The notes under the pieces were generated by a model. It was not told the DNA's origin, did not search any database, and saw only the letters and a list, made by a program, of their open reading frames with translations. A DNA stretch of 64,000 nt from Ilumatobacteraceae bacterium. Its GTDB lineage: Bacteria; Actinomycetota; Acidimicrobiia; Acidimicrobiales; Iamiaceae. The DNA lies in NCBI GenBank assembly GCA_025463265.1, contig JAOBWH010000123.1, forward strand, positions 17,970-81,969, given 5' to 3'. The number at the start of each line of letters is the position of its first letter. Positions within the stretch are counted from its first letter, which is position 1. Position numbers and translations under genes: made by a program. Positions 1-64,000 of the stretch are shown piece by piece.

Positions 1-55
1 GATGTCCCCCTCGCGGGTGAGAGACCGTCCCAGGGGGCCATCGGGGATCCGCCGG

Positions 56-61
56 TAGCCT
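56..61 (+). promoter_or_regulatory. Predicted -10 box TAGCCT, 7 nt before a GTG mini-ORF upstream of yqgE
   Basis: TANNNT hexamer with exactly 7 nt to GTG at 69; same geometry as several other genes in the window. Confidence 0.45.
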
Positions 62-68
62 CGATCCC

Positions 69-107
69 GTGACCGCGCACCGGACGAGACCCGCTGGTGG
101 CCCGTGA
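69..107 (+). CDS. Putative leaderless 12-codon upstream ORF (VTAHRTRPAGGP*)
   Basis: GTG 7 nt after the -10-like TAGCCT; stop TGA (105-107) overlaps the yqgE GTG start (104-106) as GTGA. Confidence 0.4.
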   Translation: MTAHRTRPAGGP

Positions 108-646
108 GCCACGCAGGCCGCCTCCTGGTGGCCACCCCGCTCATCGCCGACCCTTCGTTCGAGCGGACGGTGGTCCTGCTGCTCGCCCACGGCCCCGACG
201 GCGCGTTCGGCATCGTGTTGAACCGGCCCAGCGACACCCCGGTCGACGAGGTCGCGCCGGCCTGGTCAGACCGGGCGGCGGCGCCCGGGGTGGTGTTCGT
301 CGGCGGACCGGTGGGCCGCGACTCGCTGATCGCCCTGGGCCGCTCTCCGCTCGTGGGCGCCCACACCGATGCCCGGATCGTGGGCGACTGCGCCGCGGTC
401 GACCTCGATGCGCCCCCGGAGGGCGGGCCCCCGTGGGCGGGCGTGCGGATCTTCGCCGGCTCGGCCGGCTGGGCGCCCCGCCAGCTGGAGGACGAGCTGG
501 CCGAAGGCGCGTGGTGGGCGGTCGACGCCGACGCCGCCGACGTCGTCACCAGCGACCCCTCGGGCCAGTGGCCGGCCGTCCTCCGGCGCCAGCGCGGCGA
601 GGTCGCCTGGTTCGCCAACCACCCGGAGGACCCGAGCGAGAACTGA
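104..646 (+). CDS. yqgE: YqgE/AlgH family protein
   Basis: N-terminus GRLLVATPLIADPSFERTVVLLLAH and GIVLNRPS typical of YqgE/AlgH. Confidence 0.85.
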   Translation: MSHAGRLLVATPLIADPSFERTVVLLLAHGPDGAFGIVLNRPSDTPVDEVAPAWSDRAAAPGVVFVGGPVGRDSLIALGRSPLVGAHTDARIVGDCAAVDLDAPPEGGPPWAGVRIFAGSAGWAPRQLEDELAEGAWWAVDADAADVVTSDPSGQWPAVLRRQRGEVAWFANHPEDPSEN

Positions 647-689
647 CGGTCCGGTTGCGTCGGTGGGCCGCACGGGTAGCGTGCCGCCC

Positions 690-1079
690 ATGGCCACCAT
701 CTCCTTCGAAGGTGAGACCCACGGCGAGCTCGTGGTGAAGGTGCGGCGCTGGCTGGCGTCGGTGGAGGGTCAGGAGGAGGGGAGCCTCACGCCCCACGAG
801 GCCATCAACCAGGGTGCGGAGCTCACCAAGGAGGCGCTGCGCATCATCGCCGCGGCCGCCCCGGAGCCCGTCGCCCAGAGCGAGGTCGTCAAGGCCCTCA
901 CGAACGCCGGGTACAAGGCCACCGACATCACGAAGCAGGCGGTGGTCGACGGGCTCGACTCGGTCGAGGAGGTCACCGGCGGCAGCGTCGTGAAGCTCGC
1001 CCGGGACGCGTCGAAGACGGCGGTGTACCAGATGAACACCACGATGGCGCGAGCCATCTTGAAGTCCCTGCGACGCTGA
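690..1079 (+). CDS. Conserved hypothetical protein (129 aa), predicted leaderless
   Basis: ATG 7 nt after TAGCGT (677-682); coherent protein composition (MATISFEGETHGELVVKVRRWLASV...). Confidence 0.7.
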   Translation: MATISFEGETHGELVVKVRRWLASVEGQEEGSLTPHEAINQGAELTKEALRIIAAAAPEPVAQSEVVKALTNAGYKATDITKQAVVDGLDSVEEVTGGSVVKLARDASKTAVYQMNTTMARAILKSLRR

Positions 1080-1132
1080 GCCCCAGGCGTCAGCTGTTCC
1101 GCGGCTTCCCGCCGACGGCCTGCGCCCGGTAG

Positions 1133-2644
<1,512 letters not shown>

Positions 2645-2757
2645 CCCCCGGCCGGGCCGGCCCACCGCGGACGTGCTGGTAGCTTCGTGGGCCGGTTCCG
2701 GCGGATCGGCCCCCGGACCGTGGCGCCCCTCATGTGGGGCGGGAGAGCGGGTCCCCG

Positions 2758-3954
2758 GTGCGAGCACGAGCACGAGCAGCTGCGGTCATCGCAGCGATGG
2801 CGGTCACGGCGGGACTCCTGGCGACGGCGGCGCCCGCCGGCGCCGTGTCGGACGGCTACTGGGACTACCGGTCGCTGAGCGTCTCGGGCACCTACCAGCC
2901 GCTGGTCGGATCGTTCGGCGGTGACGGTGCCGACGACATCTTCTGGTACGCCCCCGGCACCACGGCGGACTCCCTGTGGCTCGGCCAGGCGGCGAGCCGC
3001 GGCGCCAGCGCGTTCACCCGCAAGCCGATGGCGGTCTCGGGCTCGTTCAAGCCCACGGTGGGCGACTTCGCCGGCAGCGACCTCGATGACATCTTCTGGT
3101 ACGCCCCCGGGGCCGGCAAGGACTACCTCTGGATCAACAAGGGCGACGGCACCTTCACATCGAAGGCGTACACCATGGGCGGGAACTTCACCCTCCACCG
3201 GATGCTGGACTACCGGGCCGACCACAAAGACGACCTCTTCGTCCACTGCGTGAACTGCAGCGCCACGAGCTACGAGTGGCACTTCTCCGATTCCGGGTCG
3301 GGGAACTACACGTCTCGTCAGATGGGCGGCATCGGCGGCAAGCGCCCCGTGATCGGCGACTGGAACGGCGACGGCATCGAGGACCTGTTCCTCCACGGAC
3401 CGGGGAACCAGAACCCCGATCTTCGCTGGTCGATGACCGATGACGGCACGTGGGAGCAGAAGGTGTACTCGATCTCGGGGACCTACGAGCCGGTCGTCGT
3501 GTACCAGGTGCCCAACGACGCCATCTTGTTCTGGGGCGGCGAGCGCGGGCCCGAGGCCTACTGGTGGAGCGACGGCACGAACTTCGCCAACAAGGCGGTT
3601 CGTTCCGTCACCGGCTCGGGCCGGGTCACCCCGTTCCCGCTCGGGGCGGCGGTCGTGTCGGGGCCCTACGTCTACGACGCCCTCTTCATCGGCACCGAGT
3701 CCGCCGGCGAGTTCTACGACCTCGCCCAGACCGGCCACGAGAAGGCCAACGAGGTCCCCATCATCGGCGACTTCAACGACGACGGTTGGTACGACATCGT
3801 CTGGTACAAGGCCGGACCGGGCACGGACGAGGTCTGGTACCTCGAGCCCCAGACTGCGGACCGCGCTGCGCTGCGGGGCCTCCAGGTGGGCCCCCGCCGC
3901 GACGCCGAGCCATCGGCTGAGGCAGCGACGCTCGACGGCACCTCCGCCCCCTGA
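2758..3954 (+). CDS. Secreted repeat protein, predicted seven-bladed FG-GAP/VCBS-like propeller (paralog A)
   Basis: Signal peptide (VRARARAAAVIAAMAVTAGLLATAAPAGA); about seven ~45-50 aa repeats with DDIFWYAPG-like and GDWNGDGIEDL-like Ca-loop motifs; GTG start after GGGAG. Confidence 0.8.
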   Translation: MRARARAAAVIAAMAVTAGLLATAAPAGAVSDGYWDYRSLSVSGTYQPLVGSFGGDGADDIFWYAPGTTADSLWLGQAASRGASAFTRKPMAVSGSFKPTVGDFAGSDLDDIFWYAPGAGKDYLWINKGDGTFTSKAYTMGGNFTLHRMLDYRADHKDDLFVHCVNCSATSYEWHFSDSGSGNYTSRQMGGIGGKRPVIGDWNGDGIEDLFLHGPGNQNPDLRWSMTDDGTWEQKVYSISGTYEPVVVYQVPNDAILFWGGERGPEAYWWSDGTNFANKAVRSVTGSGRVTPFPLGAAVVSGPYVYDALFIGTESAGEFYDLAQTGHEKANEVPIIGDFNDDGWYDIVWYKAGPGTDEVWYLEPQTADRAALRGLQVGPRRDAEPSAEAATLDGTSAP

Positions 3955-4118
3955 CCCGGGTTCGGCGACCAGGCCCGCACAGTCCTGCATCGAGTCCATG
4001 CTCGGAGCGTGACCGCGCCCACACGGGGTGTGGTGTCCACTGCTAGGTTGCGCCCGGGCTTCCGGCGGATCCGCCGCCGCCCTCGGCGCTCCGCTCGGCG
4101 GGGAGAGAGCAGAAGAAC

Positions 4119-5273
4119 GTGAAGACACGAGTTGCGGCCGTCCTGTTGGCGGCAGCGGCACTGGCGGGCCTGCTGGCCTCACCTGCCGCCCACGCGGAGA
4201 CCGATCAGATGTGGGACTACCGCGCCATGACGGTCAGCGGGTCGTTCATCCCGCTCACCGGTCAGTTCGGCGGCGATGCCGCCACCGACATCCTCTGGTA
4301 CGCGCCCGGGACCGGCGCCGACTCGCTGTGGATCGGCAACAAGGCGAAGCGCGGTTCGGCCGCGTTCACCCGGGTCCCGCTCACCATCAACAAGACCTAC
4401 ACGCCGATCGTCGGCGACTTCTACGGCGACGACTACGACGACATCATCTGGTACGCCCCGGGCACCGCGCCGGACTCGGCGTGGGTCTCCGACGATGTCC
4501 CCGGCTACTTCACGAACCGGTCCATCAAGATCAACGGCACGTTCAAGCCCACCGTCCTCCACGACTACAGCGCGATGGACCGCAAGGACGACATCGTCTG
4601 GTACGCCCCCGGGTCGGCCAAGGACTACGTGTGGCACATGAACGAGATCGGGGACGGCTCCTACACCACCGTGAACCTCTCGATCTCCGGCACGTTCCAG
4701 GTGGTGGCCGGGGACTGGAACGCCGATTACCTCGAGGACGTCGTGCTGTACGCCCCCGGCACCGCCAAGGACTACCGCTGGGCCAGCAAGGCCGACGGCT
4801 CCTTCGCCGCCTCGTCGCTCACCGTCAACGGCAACTTCCGACCGCTGACGATCTACCAGACCACGGGTGACGGCATCTTGTGGTGGGGCGACGGCACCGC
4901 CCCCGACGCCTACTGGGTGCGCCAGGGAGCCACGTTCCGGTCGATCTCGATCCCGCAGGTTCCGGTGCGCGGCGCGACCTACACCCTGGGCCTCCAGGGC
5001 GCAGCGGTCATCGTGCCCGACGACATCGACGGCTACTTCTACGGCGAGCAGTCCAAGGGCGACTGGTACGGCCTCACCATGGGCGGGCACGACATGACCA
5101 CCCAGCGAGCGATCGCCGGCGACTTCGACGACGACGACTGGACCGACGTCCTCTTCTACGGCAAGGGCGCCACGAAGGACGAGATCTGGTACACGAACGC
5201 TCCGGCCCAGGCCGACGGCGGAGCACCCACCCAGAAGCACGGCGAGAAGGCCACGCCGGTGGCCGTCCGCTGA
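4119..5273 (+). CDS. Secreted repeat protein, predicted seven-bladed FG-GAP/VCBS-like propeller (paralog B)
   Basis: Signal peptide MKTRVAAVLLAAAALAGLLASPAAHA; WDYRAMTVSGSFIPL..DILWYAPGTGADSLWIG parallels paralog A blade 1; repeated WYAPG. Confidence 0.8.
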   Translation: MKTRVAAVLLAAAALAGLLASPAAHAETDQMWDYRAMTVSGSFIPLTGQFGGDAATDILWYAPGTGADSLWIGNKAKRGSAAFTRVPLTINKTYTPIVGDFYGDDYDDIIWYAPGTAPDSAWVSDDVPGYFTNRSIKINGTFKPTVLHDYSAMDRKDDIVWYAPGSAKDYVWHMNEIGDGSYTTVNLSISGTFQVVAGDWNADYLEDVVLYAPGTAKDYRWASKADGSFAASSLTVNGNFRPLTIYQTTGDGILWWGDGTAPDAYWVRQGATFRSISIPQVPVRGATYTLGLQGAAVIVPDDIDGYFYGEQSKGDWYGLTMGGHDMTTQRAIAGDFDDDDWTDVLFYGKGATKDEIWYTNAPAQADGGAPTQKHGEKATPVAVR

Positions 5274-5295
5274 GGCGCTGACGCCCCATCTGAAC

Positions 5296-5325
5296 CCTGC
5301 GGCCGCCCTCCGGGGCGGCCGCAGG
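5296..5325. terminator. Strong hairpin, 13-bp stem with TCCG loop
   Basis: CCTGCGGCCGCCC-TCCG-GGGCGGCCGCAGG downstream of paralog B. Confidence 0.7.
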
Positions 5326-5412
5326 CGCGTCCGGAACCCGTCGCCGGCCAGGGTTCGGGGCCCCCGGGGCCGTTGCGTAGACTCCTACCTTTCCCCAACC
5401 GGGTTCGAGGAG

Positions 5413-6549
5413 ATGTCCGTGGCTGAAATCGAGATCGGCATGGGCAAGACCGGTCGTCGGGCCTACGGCCTCGACGACCTGGCGCTGGTCCCGTCGCGGC
5501 GCACCCGGGATCCCGAGGACATCGACCTGTCCTGGGAGATCGATGCCTTCACGTTCGACCTGCCGATCATGGCGTCGGCCATGGACAGCGTCGTCAGCCC
5601 GGCCAGCGCCGTCGCCATCGGGGAACTGGGCGGCGCGGGCGTGCTGGCCCTCGAGGGGCTGTGGACCCGCTACGACGACCCCGAGCAGGTGCTCGCCGAG
5701 ATCGCGGGCCTCACCGAGGCCGGCGTGGCCGACGACCGGGCCACGGCTCGCCTGCAGGAGCTCTACGCCGAGCCCATCAAGCCCGAGCTCATCCGGGACC
5801 GCATCAAGGAGATCCGCGGCGCCGGCGTCACGTCGTGCGCATCGATCACGCCCCAGCGGCTCCCGGCGCTCGCCGATGCCCTCCTCGCCGCCGAGCTCGA
5901 CCTGCTCGTCGTCCAGGGCTCTGTCGTGTCGGCCGAGCACGTCACCAAGGACGGCGACCCGCTCAACCTCAAGACGTTCGTCCGCCGCTTCGACATCCCC
6001 GTGATCGTCGGCGGCTGCGCCAGCTACCAGGCGGCCCGCCACCTGATGCGCACCGGCGCCGCCGGGATCCTCGTGGGGGTGGGCTCGGGCGCCACCTCCA
6101 CCACCCGCCGGGTCCTCGGTGTGGGTGCGGCCCAGGCCACCGCCATCGCCGACGCCCGCGCCGCCCGCATGCGCCACCTCGACGAGACCGGCGTCTACGT
6201 GCACCTCATCGCCGACGGTGGCATCCGCACCGGCGGCGACATCGCCAAGGCCGTCGCCTGCGGGGCCGATGCCGTGATGATCGGCGCACCGCTCGCCGCC
6301 GCCTCCGACGCACCGGGCCGCGGCTGGCACTGGGGGCTCAACGGCGGTCACGCCGATCTGCCCCGTGCCGAACGCGTCCCCGCTCCGCCGGTGGGCACGC
6401 TCGAAGAGGTGCTCGTCGGACCCGCCCACCGCAGCGACGGGAGCACGAACCTCGCCGGCGGCCTCCGCCGCTCGATGGCCTCGTGCGGCTACCGCACGCT
6501 CAAGGAGCTCCAGAAGGCTGAGCTCACGATCACCCCGGTGCACCCATGA
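5413..6549 (+). CDS. guaB3: GuaB3 family IMP dehydrogenase-like protein (no CBS domains)
   Basis: IMPDH-type barrel ([27 protein letters not shown]) without CBS pair; next to guaA; catalytic-loop Cys position is Ser. Confidence 0.9.
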
Positions 6550-8144
6550 CGAACCCGACCGACCCGACGAACCCGACCGATCCCATCGCCGCCCTGGCCG
6601 CCTCGGAGACGGGGCCCATCTTGGTGGTCGACTTCGGCGCCCAGTACGCCCAGCTCATCGCCCGGCGGGTCCGCGAGGCGCACGTGTACAGCGAGATCGT
6701 GCCCCACACGATCACCGCAGCCGAGGTGGCCGCCCGCAACCCGGCGGGCATCATCTTCTCCGGCGGACCCAAGTCGGTCCACGTCGAGGGCGCGCCGGTC
6801 ATCGACCCCGCGGTCTACGACCTCGGGACCCCCGTGCTGGGCATCTGCTACGGCGCCCAGCTCATCGCCCAGCAGCTCCCGGGCGGCGTCGTCGCCAACA
6901 CGGGCGTCGGCGAGTACGGGCGCACCGAGCTGACCGTGTCGGCCCCCGACGCCGTGGTGTTCGGCGGCGGCCAGCCGGCCACCCAGCAGGTCTGGATGAG
7001 CCACTTCGACTCGATCTCGACCCCGCCCGACGGGTTCTCCATCACGGCCTCCACCCCGGCCGCCCCCGTCGCCGCCATGGAAGATGTGGCCCGCAAGATC
7101 CACGCCGTCCAGTTCCACCCCGAGGTGGTGCACACCCCGCACGGCCAGGCGGTCCTCCAGCACTGGCTCTACGACGTGTGCGGCTGCCCGCCCTCCTGGG
7201 TGATGAGCTCGGTCATCGACACCCAGATCGACCTCATCCGCAAGCAGGTCGGCGACGCCAAGGTGATCTGCGCGCTGTCCGGCGGGGTCGACTCCGCCGT
7301 GGCGGCCGCCCTCGTGCACAAGGCCATCGGACCCCAGCTGACCTGCGTGTTCGTCGACACCGGGCTCATGCGCCTCGGCGAGGGCGAGCAGGTCGTCGAG
7401 ACGTTCCAGCGCCACCAGGGCATCGAGCTCATCCACGTCCGCGCTGCCGAGCGCTACTTCGAGAAGCTCGAAGGCATCACGGACCCCGAGGACAAGCGCA
7501 AGGCCATCGGCGAGCTGTTCATCCGCATCTTCGAGGATGTCTCCGGCGGCATCGAGGACGCCAAGTACCTCGTCCAGGGCACGCTCTACCCCGACGTCAT
7601 CGAGTCCGGCACCGCCAGCGCCGCCAAGATCAAGAGCCACCACAACGTGGGCGGCCTCCCGGAGGACATGCAGTTCGACCTGGTCGAGCCGCTCCGGGCC
7701 CTGTTCAAAGACGAGGTCCGGGCGGTGGGCAGCGAGCTGGGGCTCCCCGACGAGATCGTCTGGCGCCAGCCCTTTCCCGGACCGGGGCTGGGGGTGCGCA
7801 TCATCGGCGAGGTCACGCCGGACAAGGTGGCCATCCTCCAGCGGGCCGACGCCATCGTCCGCGAGGAGATCCGCTCGGCCGGCCTCGAGCGCGAGATCTG
7901 GCAGGCGTTCGCCGTGCTGCCTGACATCCGCTCGGTCGGGGTCATGGGCGACGAGCGCACCTACGGCTACCCGGCCATCATCCGAGCCGTCACGTCCGAG
8001 GACGCCATGACCGCCGACTGGGCCCGGCTCCCGTACGACCTGCTCGAGCGGATGTCCTCTCGCATCATCAACGAGGTCGACGGCATCAACCGCGTGGCGT
8101 ACGACGTGACCTCCAAACCCCCGGGCACCATCGAGTGGGAGTAG
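6546..8144 (+). CDS. guaA: GMP synthase (glutamine-hydrolysing)
   Basis: Class I amidotransferase ([27 protein letters not shown]), ATP pyrophosphatase ALSGGVDS, C-terminal [13 protein letters not shown] overlap with guaB3. Confidence 0.97.
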
Positions 8145-8328
8145 CCGCCTGGCGCTGAGCCGGGGGCGGAGCGCAGGTCACGTCGCTCCACACGGCTCCG
8201 CCGCCCAGGGGTGTGGTCACGTCCGATGACCTGAGAACCCTGCAGTTCGGGACGGATCCGCCGATAGGAGATCCACCCAGGTGGGTGACCACAACGCGGC
8301 AAGGTGCCGTTACGGTGCGAAGGAACGT

Positions 8329-11300
8329 ATGGATCCGGACACGACGGCCGAGGGAGGGCGGGTCGGTGCCTCGGGCAGCGAGGCCACCAACCTCGGTGAC
8401 CGTCACGCCGATGACGTCGCCGCGCTCCACCGCGTCGCCAGCCTCCCGCCCGGTGATCCCGACGAGCGCCTGATCCAGCTGGTCGGCGCCGGCTGTCGCG
8501 CCTTGGGCGTGGGACGCGGGTTCGTGCTCCTGCGAGCGCCGGTCGGGCTCAGCGTGCGCATCGTGGCCGGACCGGACCCGGTGGGGCCCGCGGCCGGGGA
8601 CACCGTGTCGGACTGGCGCCTCGACGACGTCTTGTCCCGGCAGGCCACGGTGGCGACGCTCGGCGGCCCCGGGGCCAACCACGAGCAGGCCCCGCTGGGC
8701 GGCGGCTCGATGGTCGCCTGCCCGCTCTGGGTCACGGGCCGCGTCGCCGGCGCCATCGCGTTCACCGGCGCCACGGCCCGCGAGCCGTTCTCCTCGTGGC
8801 AGCTCGCGCTCGTGGACCTGGTGGCTGACGGCGTGTCGCGGGTCCTCGAGCACGAGGCCGACATCCGCGCCATGGTCCGGCTCGAGTCGCAGGCCCAGGC
8901 CATGATCGATCTGATGCCGGACCCCGTGGTCCGGCTCCGGCGCGACGGCCAGCAGTTGTCCGACGACGGCGGTCACGTGCTCGGCGTGTTCGACCCCACG
9001 GCTGGCGCCCGGCCCGCCGGAACGCCGGCGGACCCGGCCACCCTGCAGCTGGTGCAGCAGGCGGTCGCCGCCGCCCTCGACACCGGTCGTCTGCAGACCG
9101 ATGTCTACGCGGCCGGTCCCGGGCTCGACGCCCGCCGGGTCGAGGCCCGCTTCGTCCCCGGCGACGGCGACGTGGTCCTGTGCATCGTCCGCGACATCAC
9201 CGAGCGCCACCGAGCCGAGCTGGCTCTGGCCGAGCAGGTGGCCTTCGAGGCGCTCGTGGCCTCCATCTCCACCCGGCTGATCGGCTGCGCACCGCTGCTG
9301 CTCGACGATGCCATCGAGGTGGGGCTGGGAGAGATCGCTTCGTTCTTCGGAGCCGACACCGCGTTCATCGACGAGCTGGCCCCCGACGGGTCGACGCTGC
9401 GCGTCTCGCACCAGTGGTCGCGCCGGAGCACGGTCCCGACCCGGGTCCGCGGCCAGAAGGTCGACGTCAAGGGGTTCGGCTGGCTGACCGCCCGCTTCGA
9501 GCGGGCGGGGCACGTGTTCGTGCGCGGCCCGGGGACCATCCCCCGCGAAGCCACCGAGCAGGCCCTCGTCGACGCGGACGACAAGGGCGTGCTCTGGGTC
9601 CGCCTCGGCTACGGCGGCGAGCTCGTGGGCGTGCTCGGCCTCACCTGGCGCACCCACGAGCCGCCGCCGTCCGATGAGGTCCTCGGCCTGGTCCGGTTCG
9701 CGGCCGACGCCTTCCTCGGTGCGCTCCGACGCCGCAGCGTGGCCCTGCTCGCCGACGGCCAGGCCGAGGTGTTCGAGCTCATCGCCCGCGGCGCCCCGGT
9801 CGCCACGGCCATCATCGCCGCCCGGGCCCTGCTCGAACGGCACACCCTCGGCGCCAAGGTCGTCATCGCCACGGTCGAGGAGGAGGGACGCCTGTCGCTC
9901 GTGACCGAGTCCGACGAGCCCGACGAGGAGGCCCTGGCCGCCTGGTTCGCGGCACTCGAGCCCGGCCTCGGCAACCCGTTCGGCCAGGCCGTGATCACCG
10001 GCGAGCCGGTCATGGTGGCCAACGCGCTCGGGGACCCCCGCTACACCCACCCCGTGCTGCCCGATGACTCCTGGCGATCGGCGACCATCCTGCCGGTCCG
10101 CTCGCCTCGCAACGGCCGGACCCTGGCCCTCGTCGGCCTGCTGGCCGCCGAGCCCGGTGCGCCCATCGCCCGCCCTGCGGTGCGGGACTCGGTCCTGTCC
10201 CTGGTCACGGTGGCCGTGGAACGAGACATCGACGAGCGGCGTCTGGCGCACCAGGCCACCCACGACCCCCTCACCGGTGTCGGGAACCGGGCCGCCCTGC
10301 TCGACCGGTTGACCCTCGCCCTCGCCCGGGCCCGGCGGTCGGGCCGCAACGTCGCCGTGCTGTTCTGCGACCTCGACGGCTTCAAGTCGGTGAACGACCG
10401 CTTCGGCCACGACCGCGGCGACCGCCTCCTCGTCGAGGTGGCCGAGCGCATCGGACGCGCCGTGCGGCCGTCGGACACGGTCTGCCGGACCGGGGGCGAC
10501 GAGTTCGTGATCGTCTGCGAGGACCTCACCGACGCCGATCAGGCCCACACCATCGCCGCCCGCGTCCGGTCGGTGGTCGAGGGCAGCGCGGTCGACGTGG
10601 GCGAGCGCCACCTCCACGTGACGGTCAGCGTCGGCGTCGCCCTGGCCGACCTGCCCGCCGACGACCCCGACCGCCTGCTGCGCACCGCGGACCTGGCGAT
10701 GTACGCCCACAAGCAGGCCCGTGCCGCGGGCGAAGGTGGAGCCGAGGTCGTGGTCGCCGACCTCAGCGGCGACGGCGACGTCGCCTCGGACGCAGCCGGC
10801 GGGGCCGAGCCGCACCTCCGTGCGCCTGGCGCCCACCCCGTGGCGCAGCGCACGGACCCGTTCGGGATCGACCTGGCCGAGGCCATCGAAGGCGACCGTC
10901 TCCACCTCGTGCACCAGCCCCTCGTCGGCCGGGACGGCTCCTTGGCGGGCATCGAAGCCCTGGTGCGCTGGAACCACCCGGTCCTCGGTGCCGTCGGCCC
11001 GATCCGGATCCTGTCGGCTGCGGCCAACGACGACCTGGCCGGCCCCCTCGGGCGCTGGGTCCGCCGGGCGGCGCTGGCCGACCGCCGCCGCTGGCTGGGC
11101 CACCTCGGGCCGGCGGCGCCGGTGCCGGTCCACCTCAACCTGTCCGAGGCCGAGCTGGCGCTGCCCCACCTCACCGACGCCCTGCTGGGTGAGCTCGAGG
11201 AGGCCGGCGTCGGCCCCGACGCGGTCGTGCTCGAGATCCGCGAGCGGCACCTTGCCGACCCCGACCTGCGCGCCGTCGTGGCCACGCTGGCCCGAGCAGG

Positions 11301-11625
11301 GCTGGCCGTCCTCGTCGAGAACGCCGGCCAGGGCGGCCTGTCGCTGGGCGAGCTGGCCACCCTGCCGGTGCGGGGCTTGAAGCTCGGCCCCGCCCTCGTG
11401 GGCCAGATCAGCCTGGACGAGCCCGCCGGCGTGGAGGTGGCCCGCTCGCTCGTGATCCTCGCCCACGGCCTGGGGTGGCGGAGCCTGGCGGTCGGCGTGG
11501 AGACGGAGCACCAGCGCGCCGTGCTGTTCGGCTTCGGCGTCGAGGCCGTCCAGGGCAAGGTCGCCACCATGCCGCTCGATCGCGACGACCTCCTCGCCTG
11601 GCTCGATCACCGCTCCAGCGCCTGA
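8329..11625 (+). CDS. GAF-containing GGDEF/EAL protein; intact GGDEF and RxxD, degenerate EAL
   Basis: RTGGDEFVIV with upstream RPSD; IEALVRWNHP but DDFGTG position reads VENAGQG; start chosen at ATG after AAGGA. Confidence 0.88.
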   Translation: MDPDTTAEGGRVGASGSEATNLGDRHADDVAALHRVASLPPGDPDERLIQLVGAGCRALGVGRGFVLLRAPVGLSVRIVAGPDPVGPAAGDTVSDWRLDDVLSRQATVATLGGPGANHEQAPLGGGSMVACPLWVTGRVAGAIAFTGATAREPFSSWQLALVDLVADGVSRVLEHEADIRAMVRLESQAQAMIDLMPDPVVRLRRDGQQLSDDGGHVLGVFDPTAGARPAGTPADPATLQLVQQAVAAALDTGRLQTDVYAAGPGLDARRVEARFVPGDGDVVLCIVRDITERHRAELALAEQVAFEALVASISTRLIGCAPLLLDDAIEVGLGEIASFFGADTAFIDELAPDGSTLRVSHQWSRRSTVPTRVRGQKVDVKGFGWLTARFERAGHVFVRGPGTIPREATEQALVDADDKGVLWVRLGYGGELVGVLGLTWRTHEPPPSDEVLGLVRFAADAFLGALRRRSVALLADGQAEVFELIARGAPVATAIIAARALLERHTLGAKVVIATVEEEGRLSLVTESDEPDEEALAAWFAALEPGLGNPFGQAVITGEPVMVANALGDPRYTHPVLPDDSWRSATILPVRSPRNGRTLALVGLLAAEPGAPIARPAVRDSVLSLVTVAVERDIDERRLAHQATHDPLTGVGNRAALLDRLTLALARARRSGRNVAVLFCDLDGFKSVNDRFGHDRGDRLLVEVAERIGRAVRPSDTVCRTGGDEFVIVCEDLTDADQAHTIAARVRSVVEGSAVDVGERHLHVTVSVGVALADLPADDPDRLLRTADLAMYAHKQARAAGEGGAEVVVADLSGDGDVASDAAGGAEPHLRAPGAHPVAQRTDPFGIDLAEAIEGDRLHLVHQPLVGRDGSLAGIEALVRWNHPVLGAVGPIRILSAAANDDLAGPLGRWVRRAALADRRRWLGHLGPAAPVPVHLNLSEAELALPHLTDALLGELEEAGVGPDAVVLEIRERHLADPDLRAVVATLARAGLAVLVENAGQGGLSLGELATLPVRGLKLGPALVGQISLDEPAGVEVARSLVILAHGLGWRSLAVGVETEHQRAVLFGFGVEAVQGKVATMPLDRDDLLAWLDHRSSA

Positions 11626-11645
11626 TCGCCCGTAGCGTTCGGGCG

Positions 11646-12440
11646 ATGAGCGCGCTGGACGGCTACGACGAGACGACCTTCACCTTCGAGGGCAAGACCC
11701 GGCAGGTGTTCCGGCGAGGGGAGGGTCCTGCGGTCCTCGTGATCTCGGAGATCCCCGGCATCACCTCGCTGGTGGCCGACTTCGGGCGGCGGGTCGACGA
11801 GGCCGGGTTCACCGCCGTGCTGCCGTCGCTGTTCGGCACGCCCGGGAAGGACCTCACCCAGGCGTACGCGGCCCAGACCCTGGCGTGGGCGTGCGTGTCG
11901 AAGGAGTTCGCCACCTGGGCCCGCAACCGGACCTCGCCCGCCACCCACTGGTGCAAGGCCCTGGCCCGTCACGAGCACGAGCGGTGCGGCGGCACCGGCG
12001 TCGGCGTCGTCGGCATGTGCCTCACCGGCAACTTCGCCCTGGCCATGATGGTCGACCCGGTCGTGCAGGCGCCGGTGCTGGCCCAGCCGTCGCTCCCCTT
12101 CGTCCTGAACGGGGCTCACAAGCGAGACCTGAACCTGTCGCCGGAGGACCTGGCCGCGGTCAAGGCTCGCTGCGAAGACGACGAGGACCTCTGCGTCCTC
12201 GGCCTTCGCTTCTCCAACGACTTCATGGCACCGAGGGAGCGGTTCGCCCGCCTCGAACAGGAGCTGGGCGATTCGTTCGTCGGCGTCGAGATCGACTCAT
12301 CGCCGGGCAACGTCCACGACATCGGGAAGACGGCTCACTCGGTCCTCACCGAGGACCTCGTCGACGAGCCCGGCCATCCCACCCACGACGCGCTCAACCA
12401 GGTGCTCGACCTGTTCCGCACCCGACTCATGACCGCCTAG
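11646..12440 (+). CDS. Dienelactone hydrolase family protein
   Basis: VLVISEIPGITSLVADFGRRVDEAGFTAVLPSLFG and GVVGMCLTGNFALAM (GxCxxG nucleophile elbow); ATG 7 nt after TAGCGT. Confidence 0.85.
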   Translation: MSALDGYDETTFTFEGKTRQVFRRGEGPAVLVISEIPGITSLVADFGRRVDEAGFTAVLPSLFGTPGKDLTQAYAAQTLAWACVSKEFATWARNRTSPATHWCKALARHEHERCGGTGVGVVGMCLTGNFALAMMVDPVVQAPVLAQPSLPFVLNGAHKRDLNLSPEDLAAVKARCEDDEDLCVLGLRFSNDFMAPRERFARLEQELGDSFVGVEIDSSPGNVHDIGKTAHSVLTEDLVDEPGHPTHDALNQVLDLFRTRLMTA

Positions 12441-12456
12441 GCGGACCAGGGCGCCG

Positions 12457-13824
12457 TCAGATCGGGCCGGCGGCCACGTGCGGTCCGTCGTCCTCGAGCT
12501 CGTCATCGTCGCGGTCCTCGTCTGCCGAGGCCTCCGTCGAGGCTGCGGGCCCCGGGTCGTCGAGGTCATCCGGCCGCGGATGATCGGGCGGAGGTTCGAG
12601 CGACAGGTGCGCGCCGTCGTCGCCGGCCAGGAGGGCCTCGGCCGTCGCCGCCTTCACCACCCGGTACTCGCCGGTCTGCTGGTCCCACACGCGGACGCGG
12701 GCGTTCTCGCCGGCTTCTCGGGCCAGTTCCCGCACGGCCGCGAGCCGTTGGCGCCGCCCCAGCGGCCCGAGCTTCAGCGATGCGTACGAGAGGCCGCCCA
12801 CCGGGATCGGCATCCAGAACTGGATGAGCCGCCACGCCAGCACGGCGAAGGTGGCCGCCTGCGGGGGCGCGCCGAACGTGGCGAGGAGGGCGGGCAGGGT
12901 GAACTCGACGACGCCGAGGCCACCGGGCGTCAGCGGGATCGACGCCACAACGCTGACGACGCCGTAGGCGACGACGAGGTTGATGGGGTTCATCGTGTAG
13001 CCGAACGCGTGGAGCAGGACCCAGAGGCACGACGCGTCGAGCACCCAGTTGGCGGCCGCCCACAGCACGCCTCGGCGTACCAGCTCGGGCTGCCGGGCGA
13101 GGTCCTGGATGCGGTCGGCCGTCTGGTGGACGAACCGGGCCGCCGTCTCCTCCTCGACGTACGGGAGCTTCCGGAAGATCGCCCGCAGCACCCGCTCGGC
13201 CAGATCACGGCCTTCGATCAGCAGGTAGACGAGACCGGCGGCGAACGCGAGGAGCAGCACGCCGACGATGGCCGCGGTGACGTAGGCGGGCCGGAACCCG
13301 TTCATCGGGATCGAGATGAGCAGCGTCACCCACAGGATCAGGTTGAGCACGACCGCCGAGCCCAGACCCACGCTCGCCAAGGTGAACCCCGCCGCCGCCG
13401 GCGGGACCCCGGCCGTGGTGAAGAGGCTGTAGCCAAGGGTTCCGCCCGCTGCGGACCCGCCCGGGACCAGGTTGCCCACCGCTTTGGTGGACATCTGGAC
13501 CCGGAAGATCGTGAACAGCGACAGCCGCGGCTCGGACGGGAGCGTGACCCGCGTGAGCACCGTGTAGCAGAGGAGCGAGGCGACCTCGAGGCCGATGGCG
13601 AGCACGATCCACAGCGGATTCAGCTGGGCCAGGCGGTCGGCTGAGTCCCGCGACCGGGCGAAGGTCGGGATGACCACGTAGTAGAAGACGAACAGCGTCA
13701 CGACCAGCAGCAGCGTCCGTTTCACGGCGCGGCTCTGCACCGACTGCTTGCGCCCGCGCTTGGTGCGGGCGCTACCGGTGGGGGCCCCCACCGGGGCCGG
13801 GTCGACGGAAGAGATGGGAGCCAT
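12457..13824 (-). CDS. Flippase-like domain integral membrane protein (lysylphosphatidylglycerol synthase TM/UPF0104 type)
   Basis: Polytopic; NLVPGGSAAGGTLGYSLF and TPGGLGVVEFTLPALL motifs. Confidence 0.85.
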   Translation of the reverse strand: MAPISSVDPAPVGAPTGSARTKRGRKQSVQSRAVKRTLLLVVTLFVFYYVVIPTFARSRDSADRLAQLNPLWIVLAIGLEVASLLCYTVLTRVTLPSEPRLSLFTIFRVQMSTKAVGNLVPGGSAAGGTLGYSLFTTAGVPPAAAGFTLASVGLGSAVVLNLILWVTLLISIPMNGFRPAYVTAAIVGVLLLAFAAGLVYLLIEGRDLAERVLRAIFRKLPYVEEETAARFVHQTADRIQDLARQPELVRRGVLWAAANWVLDASCLWVLLHAFGYTMNPINLVVAYGVVSVVASIPLTPGGLGVVEFTLPALLATFGAPPQAATFAVLAWRLIQFWMPIPVGGLSYASLKLGPLGRRQRLAAVRELAREAGENARVRVWDQQTGEYRVVKAATAEALLAGDDGAHLSLEPPPDHPRPDDLDDPGPAASTEASADEDRDDDELEDDGPHVAAGPI

Positions 13825-13901
13825 TCTTCCCGGCCCGTACCCCCTTCTCCGCCATCGCGAGCCGGATTCCGCTGTCAGAGGCCCCCGGTAGTGTGGCCCT
13901 G

Positions 13902-16181
13902 ATGCCTGCCCTGCCGTCCGACGCCGAGCTCCTCGATGGGCTGAACCCCGTCCAGCGGGAGGCGGTCATCCACGACGAGGGGCCGCTGCTCGTCATCGCC
14001 GGTGCCGGGTCGGGCAAGACCCGGGTGCTCACGTCGCGCATCGCCCACCTCATCCAGACCGGCGTGTCGCCGTTCGAGATCCTGGCCATCACCTTCACCA
14101 ACAAGGCCGCCCAGGAGATGAAGCACCGCGTCGGGGCCCTCGTCGGGCCGGTGGCGGAGAAGATGTGGGTGTCCACGTTCCACTCGGCCTGCGTGCGCAT
14201 CCTGCGGCGCGACGGCCACCGGCTCGGCTACCCGTCGTCGTTCACCATCTACGACCAGGCCGATGCGGTCCGCCTCACCGGCTACGTCATCCGAGACAAG
14301 GGGCTCGACGCCAAGCGCTTCCCGCCCCGCTCGGTCCACGCCACCATCTCCGCGGCCAAGAACGACGACATCGGGCCCGAGGCGTTCGCAGCCCGGGCCG
14401 AGGTGGTGTTCGAGCGCAAGATCGCCGAGGTCTACGCCGAGTACCAGGAACGGCTGCTCAAGGCCGGTGCCATGGACTTCGACGACATCCTCCGCAACGC
14501 GGTGGAGCTGTTCCGCAAGGAGCCCGAGGTCCTCGACCACTACCGCCGCCGCTTCAAGCACGTCCTGGTCGATGAGTACCAGGACACCAACAAGGTCCAG
14601 AACGAGCTGATCCTCCAGCTCGCCGGCGAGCACCACAACGTCTGCATCGTCGGCGACAGTGACCAGTCAATATACAGATTCCGCGGTGCGGACATCCGGA
14701 ACATCCTCGAGTTCGAGGAGGCGTTCCCCGACGCCACGGTGGTGGTGCTGGAGCAGAACTACCGGTCGACGCAGACGATCCTCGATGCGGCGAACGCCGT
14801 CATCACCAACAACCTGAGCCGCAAGCCCAAGGAGCTGTGGACCGACGAGGGCGACGGCCACGCCATCATCCGCTACCACGCCGACACCGAGACCGACGAG
14901 GCCCAGTGGGTGGCGCACGAGATCGCCAAGCTCCACGACTCCGGTGACCACGTGTGGGGCGACGTCGCCGTCTTCTACCGGACCAACGGTCAGAGCCGGG
15001 TCATGGAGGAGCACCTCCTGCGCGCCGGCATCCCCTACAAGGTGGTGGGCGGCACCCGCTTCTACGACCGGCGGGAGATCAAGGACGCCCTCGCCTACCT
15101 CAAGGCGGTGGTGAACCCCGCGGACGAGGTGGCGGTCAAGCGCATCCTCAACATCCCCAAGCGCGGCATCGGCGACTCGTCGGTCGCCAAGCTCGACGCG
15201 TGGGCGGCCATGCGCGGCTACTCGTTCATGGAGGCGCTGCGGCGCGCCGACGAGGCCGGGATCCAAGGCCGGGCGGTGAAGGGCATCGCCGACTTCTTGT
15301 CGGTGATCGACAACTCGGCCGAGGTGGCCGATCAGGGGCCCGGCCCGCTGCTCGAGTCGGTCCTGAACCGGTCCGGGTACCTCGATGAGCTCCAGGTGGA
15401 GCACTCCATCGAGGCCGAGGGCCGGCTGGAGAACCTGTCGGAGCTGGTGGGCTCGGCCCGGGAGGCGGAGTCGGTCGACGAGTTCCTGGAGCAGGTGAGC
15501 CTCGTCGCCGACTCGGACCAGATCCCCGACGACGACTCGCAGGTGGTGCTCATGACCCTGCACTCGGCGAAGGGCCTGGAGTTCCCGGCGGTGTTCCTCA
15601 TCGGGCTGGAGGACGGGATCTTCCCGCACATGCGCTCGCTCGGGGAGCCCATCGAGCTGGAAGAGGAGCGGCGACTCGCCTACGTCGGCATCACCCGGGC
15701 CCGCGAGCGGCTCTACCTGACCCACGCCTGGAGCCGCACGATCTTCGGGTCCACCCAGTACAACCCGCCGAGCCGGTTCCTCGACGAGATCCCCCAGCGG
15801 CTGGTCCAGTCCATCGACGGAGACCGCCGCGGGTCGCGCGCCGGCAGCTGGGCGGACAGCTCGGGAACGGACTCGTCGACATCGAGCTGGGGCGACCGGC
15901 CCAGTCGCCGCAGCGGCATCTCGTCAGAGCAGCGCCAGGCCAACCGCGACCGCATGGTCGACCAGGCCATCGCCGCCGGCCAGCGGGCCGTGTCGGCGAG
16001 TGCGTCGAGCCCGTCGGGGGCGACGTTCAAGCTCGGCGAGGACGTCGTGCACGGCAAGTGGGGCGAGGGGGTCGTCATGGACCTGAGGGGATCGGGCGAC
16101 AAGACCGAGATCACGATCCACTTCCCCACCGTCGGCCAGAAGACGCTCCTGCTCGCCTGGGCACCCCTGAAGAAAGCCTGA
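13902..16181 (+). CDS. pcrA: UvrD/PcrA-type ATP-dependent DNA helicase
   Basis: LNPVQREAV Q-motif, GAGSGKTRVL Walker A, VDEYQDTN, GDSDQSIYRFRGAD, VMTLHSAKGLEF; ATG 7 nt after TAGTGT. Confidence 0.95.
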   Translation: MPALPSDAELLDGLNPVQREAVIHDEGPLLVIAGAGSGKTRVLTSRIAHLIQTGVSPFEILAITFTNKAAQEMKHRVGALVGPVAEKMWVSTFHSACVRILRRDGHRLGYPSSFTIYDQADAVRLTGYVIRDKGLDAKRFPPRSVHATISAAKNDDIGPEAFAARAEVVFERKIAEVYAEYQERLLKAGAMDFDDILRNAVELFRKEPEVLDHYRRRFKHVLVDEYQDTNKVQNELILQLAGEHHNVCIVGDSDQSIYRFRGADIRNILEFEEAFPDATVVVLEQNYRSTQTILDAANAVITNNLSRKPKELWTDEGDGHAIIRYHADTETDEAQWVAHEIAKLHDSGDHVWGDVAVFYRTNGQSRVMEEHLLRAGIPYKVVGGTRFYDRREIKDALAYLKAVVNPADEVAVKRILNIPKRGIGDSSVAKLDAWAAMRGYSFMEALRRADEAGIQGRAVKGIADFLSVIDNSAEVADQGPGPLLESVLNRSGYLDELQVEHSIEAEGRLENLSELVGSAREAESVDEFLEQVSLVADSDQIPDDDSQVVLMTLHSAKGLEFPAVFLIGLEDGIFPHMRSLGEPIELEEERRLAYVGITRARERLYLTHAWSRTIFGSTQYNPPSRFLDEIPQRLVQSIDGDRRGSRAGSWADSSGTDSSTSSWGDRPSRRSGISSEQRQANRDRMVDQAIAAGQRAVSASASSPSGATFKLGEDVVHGKWGEGVVMDLRGSGDKTEITIHFPTVGQKTLLLAWAPLKKA

Positions 16182-16203
16182 CCGCGCCTCTAGGGTGATC
16201 CGC

Positions 16204-17718
16204 ATGCGGCTCACCGATCGGATCGACCTGGCTCGCGGGCGGGGCCTGACGCTGGGCCGGCTCATGGAGCTGGTCGCCGGAGCCCACCCGAGGCGGGCGC
16301 TCGTCTCCGAGGCGGGGTCGGCGCTGGACCTCACCACCACCGATGCTGCGGAGCTGGTGGATCTCTGGGCGGGCGGCGTGGCGGCTCGAAGCGAGCTGGG
16401 CGACCGGGTCGTGGTCGCCACCGCCAACGGCTACGAGCAGTTCCTGCTCACCCTCGCCGTCTCCCGCGCCGGCCGGCTCCCGGCACCGGTCAACGCCCAG
16501 ATGGCACCGGGCGAGGTCGACCACGTGGTGGCCGACTCGGGGGCTGCGCTGGTCATCCGCAGCACCGACGACGTTGCCAGCGACGAGGGCTTCGGCCCCG
16601 CCGTCCCCGCCGAACCGAAGGATGTCGGGGCGCTCTTCTACACCTCGGGCACCACCGGCAAGCCCAAGGGCGCCGAGCTGACCCACGCCGGCCTGCTGGG
16701 CGGCATGTCGCTCGCGGCCCTGGTGCCGACCGAGCTCCACCGCGACGAGCTGGTGGTCGCGCTGCCGGTCGCTCACATCTTCGGTTTCGCCATCGTGGTG
16801 GGTGCCGCCTGTGCGGCGATCCCGGTGCGCTTCCTGCCGCGGTTCAACCCGGTGCAGGTGCTCGACGAGATCGAGCAGCGGCGAGCCACGGTGTTCGCCG
16901 GGGTCCCGGCCATGTACCGGATGCTCGAGGAGGCCGGCGCCGTCGACCGAGACCTCAAGTCGGTGCGCCTGTGGATCTCCGGCGCCGACGCCATGCCCGC
17001 TGATCTGGCGCACCGCTTCAAGCGGATGGGGGCCTCGGCGACGCTGCCGCTCCTCGGCTCGGTGGGCGAGGCGATCTTCGCCGAGGGCTACGGGATGGTG
17101 GAGACGGCAGGCGGCGTGGCCGTCCGGGTGTCGCCGCCCCTGGTCCCGGCGTCGCTCGGCGGCTCGGTCGGCATGCCGCTGCCGGGCGTGCGGTTCAAGG
17201 TGGTCGACGAGGACGGCGCCGAGGTCTCGATGGGTGCGGTGGGCGAGCTGTGGCTCAGCGGGCCCGGCGTGCTCAAGGGGTACCACGGCGCACCGGAGGC
17301 CAGCGCCGGCGCGCTCACCGATGACGGCTGGCTGCGGACCGGCGACCTCGCCCGACGCGGCCCGCTCGGGATCATCAACTTCGAGGGCCGGATGAAAGAC
17401 GTCATCAAGCGGGGCGGCTACTCCGTCTACGCCGTCGAGGTCGAGCAGGCCCTGGAAGACCATCCGGACGTCTTGGAGGCAGCGGTGGTGGCCGTGCCCG
17501 ACGAGCGCGACGGCGAGGTCCCCGTCGCCGCGGTCCGCCTCTCGGTCGGATCCTCCGTCGAAGCCCTCGAGGCCCTCGACCTGCCGTCCTGGGTGGCCGA
17601 CCGCCTGAGCACCTACAAGCAGCCCGTGCGCTACGTCGCCGTCGACGAGCTGCCGCGCACCGGCACCGACAAGGTCCAGCGGCGCGAGGTCGTCGCCCTG
17701 GTCACGAACGAGTCCTGA
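16204..17718 (+). CDS. AMP-dependent acyl-CoA synthetase/ligase
   Basis: LFYTSGTTGKPKGAELTH, GYGMVETAGG, W-RTGD-like, GRMKDVIKRGGYSVYAVEVE; ATG 7 nt after TAGGGT. Confidence 0.9.
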   Translation: MRLTDRIDLARGRGLTLGRLMELVAGAHPRRALVSEAGSALDLTTTDAAELVDLWAGGVAARSELGDRVVVATANGYEQFLLTLAVSRAGRLPAPVNAQMAPGEVDHVVADSGAALVIRSTDDVASDEGFGPAVPAEPKDVGALFYTSGTTGKPKGAELTHAGLLGGMSLAALVPTELHRDELVVALPVAHIFGFAIVVGAACAAIPVRFLPRFNPVQVLDEIEQRRATVFAGVPAMYRMLEEAGAVDRDLKSVRLWISGADAMPADLAHRFKRMGASATLPLLGSVGEAIFAEGYGMVETAGGVAVRVSPPLVPASLGGSVGMPLPGVRFKVVDEDGAEVSMGAVGELWLSGPGVLKGYHGAPEASAGALTDDGWLRTGDLARRGPLGIINFEGRMKDVIKRGGYSVYAVEVEQALEDHPDVLEAAVVAVPDERDGEVPVAAVRLSVGSSVEALEALDLPSWVADRLSTYKQPVRYVAVDELPRTGTDKVQRREVVALVTNES

Positions 17719-17736
17719 GCGGATACTGGGGTTTCC

Positions 17737-18156
17737 ATGGAGCAGCGAGTGTCCCTGATCACCCTCGGCGTGGCGGATGCCGCCCGGGCCAATGCCTTCT
17801 ACGAGGCGCTCGGCTGGAAGGGCCAGACGCCCGATGACGACGTGTGGTTCTTCCAGGTCGGTGGCATGGTCATCGGCCTGTGGAGCCGGGAGAAGCTGGC
17901 GGCCGACAGCGTGGTCGACGACCGAGGGGGCTGGGGCGGAGTGACGCTCGCGTACAACACCCGGTCACCGGAGGAGGTCGACGCGGTGCTGGCCGAGGCG
18001 GAGGCGGCGGGCGCCACCATCGGCCGGTCGGGCGCCCCCACGGACTGGGGCGGGTACTCCGGCATGTTCCTGGACCCGGACGGCCACGCCTGGGAGGTCG
18101 CTCACAATCCCGGCTGGACCATCACGGGCGACGGCGCCACCCTCCTCCAGGGCTGA
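17737..18156 (+). CDS. VOC family (glyoxalase-like) protein
   Basis: VSLITLGVADAARANAFYEALGWKG and GMFLDPDGHAWEVAHNP. Confidence 0.9.
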   Translation: MEQRVSLITLGVADAARANAFYEALGWKGQTPDDDVWFFQVGGMVIGLWSREKLAADSVVDDRGGWGGVTLAYNTRSPEEVDAVLAEAEAAGATIGRSGAPTDWGGYSGMFLDPDGHAWEVAHNPGWTITGDGATLLQG

Positions 18157-18232
18157 CCGCACCCGCCCGGCGCGCCGACGGCGTCGACTCGACGGGGAAT
18201 CGCCGGGCAAGGCCGACGGGTGCGCAGGTCAG
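18153..18232. terminator. Nested long inverted repeat between convergent genes
   Basis: Three concentric complementary arm pairs spanning the stop codons of the VOC gene and the quinone oxidoreductase gene. Confidence 0.55.
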
Positions 18233-19200
18233 GGCACCAGCACCGTCTTGCCGGTGAGGCGGCGGTCGAGCAGGTCCCGCAGGACCGCGCCCGCCTCGAT
18301 GAGGGGCCGTTCGGCCGGCGGGGTGGGGTGCAGCTCACCGAGGCGGACCGCGTCGAGGACCTCGTCGAGCACCACGGCCTGACCGGCCGGGTGCTGCATG
18401 GCCCAGGCCCCCCAGTCGACGCCGACCACGGTCCGGTTCTTGAGCAGGACCTGGTTGGCCGGGAGCGTGGCGATCGAGCCGGCGGCGAAGCCGATCACCA
18501 CGAGTCGACCGAACACGCCCAGCGCCCGCAGCGCCGGGTCGGTGTGGGGGCCGCCGACCGGATCGACGACCACGTCGACCCCGCCCTCGGAGAGCTCCCG
18601 GGCCCGGACCTTCAGATCCTCGGTCTCGTAGGCGATCGTGTCGGTCGCGCCCATGGCCCGGGCCGCCTCGAGCTTCTCGGCGGTGGAGGCTGCGGCGATG
18701 ACCCGGGCGCCCATCGAGCGGGCGACGTCGATGGCGGCCAGGCCCACCCCGCCCCCGGCACCCAGGACCAGCACGGTCTCGTCGGGTCGGACCGTGGTCC
18801 GCCGCTGCAGGGCGAACCAGGCCGTGCAGTAGGACTGGACCAGCGCCGCCGCCGTGGTGAGCGCCAGCGAGTCGGGGGTCCGGGTGACGCCCAGCGCAGG
18901 AAGCACCGCATGGGACGTGAACGCGCCGAGGCCGAGCGACGACAGGACGCGGTCGCCGACCTGGAGCAGCTCCACGCCCGGCCCCACCGCCGTGACGATG
19001 CCGGCCAGCTCGCTCCCCGGCGTGAAGGGCGGCGGCACCTTGATCTGGTAGGTCCCGGCCACGAACAGGGCGTCGACGAAGTTCACCCCCGCCGCCGCCA
19101 CCTTCACCGCCACCTGGCCCTCGCCGGGAACGGGATCGGGTTCGTCGACGACCACCAGATCCTCGGGTGGGCCCCACCCGGTGCACACGATCCGCTGCAT
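18229..19200 (-). CDS. NADPH:quinone oxidoreductase / zinc-binding dehydrogenase family
   Basis: GVNFVDALFVAGTYQIKVPPPFTPGSELAGIV, VLVLGAGGGVGLAAIDVA; ATG 6 nt after TAGGGT (minus strand). Confidence 0.9.
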   Translation of the reverse strand: MQRIVCTGWGPPEDLVVVDEPDPVPGEGQVAVKVAAAGVNFVDALFVAGTYQIKVPPPFTPGSELAGIVTAVGPGVELLQVGDRVLSSLGLGAFTSHAVLPALGVTRTPDSLALTTAAALVQSYCTAWFALQRRTTVRPDETVLVLGAGGGVGLAAIDVARSMGARVIAAASTAEKLEAARAMGATDTIAYETEDLKVRARELSEGGVDVVVDPVGGPHTDPALRALGVFGRLVVIGFAAGSIATLPANQVLLKNRTVVGVDWGAWAMQHPAGQAVVLDEVLDAVRLGELHPTPPAERPLIEAGAVLRDLLDRRLTGKTVLVP

Positions 19201-19220
19201 GCGCGCACCCTAGGGCGCGG

Positions 19221-19739
19221 TCAGTCCCCGGTGGTCGAGGTGGTCGAGGTGGAAGACGCCGCCGCCCGGGCATCGGCGTTCAGGTCGACGTCGAGCTGGC
19301 CGTCGATCACCTTGACCTGGAACTGCGGAAGCCCCTTGCCGTCGGCGGGGGCGGTGAGCTCGGGGTCGCACTTGGCGCGGAACAGCTCCTCGTCGGCCTG
19401 CCACTCCCAGGTGCAGTCGCGGGCCTTGTCGATGGGCGCTGCGAGGAACGCATGCCAGCCCTTCGCGGGGTTGGTCCCGGTGTGCTGGAGGATCATGTCG
19501 CGGTCCTTGCGGCCGGACACATCGGCATAGATGATCGGACCGGACCTGGCGATCAGCTCGGCCTTGTCCTGGGCGCTTCCGGCCTGGAACGTCTGGTCGC
19601 CGATGTTGAGGTCGCTGCTGTTGCGGCCGCCCAGGGCGAGCGTCACCAGGCCCAGCGCCAGGCCGAGGACGACCACGCCGACCAGGGCGACCGTGGCCGC
19701 CCGTCCGACGTGGTTGCGGGATTGGTCGACGGGGCTCAC
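19221..19739 (-). CDS. Hypothetical single-pass membrane protein with DUF4245-like extracytoplasmic region
   Basis: One N-terminal TM segment (ATVALVGVVVLGLALGLVTLAL) followed by a soluble domain (DKAELIARSGPIIYADVSG..); family name tentative. Confidence 0.6.
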   Translation of the reverse strand: MSPVDQSRNHVGRAATVALVGVVVLGLALGLVTLALGGRNSSDLNIGDQTFQAGSAQDKAELIARSGPIIYADVSGRKDRDMILQHTGTNPAKGWHAFLAAPIDKARDCTWEWQADEELFRAKCDPELTAPADGKGLPQFQVKVIDGQLDVDLNADARAAASSTSTTSTTGD

Positions 19740-19835
19740 GCAGCGCCCTCGCTGCGCAGGCTCGGATGAGAACAGGTTCCAGGCACCTGCCTAGTATCGC
19801 CCGGTCACGCGCTGAACCTCATCTCAGGAGTCCGA

Positions 19836-20975
19836 GTGGACCTTCTCGAATACCAAGGCAAGCAGTTCTTCGCCACCTACGACATCCCGGTGTCCGAAGG
19901 CGAAGCGGTCACCACGGTGGAGGATGCGGTGGCTGCGGCCGATCGCATCGGCTACCCGGTGGTGGTCAAGGCCCAGGTCCACGTCGGTGGGCGGGGCAAG
20001 GCGGGTGGCGTGAAGCTCGCCGCCAACACCGCCGAAGCCCGTGAGCACGCCGAGTTCATCCTCGGCCTCGACATCAAGGGCCACATCGTCAAGACGGTGT
20101 GGATCGAGTCGGCCTCGGACATCGCCGAGGAGTACTACGCCAGCTTCACGCTGGACCGTGCCGCCAAGAAGCACCTCGGCATGTTGTCCGCCGAAGGTGG
20201 CGTGGAGATCGAGTCGGTCGCCGAGACCAACCCCGACGCCATCGCCAAGATCTGGATCGACCCGGTCGACGGCCTCTCCGAGGAGACCGCCCGGTCGTGG
20301 GTCGAGGCCGCGAACCTCAACCCGGCCGCCAACGACGGCGCCGTCGACATCCTCCTCAAGCTCTACCGGGCCTACACCGAGGGCGACTGCGACCTCTGCG
20401 AGATCAACCCGCTGATCCTCAAGCCCACGGGCGAGGTGCACGCGCTGGACGCCAAGGTCACCTTCGACGGCAACGCCGAGTTCCGCCACGAGGGCTGGGA
20501 CGTCATCGACGCCACCCAGATCCGCGACGAGCGCGAGCAGGCCGCCCACGACAAGGGCCTCCAGTACGTGGGCCTCGACGGTTCCGTCGGCGTGATCGCC
20601 AACGGCGCCGGGCTGGCCATGTCCACGGTCGACATCGTCAACCAGGTCGGCGGCTCGCCGGCCAACTTCCTCGACATCGGCGGCGGCGCCAACGCCGAGG
20701 TCATGGCCGGTGCTCTCGAGGTCATCAACAACGACCCGAACGTGAAGTCGATCTTCATCAACATCTTCGGCGGCATCACCAAGGGCGACGAGGTGGCCAA
20801 CGGCATCGTCACCGCCCTGGGCCGCGTCCAGATCGACGCTCCGATCGTGATCCGCATCGACGGCACGAACGCCGAGCAGGGGCGGGCCATCTTGGCCGAG
20901 CACGCCTCCGACAAGCTCCAGTCCAAGTCCACGATGATCGAGGCGGCCAAGACCGCTGTCGAGCTGGCGAAGTAG
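19836..20975 (+). CDS. sucC: Succinyl-CoA ligase (ADP-forming) beta subunit
   Basis: MDLLEYQGKQFFATYDIPVSEG; ATP-grasp; NIFGGITKGDEVANGI. Confidence 0.97.
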   Translation: MDLLEYQGKQFFATYDIPVSEGEAVTTVEDAVAAADRIGYPVVVKAQVHVGGRGKAGGVKLAANTAEAREHAEFILGLDIKGHIVKTVWIESASDIAEEYYASFTLDRAAKKHLGMLSAEGGVEIESVAETNPDAIAKIWIDPVDGLSEETARSWVEAANLNPAANDGAVDILLKLYRAYTEGDCDLCEINPLILKPTGEVHALDAKVTFDGNAEFRHEGWDVIDATQIRDEREQAAHDKGLQYVGLDGSVGVIANGAGLAMSTVDIVNQVGGSPANFLDIGGGANAEVMAGALEVINNDPNVKSIFINIFGGITKGDEVANGIVTALGRVQIDAPIVIRIDGTNAEQGRAILAEHASDKLQSKSTMIEAAKTAVELAK

Positions 20976-20985
20976 AGGAACCCCC

Positions 20986-21876
20986 ATGGCCATTTTCGTC
21001 GACGAGAACACCAAGGTCCTCTACCAGGGACTCACCGGATCGCAGGGCAAGTTCTACGGCCTGCGCAACCGCGACTACGGCACCCAGGTGGTGGCCGGCG
21101 TCAACCCCAAGAAGGCCGGCACCGACGTGGACGGCATCCCCGTCTACGCCACGGTGGCCGAGGCCAAGGAGGCCACCGGCGCCACCGTGTCGTGCGTCTT
21201 CATCCCGGCACCAGGCGTGCAGTCGGCCGTGCTCGAGGCGGCCGAGGCCGGCATGGAGCTGGTGGTCGTCATCACCGAGGGCGTCCCCGCCCAGGACGAG
21301 GCCTACTTCTTCAACAAGGTGAAGCGCGACTTCCCGAACACCCGGATCCTCGGGCCGAACTGCCCGGGCATCATCAGCCCCGGGAAGGCCAACATCGGCA
21401 TCACCGCCGGCGAGATCGCCAAGCCGGGCGGCCCGGTCGGCATCGTGAGCCGCTCCGGCACCCTCACCTACCAGGCGCTCTACGAGCTCAAGCTCCAAGA
21501 CATCGGCGTCACCACCTGCGTGGGCATCGGCGGCGACCCGGTCCCCGGCACGTCGTTCATCGACTGCCTGGAGGCCTTCGAGGCCGATCCGGAGACCAAG
21601 GCCGTGATGCTGATCGGCGAGATCGGCGGCTCCGCCGAGGAAGAGGCGGCGGAGTTCATCAAGAACAAGATGACCAAGCCCGTCTCCGCCTACATCGCGG
21701 GCGTCACCGCCCCTCCCGGCAAGAAGATGGGCCACGCCGGCGCCATCGTCTCCGGCGGCAAGGGCACGGCGGCCGCCAAGATGGAGGCCCTCACCGACGC
21801 CGGGGTCAAGGTGGGCAACAACCCCACCGAAGCCGGCGAGCTGATGGTCGAGATCGTCCGGGGCCTCGGTCTCTGA
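20986..21876 (+). CDS. sucD: Succinyl-CoA ligase alpha subunit
   Basis: MAIFVDENTKVLYQGLTGSQGKFY; GPNCPGIISPGKANIGI; MGHAGAIVSGGKGTA. Confidence 0.97.
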   Translation: MAIFVDENTKVLYQGLTGSQGKFYGLRNRDYGTQVVAGVNPKKAGTDVDGIPVYATVAEAKEATGATVSCVFIPAPGVQSAVLEAAEAGMELVVVITEGVPAQDEAYFFNKVKRDFPNTRILGPNCPGIISPGKANIGITAGEIAKPGGPVGIVSRSGTLTYQALYELKLQDIGVTTCVGIGGDPVPGTSFIDCLEAFEADPETKAVMLIGEIGGSAEEEAAEFIKNKMTKPVSAYIAGVTAPPGKKMGHAGAIVSGGKGTAAAKMEALTDAGVKVGNNPTEAGELMVEIVRGLGL

Positions 21877-21920
21877 CCCGTCTCGTCGCAGCGCCGGGTC
21901 TCGGCGCTCCACGGATCGAA

Positions 21921-21948
21921 CGGTGCCCGCCCCTCGAGGCGGGCACCG
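21921..21948. terminator. Hairpin terminator downstream of sucCD
   Basis: CGGTGCCCGCC-CCTCGA-GGCGGGCACCG, 11-bp stem. Confidence 0.7.
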
Positions 21949-21967
21949 TCGCGTCCACCCACGGGTT

Positions 21968-22411
21968 CTAGAACGGGGTGGGCGGGGCTCCGCGGCCCGA
22001 GCCGACGGGCGGGGCCTCGTCGGTCTCGTCCCTGCCCAGGAACGCCCCGACGGCCATCGCCGCGGCGAGCAGGAGGGCGGCGTAGGCGCCGAAGCCGAGG
22101 TAGTCGGTGTCCAGCGCCAGCTTGATCAGCAGCAGGCCGAAGACCGCGGCGGTCGCACCGAGGGTCACCTCGCCGATGCGACGGGGAAGCGTCGGCAGCG
22201 AGGTGTCCGTGAAGCGCCGCACTCCTGTGACCACCAGGATCGCCGCGGTGAGCAGGGCCGCCGCCGTGCCCCACCATCCGCCGGGTGCGTCGACGGCGCT
22301 CGCCGAGAACGAGAACACCTGGTGCCAGGGCAAGAAGAGCAAGGCGATGATCAGGCCGACGCCGGAGCCGGCGAGGACCTTGTCGCCTGCGGTCACCCTG
22401 CTCATGTCCAT
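21968..22411 (-). CDS. Hypothetical polytopic membrane protein (147 aa)
   Basis: Hydrophobic segments (VLAGSGVGLIIALLFLPW, GTAAALLTAAILVVTGV, YAALLLAAAMAVGAFLG); ATG 6 nt after TACCTT (minus strand). Confidence 0.7.
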   Translation of the reverse strand: MDMSRVTAGDKVLAGSGVGLIIALLFLPWHQVFSFSASAVDAPGGWWGTAAALLTAAILVVTGVRRFTDTSLPTLPRRIGEVTLGATAAVFGLLLIKLALDTDYLGFGAYAALLLAAAMAVGAFLGRDETDEAPPVGSGRGAPPTPF

Positions 22412-22468
22412 CGGGGCAAGGTACCGCCCGGATCGAGGGCCTCCGGCCGGCTGGTAGCGTCCCGGCAC

Positions 22469-23065
22469 GTGCGAGTGGGCGTGTTGGTGTCGGGAACGGG
22501 GTCCATCCTCGACGCGATGATCGAGGCGGGTGTCCCGGTCGCCCTGGTGGTGGCCGACCGGCCGTGCGCCGGGCTCGGGATCGCAGCGCGGGCCGGCATC
22601 GCCACCGAACTGGTCGAACGAGACCGCTTCGACGGTGCGTTCGACCGCGACGCCTACTCCTCCCAGCTGGCCCAGACCCTGGTGGCCCACGGCATCGACC
22701 TCGTGGCGATGGCCGGGTTCGGCACCGTCCTCACCCAGCCGATGCAGGCTGCGTACGCCGGCCGCCTGCTGAACACCCACCCGGCGCTGCTGCCGTCGTT
22801 CAAGGGCTGGCACGCCGTGCGCGACGCGCTCGCCTTTGGCGTCAAGGTCACCGGCTGCACGGTGCACATCGCCGGCCTCGACGTCGACACCGGCCGGATC
22901 CTCGCCCAGGAGGCGGTCCCGGTCCTCGACGACGACACCGAGTCCTCGCTCCACGAGCGGATCAAGGCGGTGGAACGAGCGCTGTACCCGGCGACGCTGC
23001 TCCGTCTCATCTCGACGATCGAATCCGAATCCGAATCCGAATCCGAAGGGGTCCGCCTGCCATGA
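22469..23065 (+). CDS. purN: Phosphoribosylglycinamide formyltransferase
   Basis: VRVGVLVSGTGSILDAMI; AGFGTVLTQPM; NTHPALLPSFKGWHAVRDAL; overlaps purH by ATGA. Confidence 0.93.
   Translation: MRVGVLVSGTGSILDAMIEAGVPVALVVADRPCAGLGIAARAGIATELVERDRFDGAFDRDAYSSQLAQTLVAHGIDLVAMAGFGTVLTQPMQAAYAGRLLNTHPALLPSFKGWHAVRDALAFGVKVTGCTVHIAGLDVDTGRILAQEAVPVLDDDTESSLHERIKAVERALYPATLLRLISTIESESESESEGVRLP
23021..23047. repeat. GAATCC hexanucleotide tandem repeat (4 copies plus GAA) in purN 3' end
   Basis: GAATCCGAATCCGAATCCGAATCCGAA, encodes ESESESESE. Confidence 0.95.
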
Positions 23066-24612
23066 GGGCGCTGCTGTCCGTGTACGACAAGACCGGGATC
23101 GTGGAGCTGGCCACGGGCCTGCACGAGCTCGGCTGGGACCTGGTGTCGAGCGGTGGGACTGCCCGATCGATCCGCGAGGCCGGGATCCCGGTGGCCGACA
23201 CCGCCGAGGTGACCGGCTTCCCCGCGATCCTCGGCCACCGGGTGGTCACCCTCCACCCGAAGATCCACGGCGGCATCCTCGCCGACCGGTCGAACGCCCA
23301 TCACGTCACGGAGATGGCCGACTACGGCATCGAGCCGTTCGACCTCGTGGTCGGCAACCTGTACCCGTTCGGATCGGATCCCTCGGCGTTCGCCCACGGC
23401 GGCGGAACTGCGGAGGACGTGATCGACGTCGGCGGCCCGGCCATGGTGCGCGCGGCGGCCAAGAACCACGCGCACGTCGGGGTGCTGACCGATCCGTCGG
23501 AGTACCCCTCGATCCTCGAGGAGCTGCGCTCGTCGTCCTCCGGCACCCTCTCGGATGAGACCCGGCGCCGCCTGGCGCGAGCGGCGTTCGCCCACACCGC
23601 CGCCTACGACGCCGCCGTCGTCGCCTGGTTCGACGAGGCCGACGACCCGGTGCTCCCGCCCACCCTGCACGTCGCCGCCACCCGCGAGGACCGGACGCTG
23701 CGCTACGGCGAGAACCCGCACCAGCGGGCCGCGCTCTACCGCACCGAGGGTGCCGATCCGTGGTGGGCGACGGCGACCCAGTACGGCGGCATCGCCCTCA
23801 GCTACCTCAACCTGTACGACGCCGACGCCGCCTGGCTGCTCGCCCACGACCTCGGTGCTGCGGCCGGTGACCGGCCGGCCGTGGCCATCATCAAGCACGC
23901 CAACCCCTGTGGTGCGGCGGTGGCCGACACCCTCGCCGAGGCCTACCAGCGGGCGTTCGACTGCGATGCCCGCTCGGCCTTCGGCGGCATCGTGGCCCTC
24001 AACCGGGTCGTCGACGACGAGACCGTGGTCGAGATGGTGGCCGCGGCTCAAGCCGATCTCGTCATCGCCCCCGGCTACGCCCCCGGGGTCGTCGAGGCCC
24101 TCCAGGGCAAGCGCAAGAACACCCGGTTGATCGAGGCCGTGGCCCCGGTGCCGGCAGGCCGTCACCTGCGACCGATCAGCGGGGGCTGGCTCGTCCAGGA
24201 GCCGCACCGGCTCGTGGCCCGGCCTGCTGACTGGCAGGTCGTCACCGAGCGGGTGCCGACGGCCGCCGAGCTGGCCGACGCGGCCCTCGCCTTCCGGATC
24301 TGCGCTGCGGTCACCTCGAACTCCGTCGTCCTGGTGAAGGACGGGGTGGCCTGGGGCATCGGCGCCGGGCAGCAGAACCGGGTCGAAGCCGGCCAGATCG
24401 CCGCGCAGAAAGCCGATGGGCGTGCCGCCGGGGGTGCGTGCGCCAGCGACGCCTTCTATCCGTTCCCCGACGGGATCGAAGCGGCGGCATCGGCCGGTGT
24501 CGCCGTGATCGTGCAGCCGGGCGGATCGGTGAAGGATGCGGCCAACATCGCTCGGGCGGACGAGCTCGGCGTGGCGATGGTGTTCACCGGCGAGCGCCAG
24601 TTCAAGCACTGA
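23062..24612 (+). CDS. purH: Bifunctional AICAR formyltransferase/IMP cyclohydrolase
   Basis: MRALLSVYDKTGIVELATGLHELGWDLVSSGGTA; RYGENPHQRAALY; IIKHANPCGAAV. Confidence 0.97.
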   Translation: MRALLSVYDKTGIVELATGLHELGWDLVSSGGTARSIREAGIPVADTAEVTGFPAILGHRVVTLHPKIHGGILADRSNAHHVTEMADYGIEPFDLVVGNLYPFGSDPSAFAHGGGTAEDVIDVGGPAMVRAAAKNHAHVGVLTDPSEYPSILEELRSSSSGTLSDETRRRLARAAFAHTAAYDAAVVAWFDEADDPVLPPTLHVAATREDRTLRYGENPHQRAALYRTEGADPWWATATQYGGIALSYLNLYDADAAWLLAHDLGAAAGDRPAVAIIKHANPCGAAVADTLAEAYQRAFDCDARSAFGGIVALNRVVDDETVVEMVAAAQADLVIAPGYAPGVVEALQGKRKNTRLIEAVAPVPAGRHLRPISGGWLVQEPHRLVARPADWQVVTERVPTAAELADAALAFRICAAVTSNSVVLVKDGVAWGIGAGQQNRVEAGQIAAQKADGRAAGGACASDAFYPFPDGIEAAASAGVAVIVQPGGSVKDAANIARADELGVAMVFTGERQFKH

Positions 24613-24638
24613 CCGCGGTGGCCTAGCCTCGGAGCACC

Positions 24639-25491
24639 ATGACCCGGATCTCCGACCTCCTCGCCAAGGGCCCGACCTGGTCGTTCGAGTTCTTCCCGCC
24701 GAAGACCCCGGCGGGCATGGCCTCGTTCGATCTGGCGGTCAACGAACTGTCCGCGCTCGAGCCCGCCTACGTCTCGATCACCTACGGCGCCGGGGGCTCG
24801 GCCCGCGACACCACCTACGACCTGGTGGTCCGGGTCAACGAGGAGCAGGCCTTCCCGGCCATGCCGCACCTGACCTGCGTCGGCCACACCCGCGCCGAGC
24901 TGATCGACCTGCTGGAGGCCTACCGCGACCACGGCGTCGAGAACGTGCTGGCGCTGGCCGGAGATCCGCCGAAGGACGGGTCGGAGCCGGGTGGCGATTT
25001 CGTCTACGCCACCGAGCTGGTCGCCCTCGCCCGCGAGGTCGGCGACTTCTCGGTGGGCGTCGCCGCCTTCCCCGAGGTCCATCCTCGATCCTCGGACCGG
25101 GCCACCGACCGGGAGTTCCTGGCCGCCAAGCTCATGGCCGCCGATTTCGGCATGACCCAGTTCTTCTGGGAGGCCGACCACTACCGGGTCATGGTCGACG
25201 AGCTCGCCGCCCTCGGGTGCACGACGCCGGTGCTCCCGGGCGTGATGCCGTTCGTGAGCGTGGCCGGTGCCCGGCGCATGTCGGCCATGAACAACACCCA
25301 GATCCCGACCTGGCTCGACGAGCGCATGGACCAGGTCGACGGCGACGCGGAGGCCACCCGCCAGCTGGGCGTCGAGGTGGCCATCGGCCTCATCGAGCAG
25401 CTGCTCGAGATCGGGGTGCCGGGCATCCACCTGTACGCGATGAACCGGGCCCAGTCGATCGAGGAGATCTACGGCCACCTCGGTCTGCGTC

Positions 25492-25496
<5 letters not shown>
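24639..25496 (+). CDS. metF: Methylenetetrahydrofolate reductase
   Basis: WSFEFFPPKTPAG; SITYGAGGSARDTTYD; NVLALAGDPP. Confidence 0.93.
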
Positions 25497-29615
<4,119 letters not shown>

Positions 29616-29687
29616 CGTGGCGACGCAGCGCGCCGCCGGACCGCGCGTCCGAGGTGACGGGCCTCGTCGATCCCGATCGGTCGGCGG

Positions 29688-30146
29688 TCAGGCGGACTCG
29701 GCGGCGGCCTTCAGGCGCTCGAGCGTCACCTGCATGCCTTCGGTGAGCTGCTTGCGGCGGACGCCCTCGAGCGGCAGCGACAGGAGCTTGATGGCGAGGT
29801 TGGGGTTGGCGTCTTCGCGCGTCTCGATCACGGTGCAGCCCGTGCCGTCCGCCGCCGACTCGAAGCGATAGGTCCAGCGGGCTCCCGACAGGCCGGTGTC
29901 GAAGCTGAACGCTCGGCCGCGGTCGGCCTGGCGGATCGTGCTGGTGGTGGACCACTGAGCCGGGATGCCCAGGACCTTGGTGCGGTTCCAGCCTTTGAAC
30001 CGGGCACCCGGGACGGGAGCGGTGGCGCCGTCGACCCAGGCGGTGCGGAAGCACTCGGGTGACCAGCGGCCCATGTTCGTGATGTCGGCCACGAGGTCGT
30101 ACACCGCTTCGGAGGGGGCATCGATGGTGATCTGCGCAGTGTCCAT
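29688..30146 (-). CDS. SRPBCC family (polyketide cyclase/dehydrase-like) protein
   Basis: AQITIDAPSEAVYDLVADITNMGRWSPECFRTAW. Confidence 0.85.
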   Translation of the reverse strand: MDTAQITIDAPSEAVYDLVADITNMGRWSPECFRTAWVDGATAPVPGARFKGWNRTKVLGIPAQWSTTSTIRQADRGRAFSFDTGLSGARWTYRFESAADGTGCTVIETREDANPNLAIKLLSLPLEGVRRKQLTEGMQVTLERLKAAAESA

Positions 30147-30322
30147 GACCGTGATCCTTGCCGGTCGGCGAGGGTCGTGGACGGTCCGGGGCTGGCGAGT
30201 CGACGTCCAGATCGCTGCGCAGGGACCACGTGCAGGAGTGGGCGGGTTGGGGAGTCGGTAGCGTCGGCGGGACGGAACGAGGCCCGGGCGCCCCTCCGGA
30301 GCCCGTCATCGAGGAGTCAGAG

Positions 30323-31753
30323 ATGCAGCAGTACGACCAGCTCTACATCGACGGCCGGTGGGTGGACCCGCACGGAACCGGAACCATCGAGGTCATCAAC
30401 GCCTCCACCGAGTCCGTGATGGGATCGATCCCGGAAGGTGACGAGACCGACGTGGACCTGGCGGTCGCCGCCGCTGTGGCCGCGTTCCCGACCTGGGCCG
30501 CCACCGCGCCGGCGGATCGCGCCAAGTACGTCCAAGCGCTCGCCGAGGGGATCGCGGCACGGAGCGACGACCTGGCCGAGACGATCTGCGGCGAGGTCGG
30601 CATGCCGATGTTCCTCTCGAAGCGCATCCAGGCCGGGCTGCCGCAGCTCATCGCCGGCAGCTACCCGGCGATCGTCGAGGACTTCGCATGGGAGGAGACC
30701 GTCGGCAGCTCCCTCGTCGTCAAGGAGCCGCTCGGCGTCGTCGGCGCGATCACGCCGTGGAACTACCCGCTCCACCAGATCGTGCTGAAGGTGGCGCCCG
30801 CCATCGTCGCCGGGAACACCGTCGTGTTGAAGCCGAGCGAGGTGGCACCGCTGAACGCCTTCATCCTCGCCGAGATCATCGACGAGATCAGGCTCCCCGA
30901 TGGGGTGTTCAACCTGGTCTCGGGAACCGGTCCCGTCGTCGGCGAGGCCATCGCCGCCCACCCGCAGGTGGACATGGTGAGCTTCACCGGGTCCACCGCA
31001 GCTGGGAAGCGGGTCGCCGCCGTCGGAGCCCAGACGGTGAAGCGCATCGCGCTCGAGCTCGGCGGCAAGTCCGCCAACATCTTGCTCCCGAGCCTGGATG
31101 GCGACGAGCTGTCCAAGGCGACCAAGGCCGCCGTGGGATCGGCGTACCTGAACTCGGGCCAGACCTGCACGGCGTTCACCCGCCTGCTGGTCCCCGCCGA
31201 CAAGCACGACGACATCGTCGCCACCCTGCGCGACGAGGTCGAGTCCACCTGGACGGTCGGCGACCCCGCCACCGGCGCGGGACGGCTCGGCCCCCTGATC
31301 TCCGCAGCTCAGCGCGACCGCGTGCGCGGCTACATCCAGCAGGGGATCGACGAGGGCGCCACGCTCGTCACCGGCGGCACCGAGCAGCCCGACGACCTCC
31401 CGACGGGGTACTACGTGAAGCCCACGGTCTTCGCCGACGTGAGCAACGACATGACCATCGCGCAGGAGGAGATCTTCGGCCCGGTCCTGTCGGTGATCCC
31501 CTACGGCACCGTGGACGAAGCCGTCGACATCGCCAACGACTCGCCGTACGGCTTGTCCGGCGGCGTGTGGGGGGCCGACGTCGAGGAGGCCAAGGCCGTC
31601 GCCCGCCGGATCCGCACCGGCGGCGTCGAGGTCAACGGCGGCGGGTACAACCCGCTCGCCCCGTTCGGCGGCTACAAGCAGTCGGGCATCGGACGCGAGG
31701 CCGGCGTCTACGGCCTCGAGGAGTTCCTCCAGACCAAGTCGCTGCAGCTCTAG
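30323..31753 (+). CDS. Aldehyde dehydrogenase family protein
   Basis: [65 protein letters not shown]. Confidence 0.95.
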
Positions 31754-31781
31754 CGGCGCGCCGACCCTGGTCGTTCGGCGA

Positions 31782-32549
31782 TCACGTGGCGGGACCGCAC
31801 GTGGCCGTGGCACCGGGGTCGTACGGAGGCGCGAGCGGCTCGGTCCGGGCGGCGGCACAGCGGACCTCCCACTCCAGCGGCCATCCGTTGGGTGCACAGC
31901 CTCCGAGGGCCTTCGTCTGCTGCGCCATCACCGCCGCCGGCTCACCCGGGCCGCTGCACGTCGGGCGGGCGTGGTGCTGGCCGATCAGGTGGCCCACCTC
32001 GTGGTTGACCAGCATCGAGCGGTAGGCGTCCAGCGACCCGCCCCAGTGGGACGGACGCTGCCGCCAGCGATCGGCGTTGAGCGCGACGACCGGTCCGATC
32101 TGGCAGGAGTACCGCCCGCTCGTGATGTACGGCGCGCACAGCTGGTCGACCTCGCCGGGCTCGGCCAGCACGATCCGGTACGGGGCCCCATCATCGAGGC
32201 GGAACCGCACCCCAGCGCGCGACCAGCCCCGGGGGTCCTCCAGCGTCGCCATCACCCCGCGCGCCAGATCGGCGGACGAGACATCGGCCACGTGGCTCTC
32301 GACGGTCACGGCCACCTCGAGCGCACCCGCACCCCGAGGGGCCGTCGCACCGGTCGTCGGAGCCGTGGTGGTCGTCGTGGGCACCATCGACGTCGTGGTC
32401 GCCGGCACCGTCGTGGTGGTGTCCGCAACCGATGTCGATGTCGAGGTCGAGCGGGTGGCCGGGACCGGAGGAGCACCCGTCACCGGAGCCGTCGCCGATG
32501 GGGACGAGGACGCGCACCCGACCAGACCGACCAGCAGCGCCGCCACCAC
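31782..32549 (-). CDS. DUF3152-type lipoprotein with zincin-like NHEVGH motif
   Basis: Lipobox LVGC near N-terminus; NHEVGHLIGQHHARP. Confidence 0.8.
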   Translation of the reverse strand: MVAALLVGLVGCASSSPSATAPVTGAPPVPATRSTSTSTSVADTTTTVPATTTSMVPTTTTTAPTTGATAPRGAGALEVAVTVESHVADVSSADLARGVMATLEDPRGWSRAGVRFRLDDGAPYRIVLAEPGEVDQLCAPYITSGRYSCQIGPVVALNADRWRQRPSHWGGSLDAYRSMLVNHEVGHLIGQHHARPTCSGPGEPAAVMAQQTKALGGCAPNGWPLEWEVRCAAARTEPLAPPYDPGATATCGPAT

Positions 32550-32587
32550 GCCGAGGCGGCGATGCCGGGAGCTCGCTCGCCGGGAGG

Positions 32588-33541
32588 TCAGTTCGCCCAG
32601 CCCTCGAACGACGCCTCCGACAAGACGGTGTCGTCATCGGCGCCGTCAGGCCGGACCGTGCCGAGGATCGTGATGGTCACCGAGGTGGTGTCCACGTCGA
32701 GGTCCCGGTACTGGACGGTCTCCTCCTGGGCGAAGTCCTGGATCACGCTCGTGCCGTCGTCGAAGGAGTACTCGACGCTCGTCACGAACCGGTTCCGCGG
32801 AAACGCCGACACGTCCTGGCAGTCCGTGTCGCGGCGAGGCCCGACCTTGAAGAACCCCGGGGTCAGACCCACCGACGTGAGGTGCACGGACTGGCCGAAG
32901 TCGAGCGTGACCGACTCACCTGTCCCGTCGTGGGCGCTGGCCCCCCACCCGGAGTCGAGGTTGTGGTCCATGATGCGCTCCGGCTCGTAGCCAGCGAACT
33001 GACCGTTGCAGAGCGTGACGGACTCGCGCTCGTTCGTCGCTCGAGCGAAGGCCGGGATGAGCTCGTACGGCTCCGGAGGGACCGTGACGATCGGGTCGGG
33101 CGTGGCGGGCGGATCCGTCGGCGCCGCCGTGCCCGCGGTCTGATCGGAGCCGGGGGCCTCCGTCTCGGCGACCGTCGCGACGGTCGCGTCGGCGCGATCG
33201 TTCGTGGTGCCGTCGTCCGAGCTGACGATCATCGCCACGGCTCCGGCCAAGACGACCACCAGCAGCACGACCGTGGCGATGATCCACGGGACCGGGCTGC
33301 GGCCGGGCTCGGGACCTGACGATGCCAGGGGAGCAGGCGATGCTGGCGGCCCTGGGGGCCCAGCACCCGCCGGCCCGCCTGCGTTCGCCCCGGCGCCGGC
33401 CGTCGCCGCCGGCCGCTCCACGGCGATGACCGGCACCGATGCCGTGGGGGCGTCGGCCGCGGCATGGACACTGCCGCACACGCTGCACCGTGCGTCGCCA
33501 TCGTGGTTGTTGGTCCCGCAGACCGCACAGCTCCAGCTCAT
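32588..33541 (-). CDS. Zinc-ribbon, single TM, discoidin-like (NADase-type glycan-binding) domain protein
   Basis: N-terminal CAVCGTNNHDGDARCSVCG, TM IIATVVLLVVVLAGAVAMIV, C-terminal domain with LDSGWGASAHDGTGESVTLDFG. Confidence 0.8.
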   Translation of the reverse strand: MSWSCAVCGTNNHDGDARCSVCGSVHAAADAPTASVPVIAVERPAATAGAGANAGGPAGAGPPGPPASPAPLASSGPEPGRSPVPWIIATVVLLVVVLAGAVAMIVSSDDGTTNDRADATVATVAETEAPGSDQTAGTAAPTDPPATPDPIVTVPPEPYELIPAFARATNERESVTLCNGQFAGYEPERIMDHNLDSGWGASAHDGTGESVTLDFGQSVHLTSVGLTPGFFKVGPRRDTDCQDVSAFPRNRFVTSVEYSFDDGTSVIQDFAQEETVQYRDLDVDTTSVTITILGTVRPDGADDDTVLSEASFEGWAN

Positions 33542-33620
33542 CGCACCGTTCCTCCCACCCCGTCCCGAGCCGGGACCCGCCGATCCTACCGGTGGGGGTC
33601 GCGCGGCTCCCAGCGGACGA

Positions 33621-34022
33621 TCAGGCCTCTGGCTGGTCCAGCCAGGCGTCGATGACGCGCCACGTGGAGCGCGTGCGCGTCGCGTGCCACGCCCACGCCT
33701 CGGTGACGCTGTCGATCGGCACGCGGATCCGCACGTACGGATCGTGCGCCGACGCCGTCGCCGGAGCGATCCCCTCCATCTCATCGAGGTCCGGGAGCAG
33801 GATCGCCAGCGTTCCAGCCGAGAACCACACGACCCAGCCCGAGACCCGGCGGTGGGTCGGCGTGCGCCCGAACACCGCGGCCGGCCAACCCTGGCCGGTG
33901 TCGTAGAGCATGCCGGGCACGGTGGCCGGCCGCTGGTCCAGGGCGTGGGGCGCCAGCAACCCCCACCGCAGGTGTCCCGGCATCAGGGTCCCGTACACGA
34001 ACAGGGCATCGAGCTCGTTCAC
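33621..34022 (-). CDS. Gamma-glutamylcyclotransferase (AIG2-like) family protein
   Basis: ALFVYGTLMPGHLRW; GMLYDTGQGWPAAVFG; GTG start. Confidence 0.88.
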   Translation of the reverse strand: MNELDALFVYGTLMPGHLRWGLLAPHALDQRPATVPGMLYDTGQGWPAAVFGRTPTHRRVSGWVVWFSAGTLAILLPDLDEMEGIAPATASAHDPYVRIRVPIDSVTEAWAWHATRTRSTWRVIDAWLDQPEA

Positions 34023-34074
34023 GCGCGGGCCACCCTGTGCATCCCCCAACTCTGCCCCACCCCGGCGCGAGCCA

Positions 34075-34103
34075 CTTGACCCGGTGGTCAAGGTCGGTAC
34101 GCT
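34075..34103 (+). promoter_or_regulatory. Predicted promoter (-35 TTGACC, 16 nt, -10 TACGCT) with embedded inverted repeat CTTGACC-CGGT-GGTCAAG
   Basis: 7-bp arms 34075-34081 and 34086-34092; -10 34098-34103; ATG 8 nt later. Confidence 0.65.
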
Positions 34104-34111
34104 CGGCGTCG

Positions 34112-35740
34112 ATGAGCGCTCCTCCCCTCGGTCGCGTCGCATCGCTCGGCCGCCGGCTGCCGCCGGCCGCCCGGGTGGCGGCGGGACGCCTGCCCGGATC
34201 GCTCGCCCCGCCGATCGAACCGGGGACGGCGACGCCGCGCATCGCCATCATCGGGTCGGGTTTCGGCGGGATCGGGATGGCCTGCCGCCTCCGACAGGCC
34301 GGCATCGAGACGTTCACCATCTACGAGAAGGCCGACGCCGTCGGTGGGACCTGGCGTGACAACACCTACCCGGGTGCGGCCTGCGACGTCCCCTCGCACC
34401 TGTACTCGCTCTCGTTCGCGCCCAAGACGGACTGGACCCGCAAGTTCCCCGAGCAGGCCGAGATCCTCGGGTACCTGAACGAGGTGACCGACCGCTTCGG
34501 TCTCCGCCCGCACCTCCGTCTCGGGAGCGAGCTGATCGAGGCGACCTGGGACGAGGAGGCCGTGCTGTGGCGCCTCACCTTCGCCGACGGGACCGAGGAG
34601 GTGGCCGATGTGGTGGTCGCCGCCACGGGACAGCTGAACCGTCCGCAGATCCCCGACATCGAGGGCCTCGACCAGTTCGAGGGGACGGTCTTCCACTCCG
34701 CGAGGTGGGACCACGACCACGACCTCACCGGGCGCGACGTGGCCGTGATCGGCATCGGCGCCAGCGCCATCCAGTTCGTGCCCGAGGTCGCCAAGCAGGC
34801 GAGGTCGCTCACCCTCTTCCAGCGCAGCAGCAACTTCGTGGCGCCCAAGCCCGATGGTGCGTTCTCCGAGCAGGCCAAGGCCCGGTTCCGCCGCATCCCG
34901 GGCTGGCAGCGGCTCTACCGGTTCTCGATCTGGGTCCGCTTCGACCTCCGCTGGGTCATGTTCCGACAGGGCTCGAAGGTCGCCGCCCTCGGCGAGAAGC
35001 GGTTCGCCGCCGAGCTGGCGAAGGCCGTGAGCGACGAGCTCCCGGCCGACGCGCTCATCCCGGACTATCCCCTCGGCTGCAAGCGCATCCTCATCTCGAA
35101 CGACTGGTACCCGACGCTCTTCCGCCCGAACGTGCAGGTCGTCACGGCGCCGGTGGAGCGCATCACCCCCGGCGGCGTGCGGTCCGACGGTGTCGACCAC
35201 CCCGCCGACACGCTCATCTTCGGGACCGGGTTCGCCACCACCGGGTTCCTGGCCCCGATCCGGTTCACCGGGCGCGACGGCCGCGACCTGCACGACGAGT
35301 GGCGCGACGGCGCCGAGGCCCACCTCGGGCTCACGGTCAACGGCTTCCCGAACCTCTTCTTGCTGTACGGCCCGAACACCAACCTCGGTCACAACTCGAT
35401 CATCTTCATGCTCGAGCGCCAGATCGGGTACGCCCTGACCTGGATCCGGCGGCTCACCGGGACGGGCGCGGCCTCGGTCGAGGTGCGGCCAGAGGCCCAG
35501 GTCCGCTCCAACGAGCGGCTGGAGCGCCGCCTCGCCCGCACGGTGTGGGCCGGTTCGTGCCACTCCTGGTACAAGACCGAGCAGGGCAAGATCACCAACA
35601 ACTGGTCGGGACCCACCGTCGACTACTGGTGGCGGACGCTCCGCCCTTCTGCCGAGGACTACGAGGTGCGGGTCGGTGCGTCGGGTCCCGACCCTGAGCG
35701 TCCGGTCGTCCATTCGGGTGTGGGCGGGTCGCCGGAATAG
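34112..35740 (+). CDS. FAD-dependent flavin monooxygenase (Baeyer-Villiger/FMO type)
   Basis: [72 protein letters not shown]. Confidence 0.93.
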
Positions 35741-35754
35741 GGTCGAAGCGCCCT

Positions 35755-35808
35755 GTGGCACCGCACGTCGGCGCCGCCCAGACCAGTCGATCGAGGAGAG
35801 CGCAATGA
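35755..35808 (+). CDS. Putative 17-aa upstream ORF ([17 protein letters not shown]) coupled to mdh
   Basis: GTG 11 nt after TAGGGT (35738-35743); stop TGA 35806-35808 overlaps mdh ATG as ATGA. Confidence 0.35.
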
Positions 35809-36794
35809 CCACCGAGCCCGTACGCGTCGCAGTCACCGGCGGAGCCGGCCAGATCGGCTACAGCCTGCTGTTCCGCATCGCCAGCGGCGCCCTCCTCGGC
35901 CCGGACACCCCGGTCATCCTCCAGCTGCTCGAGATCACCCCCGCCCTCGGCGCCCTCGATGGCGTCGCCATGGAGCTCGAGGACTGCGCGTTCCCGCTCC
36001 TCGCCGGCGTGGTGAAGTCCGACGATGCCGACGTGGCCTTCGGTGACGCCGACATCGCCCTGCTCGTGGGCTCTCGTCCCCGCACCGCCGGCATGGAGCG
36101 CGGCGACCTGCTCGCGGCGAACGGCGCCATCTTCACCACCCAGGGCAAGGCCCTGTCCGACAGCGCCAAGAAGGACGTGAAGGTCCTCGTCGTCGGCAAC
36201 CCGGCCAACACGAACGCGCTGATCGCCATGAACAACGCGCCGAACATCGACCCGCGCCAGTTCACCGCCATGACCCGCCTCGACCACAACCGGGCGATGG
36301 CCCAGCTGGCCACGAAGACCGGCAGCACCGTGAACGACATCACCAAGATGACGATCTGGGGCAACCACTCGGCGACCCAATACCCCGATCTCTTCCACGC
36401 CGAGGTCAACGGCCAGAGCGCCGCCGCGCTGGTGAACGACCAGGCCTGGCTGGAAGGCGAGTTCATCCCGACCGTGCAGAAGCGCGGCGCCGCGATCATC
36501 GAGGCGCGGGGCTCGTCGTCGGCGGCCTCCGCGGCCAACGCGGCCATCGACCACGTCAACACCTGGGTCACCGGCACCCCCGAGGGAGATTGGGTGTCGA
36601 TGGCGGTCCCGTCCGACGGCAGCTACGGCGTGCCCGAGGGCCTCATGAGCTCGTTCCCGTGCACGTGTTCGAACGGGGAGTGGAGCATCGTCCAGGGCGT
36701 CGACATCGACGAGTTCTCTCGCAGTCGCATTGACGCATCGGTCGCCGAGCTCGCCGAGGAGCGAGACGCCGTCAAGGAGCTCGGTCTCATCTGA
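35805..36794 (+). CDS. mdh: Malate dehydrogenase
   Basis: [66 protein letters not shown]. Confidence 0.97.
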
Positions 36795-36800
36795 CCCGCT

Positions 36801-36856
36801 GATCTCGCGTCCTGGCGCGGCGGTTCGCCATCGAGTCGACGGGCCAGGGCGAGATC
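36801..36856. terminator. Nested inverted repeat between convergent mdh and Fpg/Nei genes
   Basis: GATCTCGC/GCGAGATC (36801-36808, 36849-36856) plus CCTGGC/GCCAGG (36811-36816, 36843-36848). Confidence 0.55.
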
Positions 36857-36866
36857 GCTGGCGGTG

Positions 36867-37700
36867 CTACTTCAAGAACTTGCTGGTGGTGTTGTCGGCG
36901 AGGATCTTGCCGTCGGTCTGGCAGGTCGGGCAGTACACGACCCGGTAGGCGCGGTACTCCACCGAGCGCAGCGTGTCGCCGCACCGGGGGCAGGGCTCGC
37001 CGACCCCGTGGTGGATGCCGCCCCGCTCGGCGGACTTCACCATCTCGCCGTGGGTGCGCTCCTCGTCGAGCGTCTCGGCGATGCACGCCTGCACCGCTGC
37101 CGCCAGCGCCGCGACCTGGTCGGGCTGGAGCTTCGAGGCGTTGGCGAACGGCGAGAGCATGGCCCGGTGGCAGATCTCGTTCGCCAGCCGCCGCCCGATG
37201 CCGGCGATCACGTGCTGGTCCCGCAGCACCCCGTGCAGCCGGGCCGAGCGCCCCGCCAGCACGGACGCCCAGCCGTCGGCGTCGAGGGTGTCCGCGTCCG
37301 GACCGAGCCCTTCGATGGGCGCCTGGGTCTCCAGGTCCCCGGCCACCACCCAGACGCCCGCCTTCCGCTCGGTGCCCGGCTCGGTCAGCAGCAGGGCCCG
37401 ACCATCGGCGAAGATCCAGCGGGCGATCCCGCCGCGGGGCTTCGCCGCCTGCTTCTCGTCGGGCTTGAGGCGACCGCCCTGCATGAGGTGGACCACGAAC
37501 GTGACCGGTCCCACCTCCATCAGGAGGTACTTCCCGCGTCGACCGAACGATGCCACCGGCGAGCCGACGGCGTCGGCGGGATCGGGCCGATAGGTCTTGA
37601 GCGCCGTGAAGGTGATCGGGCGGAACCCGGCCAGCTCGACCCCGCCGAAGTCCTCGGTCAGCCGCTCGGCGTGCGCCTGGAGCTCCGGCAGCTCAGGCAT
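36867..37700 (-). CDS. Fpg/Nei family DNA glycosylase with C-terminal zinc finger
   Basis: MPELPELQAHAERL start; CPRCGDTLRSVEYRAYRVVYCPTCQTDG. Confidence 0.9.
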   Translation of the reverse strand: MPELPELQAHAERLTEDFGGVELAGFRPITFTALKTYRPDPADAVGSPVASFGRRGKYLLMEVGPVTFVVHLMQGGRLKPDEKQAAKPRGGIARWIFADGRALLLTEPGTERKAGVWVVAGDLETQAPIEGLGPDADTLDADGWASVLAGRSARLHGVLRDQHVIAGIGRRLANEICHRAMLSPFANASKLQPDQVAALAAAVQACIAETLDEERTHGEMVKSAERGGIHHGVGEPCPRCGDTLRSVEYRAYRVVYCPTCQTDGKILADNTTSKFLK

Positions 37701-38148
37701 CGCCGACGACCTCGCTCGCCGTCTCGGCCACGGCCTCGCCCACCGCTTCGTCCACCTCGGGCGGGAGGGTGCGTTCGCGGACCGCGGCGAACACATCGCC
37801 GACCGAGGCCAGGACCTCTTGGTGGGCGAGCAGGACCCGCAGGTCGCCGCCCACCCGGAGCTGCCCGGTCATGAAGGCCCGCTGGGCCGAGCCCCGGCCC
37901 ATGGCGATCGACGCCGCGGTGGCGTAGTCCTGGTGGAACCGCACCGTGGCCGACGGCGCCGCCCCCGGGGCGACGGTGACGGTGCCGTGATCGAAGGTCA
38001 GGTGGTAGCAGACGTCGCCGTCCGGCCCGCCCAGGACCTCCTGCTCGATGGTCAGCGACAGGTCCGCCGTGCTGGCCGCCAGGTCGGCATCGGCGGCGGC
38101 CGCCTCGTGCAGTGCACCGATCCACTCGTCGCTCAGGAACCTCAGCAT
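37693..38148 (-). CDS. SCP2 sterol-binding domain-like protein
   Basis: MLRFLSDEWIGALHEAA...; VRFHQDYATAASIAMGRGSAQRAFMTGQLRVGGDLRVLL; ATG 7 nt after TAGCGT (minus strand). Confidence 0.8.
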   Translation of the reverse strand: MLRFLSDEWIGALHEAAAADADLAASTADLSLTIEQEVLGGPDGDVCYHLTFDHGTVTVAPGAAPSATVRFHQDYATAASIAMGRGSAQRAFMTGQLRVGGDLRVLLAHQEVLASVGDVFAAVRERTLPPEVDEAVGEAVAETASEVVGDA

Positions 38149-38176
38149 CGGCGACACGCTACCGGCGGCACCCACC

Positions 38177-38192
38177 TACGATCGCCGATCGT
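38177..38192 (+). promoter_or_regulatory. -10-like TACGAT overlapped by perfect inverted repeat ACGATCG-C-CGATCGT
   Basis: 7-bp arms, 1-nt centre (38178-38192) in the divergent SCP2/38211 intergenic region. Confidence 0.65.
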
Positions 38193-38210
38193 CACCCCCG
38201 AGGAGCGCCT

Positions 38211-39137
38211 GTGCCGGATCCCGCCCTGCCCGCTGCCGCCGCCGACGAGCAGCGGCACACCCCCGACCGCGAACCGCTCTGGAGCGAGAGCTGGTACCTC
38301 GACTTCGTCGACCCCGACCAGGGCATCGGCGGGTACGTCCGCCTCGGGCTCTACCCCGGCCAGCAGACCGCCTGGTACTGGGCGTGCGTGGTGGGTCCGG
38401 ACCGCCAGCTGGCCACGGTCATCGACCACGAGGTCGCCATCCCGGCGTCGCCCTCGCACGAGATCCGGACCGAGGGCCTCTGGGCCGACTACACGGTCGA
38501 GACCGCCCTCGACCACGTGTCCGTGGGCGTGGAGGCGTTCGCCGTCGGGGTCGACGATCCCGCCGAGGTCTACGGCGACCTGCGCGGCGACCGGGTCCCC
38601 CTGGGCTTCGATCTCGAGTGGGAGACCGACGGCGGAACCTTCGCCTATCCGGGCGTGACCCGCTACGAGGTGCCGTGCCGGGTCCACGGTGAGGTGCTCG
38701 TCGGCGCCGAGCGCTTCGAGATCGACGGCCACGGCCAGCGCGACCACTCGTGGGGCGTCCGCGACTGGTGGAGCTACGGCTGGAGCTGGACCGCCGGGCG
38801 GCTCGACGACGGCACCCGCTTCCACGCCGTCGACGTGCGCCTCGGGGCCGACGCCCTGTACGGCACGGGCTACGTCCAGAGCCCCGGCGGGCTCATGACC
38901 GCGGTCACCACCGTCGCCAACACCGCCGAGGTCGACGCCGAGGGCCTGCCGGTCGCCGCCACCTGGCAGCTGGGCGACCTGGATGTGGTGATCGAGCCGA
39001 TCGCCTTCTCGCCCGTGCTGCTCACCGCCCCGGACGGCCGCCTCAGCCGGTTCCCCCGCGCCTGGTGCCGCTTCACCGCATCCGACGGCCGGACGGGCCA
39101 CGGCTGGACGGAGTGGAACCAACCGCAGCTGGGCTAG
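38211..39137 (+). CDS. Conserved hypothetical; AttH/hydroxyneurosporene dehydrogenase-like (DUF7064/7065-like) protein
   Basis: SESWYLDFVDPDQGIGGYVRLGLYP; GHGQRDHSWGVRDWWSYGWSWTAGRLDDGTRFH. Confidence 0.7.
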   Translation: MPDPALPAAAADEQRHTPDREPLWSESWYLDFVDPDQGIGGYVRLGLYPGQQTAWYWACVVGPDRQLATVIDHEVAIPASPSHEIRTEGLWADYTVETALDHVSVGVEAFAVGVDDPAEVYGDLRGDRVPLGFDLEWETDGGTFAYPGVTRYEVPCRVHGEVLVGAERFEIDGHGQRDHSWGVRDWWSYGWSWTAGRLDDGTRFHAVDVRLGADALYGTGYVQSPGGLMTAVTTVANTAEVDAEGLPVAATWQLGDLDVVIEPIAFSPVLLTAPDGRLSRFPRAWCRFTASDGRTGHGWTEWNQPQLG

Positions 39138-42100
39138 GAGGCCGCTTCCGGTTCGGGCTCGACCGGTCCCTGTTCGGCCGAACCGGATCTGGCCGCGCGG
39201 TCGGGCAGCAGCGAGAGGGCGACGGCGACCACGGCGGTCACCGCCAGCGCCTGGGCCGGACCGGAGAACGTGCCGGTGGTGTCGCCCACATCGGCCCCGG
39301 CCCCGATGAAGGTGATGAGGCCGGCGCCGGCGGTGGCCGCCGCCGCGACGACCGGCAGCCGGCGGGATCGGGGCGGGAGCAGGGCGAGCGGTGCGGCGAC
39401 GAGCACCCACGGCCCGCCGAGGGCGACACCGGCGAGCACCACGAGGGCCCACACCACGGGGGTGGGCCAAGCCCGCTCGCCGAGCGGCAGCAGCGATCGG
39501 CGGCGGGCACGGACGAGCGCAGCGCCGACGAGCAGCGCGAGGGCGAGGAGCCCCAGTGCCAGACCAGCCCGCTGCAGACCGGCTGGCCGGTAGCGGAGCT
39601 CGAGGGTGCCCGCCGATCCCGCCGGCACCTTCCAGCCCTGGCGCCACCCATCGACGCGGATCGGGGTGAGCTGCTCGCCGTCGAGGGTGGCGATCCAGCC
39701 GTCGTTCAGGTTCTCGGTGGTCGCCACGATCGCTGCGTCGCCCGCCCCGAGCTCGATCGTGCGCGACTCCGAGCCCCACGAACCGGCTCGGACGGTGCGG
39801 GCCTCGGGCGGGGCCGGCACCCCGTCGGCCGGCTCGATGACGAGGGTCGACGTGAGCAGTGCACCGCCGGTGGCGGTCACCCGGTGGGTCCCGGGACGGA
39901 GGGCGACGGGGTCGCAGGCCGTCCACCCGATCGGTGCGCCGTCGAGCAGCGAACCGACCGTGGCGGAAGCCCGGGTGGCGATCGTGCGACCGTCGAGCGA
40001 CACGGGCGGCCCATCGCCGCAGCCCAGCGTCACGGGCGCCTCGCGATCGGGCACCGAAGCGGTCCGGCCGAGCAGGGCGGGGACGGAGATCTCAGCCACG
40101 GCGACCTGGCGGGTGGCGGCAGGATCGGTGACAGCAGGGGGGAAGGCGACGGTGATCTGGTCGGTGGTGGTCGACGGGATGGACACGCGGCCGCTGGCGT
40201 CGAGGGGCCGTTCGTAGCTCGTCGCTCCCGCCGTGACGATGACGCGATCCACCGGATCGGCGACGCCGCCGAGCACCGCCACGTCGAGTGTGTCGACCGG
40301 CACCGGTCCGTCCCAGCGCAGGGTGATGGCCGGCGGCGTCACCTCCGGCGCGCTGAGCCAGGCCGTGAGCGGGTCGCCGTCGACGGCGGCCGTCGGGGCG
40401 AAGGACGGCAGGCGGCGCTGCTGCGACGTGGCCGTGACCTCGATGGCCCCGTCCGCGGGTCCGGCGGAGGGGACAGCGGTGGCGAGCAGGGCGTCGAGCT
40501 CGTCACCCGGTGCTGCGGTCGCCGTGCCGTGCAGACCGGCCTCCGCGGCACCGCCCCAGCGGAACTCGCGGTCGAGCTCGGCCTGCTCATCCCGGCGGAG
40601 CAGCGAGAACCGGTCGAAGCGGTCCCGCGACAGGCTCACGACGTCGGCGCCGCCGTGGCCGTCGCGACCGTCGGCGGGGGAGGGAACGATGAGGGGCCGG
40701 CGGATCTCGACGCCGTCGATCTCGATCTCGCTGATGCCGACCCGGGCGACGGGCTTGGCCCCGATGACCTCATCGATCACCACCCGGATCGTCTCCGTCT
40801 CCCCGGCAGGCAGGTCGACGGTGACGGAGCCGTCCGGCCCGATGGTCCCCTCGACGGTTCCCTGGTCGGTCACGACGCGCACCCGGCCGATGTGCTTGCC
40901 GGTCGTCTCGGGGATGCGGACGGTCACCGACCGGACGTCGACGGGCTGGTCGAGGTCGGCCTGGATCCACTCACCGGCGTTGCCCTTCGCCGGGCCCCAC
41001 GCCGTCGCCGGATCGCCGTCGAACGCGTGGAACGGCTGCTGCTCGGGTCGCAGCGACTGCCGCGGCCGACGGCTGTCGGTCAGTGCGGCGGCGCCGTCGA
41101 CCCGGGCGGACGTCAGCCCCTCGGGCGACCCGGTGGGCCACCGGTCCACCGGCGTGGTCCCGCTGAGGGGCGACACCTCGTCGGGGGTCAGCGTGTAGGT
41201 GGCGTTGTCGCGGATGGATCCGAACAGCACGTCGCGCCGGCGGGCGGTGTCGGTGGCGACCAGGAGCGGGTCGGGGAGGGTGCGGGCACCGTCGTCGAGC
41301 GCCAGCACGACGGCCCGACCCTCGGTCAGCTCCGGCTCGAGATCGAGCACCGCTTCGGGTCCGCCGCTGGTGACCGCCGCCTCTGCTGCGGGGTAGGCGG
41401 TGGCTCGGTCGACGGGGTCGGGCACCTCGTAGATGTCGACGGTGCGGAACGCCTCGGTGGCGGCGGTGCCGGGTGCGGCGGAGAGACGGTGGTCGCCGCC
41501 GGTCTCGGTCTCCACCGGGCCGAAGGATGCGACGACCTCCAGCTCCGGTGCGGTGGCGAGGAGGCGGCGCACGGACGCCGGGCTGGGGCCGCCGGAGCGC
41601 ACCGGGTCGAGGTCGTTGCGGACCAGCAGGTGGCGGACGCCGGATCGCTGGAGCGCGGTCACGAAACCTGGCGGGAGGGCGTCGCGCTGGAGCGCCGTGT
41701 CCACGGCGTCGAGCAGGCGGGTCGATCCGTTGCCGCCGAGGGGGATCAGGTCGCGCACCGCCCAGTCCGACCCCTGGATCGACGAGATGGGCTCGTCGAG
41801 CGGGCGTCCCCACCGGTACTCGCCGAAGGCGGATCCGGGGAGCAGGAGCGTGCGGCCGCCCTCGTCGTGCGCGTCGAGCCAGGCGCCGGCGTCGCGCCAG
41901 GCCGCGGGGACGTCGACGAAGGACCCTGGTGCGGTGAGCTGGCCCCGGGCGGCCGGGGCCACCGCCAACCCGATCAGCACGAGGGCCAGAGCGGGTACCG
42001 TCGCCGACCGCCAGGCCGGGCCCAGCCGCTCGCCCGCCCGTGGCCGGCGATCCGACGTCGAGCCGCGGCGCAAGGTGGCGGCCGAACCCACCGTGACCAG

Positions 42101-43234
42101 GTGCCCGAGCCCGATGGCGAGGGGGAGGCGGACGACGGCGGCGAACTTGTGGACGTTGCGGAACGGGACCAGGACGCCGTCGAGGAGCTGCTGCACGGTG
42201 CCGTCGAACGGCCCGCCCCAGGCTCCGGCGTACCCGATGCCCATGGCGACGGCCCCGAGCACCAGCGACGGGACCAGCCAGGCCCGCCCGGGGGCGTCGC
42301 GTCGGGCGATGCCCGCCAGCCCCAGGGCGGCCAGGCCCGTCGTGCCGGCGATCGCCAGGCGGTCGGCCGAGAGGGCCCAGCCGCCGGGGAGCCACGGGCC
42401 GGCATCGGTCTGGATGAACGACAGCCAGTTGCCCGTCCCCCGCAGCACCTCGGTCCCCGATTCGGTCCAGGTGGTGAGCGACGACTGCTCGGTGAAGTCC
42501 GTGAAGCGCAGGCCGTACCGGACCGACACGAGGAGCGGGATGATCCACCAGAGGGTGGCGGCCACCGCCCCGGCGACCCACCAGCCGAACAGGCGGCGCC
42601 GAGCCGGGCCCGGTGCCCGGGTGGTGAACCAGATGACCACGAGCGGGAGCACGGCGAACGCCGAGGCCCCGTTCACCCCGCCCATCGCAGCGATCCACAG
42701 CGCGGAGCGGGCCGCGGTCCGTCGAGGGCTGGCGCCGGCGGGCGCGGTCAGGAGCGGGACGAGGACCCACGGCGCGAGGGCGTAGGGGAGCTGCCCGGCC
42801 GACTGGAACGCCGCCACCGACAAGGTCGCCGGAGCGAGCGCATAGGCCCACGCGGCGACGATCCGGCCGCCGGCGGAGCCGACGCCGACCGCTCGTGCGA
42901 CGCGGTGCGCGCCCCACAGCGACACGACGAGCACGAGCGAGATCCACAACCGCTGGACGAGCCACGGCGGCACCGCCAGCTCGTGGCCGATCGTGGTGAA
43001 CGCCCCCATCGGGAAGAGGTAGCCGACCGCCTGGTTCTGGACCCGGCCGAACCCGGCGCTCGGATCCCAGGCGGTGAGCGCACGGCCCAGGTAGGTGACC
43101 GGATCGAGCAGCACGTCGAGCTTGGTCTCGGGCACGATCCGGCCCGGGGCCTGGAGCAGCACGAGCCCGGTGATGGCGGCCGATGACAGCCACATCGCTC
43201 TCCGCTCGCGGCTGTTCAGCCCGACACCGTCCAC
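39134..43234 (-). CDS. Giant AftD-like (DUF3367) GT-C membrane protein with discoidin-like domains (paralog 1)
   Basis: N-terminal polytopic region (DVLLDPVTYLGRALTAWDPSAGFGRVQNQAVGYLFPMGAF), two F5/8-like modules (FDGDPATAWGPAKGNAGEWIQADLD; VDGDPLTAWLSAPE). Confidence 0.85.
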   Translation of the reverse strand: MDGVGLNSRERRAMWLSSAAITGLVLLQAPGRIVPETKLDVLLDPVTYLGRALTAWDPSAGFGRVQNQAVGYLFPMGAFTTIGHELAVPPWLVQRLWISLVLVVSLWGAHRVARAVGVGSAGGRIVAAWAYALAPATLSVAAFQSAGQLPYALAPWVLVPLLTAPAGASPRRTAARSALWIAAMGGVNGASAFAVLPLVVIWFTTRAPGPARRRLFGWWVAGAVAATLWWIIPLLVSVRYGLRFTDFTEQSSLTTWTESGTEVLRGTGNWLSFIQTDAGPWLPGGWALSADRLAIAGTTGLAALGLAGIARRDAPGRAWLVPSLVLGAVAMGIGYAGAWGGPFDGTVQQLLDGVLVPFRNVHKFAAVVRLPLAIGLGHLVTVGSAATLRRGSTSDRRPRAGERLGPAWRSATVPALALVLIGLAVAPAARGQLTAPGSFVDVPAAWRDAGAWLDAHDEGGRTLLLPGSAFGEYRWGRPLDEPISSIQGSDWAVRDLIPLGGNGSTRLLDAVDTALQRDALPPGFVTALQRSGVRHLLVRNDLDPVRSGGPSPASVRRLLATAPELEVVASFGPVETETGGDHRLSAAPGTAATEAFRTVDIYEVPDPVDRATAYPAAEAAVTSGGPEAVLDLEPELTEGRAVVLALDDGARTLPDPLLVATDTARRRDVLFGSIRDNATYTLTPDEVSPLSGTTPVDRWPTGSPEGLTSARVDGAAALTDSRRPRQSLRPEQQPFHAFDGDPATAWGPAKGNAGEWIQADLDQPVDVRSVTVRIPETTGKHIGRVRVVTDQGTVEGTIGPDGSVTVDLPAGETETIRVVIDEVIGAKPVARVGISEIEIDGVEIRRPLIVPSPADGRDGHGGADVVSLSRDRFDRFSLLRRDEQAELDREFRWGGAAEAGLHGTATAAPGDELDALLATAVPSAGPADGAIEVTATSQQRRLPSFAPTAAVDGDPLTAWLSAPEVTPPAITLRWDGPVPVDTLDVAVLGGVADPVDRVIVTAGATSYERPLDASGRVSIPSTTTDQITVAFPPAVTDPAATRQVAVAEISVPALLGRTASVPDREAPVTLGCGDGPPVSLDGRTIATRASATVGSLLDGAPIGWTACDPVALRPGTHRVTATGGALLTSTLVIEPADGVPAPPEARTVRAGSWGSESRTIELGAGDAAIVATTENLNDGWIATLDGEQLTPIRVDGWRQGWKVPAGSAGTLELRYRPAGLQRAGLALGLLALALLVGAALVRARRRSLLPLGERAWPTPVVWALVVLAGVALGGPWVLVAAPLALLPPRSRRLPVVAAAATAGAGLITFIGAGADVGDTTGTFSGPAQALAVTAVVAVALSLLPDRAARSGSAEQGPVEPEPEAAS

Positions 43235-43283
43235 CGGCGAGGGTCTAGTGCAGGCGCATCGCTGCGGCCGGGCACCGCCCTCG

Positions 43284-44546
43284 GTGCTGACCGACCAGAC
43301 CTACGATGCCGCGATCGAAGCCGCTCGTTCCGAAGCCATCTTCACCGCCGGAGATCCCGCCGCACCCGTCGTCCGCTTCCCGACGTTCGAGGGGATCCGG
43401 GCGCTGTGCGCCTTCGGTGTGCTGGCGTACCACGCCGGCACCTTCACCGGGGTCACGTGGGGTCGCGATGCGTCGGTCGGCGGCCTCGGCCCGTGGATCC
43501 AGCACCTCAACGTCGGCGTCAGCATCTTCTTCGTCCTCTCGGGGTTCCTGCTGTTCCGGCCGTTCGTCCTCGCGCACCTCGGCGCCACGGCCCGCCCCCG
43601 GATCCGCAGCTACCTGTGGCGGCGCCTGGTCCGCATCTACCCGGCGTACTGGGTCGCGCTGTTCCTCAGCACGCTGATCCTCGACCTGGACCTCGGAGAC
43701 TGGTGGGGTCACGTCCGCTTCTACTCGTTGACCCAGATCTACTGGGGCGACACCGTGCTGGGCGGCCTGGTCCAGGCCTGGACGCTGGCCACCGAGGTGT
43801 CCTTCTACCTGTTCCTGCCGGTCTGGGTGCTGGTGGTGTGCCGCAGCGGCGGGACGGTGGCCCAGCGGGTCCGCCAGCACTACGCCGGGCTCGCCGTGCT
43901 CTACGCGACGGGGCTGGTGGTGCGCGGGATGCTCCGGGCCGGCGACCACAGCATCGGCTACGGCACCCTCGCCGCCAACTGCGATCTGTTCGCGATCGGG
44001 ATGGCGTTGGCGGTGGCCAGCGCCGCCGCCCAGGTGCGCGGCCGGGCACCGGGCGGTCTGGCCCGCACGGTCGGCGAGCAGCCGGCGCTGGCGTGGCTGG
44101 CGGCAGCCTGCTGCTACGCCGGGGTGGTCAGCCTGCGGTACCCGTACGGCTTCGACCCGCCGTCGGTCAGCCAGGAGGTGGTGCGCGAGGTGCTGTTCGG
44201 GTTCGTCGCCGCGCTGGTGGTGGCCCCGGGGGTGTTCGGCCGGCAGGACCGGGGCGCGCTGCGCCGGGTCCTGCGCTGGCGGCCGCTGGTCGGCGCCGGG
44301 ATCGTGTCCTACGGCATCTACCTCTGGCACCTGACGGTCATGATCGAGCTGGACGAGCCGGGATCGTGGCTGAGCTCGCCGTCGTTCGTCACCCTGACGC
44401 TGGCCACGGCGGTGATCGCCACCGCCATCGCGGCGGTGAGCTGGTTCGTGGTCGAACGGCCCCTCCTGCAGCGCGTCCGCCGCCGACGGCGCCCGCCGGG
44501 ACCGGTCGACGAGCCGCAGCCCCAGACGCCGGTGGAGCAGGGCTGA
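43284..44546 (+). CDS. Acyltransferase 3 family membrane protein
   Basis: FEGIRALCAFGVLAYHAGTF; GVSIFFVLSGFLLFRPFV; RIYPAYW. Confidence 0.9.
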   Translation: MLTDQTYDAAIEAARSEAIFTAGDPAAPVVRFPTFEGIRALCAFGVLAYHAGTFTGVTWGRDASVGGLGPWIQHLNVGVSIFFVLSGFLLFRPFVLAHLGATARPRIRSYLWRRLVRIYPAYWVALFLSTLILDLDLGDWWGHVRFYSLTQIYWGDTVLGGLVQAWTLATEVSFYLFLPVWVLVVCRSGGTVAQRVRQHYAGLAVLYATGLVVRGMLRAGDHSIGYGTLAANCDLFAIGMALAVASAAAQVRGRAPGGLARTVGEQPALAWLAAACCYAGVVSLRYPYGFDPPSVSQEVVREVLFGFVAALVVAPGVFGRQDRGALRRVLRWRPLVGAGIVSYGIYLWHLTVMIELDEPGSWLSSPSFVTLTLATAVIATAIAAVSWFVVERPLLQRVRRRRRPPGPVDEPQPQTPVEQG

Positions 44547-44560
44547 GGCAGACCATCGTC

Positions 44561-44566
44561 TAGGGT
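44561..44566 (+). promoter_or_regulatory. Predicted -10 box TAGGGT for the 44.6-52.3 kb operon
   Basis: TANNNT hexamer 13 nt before mini-ORF ATG 44580. Confidence 0.45.
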
Positions 44567-44579
44567 CGCCCCCTGACGA

Positions 44580-44630
44580 ATGCTCCAGCACACCCGGTTG
44601 CTGGAGCCCTGGCGCGGGGAGCGTACGTGA
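44580..44630 (+). CDS. Putative 16-aa upstream ORF (MLQHTRLLEPWRGERT*) coupled to 44627 gene
   Basis: Stop TGA 44628-44630 overlaps GTG 44627-44629 as GTGA; close to predicted -10. Confidence 0.4.
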   Translation: MLQHTRLLEPWRGERT

Positions 44631-45358
44631 GCGACTTCGACGACGAGCCCACCGAGGGCCTCGAAGCCACCGATGAGACCGGTCCGGAGGCCAACGCCCC
44701 CAAACCGGCCAAGAAGCCGCGCCCGCAGCCCGTCGCCGACGACGACTGGGACGACGACTGGGATGATGATGACGACGGCGGCCGGGGCTCGAAGCGCGAC
44801 CTGACGCTGGTGTACGCCATCGTCGCCGCCGCCATCGTGATCGTCCTGGCGGTCGTGCTGACCCGTCCGAAGGACGACAACGGCACCGCGTCGAACGGCA
44901 ACGGCGACAACCCGGCGCAGACCACCGCGCCGGCCGAAGCGGTCAAGAACTGGCAGGGCCCGGTGGGCGACGCGGTGGGCGAGAACGGCAAGGACGCCCA
45001 GAAGCGCGCCGAGGAAGCCGAAGGCGTCTACATCTGGACCGACTTCGGCGGCTGGCACCTCCGCAACAACGGCGCCGAGGAGGTCACGGTCAAGGTGACC
45101 GCCGACCAGGTCCGCATGAAGAAGACCGACGACGGCGACGACGGCGACGAGGACGGCGACGCGCCGTTCGCCACCGAGACCACCGTGACCCTGGCTGCGG
45201 GCGAGGGCAAGGAGGGCACCGGCCTCGACCTCGGCAACTCGGAGTCCGCCACGTTCACCGTCTCGATCGGCGGCAAGAACGCGCCGGCCGACCAGATCTT
45301 CCTCGGCGGCGCCGAGGGCGTCGCCGACCAGAACCCCGTGACGTTCGTCAAGTCCTAG
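44627..45358 (+). CDS. Hypothetical single-TM protein with acidic low-complexity N-terminus
   Basis: ADDDWDDDWDDDDDGG then TM LTLVYAIVAAAIVIVLAVVL; coupled to downstream gene by TAGTG. Confidence 0.75.
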   Translation: MSDFDDEPTEGLEATDETGPEANAPKPAKKPRPQPVADDDWDDDWDDDDDGGRGSKRDLTLVYAIVAAAIVIVLAVVLTRPKDDNGTASNGNGDNPAQTTAPAEAVKNWQGPVGDAVGENGKDAQKRAEEAEGVYIWTDFGGWHLRNNGAEEVTVKVTADQVRMKKTDDGDDGDEDGDAPFATETTVTLAAGEGKEGTGLDLGNSESATFTVSIGGKNAPADQIFLGGAEGVADQNPVTFVKS

Positions 45359-46125
45359 TGGCCGCCGTCGCGCCTGTGGCGCCGGTCGGTCGCCCGTCCG
45401 CCGCCCACCCGACCGGGATCCGCCGCTCGTGGCAGATCTTCCAGGCGATGCGGCGCGAGCAGGTCGACCCCAACGGGACCTACGCCTTCCTCGCCGACGA
45501 CACCGCCCGGATGCTCCACCGCTACCTGCCGCTCGCCGGCGCCACGGCCATCGACGTCGGTGGCGGCCCCGGCTACACCGCCGAGGCCCTGCGCGCCGCA
45601 GGAGCGGCGGCGTTCACGGTGGACCCGTTCGTGGAGGAGCTCTCGCTTCACGGCCGCACTCCGGTCGACGCCGTGGTGGGGGACGGTCTGCGCCTGCCGG
45701 TGGCGGACGGGGCGCTCGACCTGGCGTGCACGCTCAACGCGCTCGAGCACGTCGCCACACCCTGGTCGTTCCTCGAGGAGCTGGTCCGCGTGGTGCGCAG
45801 CGGCGGGATCGTCTTCGTGGGCGTCACCAACTGGCTGTCGCCGTGGGGCGGGCACGAGACGTCGCCCTGGCACTACCTGGGTGGCGAGCGAGCCGCCCGG
45901 CGCTACCACGCCAAGCGCGGCGTCGAGCCCAAGAACCGGTACGGCACGTCGCTGTTCCCGGTGGGCATCGGCGAGATCCTGCACTGGGCCGACGGGTGCG
46001 GCGATGTCCGCGTCGTCGACGCCTTCCCCCGCTACTACCCCCGGTGGTGCCGACCCCTGGTCGCCGTCCCGGGCATCCGCGAGGTCGCCACCTGGAACCT
46101 CGGCCTGGTCCTGGAGCGCCGATGA
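45358..46125 (+). CDS. Class I SAM-dependent methyltransferase
   Basis: ATAIDVGGGPGYTAEALRAAGA; LDLACTLNALEHVATPWSFLEELVRVVRSGGIVFVGVTNW. Confidence 0.9.
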   Translation: MAAVAPVAPVGRPSAAHPTGIRRSWQIFQAMRREQVDPNGTYAFLADDTARMLHRYLPLAGATAIDVGGGPGYTAEALRAAGAAAFTVDPFVEELSLHGRTPVDAVVGDGLRLPVADGALDLACTLNALEHVATPWSFLEELVRVVRSGGIVFVGVTNWLSPWGGHETSPWHYLGGERAARRYHAKRGVEPKNRYGTSLFPVGIGEILHWADGCGDVRVVDAFPRYYPRWCRPLVAVPGIREVATWNLGLVLERR

Positions 46126-46973
46126 GCGAGCAGTCCACCCCGTCACCTGAGCGGCCGATGGTGTCGGTGGTCGTCCCCGTGAAGGACTCGATCCGCACGA
46201 TCGAGGCCTGCCTGCGGTCGATCCGCGCCCAGACCTGGGAGCCGCTCGAGCTGGTGGTGATCGACAACTTCAGCACCGACGGGACCTGGGAGGTCGTGCA
46301 GGAGCTGGCCCACCACGCCGAGCAGGCCGGACCCGAGCGCAGCGCCCAGCGGAACCTCGGGATCGAACGGGCCCAGGGCCCCTGGATCCTCTGGATCGAC
46401 GCCGACATGGAGCTGCCGCCCACGATCATCGAGCGGGCGATGGACGCGGTCGCATCCGAGGGCGCCGACGGCGTCTTCATCCCCGAGGTCACCGTGGGCG
46501 ACGGGTACTGGACGGCCTGCCGGGCTCTCGAGCGGTCGTGCTGCGTCGAGGAGATCCTCGTGCAGTCGCCCCGGCTGGTGCGACGCGACTACCTCCGCGA
46601 GACCGGCGGGTTCCTCGAGTCCCTCTCGGGCACCGAGGATGCCGAGCTGCGGTCGCGCATGATCCACGATGGCTGCCAGCTGGCGTGGATCCCGGACCTC
46701 ATCGTCCACGACGAGGGTCGGATGTCGCTCGGGTTCATCTGGTCGAAGCGCTACTACTACGGGCGGGGCCTCAAGAAGTACAAGGCGCAGCACCCGGGTG
46801 CGCTCAGCGAGCAGGCCGGTTCGGCCGTGGGGGCGTACCGCCGCCACTGGCGCCGCCTCGCGGCCAAGCCGACGGTGGCGGCGGGGGTGGTCTTCCTGCG
46901 CGCGGGCGAGTTCGCCGCCTACGGCATCGGCGCGGCCCTGGGTGCGCTGGAGCGCCCCGACGAGGCACCGTGA
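46122..46973 (+). CDS. Family 2 glycosyltransferase
   Basis: VSVVVPVKDSIRTIEACLRSIRAQTWEPLELVVIDNFSTDGT; ILWIDADMEL. Confidence 0.92.
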   Translation: MSEQSTPSPERPMVSVVVPVKDSIRTIEACLRSIRAQTWEPLELVVIDNFSTDGTWEVVQELAHHAEQAGPERSAQRNLGIERAQGPWILWIDADMELPPTIIERAMDAVASEGADGVFIPEVTVGDGYWTACRALERSCCVEEILVQSPRLVRRDYLRETGGFLESLSGTEDAELRSRMIHDGCQLAWIPDLIVHDEGRMSLGFIWSKRYYYGRGLKKYKAQHPGALSEQAGSAVGAYRRHWRRLAAKPTVAAGVVFLRAGEFAAYGIGAALGALERPDEAP

Positions 46974-49900
46974 CCGCTGTGGCGGAGGCGGTCCCGCCCT
47001 CCGCCGCCCGCCCGGGCGACGGCGACGGCGTCCGGTCCGGACCTCCTGCGGCGGACGCGTCGCCACCGGTGCGCTGGCGGGAGGGCGCCTTGTTGGCGGT
47101 GGGCGCCGTGCTGCTGGGTGCGGCCGTGATCGGCACCCGTTGGGGCGTCTTCACCCCGGACACCCGACCCGACCTCTACCAGAACCCGGCCGCGTTCCTG
47201 CGGTCCACCGTGCAGGCCTGGGTCGGAGGATCGAGCGGCCTCGGCCAGGGCAACTTCAACGCCGGCGCCGCGCCGGTGGCGGCGGTCGTCTGGGTGATCC
47301 GCACGCTCGGCGCACCGGCGTGGATGGCGGTGCGGATCTGGCGGCTCCTCGTGCTCCTCCTCGGGGCCTGGGGGATCCGCCGCTACCTCGGCGCCCTCAT
47401 GGGCCGTCGCCTGTCGGTTCAGGCCCGGATCCTCGCGACCGTGTTCTGGGTCGTGAACCCCTACGTGATCGTGGCGGGCAGCACCACGCCGATCCTGTTG
47501 CCGTACGCGCTGCTGCCGTGGACGATGCTCGCCTTCCTGCGGGCCACGCGGTCGCCGCGCTCGTGGCGGTGGCCGGCGGCGTTCGCACTGGCGTTCTTCG
47601 CCCAGACCGGCCTCAACGCCGGCGTCGTGCCGTTCTTCCAGCTGCTCGCCCTGCCCGCCCAGATCGCCCACGCCCGCTGGGTCGAGGGGCGCAGCTGGCG
47701 GGACCTGGTCCGCGTGGTCGTCCGCTGCGGCGGGTTCTGCGTGGCGGTCTCGCTGTACTGGTTGCTGCCGTCGTTCCTGGCCAGCAGCACCGGCGCCGGC
47801 ATCGCCAGCGGGACCGAGAACCCCGTCGACGTCGCCCGGACGTCCTCGTACGCCGAGACCGCCCGCGGGCTGGGCAACTGGCCGCTGTACGGCCGGGCCG
47901 GGGATCGGGAGTTCCTGGGTGACTACACGGTGTACCTGACGTCGCCGGTCGTGTTGATCTGCACGTTCCTGGTGCCGGTGCTGGTGGGCCTGGCCCTGTG
48001 GCGCTCCCGGGCGCGCGAGCGGCTGCTGGTGGTGGTGCTCCTCGCGCTCGGCCTGCCGGTGATGGTGGGCATGTTCCCGCCGGACGATCCGTACCCGGCG
48101 GGCAGCCTGCTGTCCACGATCTTCGACAAGGTGCCGGCGTCGCTGGCGTTCCGCACCACCAACAAGGTCGGCGCCGTGGTGGTCCTGGCCGAGACGGTCG
48201 GGCTCGTGATCGGATGGCGCACCTGGGAGGGCCGCGTGCGCCACCGGGGCCGGGGCCTGCGTGGGCTCGGCGTCGGTGCCATGGCCGTCTTGTTGCTCGG
48301 CATCTCGGCTCCGCTCTGGAACGGCGGGCTGTACCCGCTGGGGTACACGATCCCGGGGTCCTGGCACCGCGCCACCGATCAGCTCGACCGGCTCGACCGG
48401 GAGCGCCAGGCGTCGCGCGTGCTCGTGGTGCCGGGTGGCACGGGCGGGAACTACCGCTGGGGCATGCGGAGCCCCGATGACCTGTTCCCGTCGCTGCTCG
48501 AGCGACCCGTGGCCGTGCGCAACACGGTGGTCGGCCGGGGCGACCCCGCCGGCAACTTCTTGTCGAGCTTCGACCTCGCCCTCGCCCAGGGGTCCCTCAC
48601 CGACGGCGGGATCTCCACGACGGCCCGCTACCTCGGGGCCGGCGACGTGCTGGTGCGCAACGACCTGCTCACCGACGAGATCGGCGGTCCCATGCCGTGG
48701 ATCGTGGTGGACCAGGTCCGCCGAGATCCCGGTCTGGAGCTCTCGGGCGTCTACGGCCGGCGCGGCGCCAACACCCTGCCCGGGGACTCGGGCCGGGCCA
48801 CGGCGAAGGACCGCCAGCGGGACCCCCGCGACGCCGCCCTCCGTCCGGTGATGACCTACCGGGTGGTGGACCCGACCCCGCCCATCACCGCCGCGCCGGC
48901 CGCCTCCCAGGTGCTGGCCGTGGGCGACGGCGAGGCCCTGCCGGTGATGATCGCAGCCGGCGTCGTCGACGGGACCCAGCCGGTCCAGTTCCTGGGCGAC
49001 CTGAGCCAGTCCGAGTTCGACGCTGCGGTCGCCCGCGGCGGCCGGGTCGTGCTCACCGACACCAACCGTCGCCGGGCCTGGGACATCAACCGGGTGGCCA
49101 ACGCCACGTCGCCCACGCTGAGCGCCGAGGCCGACCTCGACGCCGGCAACGGCTCGACCACCACGCGGTGGCCCGACGAGCCCGACGACCAGACGGTGTC
49201 GGTGCTCACCGGCGACGACGAGGTCGGGGCCACGCGCGACGGCTTCGGCCTGCACCCCTACGGCCGCCCCAGCAACGCGTTCGACGGCGATCCCAGCACG
49301 GCGTGGGTCACCGGCGGCTTCGGGACCGCCAGGGGCCAGCGCATCTGGATCGACTTCCCCGAGCCCCGGAAGGTCACCGAGGTGCGGATCACCCCATGGG
49401 AGGGCGCCGAGCCGTCCACCATCTCGGCCGTGCGGGTCCGCGTCGGCGACAAGCGGGTCACCGAGGCGTTCGTGCCCGGGCAGGAGCTGGTGGTGGGCAT
49501 CGAGCCCAGCGTCGCCGACCGGGTCGAGGTGACCATCCTCGACCAGACCGAGGGCGACAACCCGGTGGGCATCAGCGAGATCGCCGTCGACGACACCGTC
49601 GCCCGCAACGTGACCCGCACGCCGCGCACCTTGTCCCGCCTCGCCGAGGGAGCGGACCCGTCCACCCGGGAGGCCCTCGCCGCACTCCCGCTCGACGTCG
49701 TGCTCACCCGGGCCCGCGGCTCGCTCCTCGACGACAACGACGACGAGGAGTCCCAGCTCGACCGCATCTTCGAGCTCCCCGACGAGCGGGCGTTCACCTT
49801 CGCGGCATCGCTCGACGTCGACCAGGCGAACCCGCTGATCGTGGCGGCGGCCCGCAACGGCGATCGCCCCTGCCAGCGGGTCGCCGTGCTCGACGGCGAC

Positions 49901-50461
49901 TGGATCGACGCCCGGGTCGTGTCGAGCACGGCGGAGCTGGCCGCCGGCGATCTGCGCATCGAGGGCTGCGAGCCGCTCACGCTCGAGGCCGGCTCCCACG
50001 AGCTCCAGACGGTGTTCGACTGGCGGCTGGACACGGCGCGCTTCTCGTCGCCCGGGACGGCCGAGGTGCCTGAGGTCGCCCCCCAGAGCAGCGAGGTCGA
50101 CGTCACCCGTCGCACCGCCACCACCATCGAGATGGAGGTCGGTCCGTCGGCGTCCGGCTCGCGCTTCCTGCGGCTCGGCGAGGCGTACGACGAGCGCTGG
50201 CGGCTCACGGTCGACGGGGCCGACGCCGGAGCACCGATCCTGGTCGACGGCTACTCCACCGGGTGGCTCATCGACGGCGATGCGCACCAGCTGGTGGCCA
50301 CCTTCGGTCCGCAGGCGGCGGTGCAGATCACGTTCGCGGCGTCGGCCGCAGCCGTGGTGGGCGTCGCCGCCGTGGCGCTCCTGCCCGCTCCGGCCGTGCT
50401 CCGCCGACGGCGCCGCGAGCGCGACGACCCCGCCCGGACCGCTGCTGGAGGCGAGTCGTGA
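46970..50461 (+). CDS. Giant AftD-like (DUF3367) GT-C membrane protein with discoidin-like domain (paralog 2)
   Basis: N-terminal polytopic region (PDLYQNPAAFLRSTVQAWVGGSSGLGQGNFNAGAAPVA), FDGDPSTAWVTGGFGTARGQRIWIDFPEPRKVTEVRI. Confidence 0.85.
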   Translation: MTAVAEAVPPSAARPGDGDGVRSGPPAADASPPVRWREGALLAVGAVLLGAAVIGTRWGVFTPDTRPDLYQNPAAFLRSTVQAWVGGSSGLGQGNFNAGAAPVAAVVWVIRTLGAPAWMAVRIWRLLVLLLGAWGIRRYLGALMGRRLSVQARILATVFWVVNPYVIVAGSTTPILLPYALLPWTMLAFLRATRSPRSWRWPAAFALAFFAQTGLNAGVVPFFQLLALPAQIAHARWVEGRSWRDLVRVVVRCGGFCVAVSLYWLLPSFLASSTGAGIASGTENPVDVARTSSYAETARGLGNWPLYGRAGDREFLGDYTVYLTSPVVLICTFLVPVLVGLALWRSRARERLLVVVLLALGLPVMVGMFPPDDPYPAGSLLSTIFDKVPASLAFRTTNKVGAVVVLAETVGLVIGWRTWEGRVRHRGRGLRGLGVGAMAVLLLGISAPLWNGGLYPLGYTIPGSWHRATDQLDRLDRERQASRVLVVPGGTGGNYRWGMRSPDDLFPSLLERPVAVRNTVVGRGDPAGNFLSSFDLALAQGSLTDGGISTTARYLGAGDVLVRNDLLTDEIGGPMPWIVVDQVRRDPGLELSGVYGRRGANTLPGDSGRATAKDRQRDPRDAALRPVMTYRVVDPTPPITAAPAASQVLAVGDGEALPVMIAAGVVDGTQPVQFLGDLSQSEFDAAVARGGRVVLTDTNRRRAWDINRVANATSPTLSAEADLDAGNGSTTTRWPDEPDDQTVSVLTGDDEVGATRDGFGLHPYGRPSNAFDGDPSTAWVTGGFGTARGQRIWIDFPEPRKVTEVRITPWEGAEPSTISAVRVRVGDKRVTEAFVPGQELVVGIEPSVADRVEVTILDQTEGDNPVGISEIAVDDTVARNVTRTPRTLSRLAEGADPSTREALAALPLDVVLTRARGSLLDDNDDEESQLDRIFELPDERAFTFAASLDVDQANPLIVAAARNGDRPCQRVAVLDGDWIDARVVSSTAELAAGDLRIEGCEPLTLEAGSHELQTVFDWRLDTARFSSPGTAEVPEVAPQSSEVDVTRRTATTIEMEVGPSASGSRFLRLGEAYDERWRLTVDGADAGAPILVDGYSTGWLIDGDAHQLVATFGPQAAVQITFAASAAAVVGVAAVALLPAPAVLRRRRRERDDPARTAAGGES

Positions 50462-51021
50462 CCGCGCCCGGCGCCACCCCCGAGATGGGTCCGGGCGCCC
50501 CCGGCGACGACACGACGTCGACCCCACCACCCCCGTCACCGCCGCCGTCGTCGCCGTCAACCGCGGTTCCGGCCCGCCCGTCGTGGCAGGCCGCGCTGGC
50601 GTGGCTCGTGCTCGCCGGGGTGGCGGTGGCCATCGACGGCGTCGTGGGCGGCCTGGCGTTCGTCGCGATCGCCGCGGTGCTCCTCGCCGGCCTGCCCACC
50701 CGCCTCATCGGTGGCCTGGGAGTCCTGCTCCTGATCGGGGCGCCGATCGCCATCGTGATCGAGGGCGTGCCGACCGACAGCGGGGTCTCGCCGGCATTCG
50801 TGACCCGGTCGCTGCTCCCGCACCACCTGGCGTTCGCCGGCCTGATCCTGGTGTGCGCCTTCGCGCTGATCGATCTGGCGCCCCACCTGCGGGCCTGGGC
50901 CGAGGGCGACCATCCGGCGCAGGACGACGGCCCCCCGTTCGGCACGGCGATCGGCGTGGCGCTGGTGGCCGCCGTGGCGGTCGGCGCCCTGGTCGCGTGC
51001 TGGGCGGTGCTCGGCGCGTGA
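50458..51021 (+). CDS. Hypothetical polytopic membrane protein
   Basis: Several hydrophobic segments; GTGA overlaps with both neighbours. Confidence 0.75.
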   Translation: MTAPGATPEMGPGAPGDDTTSTPPPPSPPPSSPSTAVPARPSWQAALAWLVLAGVAVAIDGVVGGLAFVAIAAVLLAGLPTRLIGGLGVLLLIGAPIAIVIEGVPTDSGVSPAFVTRSLLPHHLAFAGLILVCAFALIDLAPHLRAWAEGDHPAQDDGPPFGTAIGVALVAAVAVGALVACWAVLGA

Positions 51022-52310
51022 TCCGCCGCCGCATCAGCCGGGCGAGGTCGTCGGGCCTGCTCCAGGGGTCGGCGTGGATCCTCATCGGGCTCGGCGGCCA
51101 GGCCGTCCTGGGCTTCGTGTTCTGGCTGCTCGGCGCCCAGGTCGCGTCCAGCACGGAGCTGGGCAAGGCCTCGGCGCTCTTCACCGCCATCCAGTTCGTG
51201 AACTACGCGTCCGGGCTGGGGCTCACCATCGCGCTCGCCCGCCACGCCACGCTCCAGTCGAAGGAGTCCGACGCGCTGTTCGGCTGGGCCATCGTCGCCA
51301 CGGTCGTCTCGTCGGTGCTGTTCGGCTCGGCCTACCTGGCGCTGGTCGACACCGCCTCGACCCGCCTGGTGAACGGCGCCGCCGGATCGTGGGCGATGTT
51401 CCTCGTGTACACCATCGGCACGTCGGTGGGGCTCCTGGTCGACGTACGGCTCATGGCCGCCCGCCGCTGGGGGTGGCTCGTCGCCCGCGTGATCGGTGCG
51501 AGCCTCCTCCGCCTTCCGCTGGTCCACCTCGACCTGGGCGTGGACCCGGCGATGTGGCTCTACACCCTCATGCTCGCCCCCATGGCCGTCGTCGGCCTGG
51601 CGTCGGTCCCGCTGCTGCGGCGGATGGGGGGCGGAGGCGTCAACTGGCACCGGCCCACGACCCTGGCACCGTTCGCCCGCTACTCGGGGGTCAACTGGGT
51701 CGCCACCTTGTCGAGCCAGGCGCCGCAGTTCGTGCTGCCCCTGGTCGTCGCCCAGAGCGTGCGGCCGTCGATCAACGCCAGCTTCTTCCTCGCCTGGACC
51801 GTGACGTCGCTCGTCTTCTTGGTCCCCGCCGCCATCGCCCAGGTCCTGCTGGTCGAGGACGGCAAGGACGCCCAGGCCGACGCCGGCGCCCGCGCCCCGG
51901 TCCACGGCTCCGAGCGCGCCCACGATGCCCTGGTCTTCTCGCTCGCGCTGGCGTCGGTGGCATGGGTCGGATCGCTGGTGGCAGGCCCGGCCATGGTGGC
52001 CATCTTCGGCTCGGACTACGACCGCATCGCCCGGCTGCTGCCGGCGCTGATGCTGGCCGGCATCCCGTGGGCGGTCACGTCCATCCGGCTCTCCGAGGCC
52101 CGGATCCGCAAGGACCAGCCCGCCACCGTGGCCATCACGGTCACGCTCGGCGTCACGATCCTGGTGCCCACCTTGCTCCTGGTTCCGTCCGGCGGGACCA
52201 CGGCGGCCACGACGGCGTTCCTCGTCGGCAACGTGGCCGGCGCCGCGGTGGCGACGTTCATGCACGAGCGCTGGCGGCGCTCGGTGCGCAGCGCCGTGGC
52301 GTTCAGCTGA
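51018..52310 (+). CDS. Polysaccharide/oligosaccharide flippase (Wzx/MATE-like)
   Basis: GSAWILIGLGGQAVLGFVFWLLGAQVASSTELGKASALFTAIQFVNYASGLGLTIALAR; multiple TM segments. Confidence 0.85.
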   Translation: MIRRRISRARSSGLLQGSAWILIGLGGQAVLGFVFWLLGAQVASSTELGKASALFTAIQFVNYASGLGLTIALARHATLQSKESDALFGWAIVATVVSSVLFGSAYLALVDTASTRLVNGAAGSWAMFLVYTIGTSVGLLVDVRLMAARRWGWLVARVIGASLLRLPLVHLDLGVDPAMWLYTLMLAPMAVVGLASVPLLRRMGGGGVNWHRPTTLAPFARYSGVNWVATLSSQAPQFVLPLVVAQSVRPSINASFFLAWTVTSLVFLVPAAIAQVLLVEDGKDAQADAGARAPVHGSERAHDALVFSLALASVAWVGSLVAGPAMVAIFGSDYDRIARLLPALMLAGIPWAVTSIRLSEARIRKDQPATVAITVTLGVTILVPTLLLVPSGGTTAATTAFLVGNVAGAAVATFMHERWRRSVRSAVAFS

Positions 52311-53013
52311 CCTCGAGCTCGGCCTGCACCGGCAGGTGGTCCGAGCCGGCTGGTGGGAGCACGGCGGAGGAGACCACCCGGATCGAGGGCGACACCAAGA
52401 TGTGGTCGAGCTGCGAGTGGGGCCGGGCGGCCGGCCAGGTCCGGCCGCGGACGGCTCGGCGGTGGCCGCGCACGACGGTGGCGGCCATCGGCCCCCAGAG
52501 GTTGCAGTCGCCGATCACGACCGACGGCCGGTGGCCGGGCAGGTAGCCGCCGAGGCGGCGGAGCTGGGCCAGGGCGTTCGGCAGGGCGAACGACAGGTGC
52601 AGCGCGGTGACCGTCACCGGCGTGGACCCCACGGCGACCTCGGCGAGGATCGCGTACCGGTCGGCCACGTCCCAGCGCTCCACCATCCGGCCGAGGTCGA
52701 CGATCCGGGTCGAGCGCACCGGCAGCCGGCTGAGCAGGGCGACGCCCCAGGTGCCCGCAGCGGCGGCCGGGTCCGGGGTGATCTCGGGGCGAGGGCTCAC
52801 ACGAGAGGGCGACAGGGGGACGTGCACGAGGTGGTAGCCCATCGCTTCGGCGGCTGCACCCAGGCCGCTCCCGCCATCATCGGGCTCCCAGACCTCCTGC
52901 AGCGCCACCACGTCGGTGTCGAAGCCGGCCACGGCGGCGTGGAGATCGAACGGCTCGTCGTCGGTCGTGAGGCCCCAGCGGGCGTTGAAGGAGGTCAGCG
53001 AGAAGGTCGTCAT
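52303..53013 (-). CDS. Endonuclease/exonuclease/phosphatase family protein
   Basis: TTFSLTSFNARWG; DVVALQEVWEP; VIGDCNLWGP; SQLDHILVS; SDHLPVQAEL. Confidence 0.9.
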   Translation of the reverse strand: MTTFSLTSFNARWGLTTDDEPFDLHAAVAGFDTDVVALQEVWEPDDGGSGLGAAAEAMGYHLVHVPLSPSRVSPRPEITPDPAAAAGTWGVALLSRLPVRSTRIVDLGRMVERWDVADRYAILAEVAVGSTPVTVTALHLSFALPNALAQLRRLGGYLPGHRPSVVIGDCNLWGPMAATVVRGHRRAVRGRTWPAARPHSQLDHILVSPSIRVVSSAVLPPAGSDHLPVQAELEVS

Positions 53014-53122
53014 GCGGCGGGTGGGGCCCCGTGCGGCGAGGTCGTTCTGGGTGCCCGAGGGTGAAGCGTGCTACGAACACTGGCTCATCGGCCACCCGGG
53101 TGCTGTTCGGGGACGTGCGCCG

Positions 53123-54226
53123 ATGGGAGGGACCACCGCCATGGAGCCACGCGAGCGAGAGGACCTGGGGCTGCTGTGGCTCACGCTCCCGGAGTCGAGG
53201 CCCGGCCGCGAGTTGGCCTGGCTCGCCGCCATGCCCGACGCTCGGGTGGCAGCGGTGGGCGAGACCGGGACCGGCGACCCGGTCCCGTTCATCGAGCGCC
53301 CCTACCGGCGCCTCACCCGCCGGTTCGTGGAGGCGGGCGCGCTGGCGTGGTTCGAGGACCTCGGCACCGTGGCGCCCGAGCCGCCGGTGGACTGGGTGAC
53401 GTCGCTCGAGCTGTGCGCGCTCGTCACCGGTCAGGCCCTGCCGCTGGCCCAGCGCCTCGGCGCCCGCCGGGCGATCCTCACCTGGGGCAACGACGCCCGG
53501 AACCCGCTGTACCGCATCCCGCCGTACCGCCAGGCCCTCCGTCGCTCGATGGGTGCCGACCTCGTGGTGTGCCTCATCGAGGCGGCGCGCGACCACTGCC
53601 TCGAGCTCGGCTTCGCCCCGGAGCAGCTGGCGGTCGTCCTGCCCCCGCTCGACACCGAGCGGTTCCACCCGCCGGCCCGGCCGGTGGAGGAGCCCATCGC
53701 CGCGTTCGTCTCGCCGCTCGCCACCAACAAGGGCATCGACCGGGTGCTCGATGCCTGGCCGCTCGTCACCGCGGCGGTGCCCGAGGCCCGGCTCGTGGTC
53801 GCCGGTCGGGGCCCGCTCGAGGGCCTGGTGCGGGAGCGGGCGGCGGCGGATCCGTCGATCGAGTTCCTGGGCTCGCTGCCCGGCGACGGCGTGGCCGAGC
53901 TCCTGCGCACCGTGGCGGTGTTCGTGACGGCGCCGCGCCCGACCCGGGTCTGGAACGAGCAGTTCGGGCTGGCCTACGTGGAGGCGATGGCGAGCGGCGT
54001 CCCGGTCGTCACCACCGAGTGCGGCACCAACCACGAAGCCGTGCTGGCGCCCAGCATCCGGGTGCCCAACGAGGTCGGTGCCGTCGCGGAGGGGATCGTC
54101 CACTTCCTCGGTGATCCGGCGCGGCGCCGGTCCGTCTTCACCGAGGTGCGCGACGTGGTGGTCCAGCGCTTCGAGCGCCGCCAGCAGCTCGCCGCCCTCC
54201 GCGACGCCTTCGACGCCGCCGGGTAG
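53123..54226 (+). CDS. GT4-type glycosyltransferase
   Basis: ARLVVAGRGPLEGLV; E-x7-E motif EQFGLAYVEAMASGVPVVTTE. Confidence 0.88.
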   Translation: MGGTTAMEPREREDLGLLWLTLPESRPGRELAWLAAMPDARVAAVGETGTGDPVPFIERPYRRLTRRFVEAGALAWFEDLGTVAPEPPVDWVTSLELCALVTGQALPLAQRLGARRAILTWGNDARNPLYRIPPYRQALRRSMGADLVVCLIEAARDHCLELGFAPEQLAVVLPPLDTERFHPPARPVEEPIAAFVSPLATNKGIDRVLDAWPLVTAAVPEARLVVAGRGPLEGLVRERAAADPSIEFLGSLPGDGVAELLRTVAVFVTAPRPTRVWNEQFGLAYVEAMASGVPVVTTECGTNHEAVLAPSIRVPNEVGAVAEGIVHFLGDPARRRSVFTEVRDVVVQRFERRQQLAALRDAFDAAG

Positions 54227-54274
54227 CGCACGCCGCTCGTCGGTGGCCGTCACCCGCGCGCCGACCGAGGAGCG

Positions 54275-56287
54275 CTAGTCGCCGCCGGGTCGGGGTTGGG
54301 ACCGGGCGGCGTCGGCGATGGCGATGACCTGGGGGATGAGCCAGTTGTTCACCGCTCGGGCGCCGGGGCCCTTGAAGTGGAGGCCGTCCTCGCGCAGGTC
54401 CGAGCCGTCGATCTCGGTCTTGCACGCCTCCTTGGGCGGGCAGATGTACGAGGCGAGGTCGATCACCGACACCCCGGGTGTGTCCTCGGCCAGGTCGTAG
54501 AGGACCTGGTTGGTGCAGGCCACCCGCTCGGGCATGCCCGGCGGGACCCGTTCGAGGACCCAGCTGATCGACGTCCCGGGGGCGGTGAGCAAGATCACGG
54601 GGCCACCGCCGGATCGGAGGTCGCCCACCAGGTCGTCGAGCTCGAGGCGCAGCGCCTCCAGGTAGGCCTCGTCGCAGGGCATGGTCCAGGTCCCGTTGAG
54701 CTGGACCGCCTGGTTCGGGAACTCGCCGAAGAGCACGACCGACGCATCGGGCCGGAAGTCGTTGACCGCCTTGCGGTAGAACGCGCCCTCGGCGCAGTCG
54801 TTGACGTCCTCACGGACGTCGCCCTCGGTGCCGCGGATCGGGCCCAGCTCGGCCAGCAGGTGGCATCCGGGGGCCGATCGGTTCACGACCGAGACGCCGA
54901 GGTCATCTTTCTGCTTCGCCAGCTCGACGCCCAGCAGCAGCGGCACGCTGTCGCCGGCAAGGAGCACGGTGGGGGCGCCGGGCACGGAAGACTCGTTCAT
55001 GAAACCAGGGGGCCCGTCGAGGTTCGGCGTGGCGCCGAGCGTGGACGCGACGAGGGCGATGACGGCGAGCGCGGCGAGCCCGGCCACCGCGGCGCGCGCC
55101 TGGCGGCCGTCCAACCAGCGGCGCATCCGGATGGGCTCCTCGATGAAGCGGTAGCTGGCGGCGGCGACCGCCACCGTGACCGCGATGCGGGCGCCGGTCA
55201 GCAGCCACCCGTCGAGCCCGGTGCGCTCCTGATCGAGGACCAGGAAGATCGGCCAGTGGTACAGGTAGACGCCGTAGCTGATGCGGCCGAGGGCGGGCAG
55301 CGGCGGCAGGTCCAGCACCCGGCCGACCGGACCGGGGTGGCGGCGGTCGGCCACCGAGGCCACCACGAGCGCCCCGGCCACCCCGATCAGCGGGAGGAGC
55401 TGGTACGCGAGGCCGCTGCTGCCGTCGAGCCGCCACCACGCCACGGCCAGCGCCACCGCGCCGATGACGCCGCCGATGTGGCGGGCCGATCTCGTGGCGG
55501 CCCAGCGCTGCGGTCCGAGCACGACGCGGGCCGAGGCGAGCGTGGCCCCGAGGAACATGGCCGCCGCCCGGGTGTCGGTGCCGTAGTAGAGCCGGCTCCG
55601 GCTGATCCCGGCGGCGAAGAGCGACTCCATCAGCGCGGCCGACAGCAGGGCGCCGATGACCGACACGGCGAGCACCGCCCGCGGGTTGCGGCGCCACCGG
55701 AGCAGGCCGGCGACCACGAGGGGCCAGACCAGGTAGAGCTGCTCCTCGATGGCGAGGCTCCACGTGTGGCGCAGCGGCGACGGGCGCAGGAGGGTGGCCC
55801 AGTAGTCGCCGCCCGTGGCGATGGTCCGGATGTTGGCCACCTCGAACAGGGTCGCCAGGCCGTCGTTGCGGATGGCGGCCAGCTCCGAGGGCGCGGCGAC
55901 GAAGACGGCGTAGGCGCTGACGCCGAGCAGCAGCAGGATGAGCGCCGGACCGAGCCGCCGCACCCGGCGGGCCCAGAAGTTGCCGAGCGCGACGTGGCCC
56001 TTGTCCTTCCACCCCTGGAGGAGCAGGGCGGTGATGAGGTAGCCGGAGAGGACGAAGAACAGGTCGACGCCGAGCCAGCCGCCGGTGAGGTGCCCGGCGT
56101 GGTGGACCAGGACGGCGGCCACCGCGGCGCCGCGCAGGCCGTCGAGCGCTTCGACGTGGGGGAGCTGCGTGCCCAGCCGGCGGGCGGCGGAGACCTCACG
56201 ATCCGCGCCCTCACGATCCGCGCCGCCCGCGCTGCCCGTGCTGGGCGGGTCGGCCTCGGCCGGCGCGACGGCGGGGGTGGTGGTCAC
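54275..56287 (-). CDS. Acyltransferase 3 - SGNH fusion (OafA/OatA-like O-acyltransferase)
   Basis: VEALDGLRGAAVAAVLVHHAGHL, LGVDLFFVLSGYLITALLL; C-terminal VLLAGDSVPLLL and DGLHFKGPGA. Confidence 0.92.
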   Translation of the reverse strand: MTTTPAVAPAEADPPSTGSAGGADREGADREVSAARRLGTQLPHVEALDGLRGAAVAAVLVHHAGHLTGGWLGVDLFFVLSGYLITALLLQGWKDKGHVALGNFWARRVRRLGPALILLLLGVSAYAVFVAAPSELAAIRNDGLATLFEVANIRTIATGGDYWATLLRPSPLRHTWSLAIEEQLYLVWPLVVAGLLRWRRNPRAVLAVSVIGALLSAALMESLFAAGISRSRLYYGTDTRAAAMFLGATLASARVVLGPQRWAATRSARHIGGVIGAVALAVAWWRLDGSSGLAYQLLPLIGVAGALVVASVADRRHPGPVGRVLDLPPLPALGRISYGVYLYHWPIFLVLDQERTGLDGWLLTGARIAVTVAVAAASYRFIEEPIRMRRWLDGRQARAAVAGLAALAVIALVASTLGATPNLDGPPGFMNESSVPGAPTVLLAGDSVPLLLGVELAKQKDDLGVSVVNRSAPGCHLLAELGPIRGTEGDVREDVNDCAEGAFYRKAVNDFRPDASVVLFGEFPNQAVQLNGTWTMPCDEAYLEALRLELDDLVGDLRSGGGPVILLTAPGTSISWVLERVPPGMPERVACTNQVLYDLAEDTPGVSVIDLASYICPPKEACKTEIDGSDLREDGLHFKGPGARAVNNWLIPQVIAIADAARSQPRPGGD

Positions 56288-57345
56288 CCGGGCTGGTCCG
56301 CCAAGCGGGTGGCGGCCTCGTCGAGGAGCCGGCGCGCATCGCCGGGGGAGAGGTCCCGCGCCCGGATGGTGAGCGTGGTGGCCCCATCCTCGATCGCGGC
56401 GGACGCGAAGCACACCGCCGACCGCCCGCGAGCCACGGGGAAGAAGTCGAGCCGCTCGACCCCGGGCACCGCGTGGCGGCCGAGGTTGGAGATGAGGAGC
56501 GTGTCGGAGAACCGCTCGACCACCGGTTCCAGCAGGCGCATGACCACCTTGGGCGCGCTGACCTGCTCGCCCGGCTCGTCGGGCGAGGCGAGCGCATCTC
56601 GCACCTGGACCGCGACCGGTCCGGTGGGGGCGACATCGATCCGGCGGTACGACGCCACGTTCCCGACACCCGCCGGGCCGCCGATGGCGATGGTCAGCCC
56701 GACCTTGCGCAGTCGGCGCTGGTGGCGCTCGTTGTGGGTGGCGACCGCGTCGACGCACGAGGCAGCGATGCGGCCGGTGATGCCCTTGCCGCGGACGTCG
56801 ATGGTGGTGGTGGCGTAGGCGTCGCCCGGCCACACCCCGGGGGTGGGGGCGACCGGGTCGGCCGGGCGGGCCAGCCGCTCGAGCAGGGGCAGCTTCGACC
56901 CGGCCTCACCGGGCGGCGGGGACGTGACCGGCTGGGGCTGATCGCCGGAGGTGAGGGCCCGGAGGATGGCGACGAGGGCCAGCCCGTCGAACGCGGCGTG
57001 GTGGCCGACGACGCCGAGCCGGCGCCCGTCGGCCGAGCGGAGCAGCCGGAGCGGCGCCTCGGCGGCGAGGTCGAACGGGCGGTCGATGGCCGGGTCGTCG
57101 AGCGGGTCGCCGTCGACCACGAGCACCGGAGGCGGGGAGCCCGGGTGCCACGTCTCCTCCCGGAGGCGGGCGCCGGTCACCGGGACCGAGGCGTGGAGGT
57201 CGGCGATGCGCCCGTCCAGGTCGGCGACGGGTGCGGTGAGGGTGGCGGCGGTGACCACGACCCAGTCGGTGCGGGGGTCGGGGAACCGGAGCAGGGCGAG
57301 CGCGTGGCGGGACGCGGGCGCCGGCAGGCCGACCGCGCCGGTCAC
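56284..57345 (-). CDS. Condensation-domain/PapA-like acyltransferase
   Basis: HHxxxDG motif in VVGHHAAFDGLALVAIL; GTG start; stop overlaps the downstream acyltransferase GTG. Confidence 0.7.
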   Translation of the reverse strand: MTGAVGLPAPASRHALALLRFPDPRTDWVVVTAATLTAPVADLDGRIADLHASVPVTGARLREETWHPGSPPPVLVVDGDPLDDPAIDRPFDLAAEAPLRLLRSADGRRLGVVGHHAAFDGLALVAILRALTSGDQPQPVTSPPPGEAGSKLPLLERLARPADPVAPTPGVWPGDAYATTTIDVRGKGITGRIAASCVDAVATHNERHQRRLRKVGLTIAIGGPAGVGNVASYRRIDVAPTGPVAVQVRDALASPDEPGEQVSAPKVVMRLLEPVVERFSDTLLISNLGRHAVPGVERLDFFPVARGRSAVCFASAAIEDGATTLTIRARDLSPGDARRLLDEAATRLADQPG

Positions 57346-57349
57346 CGCG

Positions 57350-59554
57350 TCAGCTCGCCGGCCGGGCGCGGAGCACGCCGCGCTGGGCCGGGTCGAGGAT
57401 CTGCGACGCGGCCACGCTGGTGGGCCGGACGAGCACGCCGTCGAGGCTGCGCTCCACCGCGGTGGCCAGCTCGGTGGCGTCGACGGGCTCGATGAACGGG
57501 AGCAGGACCAGCACGCCCTTGGCCCACGGGATGACCGGGGCGGCCACGGGGACCTGCGACCGGACCGTCTCGCTCAGCTCGTCCAGGGAGCGGTCGCCGT
57601 CGGGGCTCCAGGCCTCGATCGCCGACAGGGTCTGGCTGTAGCGGTGCCGCCGGGCGATGCGGGCCACCTGGTAGCTCATGTGGGCGGAGTCCACGACGAT
57701 CCGGACGTGGCTGCCGCGCACGGCCCGCCAGTGGATCGGCACCTCGCGGATGTCGAGGCCGAGGCGGTCGGCCAGGGCGATGAGCTCCACGTCGAACGCG
57801 TAGCCGCGCTCGCGGATGAGCTGGAACAGCAGGCGTCCGGTGGACGCCCGGAAGCCCTTGAACCCGCACTGGAAGTCCGTGATCGGCAGGCCGGTGAGCG
57901 AGCGCGACAAGGTGTTGAACAGGCGGTGGGCGGCGTCGCTCGACGGCGTGACGCCGCTGGTGATGGCACCGGGGGCGCTGCGCGAGCCGATGGCCATGTC
58001 CACGTGGTCGAGCGCCGCCACGAGCGGGTCGAGGAACTCGAGGTCGGTGGCCAGGTCGGCGTCCATGAAGACGATGTTGTGGCCGGTGGCGCGGGCCACC
58101 CCGGCGCGCACGGCGGCACCCTTGCCGGCGTGGGCGCCGAGCTTGTACACACCGGCGAGGGGGACGCCCCGCAGCAGCTCGGTGCCGATGCGCACGGTCT
58201 CGTCGGTGCTGCCGTCGTCGACGACGATGACCTCGGTGCTGCCCGAGCGCTCGGCGAGGTGCTCGGCCAGCACAGGGATCGACACCGGGAGCCGCGCCGC
58301 CTCGTTGAAGGCGGGCAGCACGATCGTGAGATCGGGGCGCGAGCGCATGACCTGCAGTGTGGGCCGTCCCGTGCCGATCGGGATGCCGGCGAGCTCGGGC
58401 GAGGTCTCGGTGGCCTGGCCGTCGGCCATGACCTCGACGACGGGGACCCGGTCGTCCGGCCCGGTCCAGGACCCGGCGGGCAGCTGGAGCGAGCGCCGGT
58501 GGGACTGGACGGCCTCGTCGCAGATCTCCTCGAAGCGGTCGACGGTGGCGTCCCAGCTGCAGGCGGCCGCCCGGCGGAGCGCGCCCGCGCGGAGCCGGTC
58601 GCGCTGGGGCTGGTCACGGGCCAGCTCGAGCCAGCGCTCGGCGAGCTCCTCGGGCCGGTCGACCAGCACGCCGCTCATGCCGTCGACGATCGAGTCCTGG
58701 AGCCCGGGCACCCGGAACGCGAGCGACGGTGTGCCGTAGGCCGCGGCCTCGGTGATGACCAGGCCCCACCCCTCGTGGCTCGCGGGGTGGACCATCAGCC
58801 AGGCCTGGCGGAGGAGGTCCTCCTTGTCGGACTCGCTGATGCGGCCCGGGATCTCGACGCCGGGTCCGGCCATGGCGCGGAGGCGGTCGCGCTCGGGGCC
58901 GTCGCCGGCGATGACGAGCCGACCGCCGATGAGGGGCTGGATCTGGTTGAACGCCTCCACCGCCAGCTCGAAGCGCTTGTGCGGCACCAGGCGGCCCAGG
59001 CCGATGAAGAGGGGCTCCGGGGCCTCCTCGCCGACGGTCTCGGGCAGCTCGGTGCCGTTGATGATGATGCGGATCCGGTCCCGGTCGACGCCCAGGGACT
59101 CGAGCAGGTCGGCGGTGGACGGCGACACCGCCACGAACAGGCGGTTGCGGTACACGGCCGGCATGGCCTTGCGCTCCGCAGCGCGCCCGAGGGGTGCGAC
59201 CGGCCAGGAGAACCACTGGTCCCACTGGTCGGTGTGGATGTGGTTGACGAGGCAGAGCGACGGGCCCCGCCGCCACAGCGGTGCGTAGAAGGACACCCCG
59301 TTGGCGACATCGACCACCAGGTCGGCGTCGCGGTAGCCCTTGAGGTAGGCGAAGGGGGCCCGCAAGTACTGGTCGATCGTCCCGCCGTTGGGGTGCACCC
59401 GGTAGCCGTGCCCCTCGCCGACGGGGTTGGCGCACATGAGGGTGACGTCGTGGCCCCGCTCGGTCATGCCCGCGCAGAGGTGGTCGATGAGGACCTCGGA
59501 GCCGCCGGCGAGGTCGTTGGCGAGGTCCCGCCAGGCCGTGATGAGGATGCGCAT
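57350..59554 (-). CDS. Fused GT4 - GT2 glycosyltransferase (734 aa)
   Basis: N-terminal MRILITAWRDLANDLAGGSEVLIDHL and E-x7-E EGWGLVITE; C-terminal DLTIVLPAFNEAARLPVSIPVLAEHL..VIVVDDGSTDET..IVFMDADLATDLEFL; no stop between domains. Confidence 0.85.
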   Translation of the reverse strand: MRILITAWRDLANDLAGGSEVLIDHLCAGMTERGHDVTLMCANPVGEGHGYRVHPNGGTIDQYLRAPFAYLKGYRDADLVVDVANGVSFYAPLWRRGPSLCLVNHIHTDQWDQWFSWPVAPLGRAAERKAMPAVYRNRLFVAVSPSTADLLESLGVDRDRIRIIINGTELPETVGEEAPEPLFIGLGRLVPHKRFELAVEAFNQIQPLIGGRLVIAGDGPERDRLRAMAGPGVEIPGRISESDKEDLLRQAWLMVHPASHEGWGLVITEAAAYGTPSLAFRVPGLQDSIVDGMSGVLVDRPEELAERWLELARDQPQRDRLRAGALRRAAACSWDATVDRFEEICDEAVQSHRRSLQLPAGSWTGPDDRVPVVEVMADGQATETSPELAGIPIGTGRPTLQVMRSRPDLTIVLPAFNEAARLPVSIPVLAEHLAERSGSTEVIVVDDGSTDETVRIGTELLRGVPLAGVYKLGAHAGKGAAVRAGVARATGHNIVFMDADLATDLEFLDPLVAALDHVDMAIGSRSAPGAITSGVTPSSDAAHRLFNTLSRSLTGLPITDFQCGFKGFRASTGRLLFQLIRERGYAFDVELIALADRLGLDIREVPIHWRAVRGSHVRIVVDSAHMSYQVARIARRHRYSQTLSAIEAWSPDGDRSLDELSETVRSQVPVAAPVIPWAKGVLVLLPFIEPVDATELATAVERSLDGVLVRPTSVAASQILDPAQRGVLRARPAS

Positions 59555-59737
59555 CAGGCGGTGGCTCCGGTCCGGGCCGTGATCACGGGTCCTGGGGCCG
59601 GTGGTCGGGTCATGGGGGTCCTCGGGGTGGGGCCGTGCCCGGCGGACGCTGCCCCCGGATGGCGTCGTGGCACCGCCCGGCGGGCGGAGCGAACAACAGT
59701 AGCGTGACCGGCGCTCGCGACCGCCGGACGGATCGCG

Positions 59738-61708
59738 GTGAGGATGTCCGTGCTGCCCACCTCCAACCCAACCGCGCCCGCCCGATCCCGGCTGCCCGGG
59801 TGGTGGCCGTGGGCCCTCGGCGTGATGCTGGGCCTCGTGGTCGTGGGCCCCGGTCTCTCGGGCGGCTCGCTGCTCAGCCTGGACCTCCTGGTCACGCCGG
59901 ACATCCCGGTGCCCAACGGCGTCTACGGGCTGGGCCCGGCGCTGTCCCAGCGGGTGCCCCTGTTCGCCATCCTCGGCGTCGGCTCGGCGGCGGTGGGCGG
60001 CCCCGTCATCACCAAGGTGTTCCTGGTGGTGTGCCTCGCCACGGGCTTCGCCGGCGCCGCCCGGCTGGTGCGCGTCATGGCGCCCGCCGGCACCGAGGTG
60101 GGTGCGCTCGGGCAGGTGGCAGCGGGCGTGCTGTGGGCGGTCGGGCCGTACGCGCTCACCCGGGTGGGCGTGGGCCACATCAACCTCGTCTGGGTCGTCG
60201 CGGTGCTGCCCTGGGTGCTGCCCCGCCTGTGCCGGCCCGCGGACCACCTCCCGTCCACCTACCTCGCCGCCCTGGCGATGGCCATCGGCGGGCCCGGCGG
60301 CGGCACGCTCGGGGTCACAGCGGCCGCGGTCGCGCTGCTGGTGCAGCCGGCGCCCCGGCGCCACCTGCGCCCCGCCGCCGCCGTCTTGATCCCGCAACTG
60401 GTCTGGGTGCTGCCCACCGCCGTCCTGCTCTGGGCAGGCGCTGGGGTGACCGGCGCCATGGGCTTCTCGACCCGGGCTGACGGCGTCGCAGGCTGGCCGG
60501 CCCTCCTGGCCGGCAACGGGTTCTGGCGCCAGGACCACCAGGTGGGCGCTACCGGGTTCGTCGGTGCCGTCGCCGGGCTGATCATCGGCCTGCTGGCCCT
60601 GGCCGGTGGCATCCGGATCGTGCGCACCCTCGGGTGGCGCTCCTGGCAGGGGGCGGCCACCGCCGTCGGGGTGACCGGCCTCGTCCTCGCCCTGGCCAGT
60701 GCCCTGCCGCTGGTGCGCGACGGCTACGAGGTGCTCACGGACCTCCCGATCGGGGCCCCGCTGCGCGAGAGCCAGCGCTTCACCGCCCTCTGGCTCGTGT
60801 GGGCCGCACCCAGCGCCGTGATCGGGGCCGTGTCGGTCGGCCGGTGGCTCACGGACCGGGCGCCGGCCCGGGCCCGCCTCGTGCGAGCTGCGGTCGCCGC
60901 CGTCCCCCTGGCGGTGGCGCTGGCGGTCTCGGTGCCGGGGTGGTGGGGCGTCGACGGCCGGCTCGAACCGGTGGAGTACCCCGCCGGCTGGGCTGCGGTC
61001 CGCGAGACGATCGCCGACCGGCCCGGCACGGTCGTGGCGCTGCCGTGGCTCGAGTACCCCCAGCTCTCCTTCGCCGACGGCCGCCAGGCCTTCAACCCGA
61101 TGCCGGACTTCCTCGGCGGCGATGTGATCAGCAGCTACGACCCGCTCTTCGAGGCCGGCGGCGACCACCAGGAGCAGGTGGACCGGCGGTCCGTGGAGGT
61201 CGATCGGCTCGTCGCAGAGCTCGAGGCCGGCCAGGCCGTGTCCCGCCAGCTCGCCGACCTCGGCGTGCGCTGGGTGGTGCTGGCGCGCGAGCGCGGGGCG
61301 GAGGACTACGCCGCCCTCGCCGCCGATCCGGGCCTCGACCCTGTCCTGACCGTCCCCGACGTGGAGCTCTACGAGGTGCGGGACTGGTCGGGGCGCGCCA
61401 CGGGGCCCGACGGCACCGCCCACGACGTGTCGCGGCCGATCCCGCCCCTCATCCGGACCGACGCGCCCGACGGGTCGGTGCTCTCCGTGGCCGGCGCACC
61501 GGGATGGGTGCAGGGGTGGGCCCGTCCGGTGGCCGTCACCGGGGATGGCCGGCTCCGCTTGGAGGGGACCGGCGGCACGCTCTGGTTCTGGCCGGCGATC
61601 GTGATCTTGGTCACCGACCTCGCCGTCGCTGGCCTGGGGATTCGTTGCCTGGCCTCACGTCGTGGACGTTTTGGCCGAATACTTGCTCCAGTACGGCCGC
61701 GCGGGTAG
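59738..61708 (+). CDS. Polytopic membrane protein, GT-C-like topology, unassigned
   Basis: Many TM segments followed by a soluble C-terminal region (RPGTVVALPWLEYPQLSFADGRQAFNPMPDFLGGDVISSYDPLFE) and a final TM. Confidence 0.75.
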   Translation: MRMSVLPTSNPTAPARSRLPGWWPWALGVMLGLVVVGPGLSGGSLLSLDLLVTPDIPVPNGVYGLGPALSQRVPLFAILGVGSAAVGGPVITKVFLVVCLATGFAGAARLVRVMAPAGTEVGALGQVAAGVLWAVGPYALTRVGVGHINLVWVVAVLPWVLPRLCRPADHLPSTYLAALAMAIGGPGGGTLGVTAAAVALLVQPAPRRHLRPAAAVLIPQLVWVLPTAVLLWAGAGVTGAMGFSTRADGVAGWPALLAGNGFWRQDHQVGATGFVGAVAGLIIGLLALAGGIRIVRTLGWRSWQGAATAVGVTGLVLALASALPLVRDGYEVLTDLPIGAPLRESQRFTALWLVWAAPSAVIGAVSVGRWLTDRAPARARLVRAAVAAVPLAVALAVSVPGWWGVDGRLEPVEYPAGWAAVRETIADRPGTVVALPWLEYPQLSFADGRQAFNPMPDFLGGDVISSYDPLFEAGGDHQEQVDRRSVEVDRLVAELEAGQAVSRQLADLGVRWVVLARERGAEDYAALAADPGLDPVLTVPDVELYEVRDWSGRATGPDGTAHDVSRPIPPLIRTDAPDGSVLSVAGAPGWVQGWARPVAVTGDGRLRLEGTGGTLWFWPAIVILVTDLAVAGLGIRCLASRRGRFGRILAPVRPRG

Positions 61709-61711
61709 CTT
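61683..61711 (+). promoter_or_regulatory. Predicted promoter TTGCTC-17-TAGCTT for the LARTG protein gene
   Basis: -35 61683-61688, 17-nt spacer, -10 61706-61711; -10 includes the stop codon of the preceding ORF. Confidence 0.55.
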
Positions 61712-61763
61712 CGTGGTCACAGACGCGGGAGACCCCGCGTTGAAGGGTGGAAGGGCAAAGCAC

Positions 61764-62315
61764 ATGATTCGATCCAAGGTGAAGGCGGCAATCCTTGCTG
61801 GAGCGTTCGTCGCGACGGGGCTGACCCTCGTCGCCGGCACGCCGGCCAGCGCGCAGGACTGCGGCTACGGCGGCTGCCCGCCCATCACGACCACCACCAC
61901 CTCCGGTGGCGGCTCCACCACGATCCCGGACGACATCCCCACCATCACCGTGGTGCGGGGCGAGACCATCGACGTCGACGGCCAGGGCTGCGCCCCGGGC
62001 GCCGAGGTCACCGTGACCTGGGACGACGGCACCGTGCTCGGCACGTTCACCGCCGACGAGAACGGCAACTTCTCGACCAAGATCACCATCCCGTCCAACG
62101 CCACGCTGGGCGTGCACCTCGTCACCGCCACCTGCGGCGACGTGGAGCAGTTCATCAACGTGAACGTGCTGGCCGAGACGGTCAACAACGTCGACGACGG
62201 CACCCTGGCCCGCACCGGTAGCAACAACACCGGCCCGCTGATCGGCATCGGTGCCGCTGCGGTGGTCCTCGGTGGCGCCTTCCTCTACGGCGCTCGCCGG
62301 CCCCGCCAGGCCTGA
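61764..62315 (+). CDS. Secreted cell-wall-anchored protein with LARTG sorting signal
   Basis: Signal peptide; Thr-rich linker ITTTTTSGGGSTT; C-terminal LARTGSNNTGPLIGIGAAAVVLGGAFLYGARRPRQA. Confidence 0.85.
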   Translation: MIRSKVKAAILAGAFVATGLTLVAGTPASAQDCGYGGCPPITTTTTSGGGSTTIPDDIPTITVVRGETIDVDGQGCAPGAEVTVTWDDGTVLGTFTADENGNFSTKITIPSNATLGVHLVTATCGDVEQFINVNVLAETVNNVDDGTLARTGSNNTGPLIGIGAAAVVLGGAFLYGARRPRQA

Positions 62316-62361
62316 GACGCCCGCCGGCACTGAGCCGGCAACCCTGCCCTTCTGAGAACGG

Positions 62362-62379
62362 CCCCGCCTTCGGGCGGGG
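62362..62379. terminator. Hairpin CCCCGCC-TTCG-GGCGGGG
   Basis: 7-bp GC stem with UUCG tetraloop downstream of the LARTG gene. Confidence 0.7.
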
Positions 62380-62450
62380 TCGTCTCGCGTCCCGGGCCGG
62401 CGGGTGTGGCTGCCTTCGAGCCGAGAAGGGGCGGCCACTAGGGTGCCAGG

Positions 62451-63197
62451 ATGCTGTTCGCACGGATCTTGGCCACCGGACCCTGGAAGCCGGAGTTCTG
62501 GCTCGAGAAGGCGGGGTCCAGTGCGGCCTGGGTGATCGCGGCGATCATCTTCGCCGAGTCCGGGCTGTTCTTCGGCTTCTTCCTCCCTGGTGACTCGCTG
62601 CTCTTCCTGGCCGGGTTCCTCACGTCGGCGGGCGCCGAGGAGTTCGTGCAGACGTCGGCCGGTGCCGCCCTCGCGCCCGTCGTGGAGCACATGCCGTCGA
62701 TCTGGGTGCTGCTGCCGCTGTTCTTCGTGGCCGCCGTGCTGGGTGACCAGGTGGGCTACTGGTTCGGCAAGAAGGTCGGCCCCGCCCTGTTCACCCGGGA
62801 GGACTCCCGCCTCTTCAAGCAGAGCCACGTGATCCGGGCCCACGACTTCCTCGAGAAGTACGGGCCCAAGACCATCTTCCTGGCCCGGTTCGTGCCCATC
62901 GTTCGGACCTTCGCCCCCATCGTGGCGGGCGTGGGCCAGATGAGGTACCGCACGTTCCTGAAGTGGAACGTCCTCGGCGCCGCCGCCTGGGCGGTGGGCA
63001 TCACCCTGCTCGGCCACGTGCTGGGCAACGTCGAGATCGTGCGCGAGCACATCGAGATCGCCATCTTGGGCATCGTGGCCATCTCCTTGATCCCTGTGGG
63101 CATCGAGGTGCTCAAGAGCCGCAGGCACGCCCTGGACGGCGCCGAGACCGAGCCGGAGCGCCCCAACGATCCAGATCAGGCCGCCGCCGGCGTCTGA
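62451..63197 (+). CDS. DedA family membrane protein
   Basis: FAESGLFFGFFLPGDSLLFLAGFL; FLARFVPIVRTFAPIVAGVGQM; ATG 6 nt after TAGGGT. Confidence 0.93.
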   Translation: MLFARILATGPWKPEFWLEKAGSSAAWVIAAIIFAESGLFFGFFLPGDSLLFLAGFLTSAGAEEFVQTSAGAALAPVVEHMPSIWVLLPLFFVAAVLGDQVGYWFGKKVGPALFTREDSRLFKQSHVIRAHDFLEKYGPKTIFLARFVPIVRTFAPIVAGVGQMRYRTFLKWNVLGAAAWAVGITLLGHVLGNVEIVREHIEIAILGIVAISLIPVGIEVLKSRRHALDGAETEPERPNDPDQAAAGV

Positions 63198-63334
63198 TCC
63201 GGGATCGGACCGGCGACGGTCTCACGGCCCGCCGAGGTCGTCGGAGCCCTGGTCGGCGCTGCAAGCGAGCGTCAAGCCACCTCCCAGGGACGCGTGGGAC
63301 AACAGAGCATCCGATCCCCCAAGGAGCTCCGGCC

Positions 63335-64000
63335 GTGCACCTCGGCATCCACGTCATCCAGCCTCCATCGACCAGCGCACGGGCGGTGCTGCAGGCTTCG
63401 GCGCACGCCGCCGAGGCGCTGGGCTACCGGTCCCTCTGGGTGGGAGACCGGCTGGTCGAGGGGGTGGACGGCCGGATCGGGGAGGGGCGACCCCTCGACG
63501 CCCTCGCCTCGCTCGCCTTCCTGGCGGCTTCCACCGAGCGGATCCGCCTGGGCACCAGCGTCCTGGCGGGCGCCTGGTACCCGCCGGCCCTGCTGGCCCG
63601 ATCGCTCGCCACCGTCGACCAGCTGAGCCGGGGACGGCTCGTGATCGGCCTGGGATCGTCGCCCAGCACCGTCGAGAGCGCCGCCGCCGGCATCGACGGG
63701 GAGGTCGTCGATCACCTGGTGGACGATCTCCTGGTCGCACTCGATGCCTGTTGGGGGGCGGCTCCGGCCCGGCACCACGGTCCGCGGATGCGCCTCGACG
63801 GACCGGCGCCCGGGCCGTTGCCGGTCCAGCGGCCGCGTCCGCCGATCCTGTTGACCGCGGACGACGAGGCGGGCCTCGCACGCGTCGGGCGGATCGCCGA
63901 CGGCTGGCACGCCGGCGAGCGCGAGCCGTCCCTGCTCGCAGCGGCGTGGCAGGTGGTCCGGCGGTCGGCCGAGGACGCCGGGCGCGACGCCGGGCAGCTG
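63335..64000 (+). CDS. LLM-class F420/flavin-dependent oxidoreductase, truncated by window end
   Basis: VHLGIHVIQPPS..EALGYRSLWVGDRL; PLDALASLAFLAASTERIRLGTSVL; LSRGRLVIGLG; GTG after AAGGAG; open to the last base. Confidence 0.85.
   Translation, partial: MHLGIHVIQPPSTSARAVLQASAHAAEALGYRSLWVGDRLVEGVDGRIGEGRPLDALASLAFLAASTERIRLGTSVLAGAWYPPALLARSLATVDQLSRGRLVIGLGSSPSTVESAAAGIDGEVVDHLVDDLLVALDACWGAAPARHHGPRMRLDGPAPGPLPVQRPRPPILLTADDEAGLARVGRIADGWHAGEREPSLLAAAWQVVRRSAEDAGRDAGQL

Follow-up and report, generated by a model that had tools for sequence, protein, structure and literature searches.

Exported seven-bladed VCBS/FG-GAP propeller proteins in a variable gap between guaB and guaB3 of an Ilumatobacteraceae bacterium

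Within the window, a 64,000-nucleotide stretch of an Ilumatobacteraceae genome, two neighbouring genes between guaB and guaB3 encode exported members of the known VCBS/FG-GAP superfamily, and both the fold and the family assignment are supported by the computational analyses described here. Taking these data together, we consider it reasonably probable that the two proteins, termed A and B, are ancient single-domain propeller paralogues that act in extracellular binding and sit in a permissive gap without any tie to GMP synthesis.

Position, fold and family of proteins A and B

Genes A (2758..3954, plus strand, 398 aa) and B (4119..5273, plus strand, 384 aa) each encode an exported seven-bladed FG-GAP/VCBS propeller protein and start with GTG, the start sites being placed by the purine-rich Shine-Dalgarno-like stretches that can be read upstream of them. 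On the same strand, guaB (1166..2644; TIGR01302, 602.7 bits) forms the left border of the variable interval and guaB3 (5413..6549; TIGR01304, 509.8 bits) its right border, followed by guaA (6546..8144; NF000848, 780.3 bits); all three were named by passing NCBIfam equivalog cut-offs. As the 5' end of guaA overlaps the end of guaB3, the two are probably cotranscribed. With these neighbours, the verified frames and coordinates, and the Sec-type signal peptide that can be read at the N-terminus of both A and B, the initial annotation of two exported proteins between guaB and guaB3-guaA holds. A reading of both sequences found no transmembrane or LPXTG-type anchor.

Several further features of the region were recorded. 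The start of guaB3 is probably the GTG at 5419 rather than the ATG at 5413, as GAGGAG abuts the ATG and relatives often have GTGGC, and downstream of guaA (8281-11625) the translation reads as a large multi-domain protein with a GGDEF-like stretch. The orthologue of A in genome G008 (L083:4499-5656) has a lipobox-like LAAC and may, unlike A itself, be a surface-anchored lipoprotein. The short C-terminal tail of B (e.g. 5241-5270) and those of several relatives are alike (ATPVAVR, ATPFVVR, TPFAER, ATPIIPR) and come after a disordered linker.

The propeller fold and the count of seven blades, first proposed from the repeats in the translations, were both recovered by structure prediction. AlphaFold models of A and B (mean pLDDT 81.0 and 81.5, respectively; pTM 0.82 each) contain 28 strands by DSSP, arranged as seven blades of four in a closed propeller that spans residues 35-365 of A (2860..3852, plus strand) and 32-362 of B (4212..5204, plus strand). 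In both models the N-terminal strand (A 35-40, B 32-37) closes blade 7, and completion of the last blade in this manner is the usual form of propeller closure. Both are single-domain proteins, consisting of a lone propeller and a signal peptide.

A blade HMM trained on 11 homologues, taken only from other genomes or loci, matched 5-6 blades per protein at up to 66 bits, compared with a maximum of 4.4 bits in 400 shuffles; the repeats are therefore not a product of chance. In both proteins the profile recognised blades 1-4 and 7 (blade 3 of A weakly, at 13.6 bits), whilst blade 5 gave a weak match in B and none in A, and blade 6 went undetected in either, in line with the earlier reading of blades 5 and 6 as degenerate. 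An Asp-rich AB loop is present in blades 1, 2, 4 and 7 of 12-13 of the 13 full-length homologues. In A, the Ca-loop-like motifs noted earlier in blades 4 and 7 conform to the canonical Dx[DN]xDG loop, whereas the corresponding segments of B (DWNADY and DFDDDD) have acidic residues without the final Gly, which leaves metal binding by B uncertain. The CVNC pair reported for blade 3 of A and missing from B was likewise found, at residues 164-167 (3247..3258, plus strand) in the loop between strands b and c; these are the sole cysteines of A, and the pair occurs in no other full-length homologue.

Foldseek searches against the PDB returned nearly exclusively beta-propellers, including LGI1, KICSTOR subunits, the Psathyrella velutina lectin (PVL), PLL lectins, TcB and integrin alpha-V, with TM-scores of only ~0.5 that indicate a fold class and not a closest relative, and that do not single out the lectins. 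When A, B and a profile built from the 13 homologues were searched by sequence against solved structures, no meaningful match emerged. The family assignment comes instead from FG-GAP_3 (PF13517), for which A passes the cut-off (39.0 versus 26.9 bits); B itself is sub-threshold at 20.3 bits, but its orthologue in genome G009 scores 39.2 bits, so that both proteins can be placed in the VCBS/FG-GAP superfamily. The same model matches all 13 homologues at E<=0.01, and the cut-off is passed by the tested gua-locus orthologues. The initial annotation had allowed that A and B might belong to an already characterised family with known function; this proved right for the family and not for a tested function. 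With the VCBS/FG-GAP_3 propellers they share the blade motif, seven blades, Asp-rich AB loops and a signal peptide, and their sub-group differs from these in a WYxPGxxxDxLW b-c loop and in the two decayed blades, 5 and 6.

Promoter-like elements and hairpins around the two genes

Scans for sigma-70 TTGACA/TATAAT motifs and for U-tract terminators found none, and the TANNNT scan and search for U-less hairpins were chosen after these standard motifs had given nothing; Rfam had no match over 2300-5700. Upstream of A we found a promoter-like element consisting of TAGCTT, 10 nt and TTCCGGCGGATC (2680..2707, plus strand), and upstream of B its counterpart, TAGGTT, 10 nt and TTCCGGCGGATC (4044..4071, plus strand), in which GGCGGATCCGCC, a perfect palindrome, overlaps TTCCGGCGGATC. 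The whole 4.05 Mb genome has just two copies of the 12-mer (2696-2707 and 4060-4071), and in both cases TAGNTT lies 10 nt upstream and the start codon, that of A or B respectively, ~50 nt downstream; by our own estimate from base composition, ~1 copy would be expected genome-wide by chance, and a reversed-pattern control yielded zero copies. Its retention before both genes, while the coding sequences are only 40% identical, points either to joint regulation or to local recombination, and suggests that A and B are co-regulated through a common 12-bp promoter-proximal element. In addition, a TANNNT box lies 37-78 nt before the start in six of the seven gua-locus propeller genes examined across genomes, five of which carry the more specific TAGNNT (0.4 expected).

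The right border of the gap has motifs of its own. A promoter-like block upstream of guaB3, GCGTAGACTCCTACCTTTCCC (5375..5395, plus strand), is conserved in 11 genomes whatever the gap holds, with the consensus GTAGGCTCGGACCTTTCC and TA, TC and CTTT invariant in 11/11, and looks like a separate guaB3 promoter. Between B and guaB3 lies a perfect 13-bp hairpin with a 4-nt loop and no U tract (5296..5325, plus strand), likely to be the transcript end of B; in genome G003 a 15-bp hairpin with another sequence occupies the equivalent position, after the second propeller copy.

Turnover of the gap and history of the pair

We then compared the guaB-guaB3 gap across the genus. Propeller genes fill it in our genome (G000, two), in G003 (two), and in G008, G009 and G010; a methyltransferase gene is found there in G004, G006 and G011 (L086, L088 and L111), a glycosyltransferase gene in G005 (L087), and a gene for a META-domain protein in G007 (L110), whilst in G015, from another genus, the gap is empty and measures ~210 bp (L092). 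The sister genomes G007 and G008 (99/98 in a guaB+guaB3 tree, much of which is unresolved) carry different gap genes. The gap is thus a small turnover hotspot, its content falling into five kinds among the genomes compared, and it is this turnover that accounts for the presence of propellers among purine genes. Neither PHROGs nor PADLOC gave a match, so no phage or defence link emerged, and the absence of matches to plasmid and phage records means that no mobile carrier was seen. Together with the motifs of the propeller genes and the guaB3 block described above, the turnover makes A and B look like guests lodged between two transcription units and not like parts of a gua operon. Their placement in a purine locus, which the initial annotation called unexpected, is real, and is largely explained by the synteny survey and the conserved guaB3 block.

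The history of the pair was traced in the 13 full-length homologues, which were collected, aligned and used to build a tree. A scan of genome contigs with a single protein gave no match, whereas an alignment query identified 47 loci, and the relatives carrying homologues belong to the Acidimicrobiales. In the tree, the partner of A is the only gua-locus copy in G008 (99/99) and the partner of B the only one in G009 (97/95), both orthologues coming from the same genus; an AU test, under the model used, rejects a topology in which A and B are sisters (p 1.5e-5). As each is closer to another species' gene than to the other, A and B are old paralogues that are now neighbours. G003 (Aquihabitans sp. 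G128) has two gua-locus copies that are mutual nearest relatives (84/82) and probably reflect a separate, younger duplication. A recent foreign origin of A and B was also considered and rejected, as their GC3 values (0.92 and 0.94) are neighbour-like and there is no excess of rare codons. Elsewhere in the same genome, contig C156 (L112) has a further local cluster of the family, with genes for three propeller proteins of ~370-410 aa in tandem.

Two other accounts of the locus have to be set against these data. If the propellers served purine metabolism, for example as extracellular purine sensors or carriers, they would have been kept beside guaB, and five genomes of the genus do hold a propeller in exactly this gap. 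Yet five other genomes have unrelated genes there and G015 has none, propeller homologues in G004, G012 and G021 lie outside the gua gap (with no conserved partner gene evident in the G004 neighbourhood), guaB3 has a promoter-like block of its own, and exported proteins cannot act directly in cytoplasmic GMP synthesis; we accordingly regard such a role as very improbable. That the pair arose recently in this species, by tandem duplication on the spot, as the adjacency, common strand, identical architecture and shared 12-bp leader element of A and B might suggest, is scarcely credible in view of their ~40% identity, the rejected A+B clade and the pairing of each with a different species. The whole-gene duplication proposed in the initial annotation thus stands as an event of the distant past, since paralogy holds, but not as a local one. 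A more elaborate version of the turnover reading, in which the gap would be set aside in the genus for swapping surface or envelope genes (propeller, glycosyltransferase, META lipoprotein, methyltransferase) and the propeller pair would be a system of two lectins, co-regulated and equipped with its own operator, seems to us unlikely.

Fusion partners and the candidate role outside the cell

Members of the core VCBS group have signal sequences and are exported (PMC8023676). The same work describes lone-propeller 'actinolectins' in actinobacteria, the function of which was uncharacterised as of 2021 (Pereira and Lupas 2021, PMC8023676). By their published description, these resemble A and B in being actinobacterial, in having a signal sequence and in consisting of a lone propeller. 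A and B differ in having no GW motif in their D-A' loops, the feature by which the supercluster's lectins are connected and which forms the sugar pocket of PVL and tachylectin-2 (PMC8023676): in a listing of the blades, GW was found in 0/7 D-A' loops of A and 0/7 of B, which mostly have G[TSN][YF] instead. PVL itself (2BWR/4UP4) is also a seven-bladed VCBS propeller with Dx[DN]xDG AB loops and is among the top solved folds for B (Foldseek, E 3.9e-5), but it is 12-16% identical to these proteins, which are putative carbohydrate binders. The propeller of integrin alpha subunits, another Foldseek match for B, shares the seven blades, the FG-GAP-type repeats and the Ca-loop type; in A and B, by comparison, FG-GAP/Cage or Ca motifs are not found in all blades (5 and 6 being degenerate), and no integrin domains adjoin the propeller.

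Fusion proteins offer a further line of evidence. Run on the ORFs of every locus retrieved, the blade HMM matched 71 distinct proteins, and in Pfam searches of the longer ones the same propeller is fused to GH43 in our own genome (contig C102, L018) and in two relatives, as well as to CHAP, Amidase_2, M23, trypsin-like (four), subtilase (two), arylsulfotransferase (ASST) and beta-lactamase-like domains, with GH5 as a marginal case. These partners are enzymes expected outside the cytoplasm, several of which act on polysaccharide or the cell wall. Given that VCBS propellers typically bind carbohydrates, and also proteins (PMC9218822), the likeliest role for A and B is that of a free, lectin-like extracellular binding module, and they are probably sugar- or surface-binding proteins.

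What the ligand might be is the point at which the readings diverge. The lack of the GW pocket motif counts against a lectin, and the proteases among the fusion partners, found in several relatives, suggest by analogy that the ligand may be a protein. Since integrin alpha heads and modules for protein-protein contact also belong to the superfamily (PMC8023676, PMC3192720), A and B could be protein-binding or structural surface proteins, such as a matrix scaffold or an integrin-like adhesin, and not glycan binders. The glycosidases and peptidoglycan hydrolases among the other fusion partners and the absence of a transmembrane or LPXTG-type anchor on reading either sequence speak against this, and we view it as a serious but doubtful alternative.

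In the favoured reading, that of free binding modules lodged in a permissive gap, A and B would each be transcribed from their own promoter and jointly controlled through the common element just downstream of the -10 box. Once outside the cell, metal held in the Asp-rich AB loops would stiffen the propeller, which would bind a glycan or other polymer of the envelope or matrix. The two proteins would then do alone what the propeller appendage does on secreted glycosidases, cell-wall hydrolases and proteases, with no functional tie to GMP synthesis, and would simply occupy the space between two transcription units.

Turnover of guests in a single gap largely removes the puzzle of secreted proteins in a purine locus. 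A and B are well-modelled, small, stand-alone members of a very large superfamily, the bacterial members of which are almost all uncharacterised. As the same propeller occurs both alone and on glycosidases, wall hydrolases and proteases, identifying a single ligand would help to interpret many 'VCBS repeat' proteins that have an annotation but no explanation.
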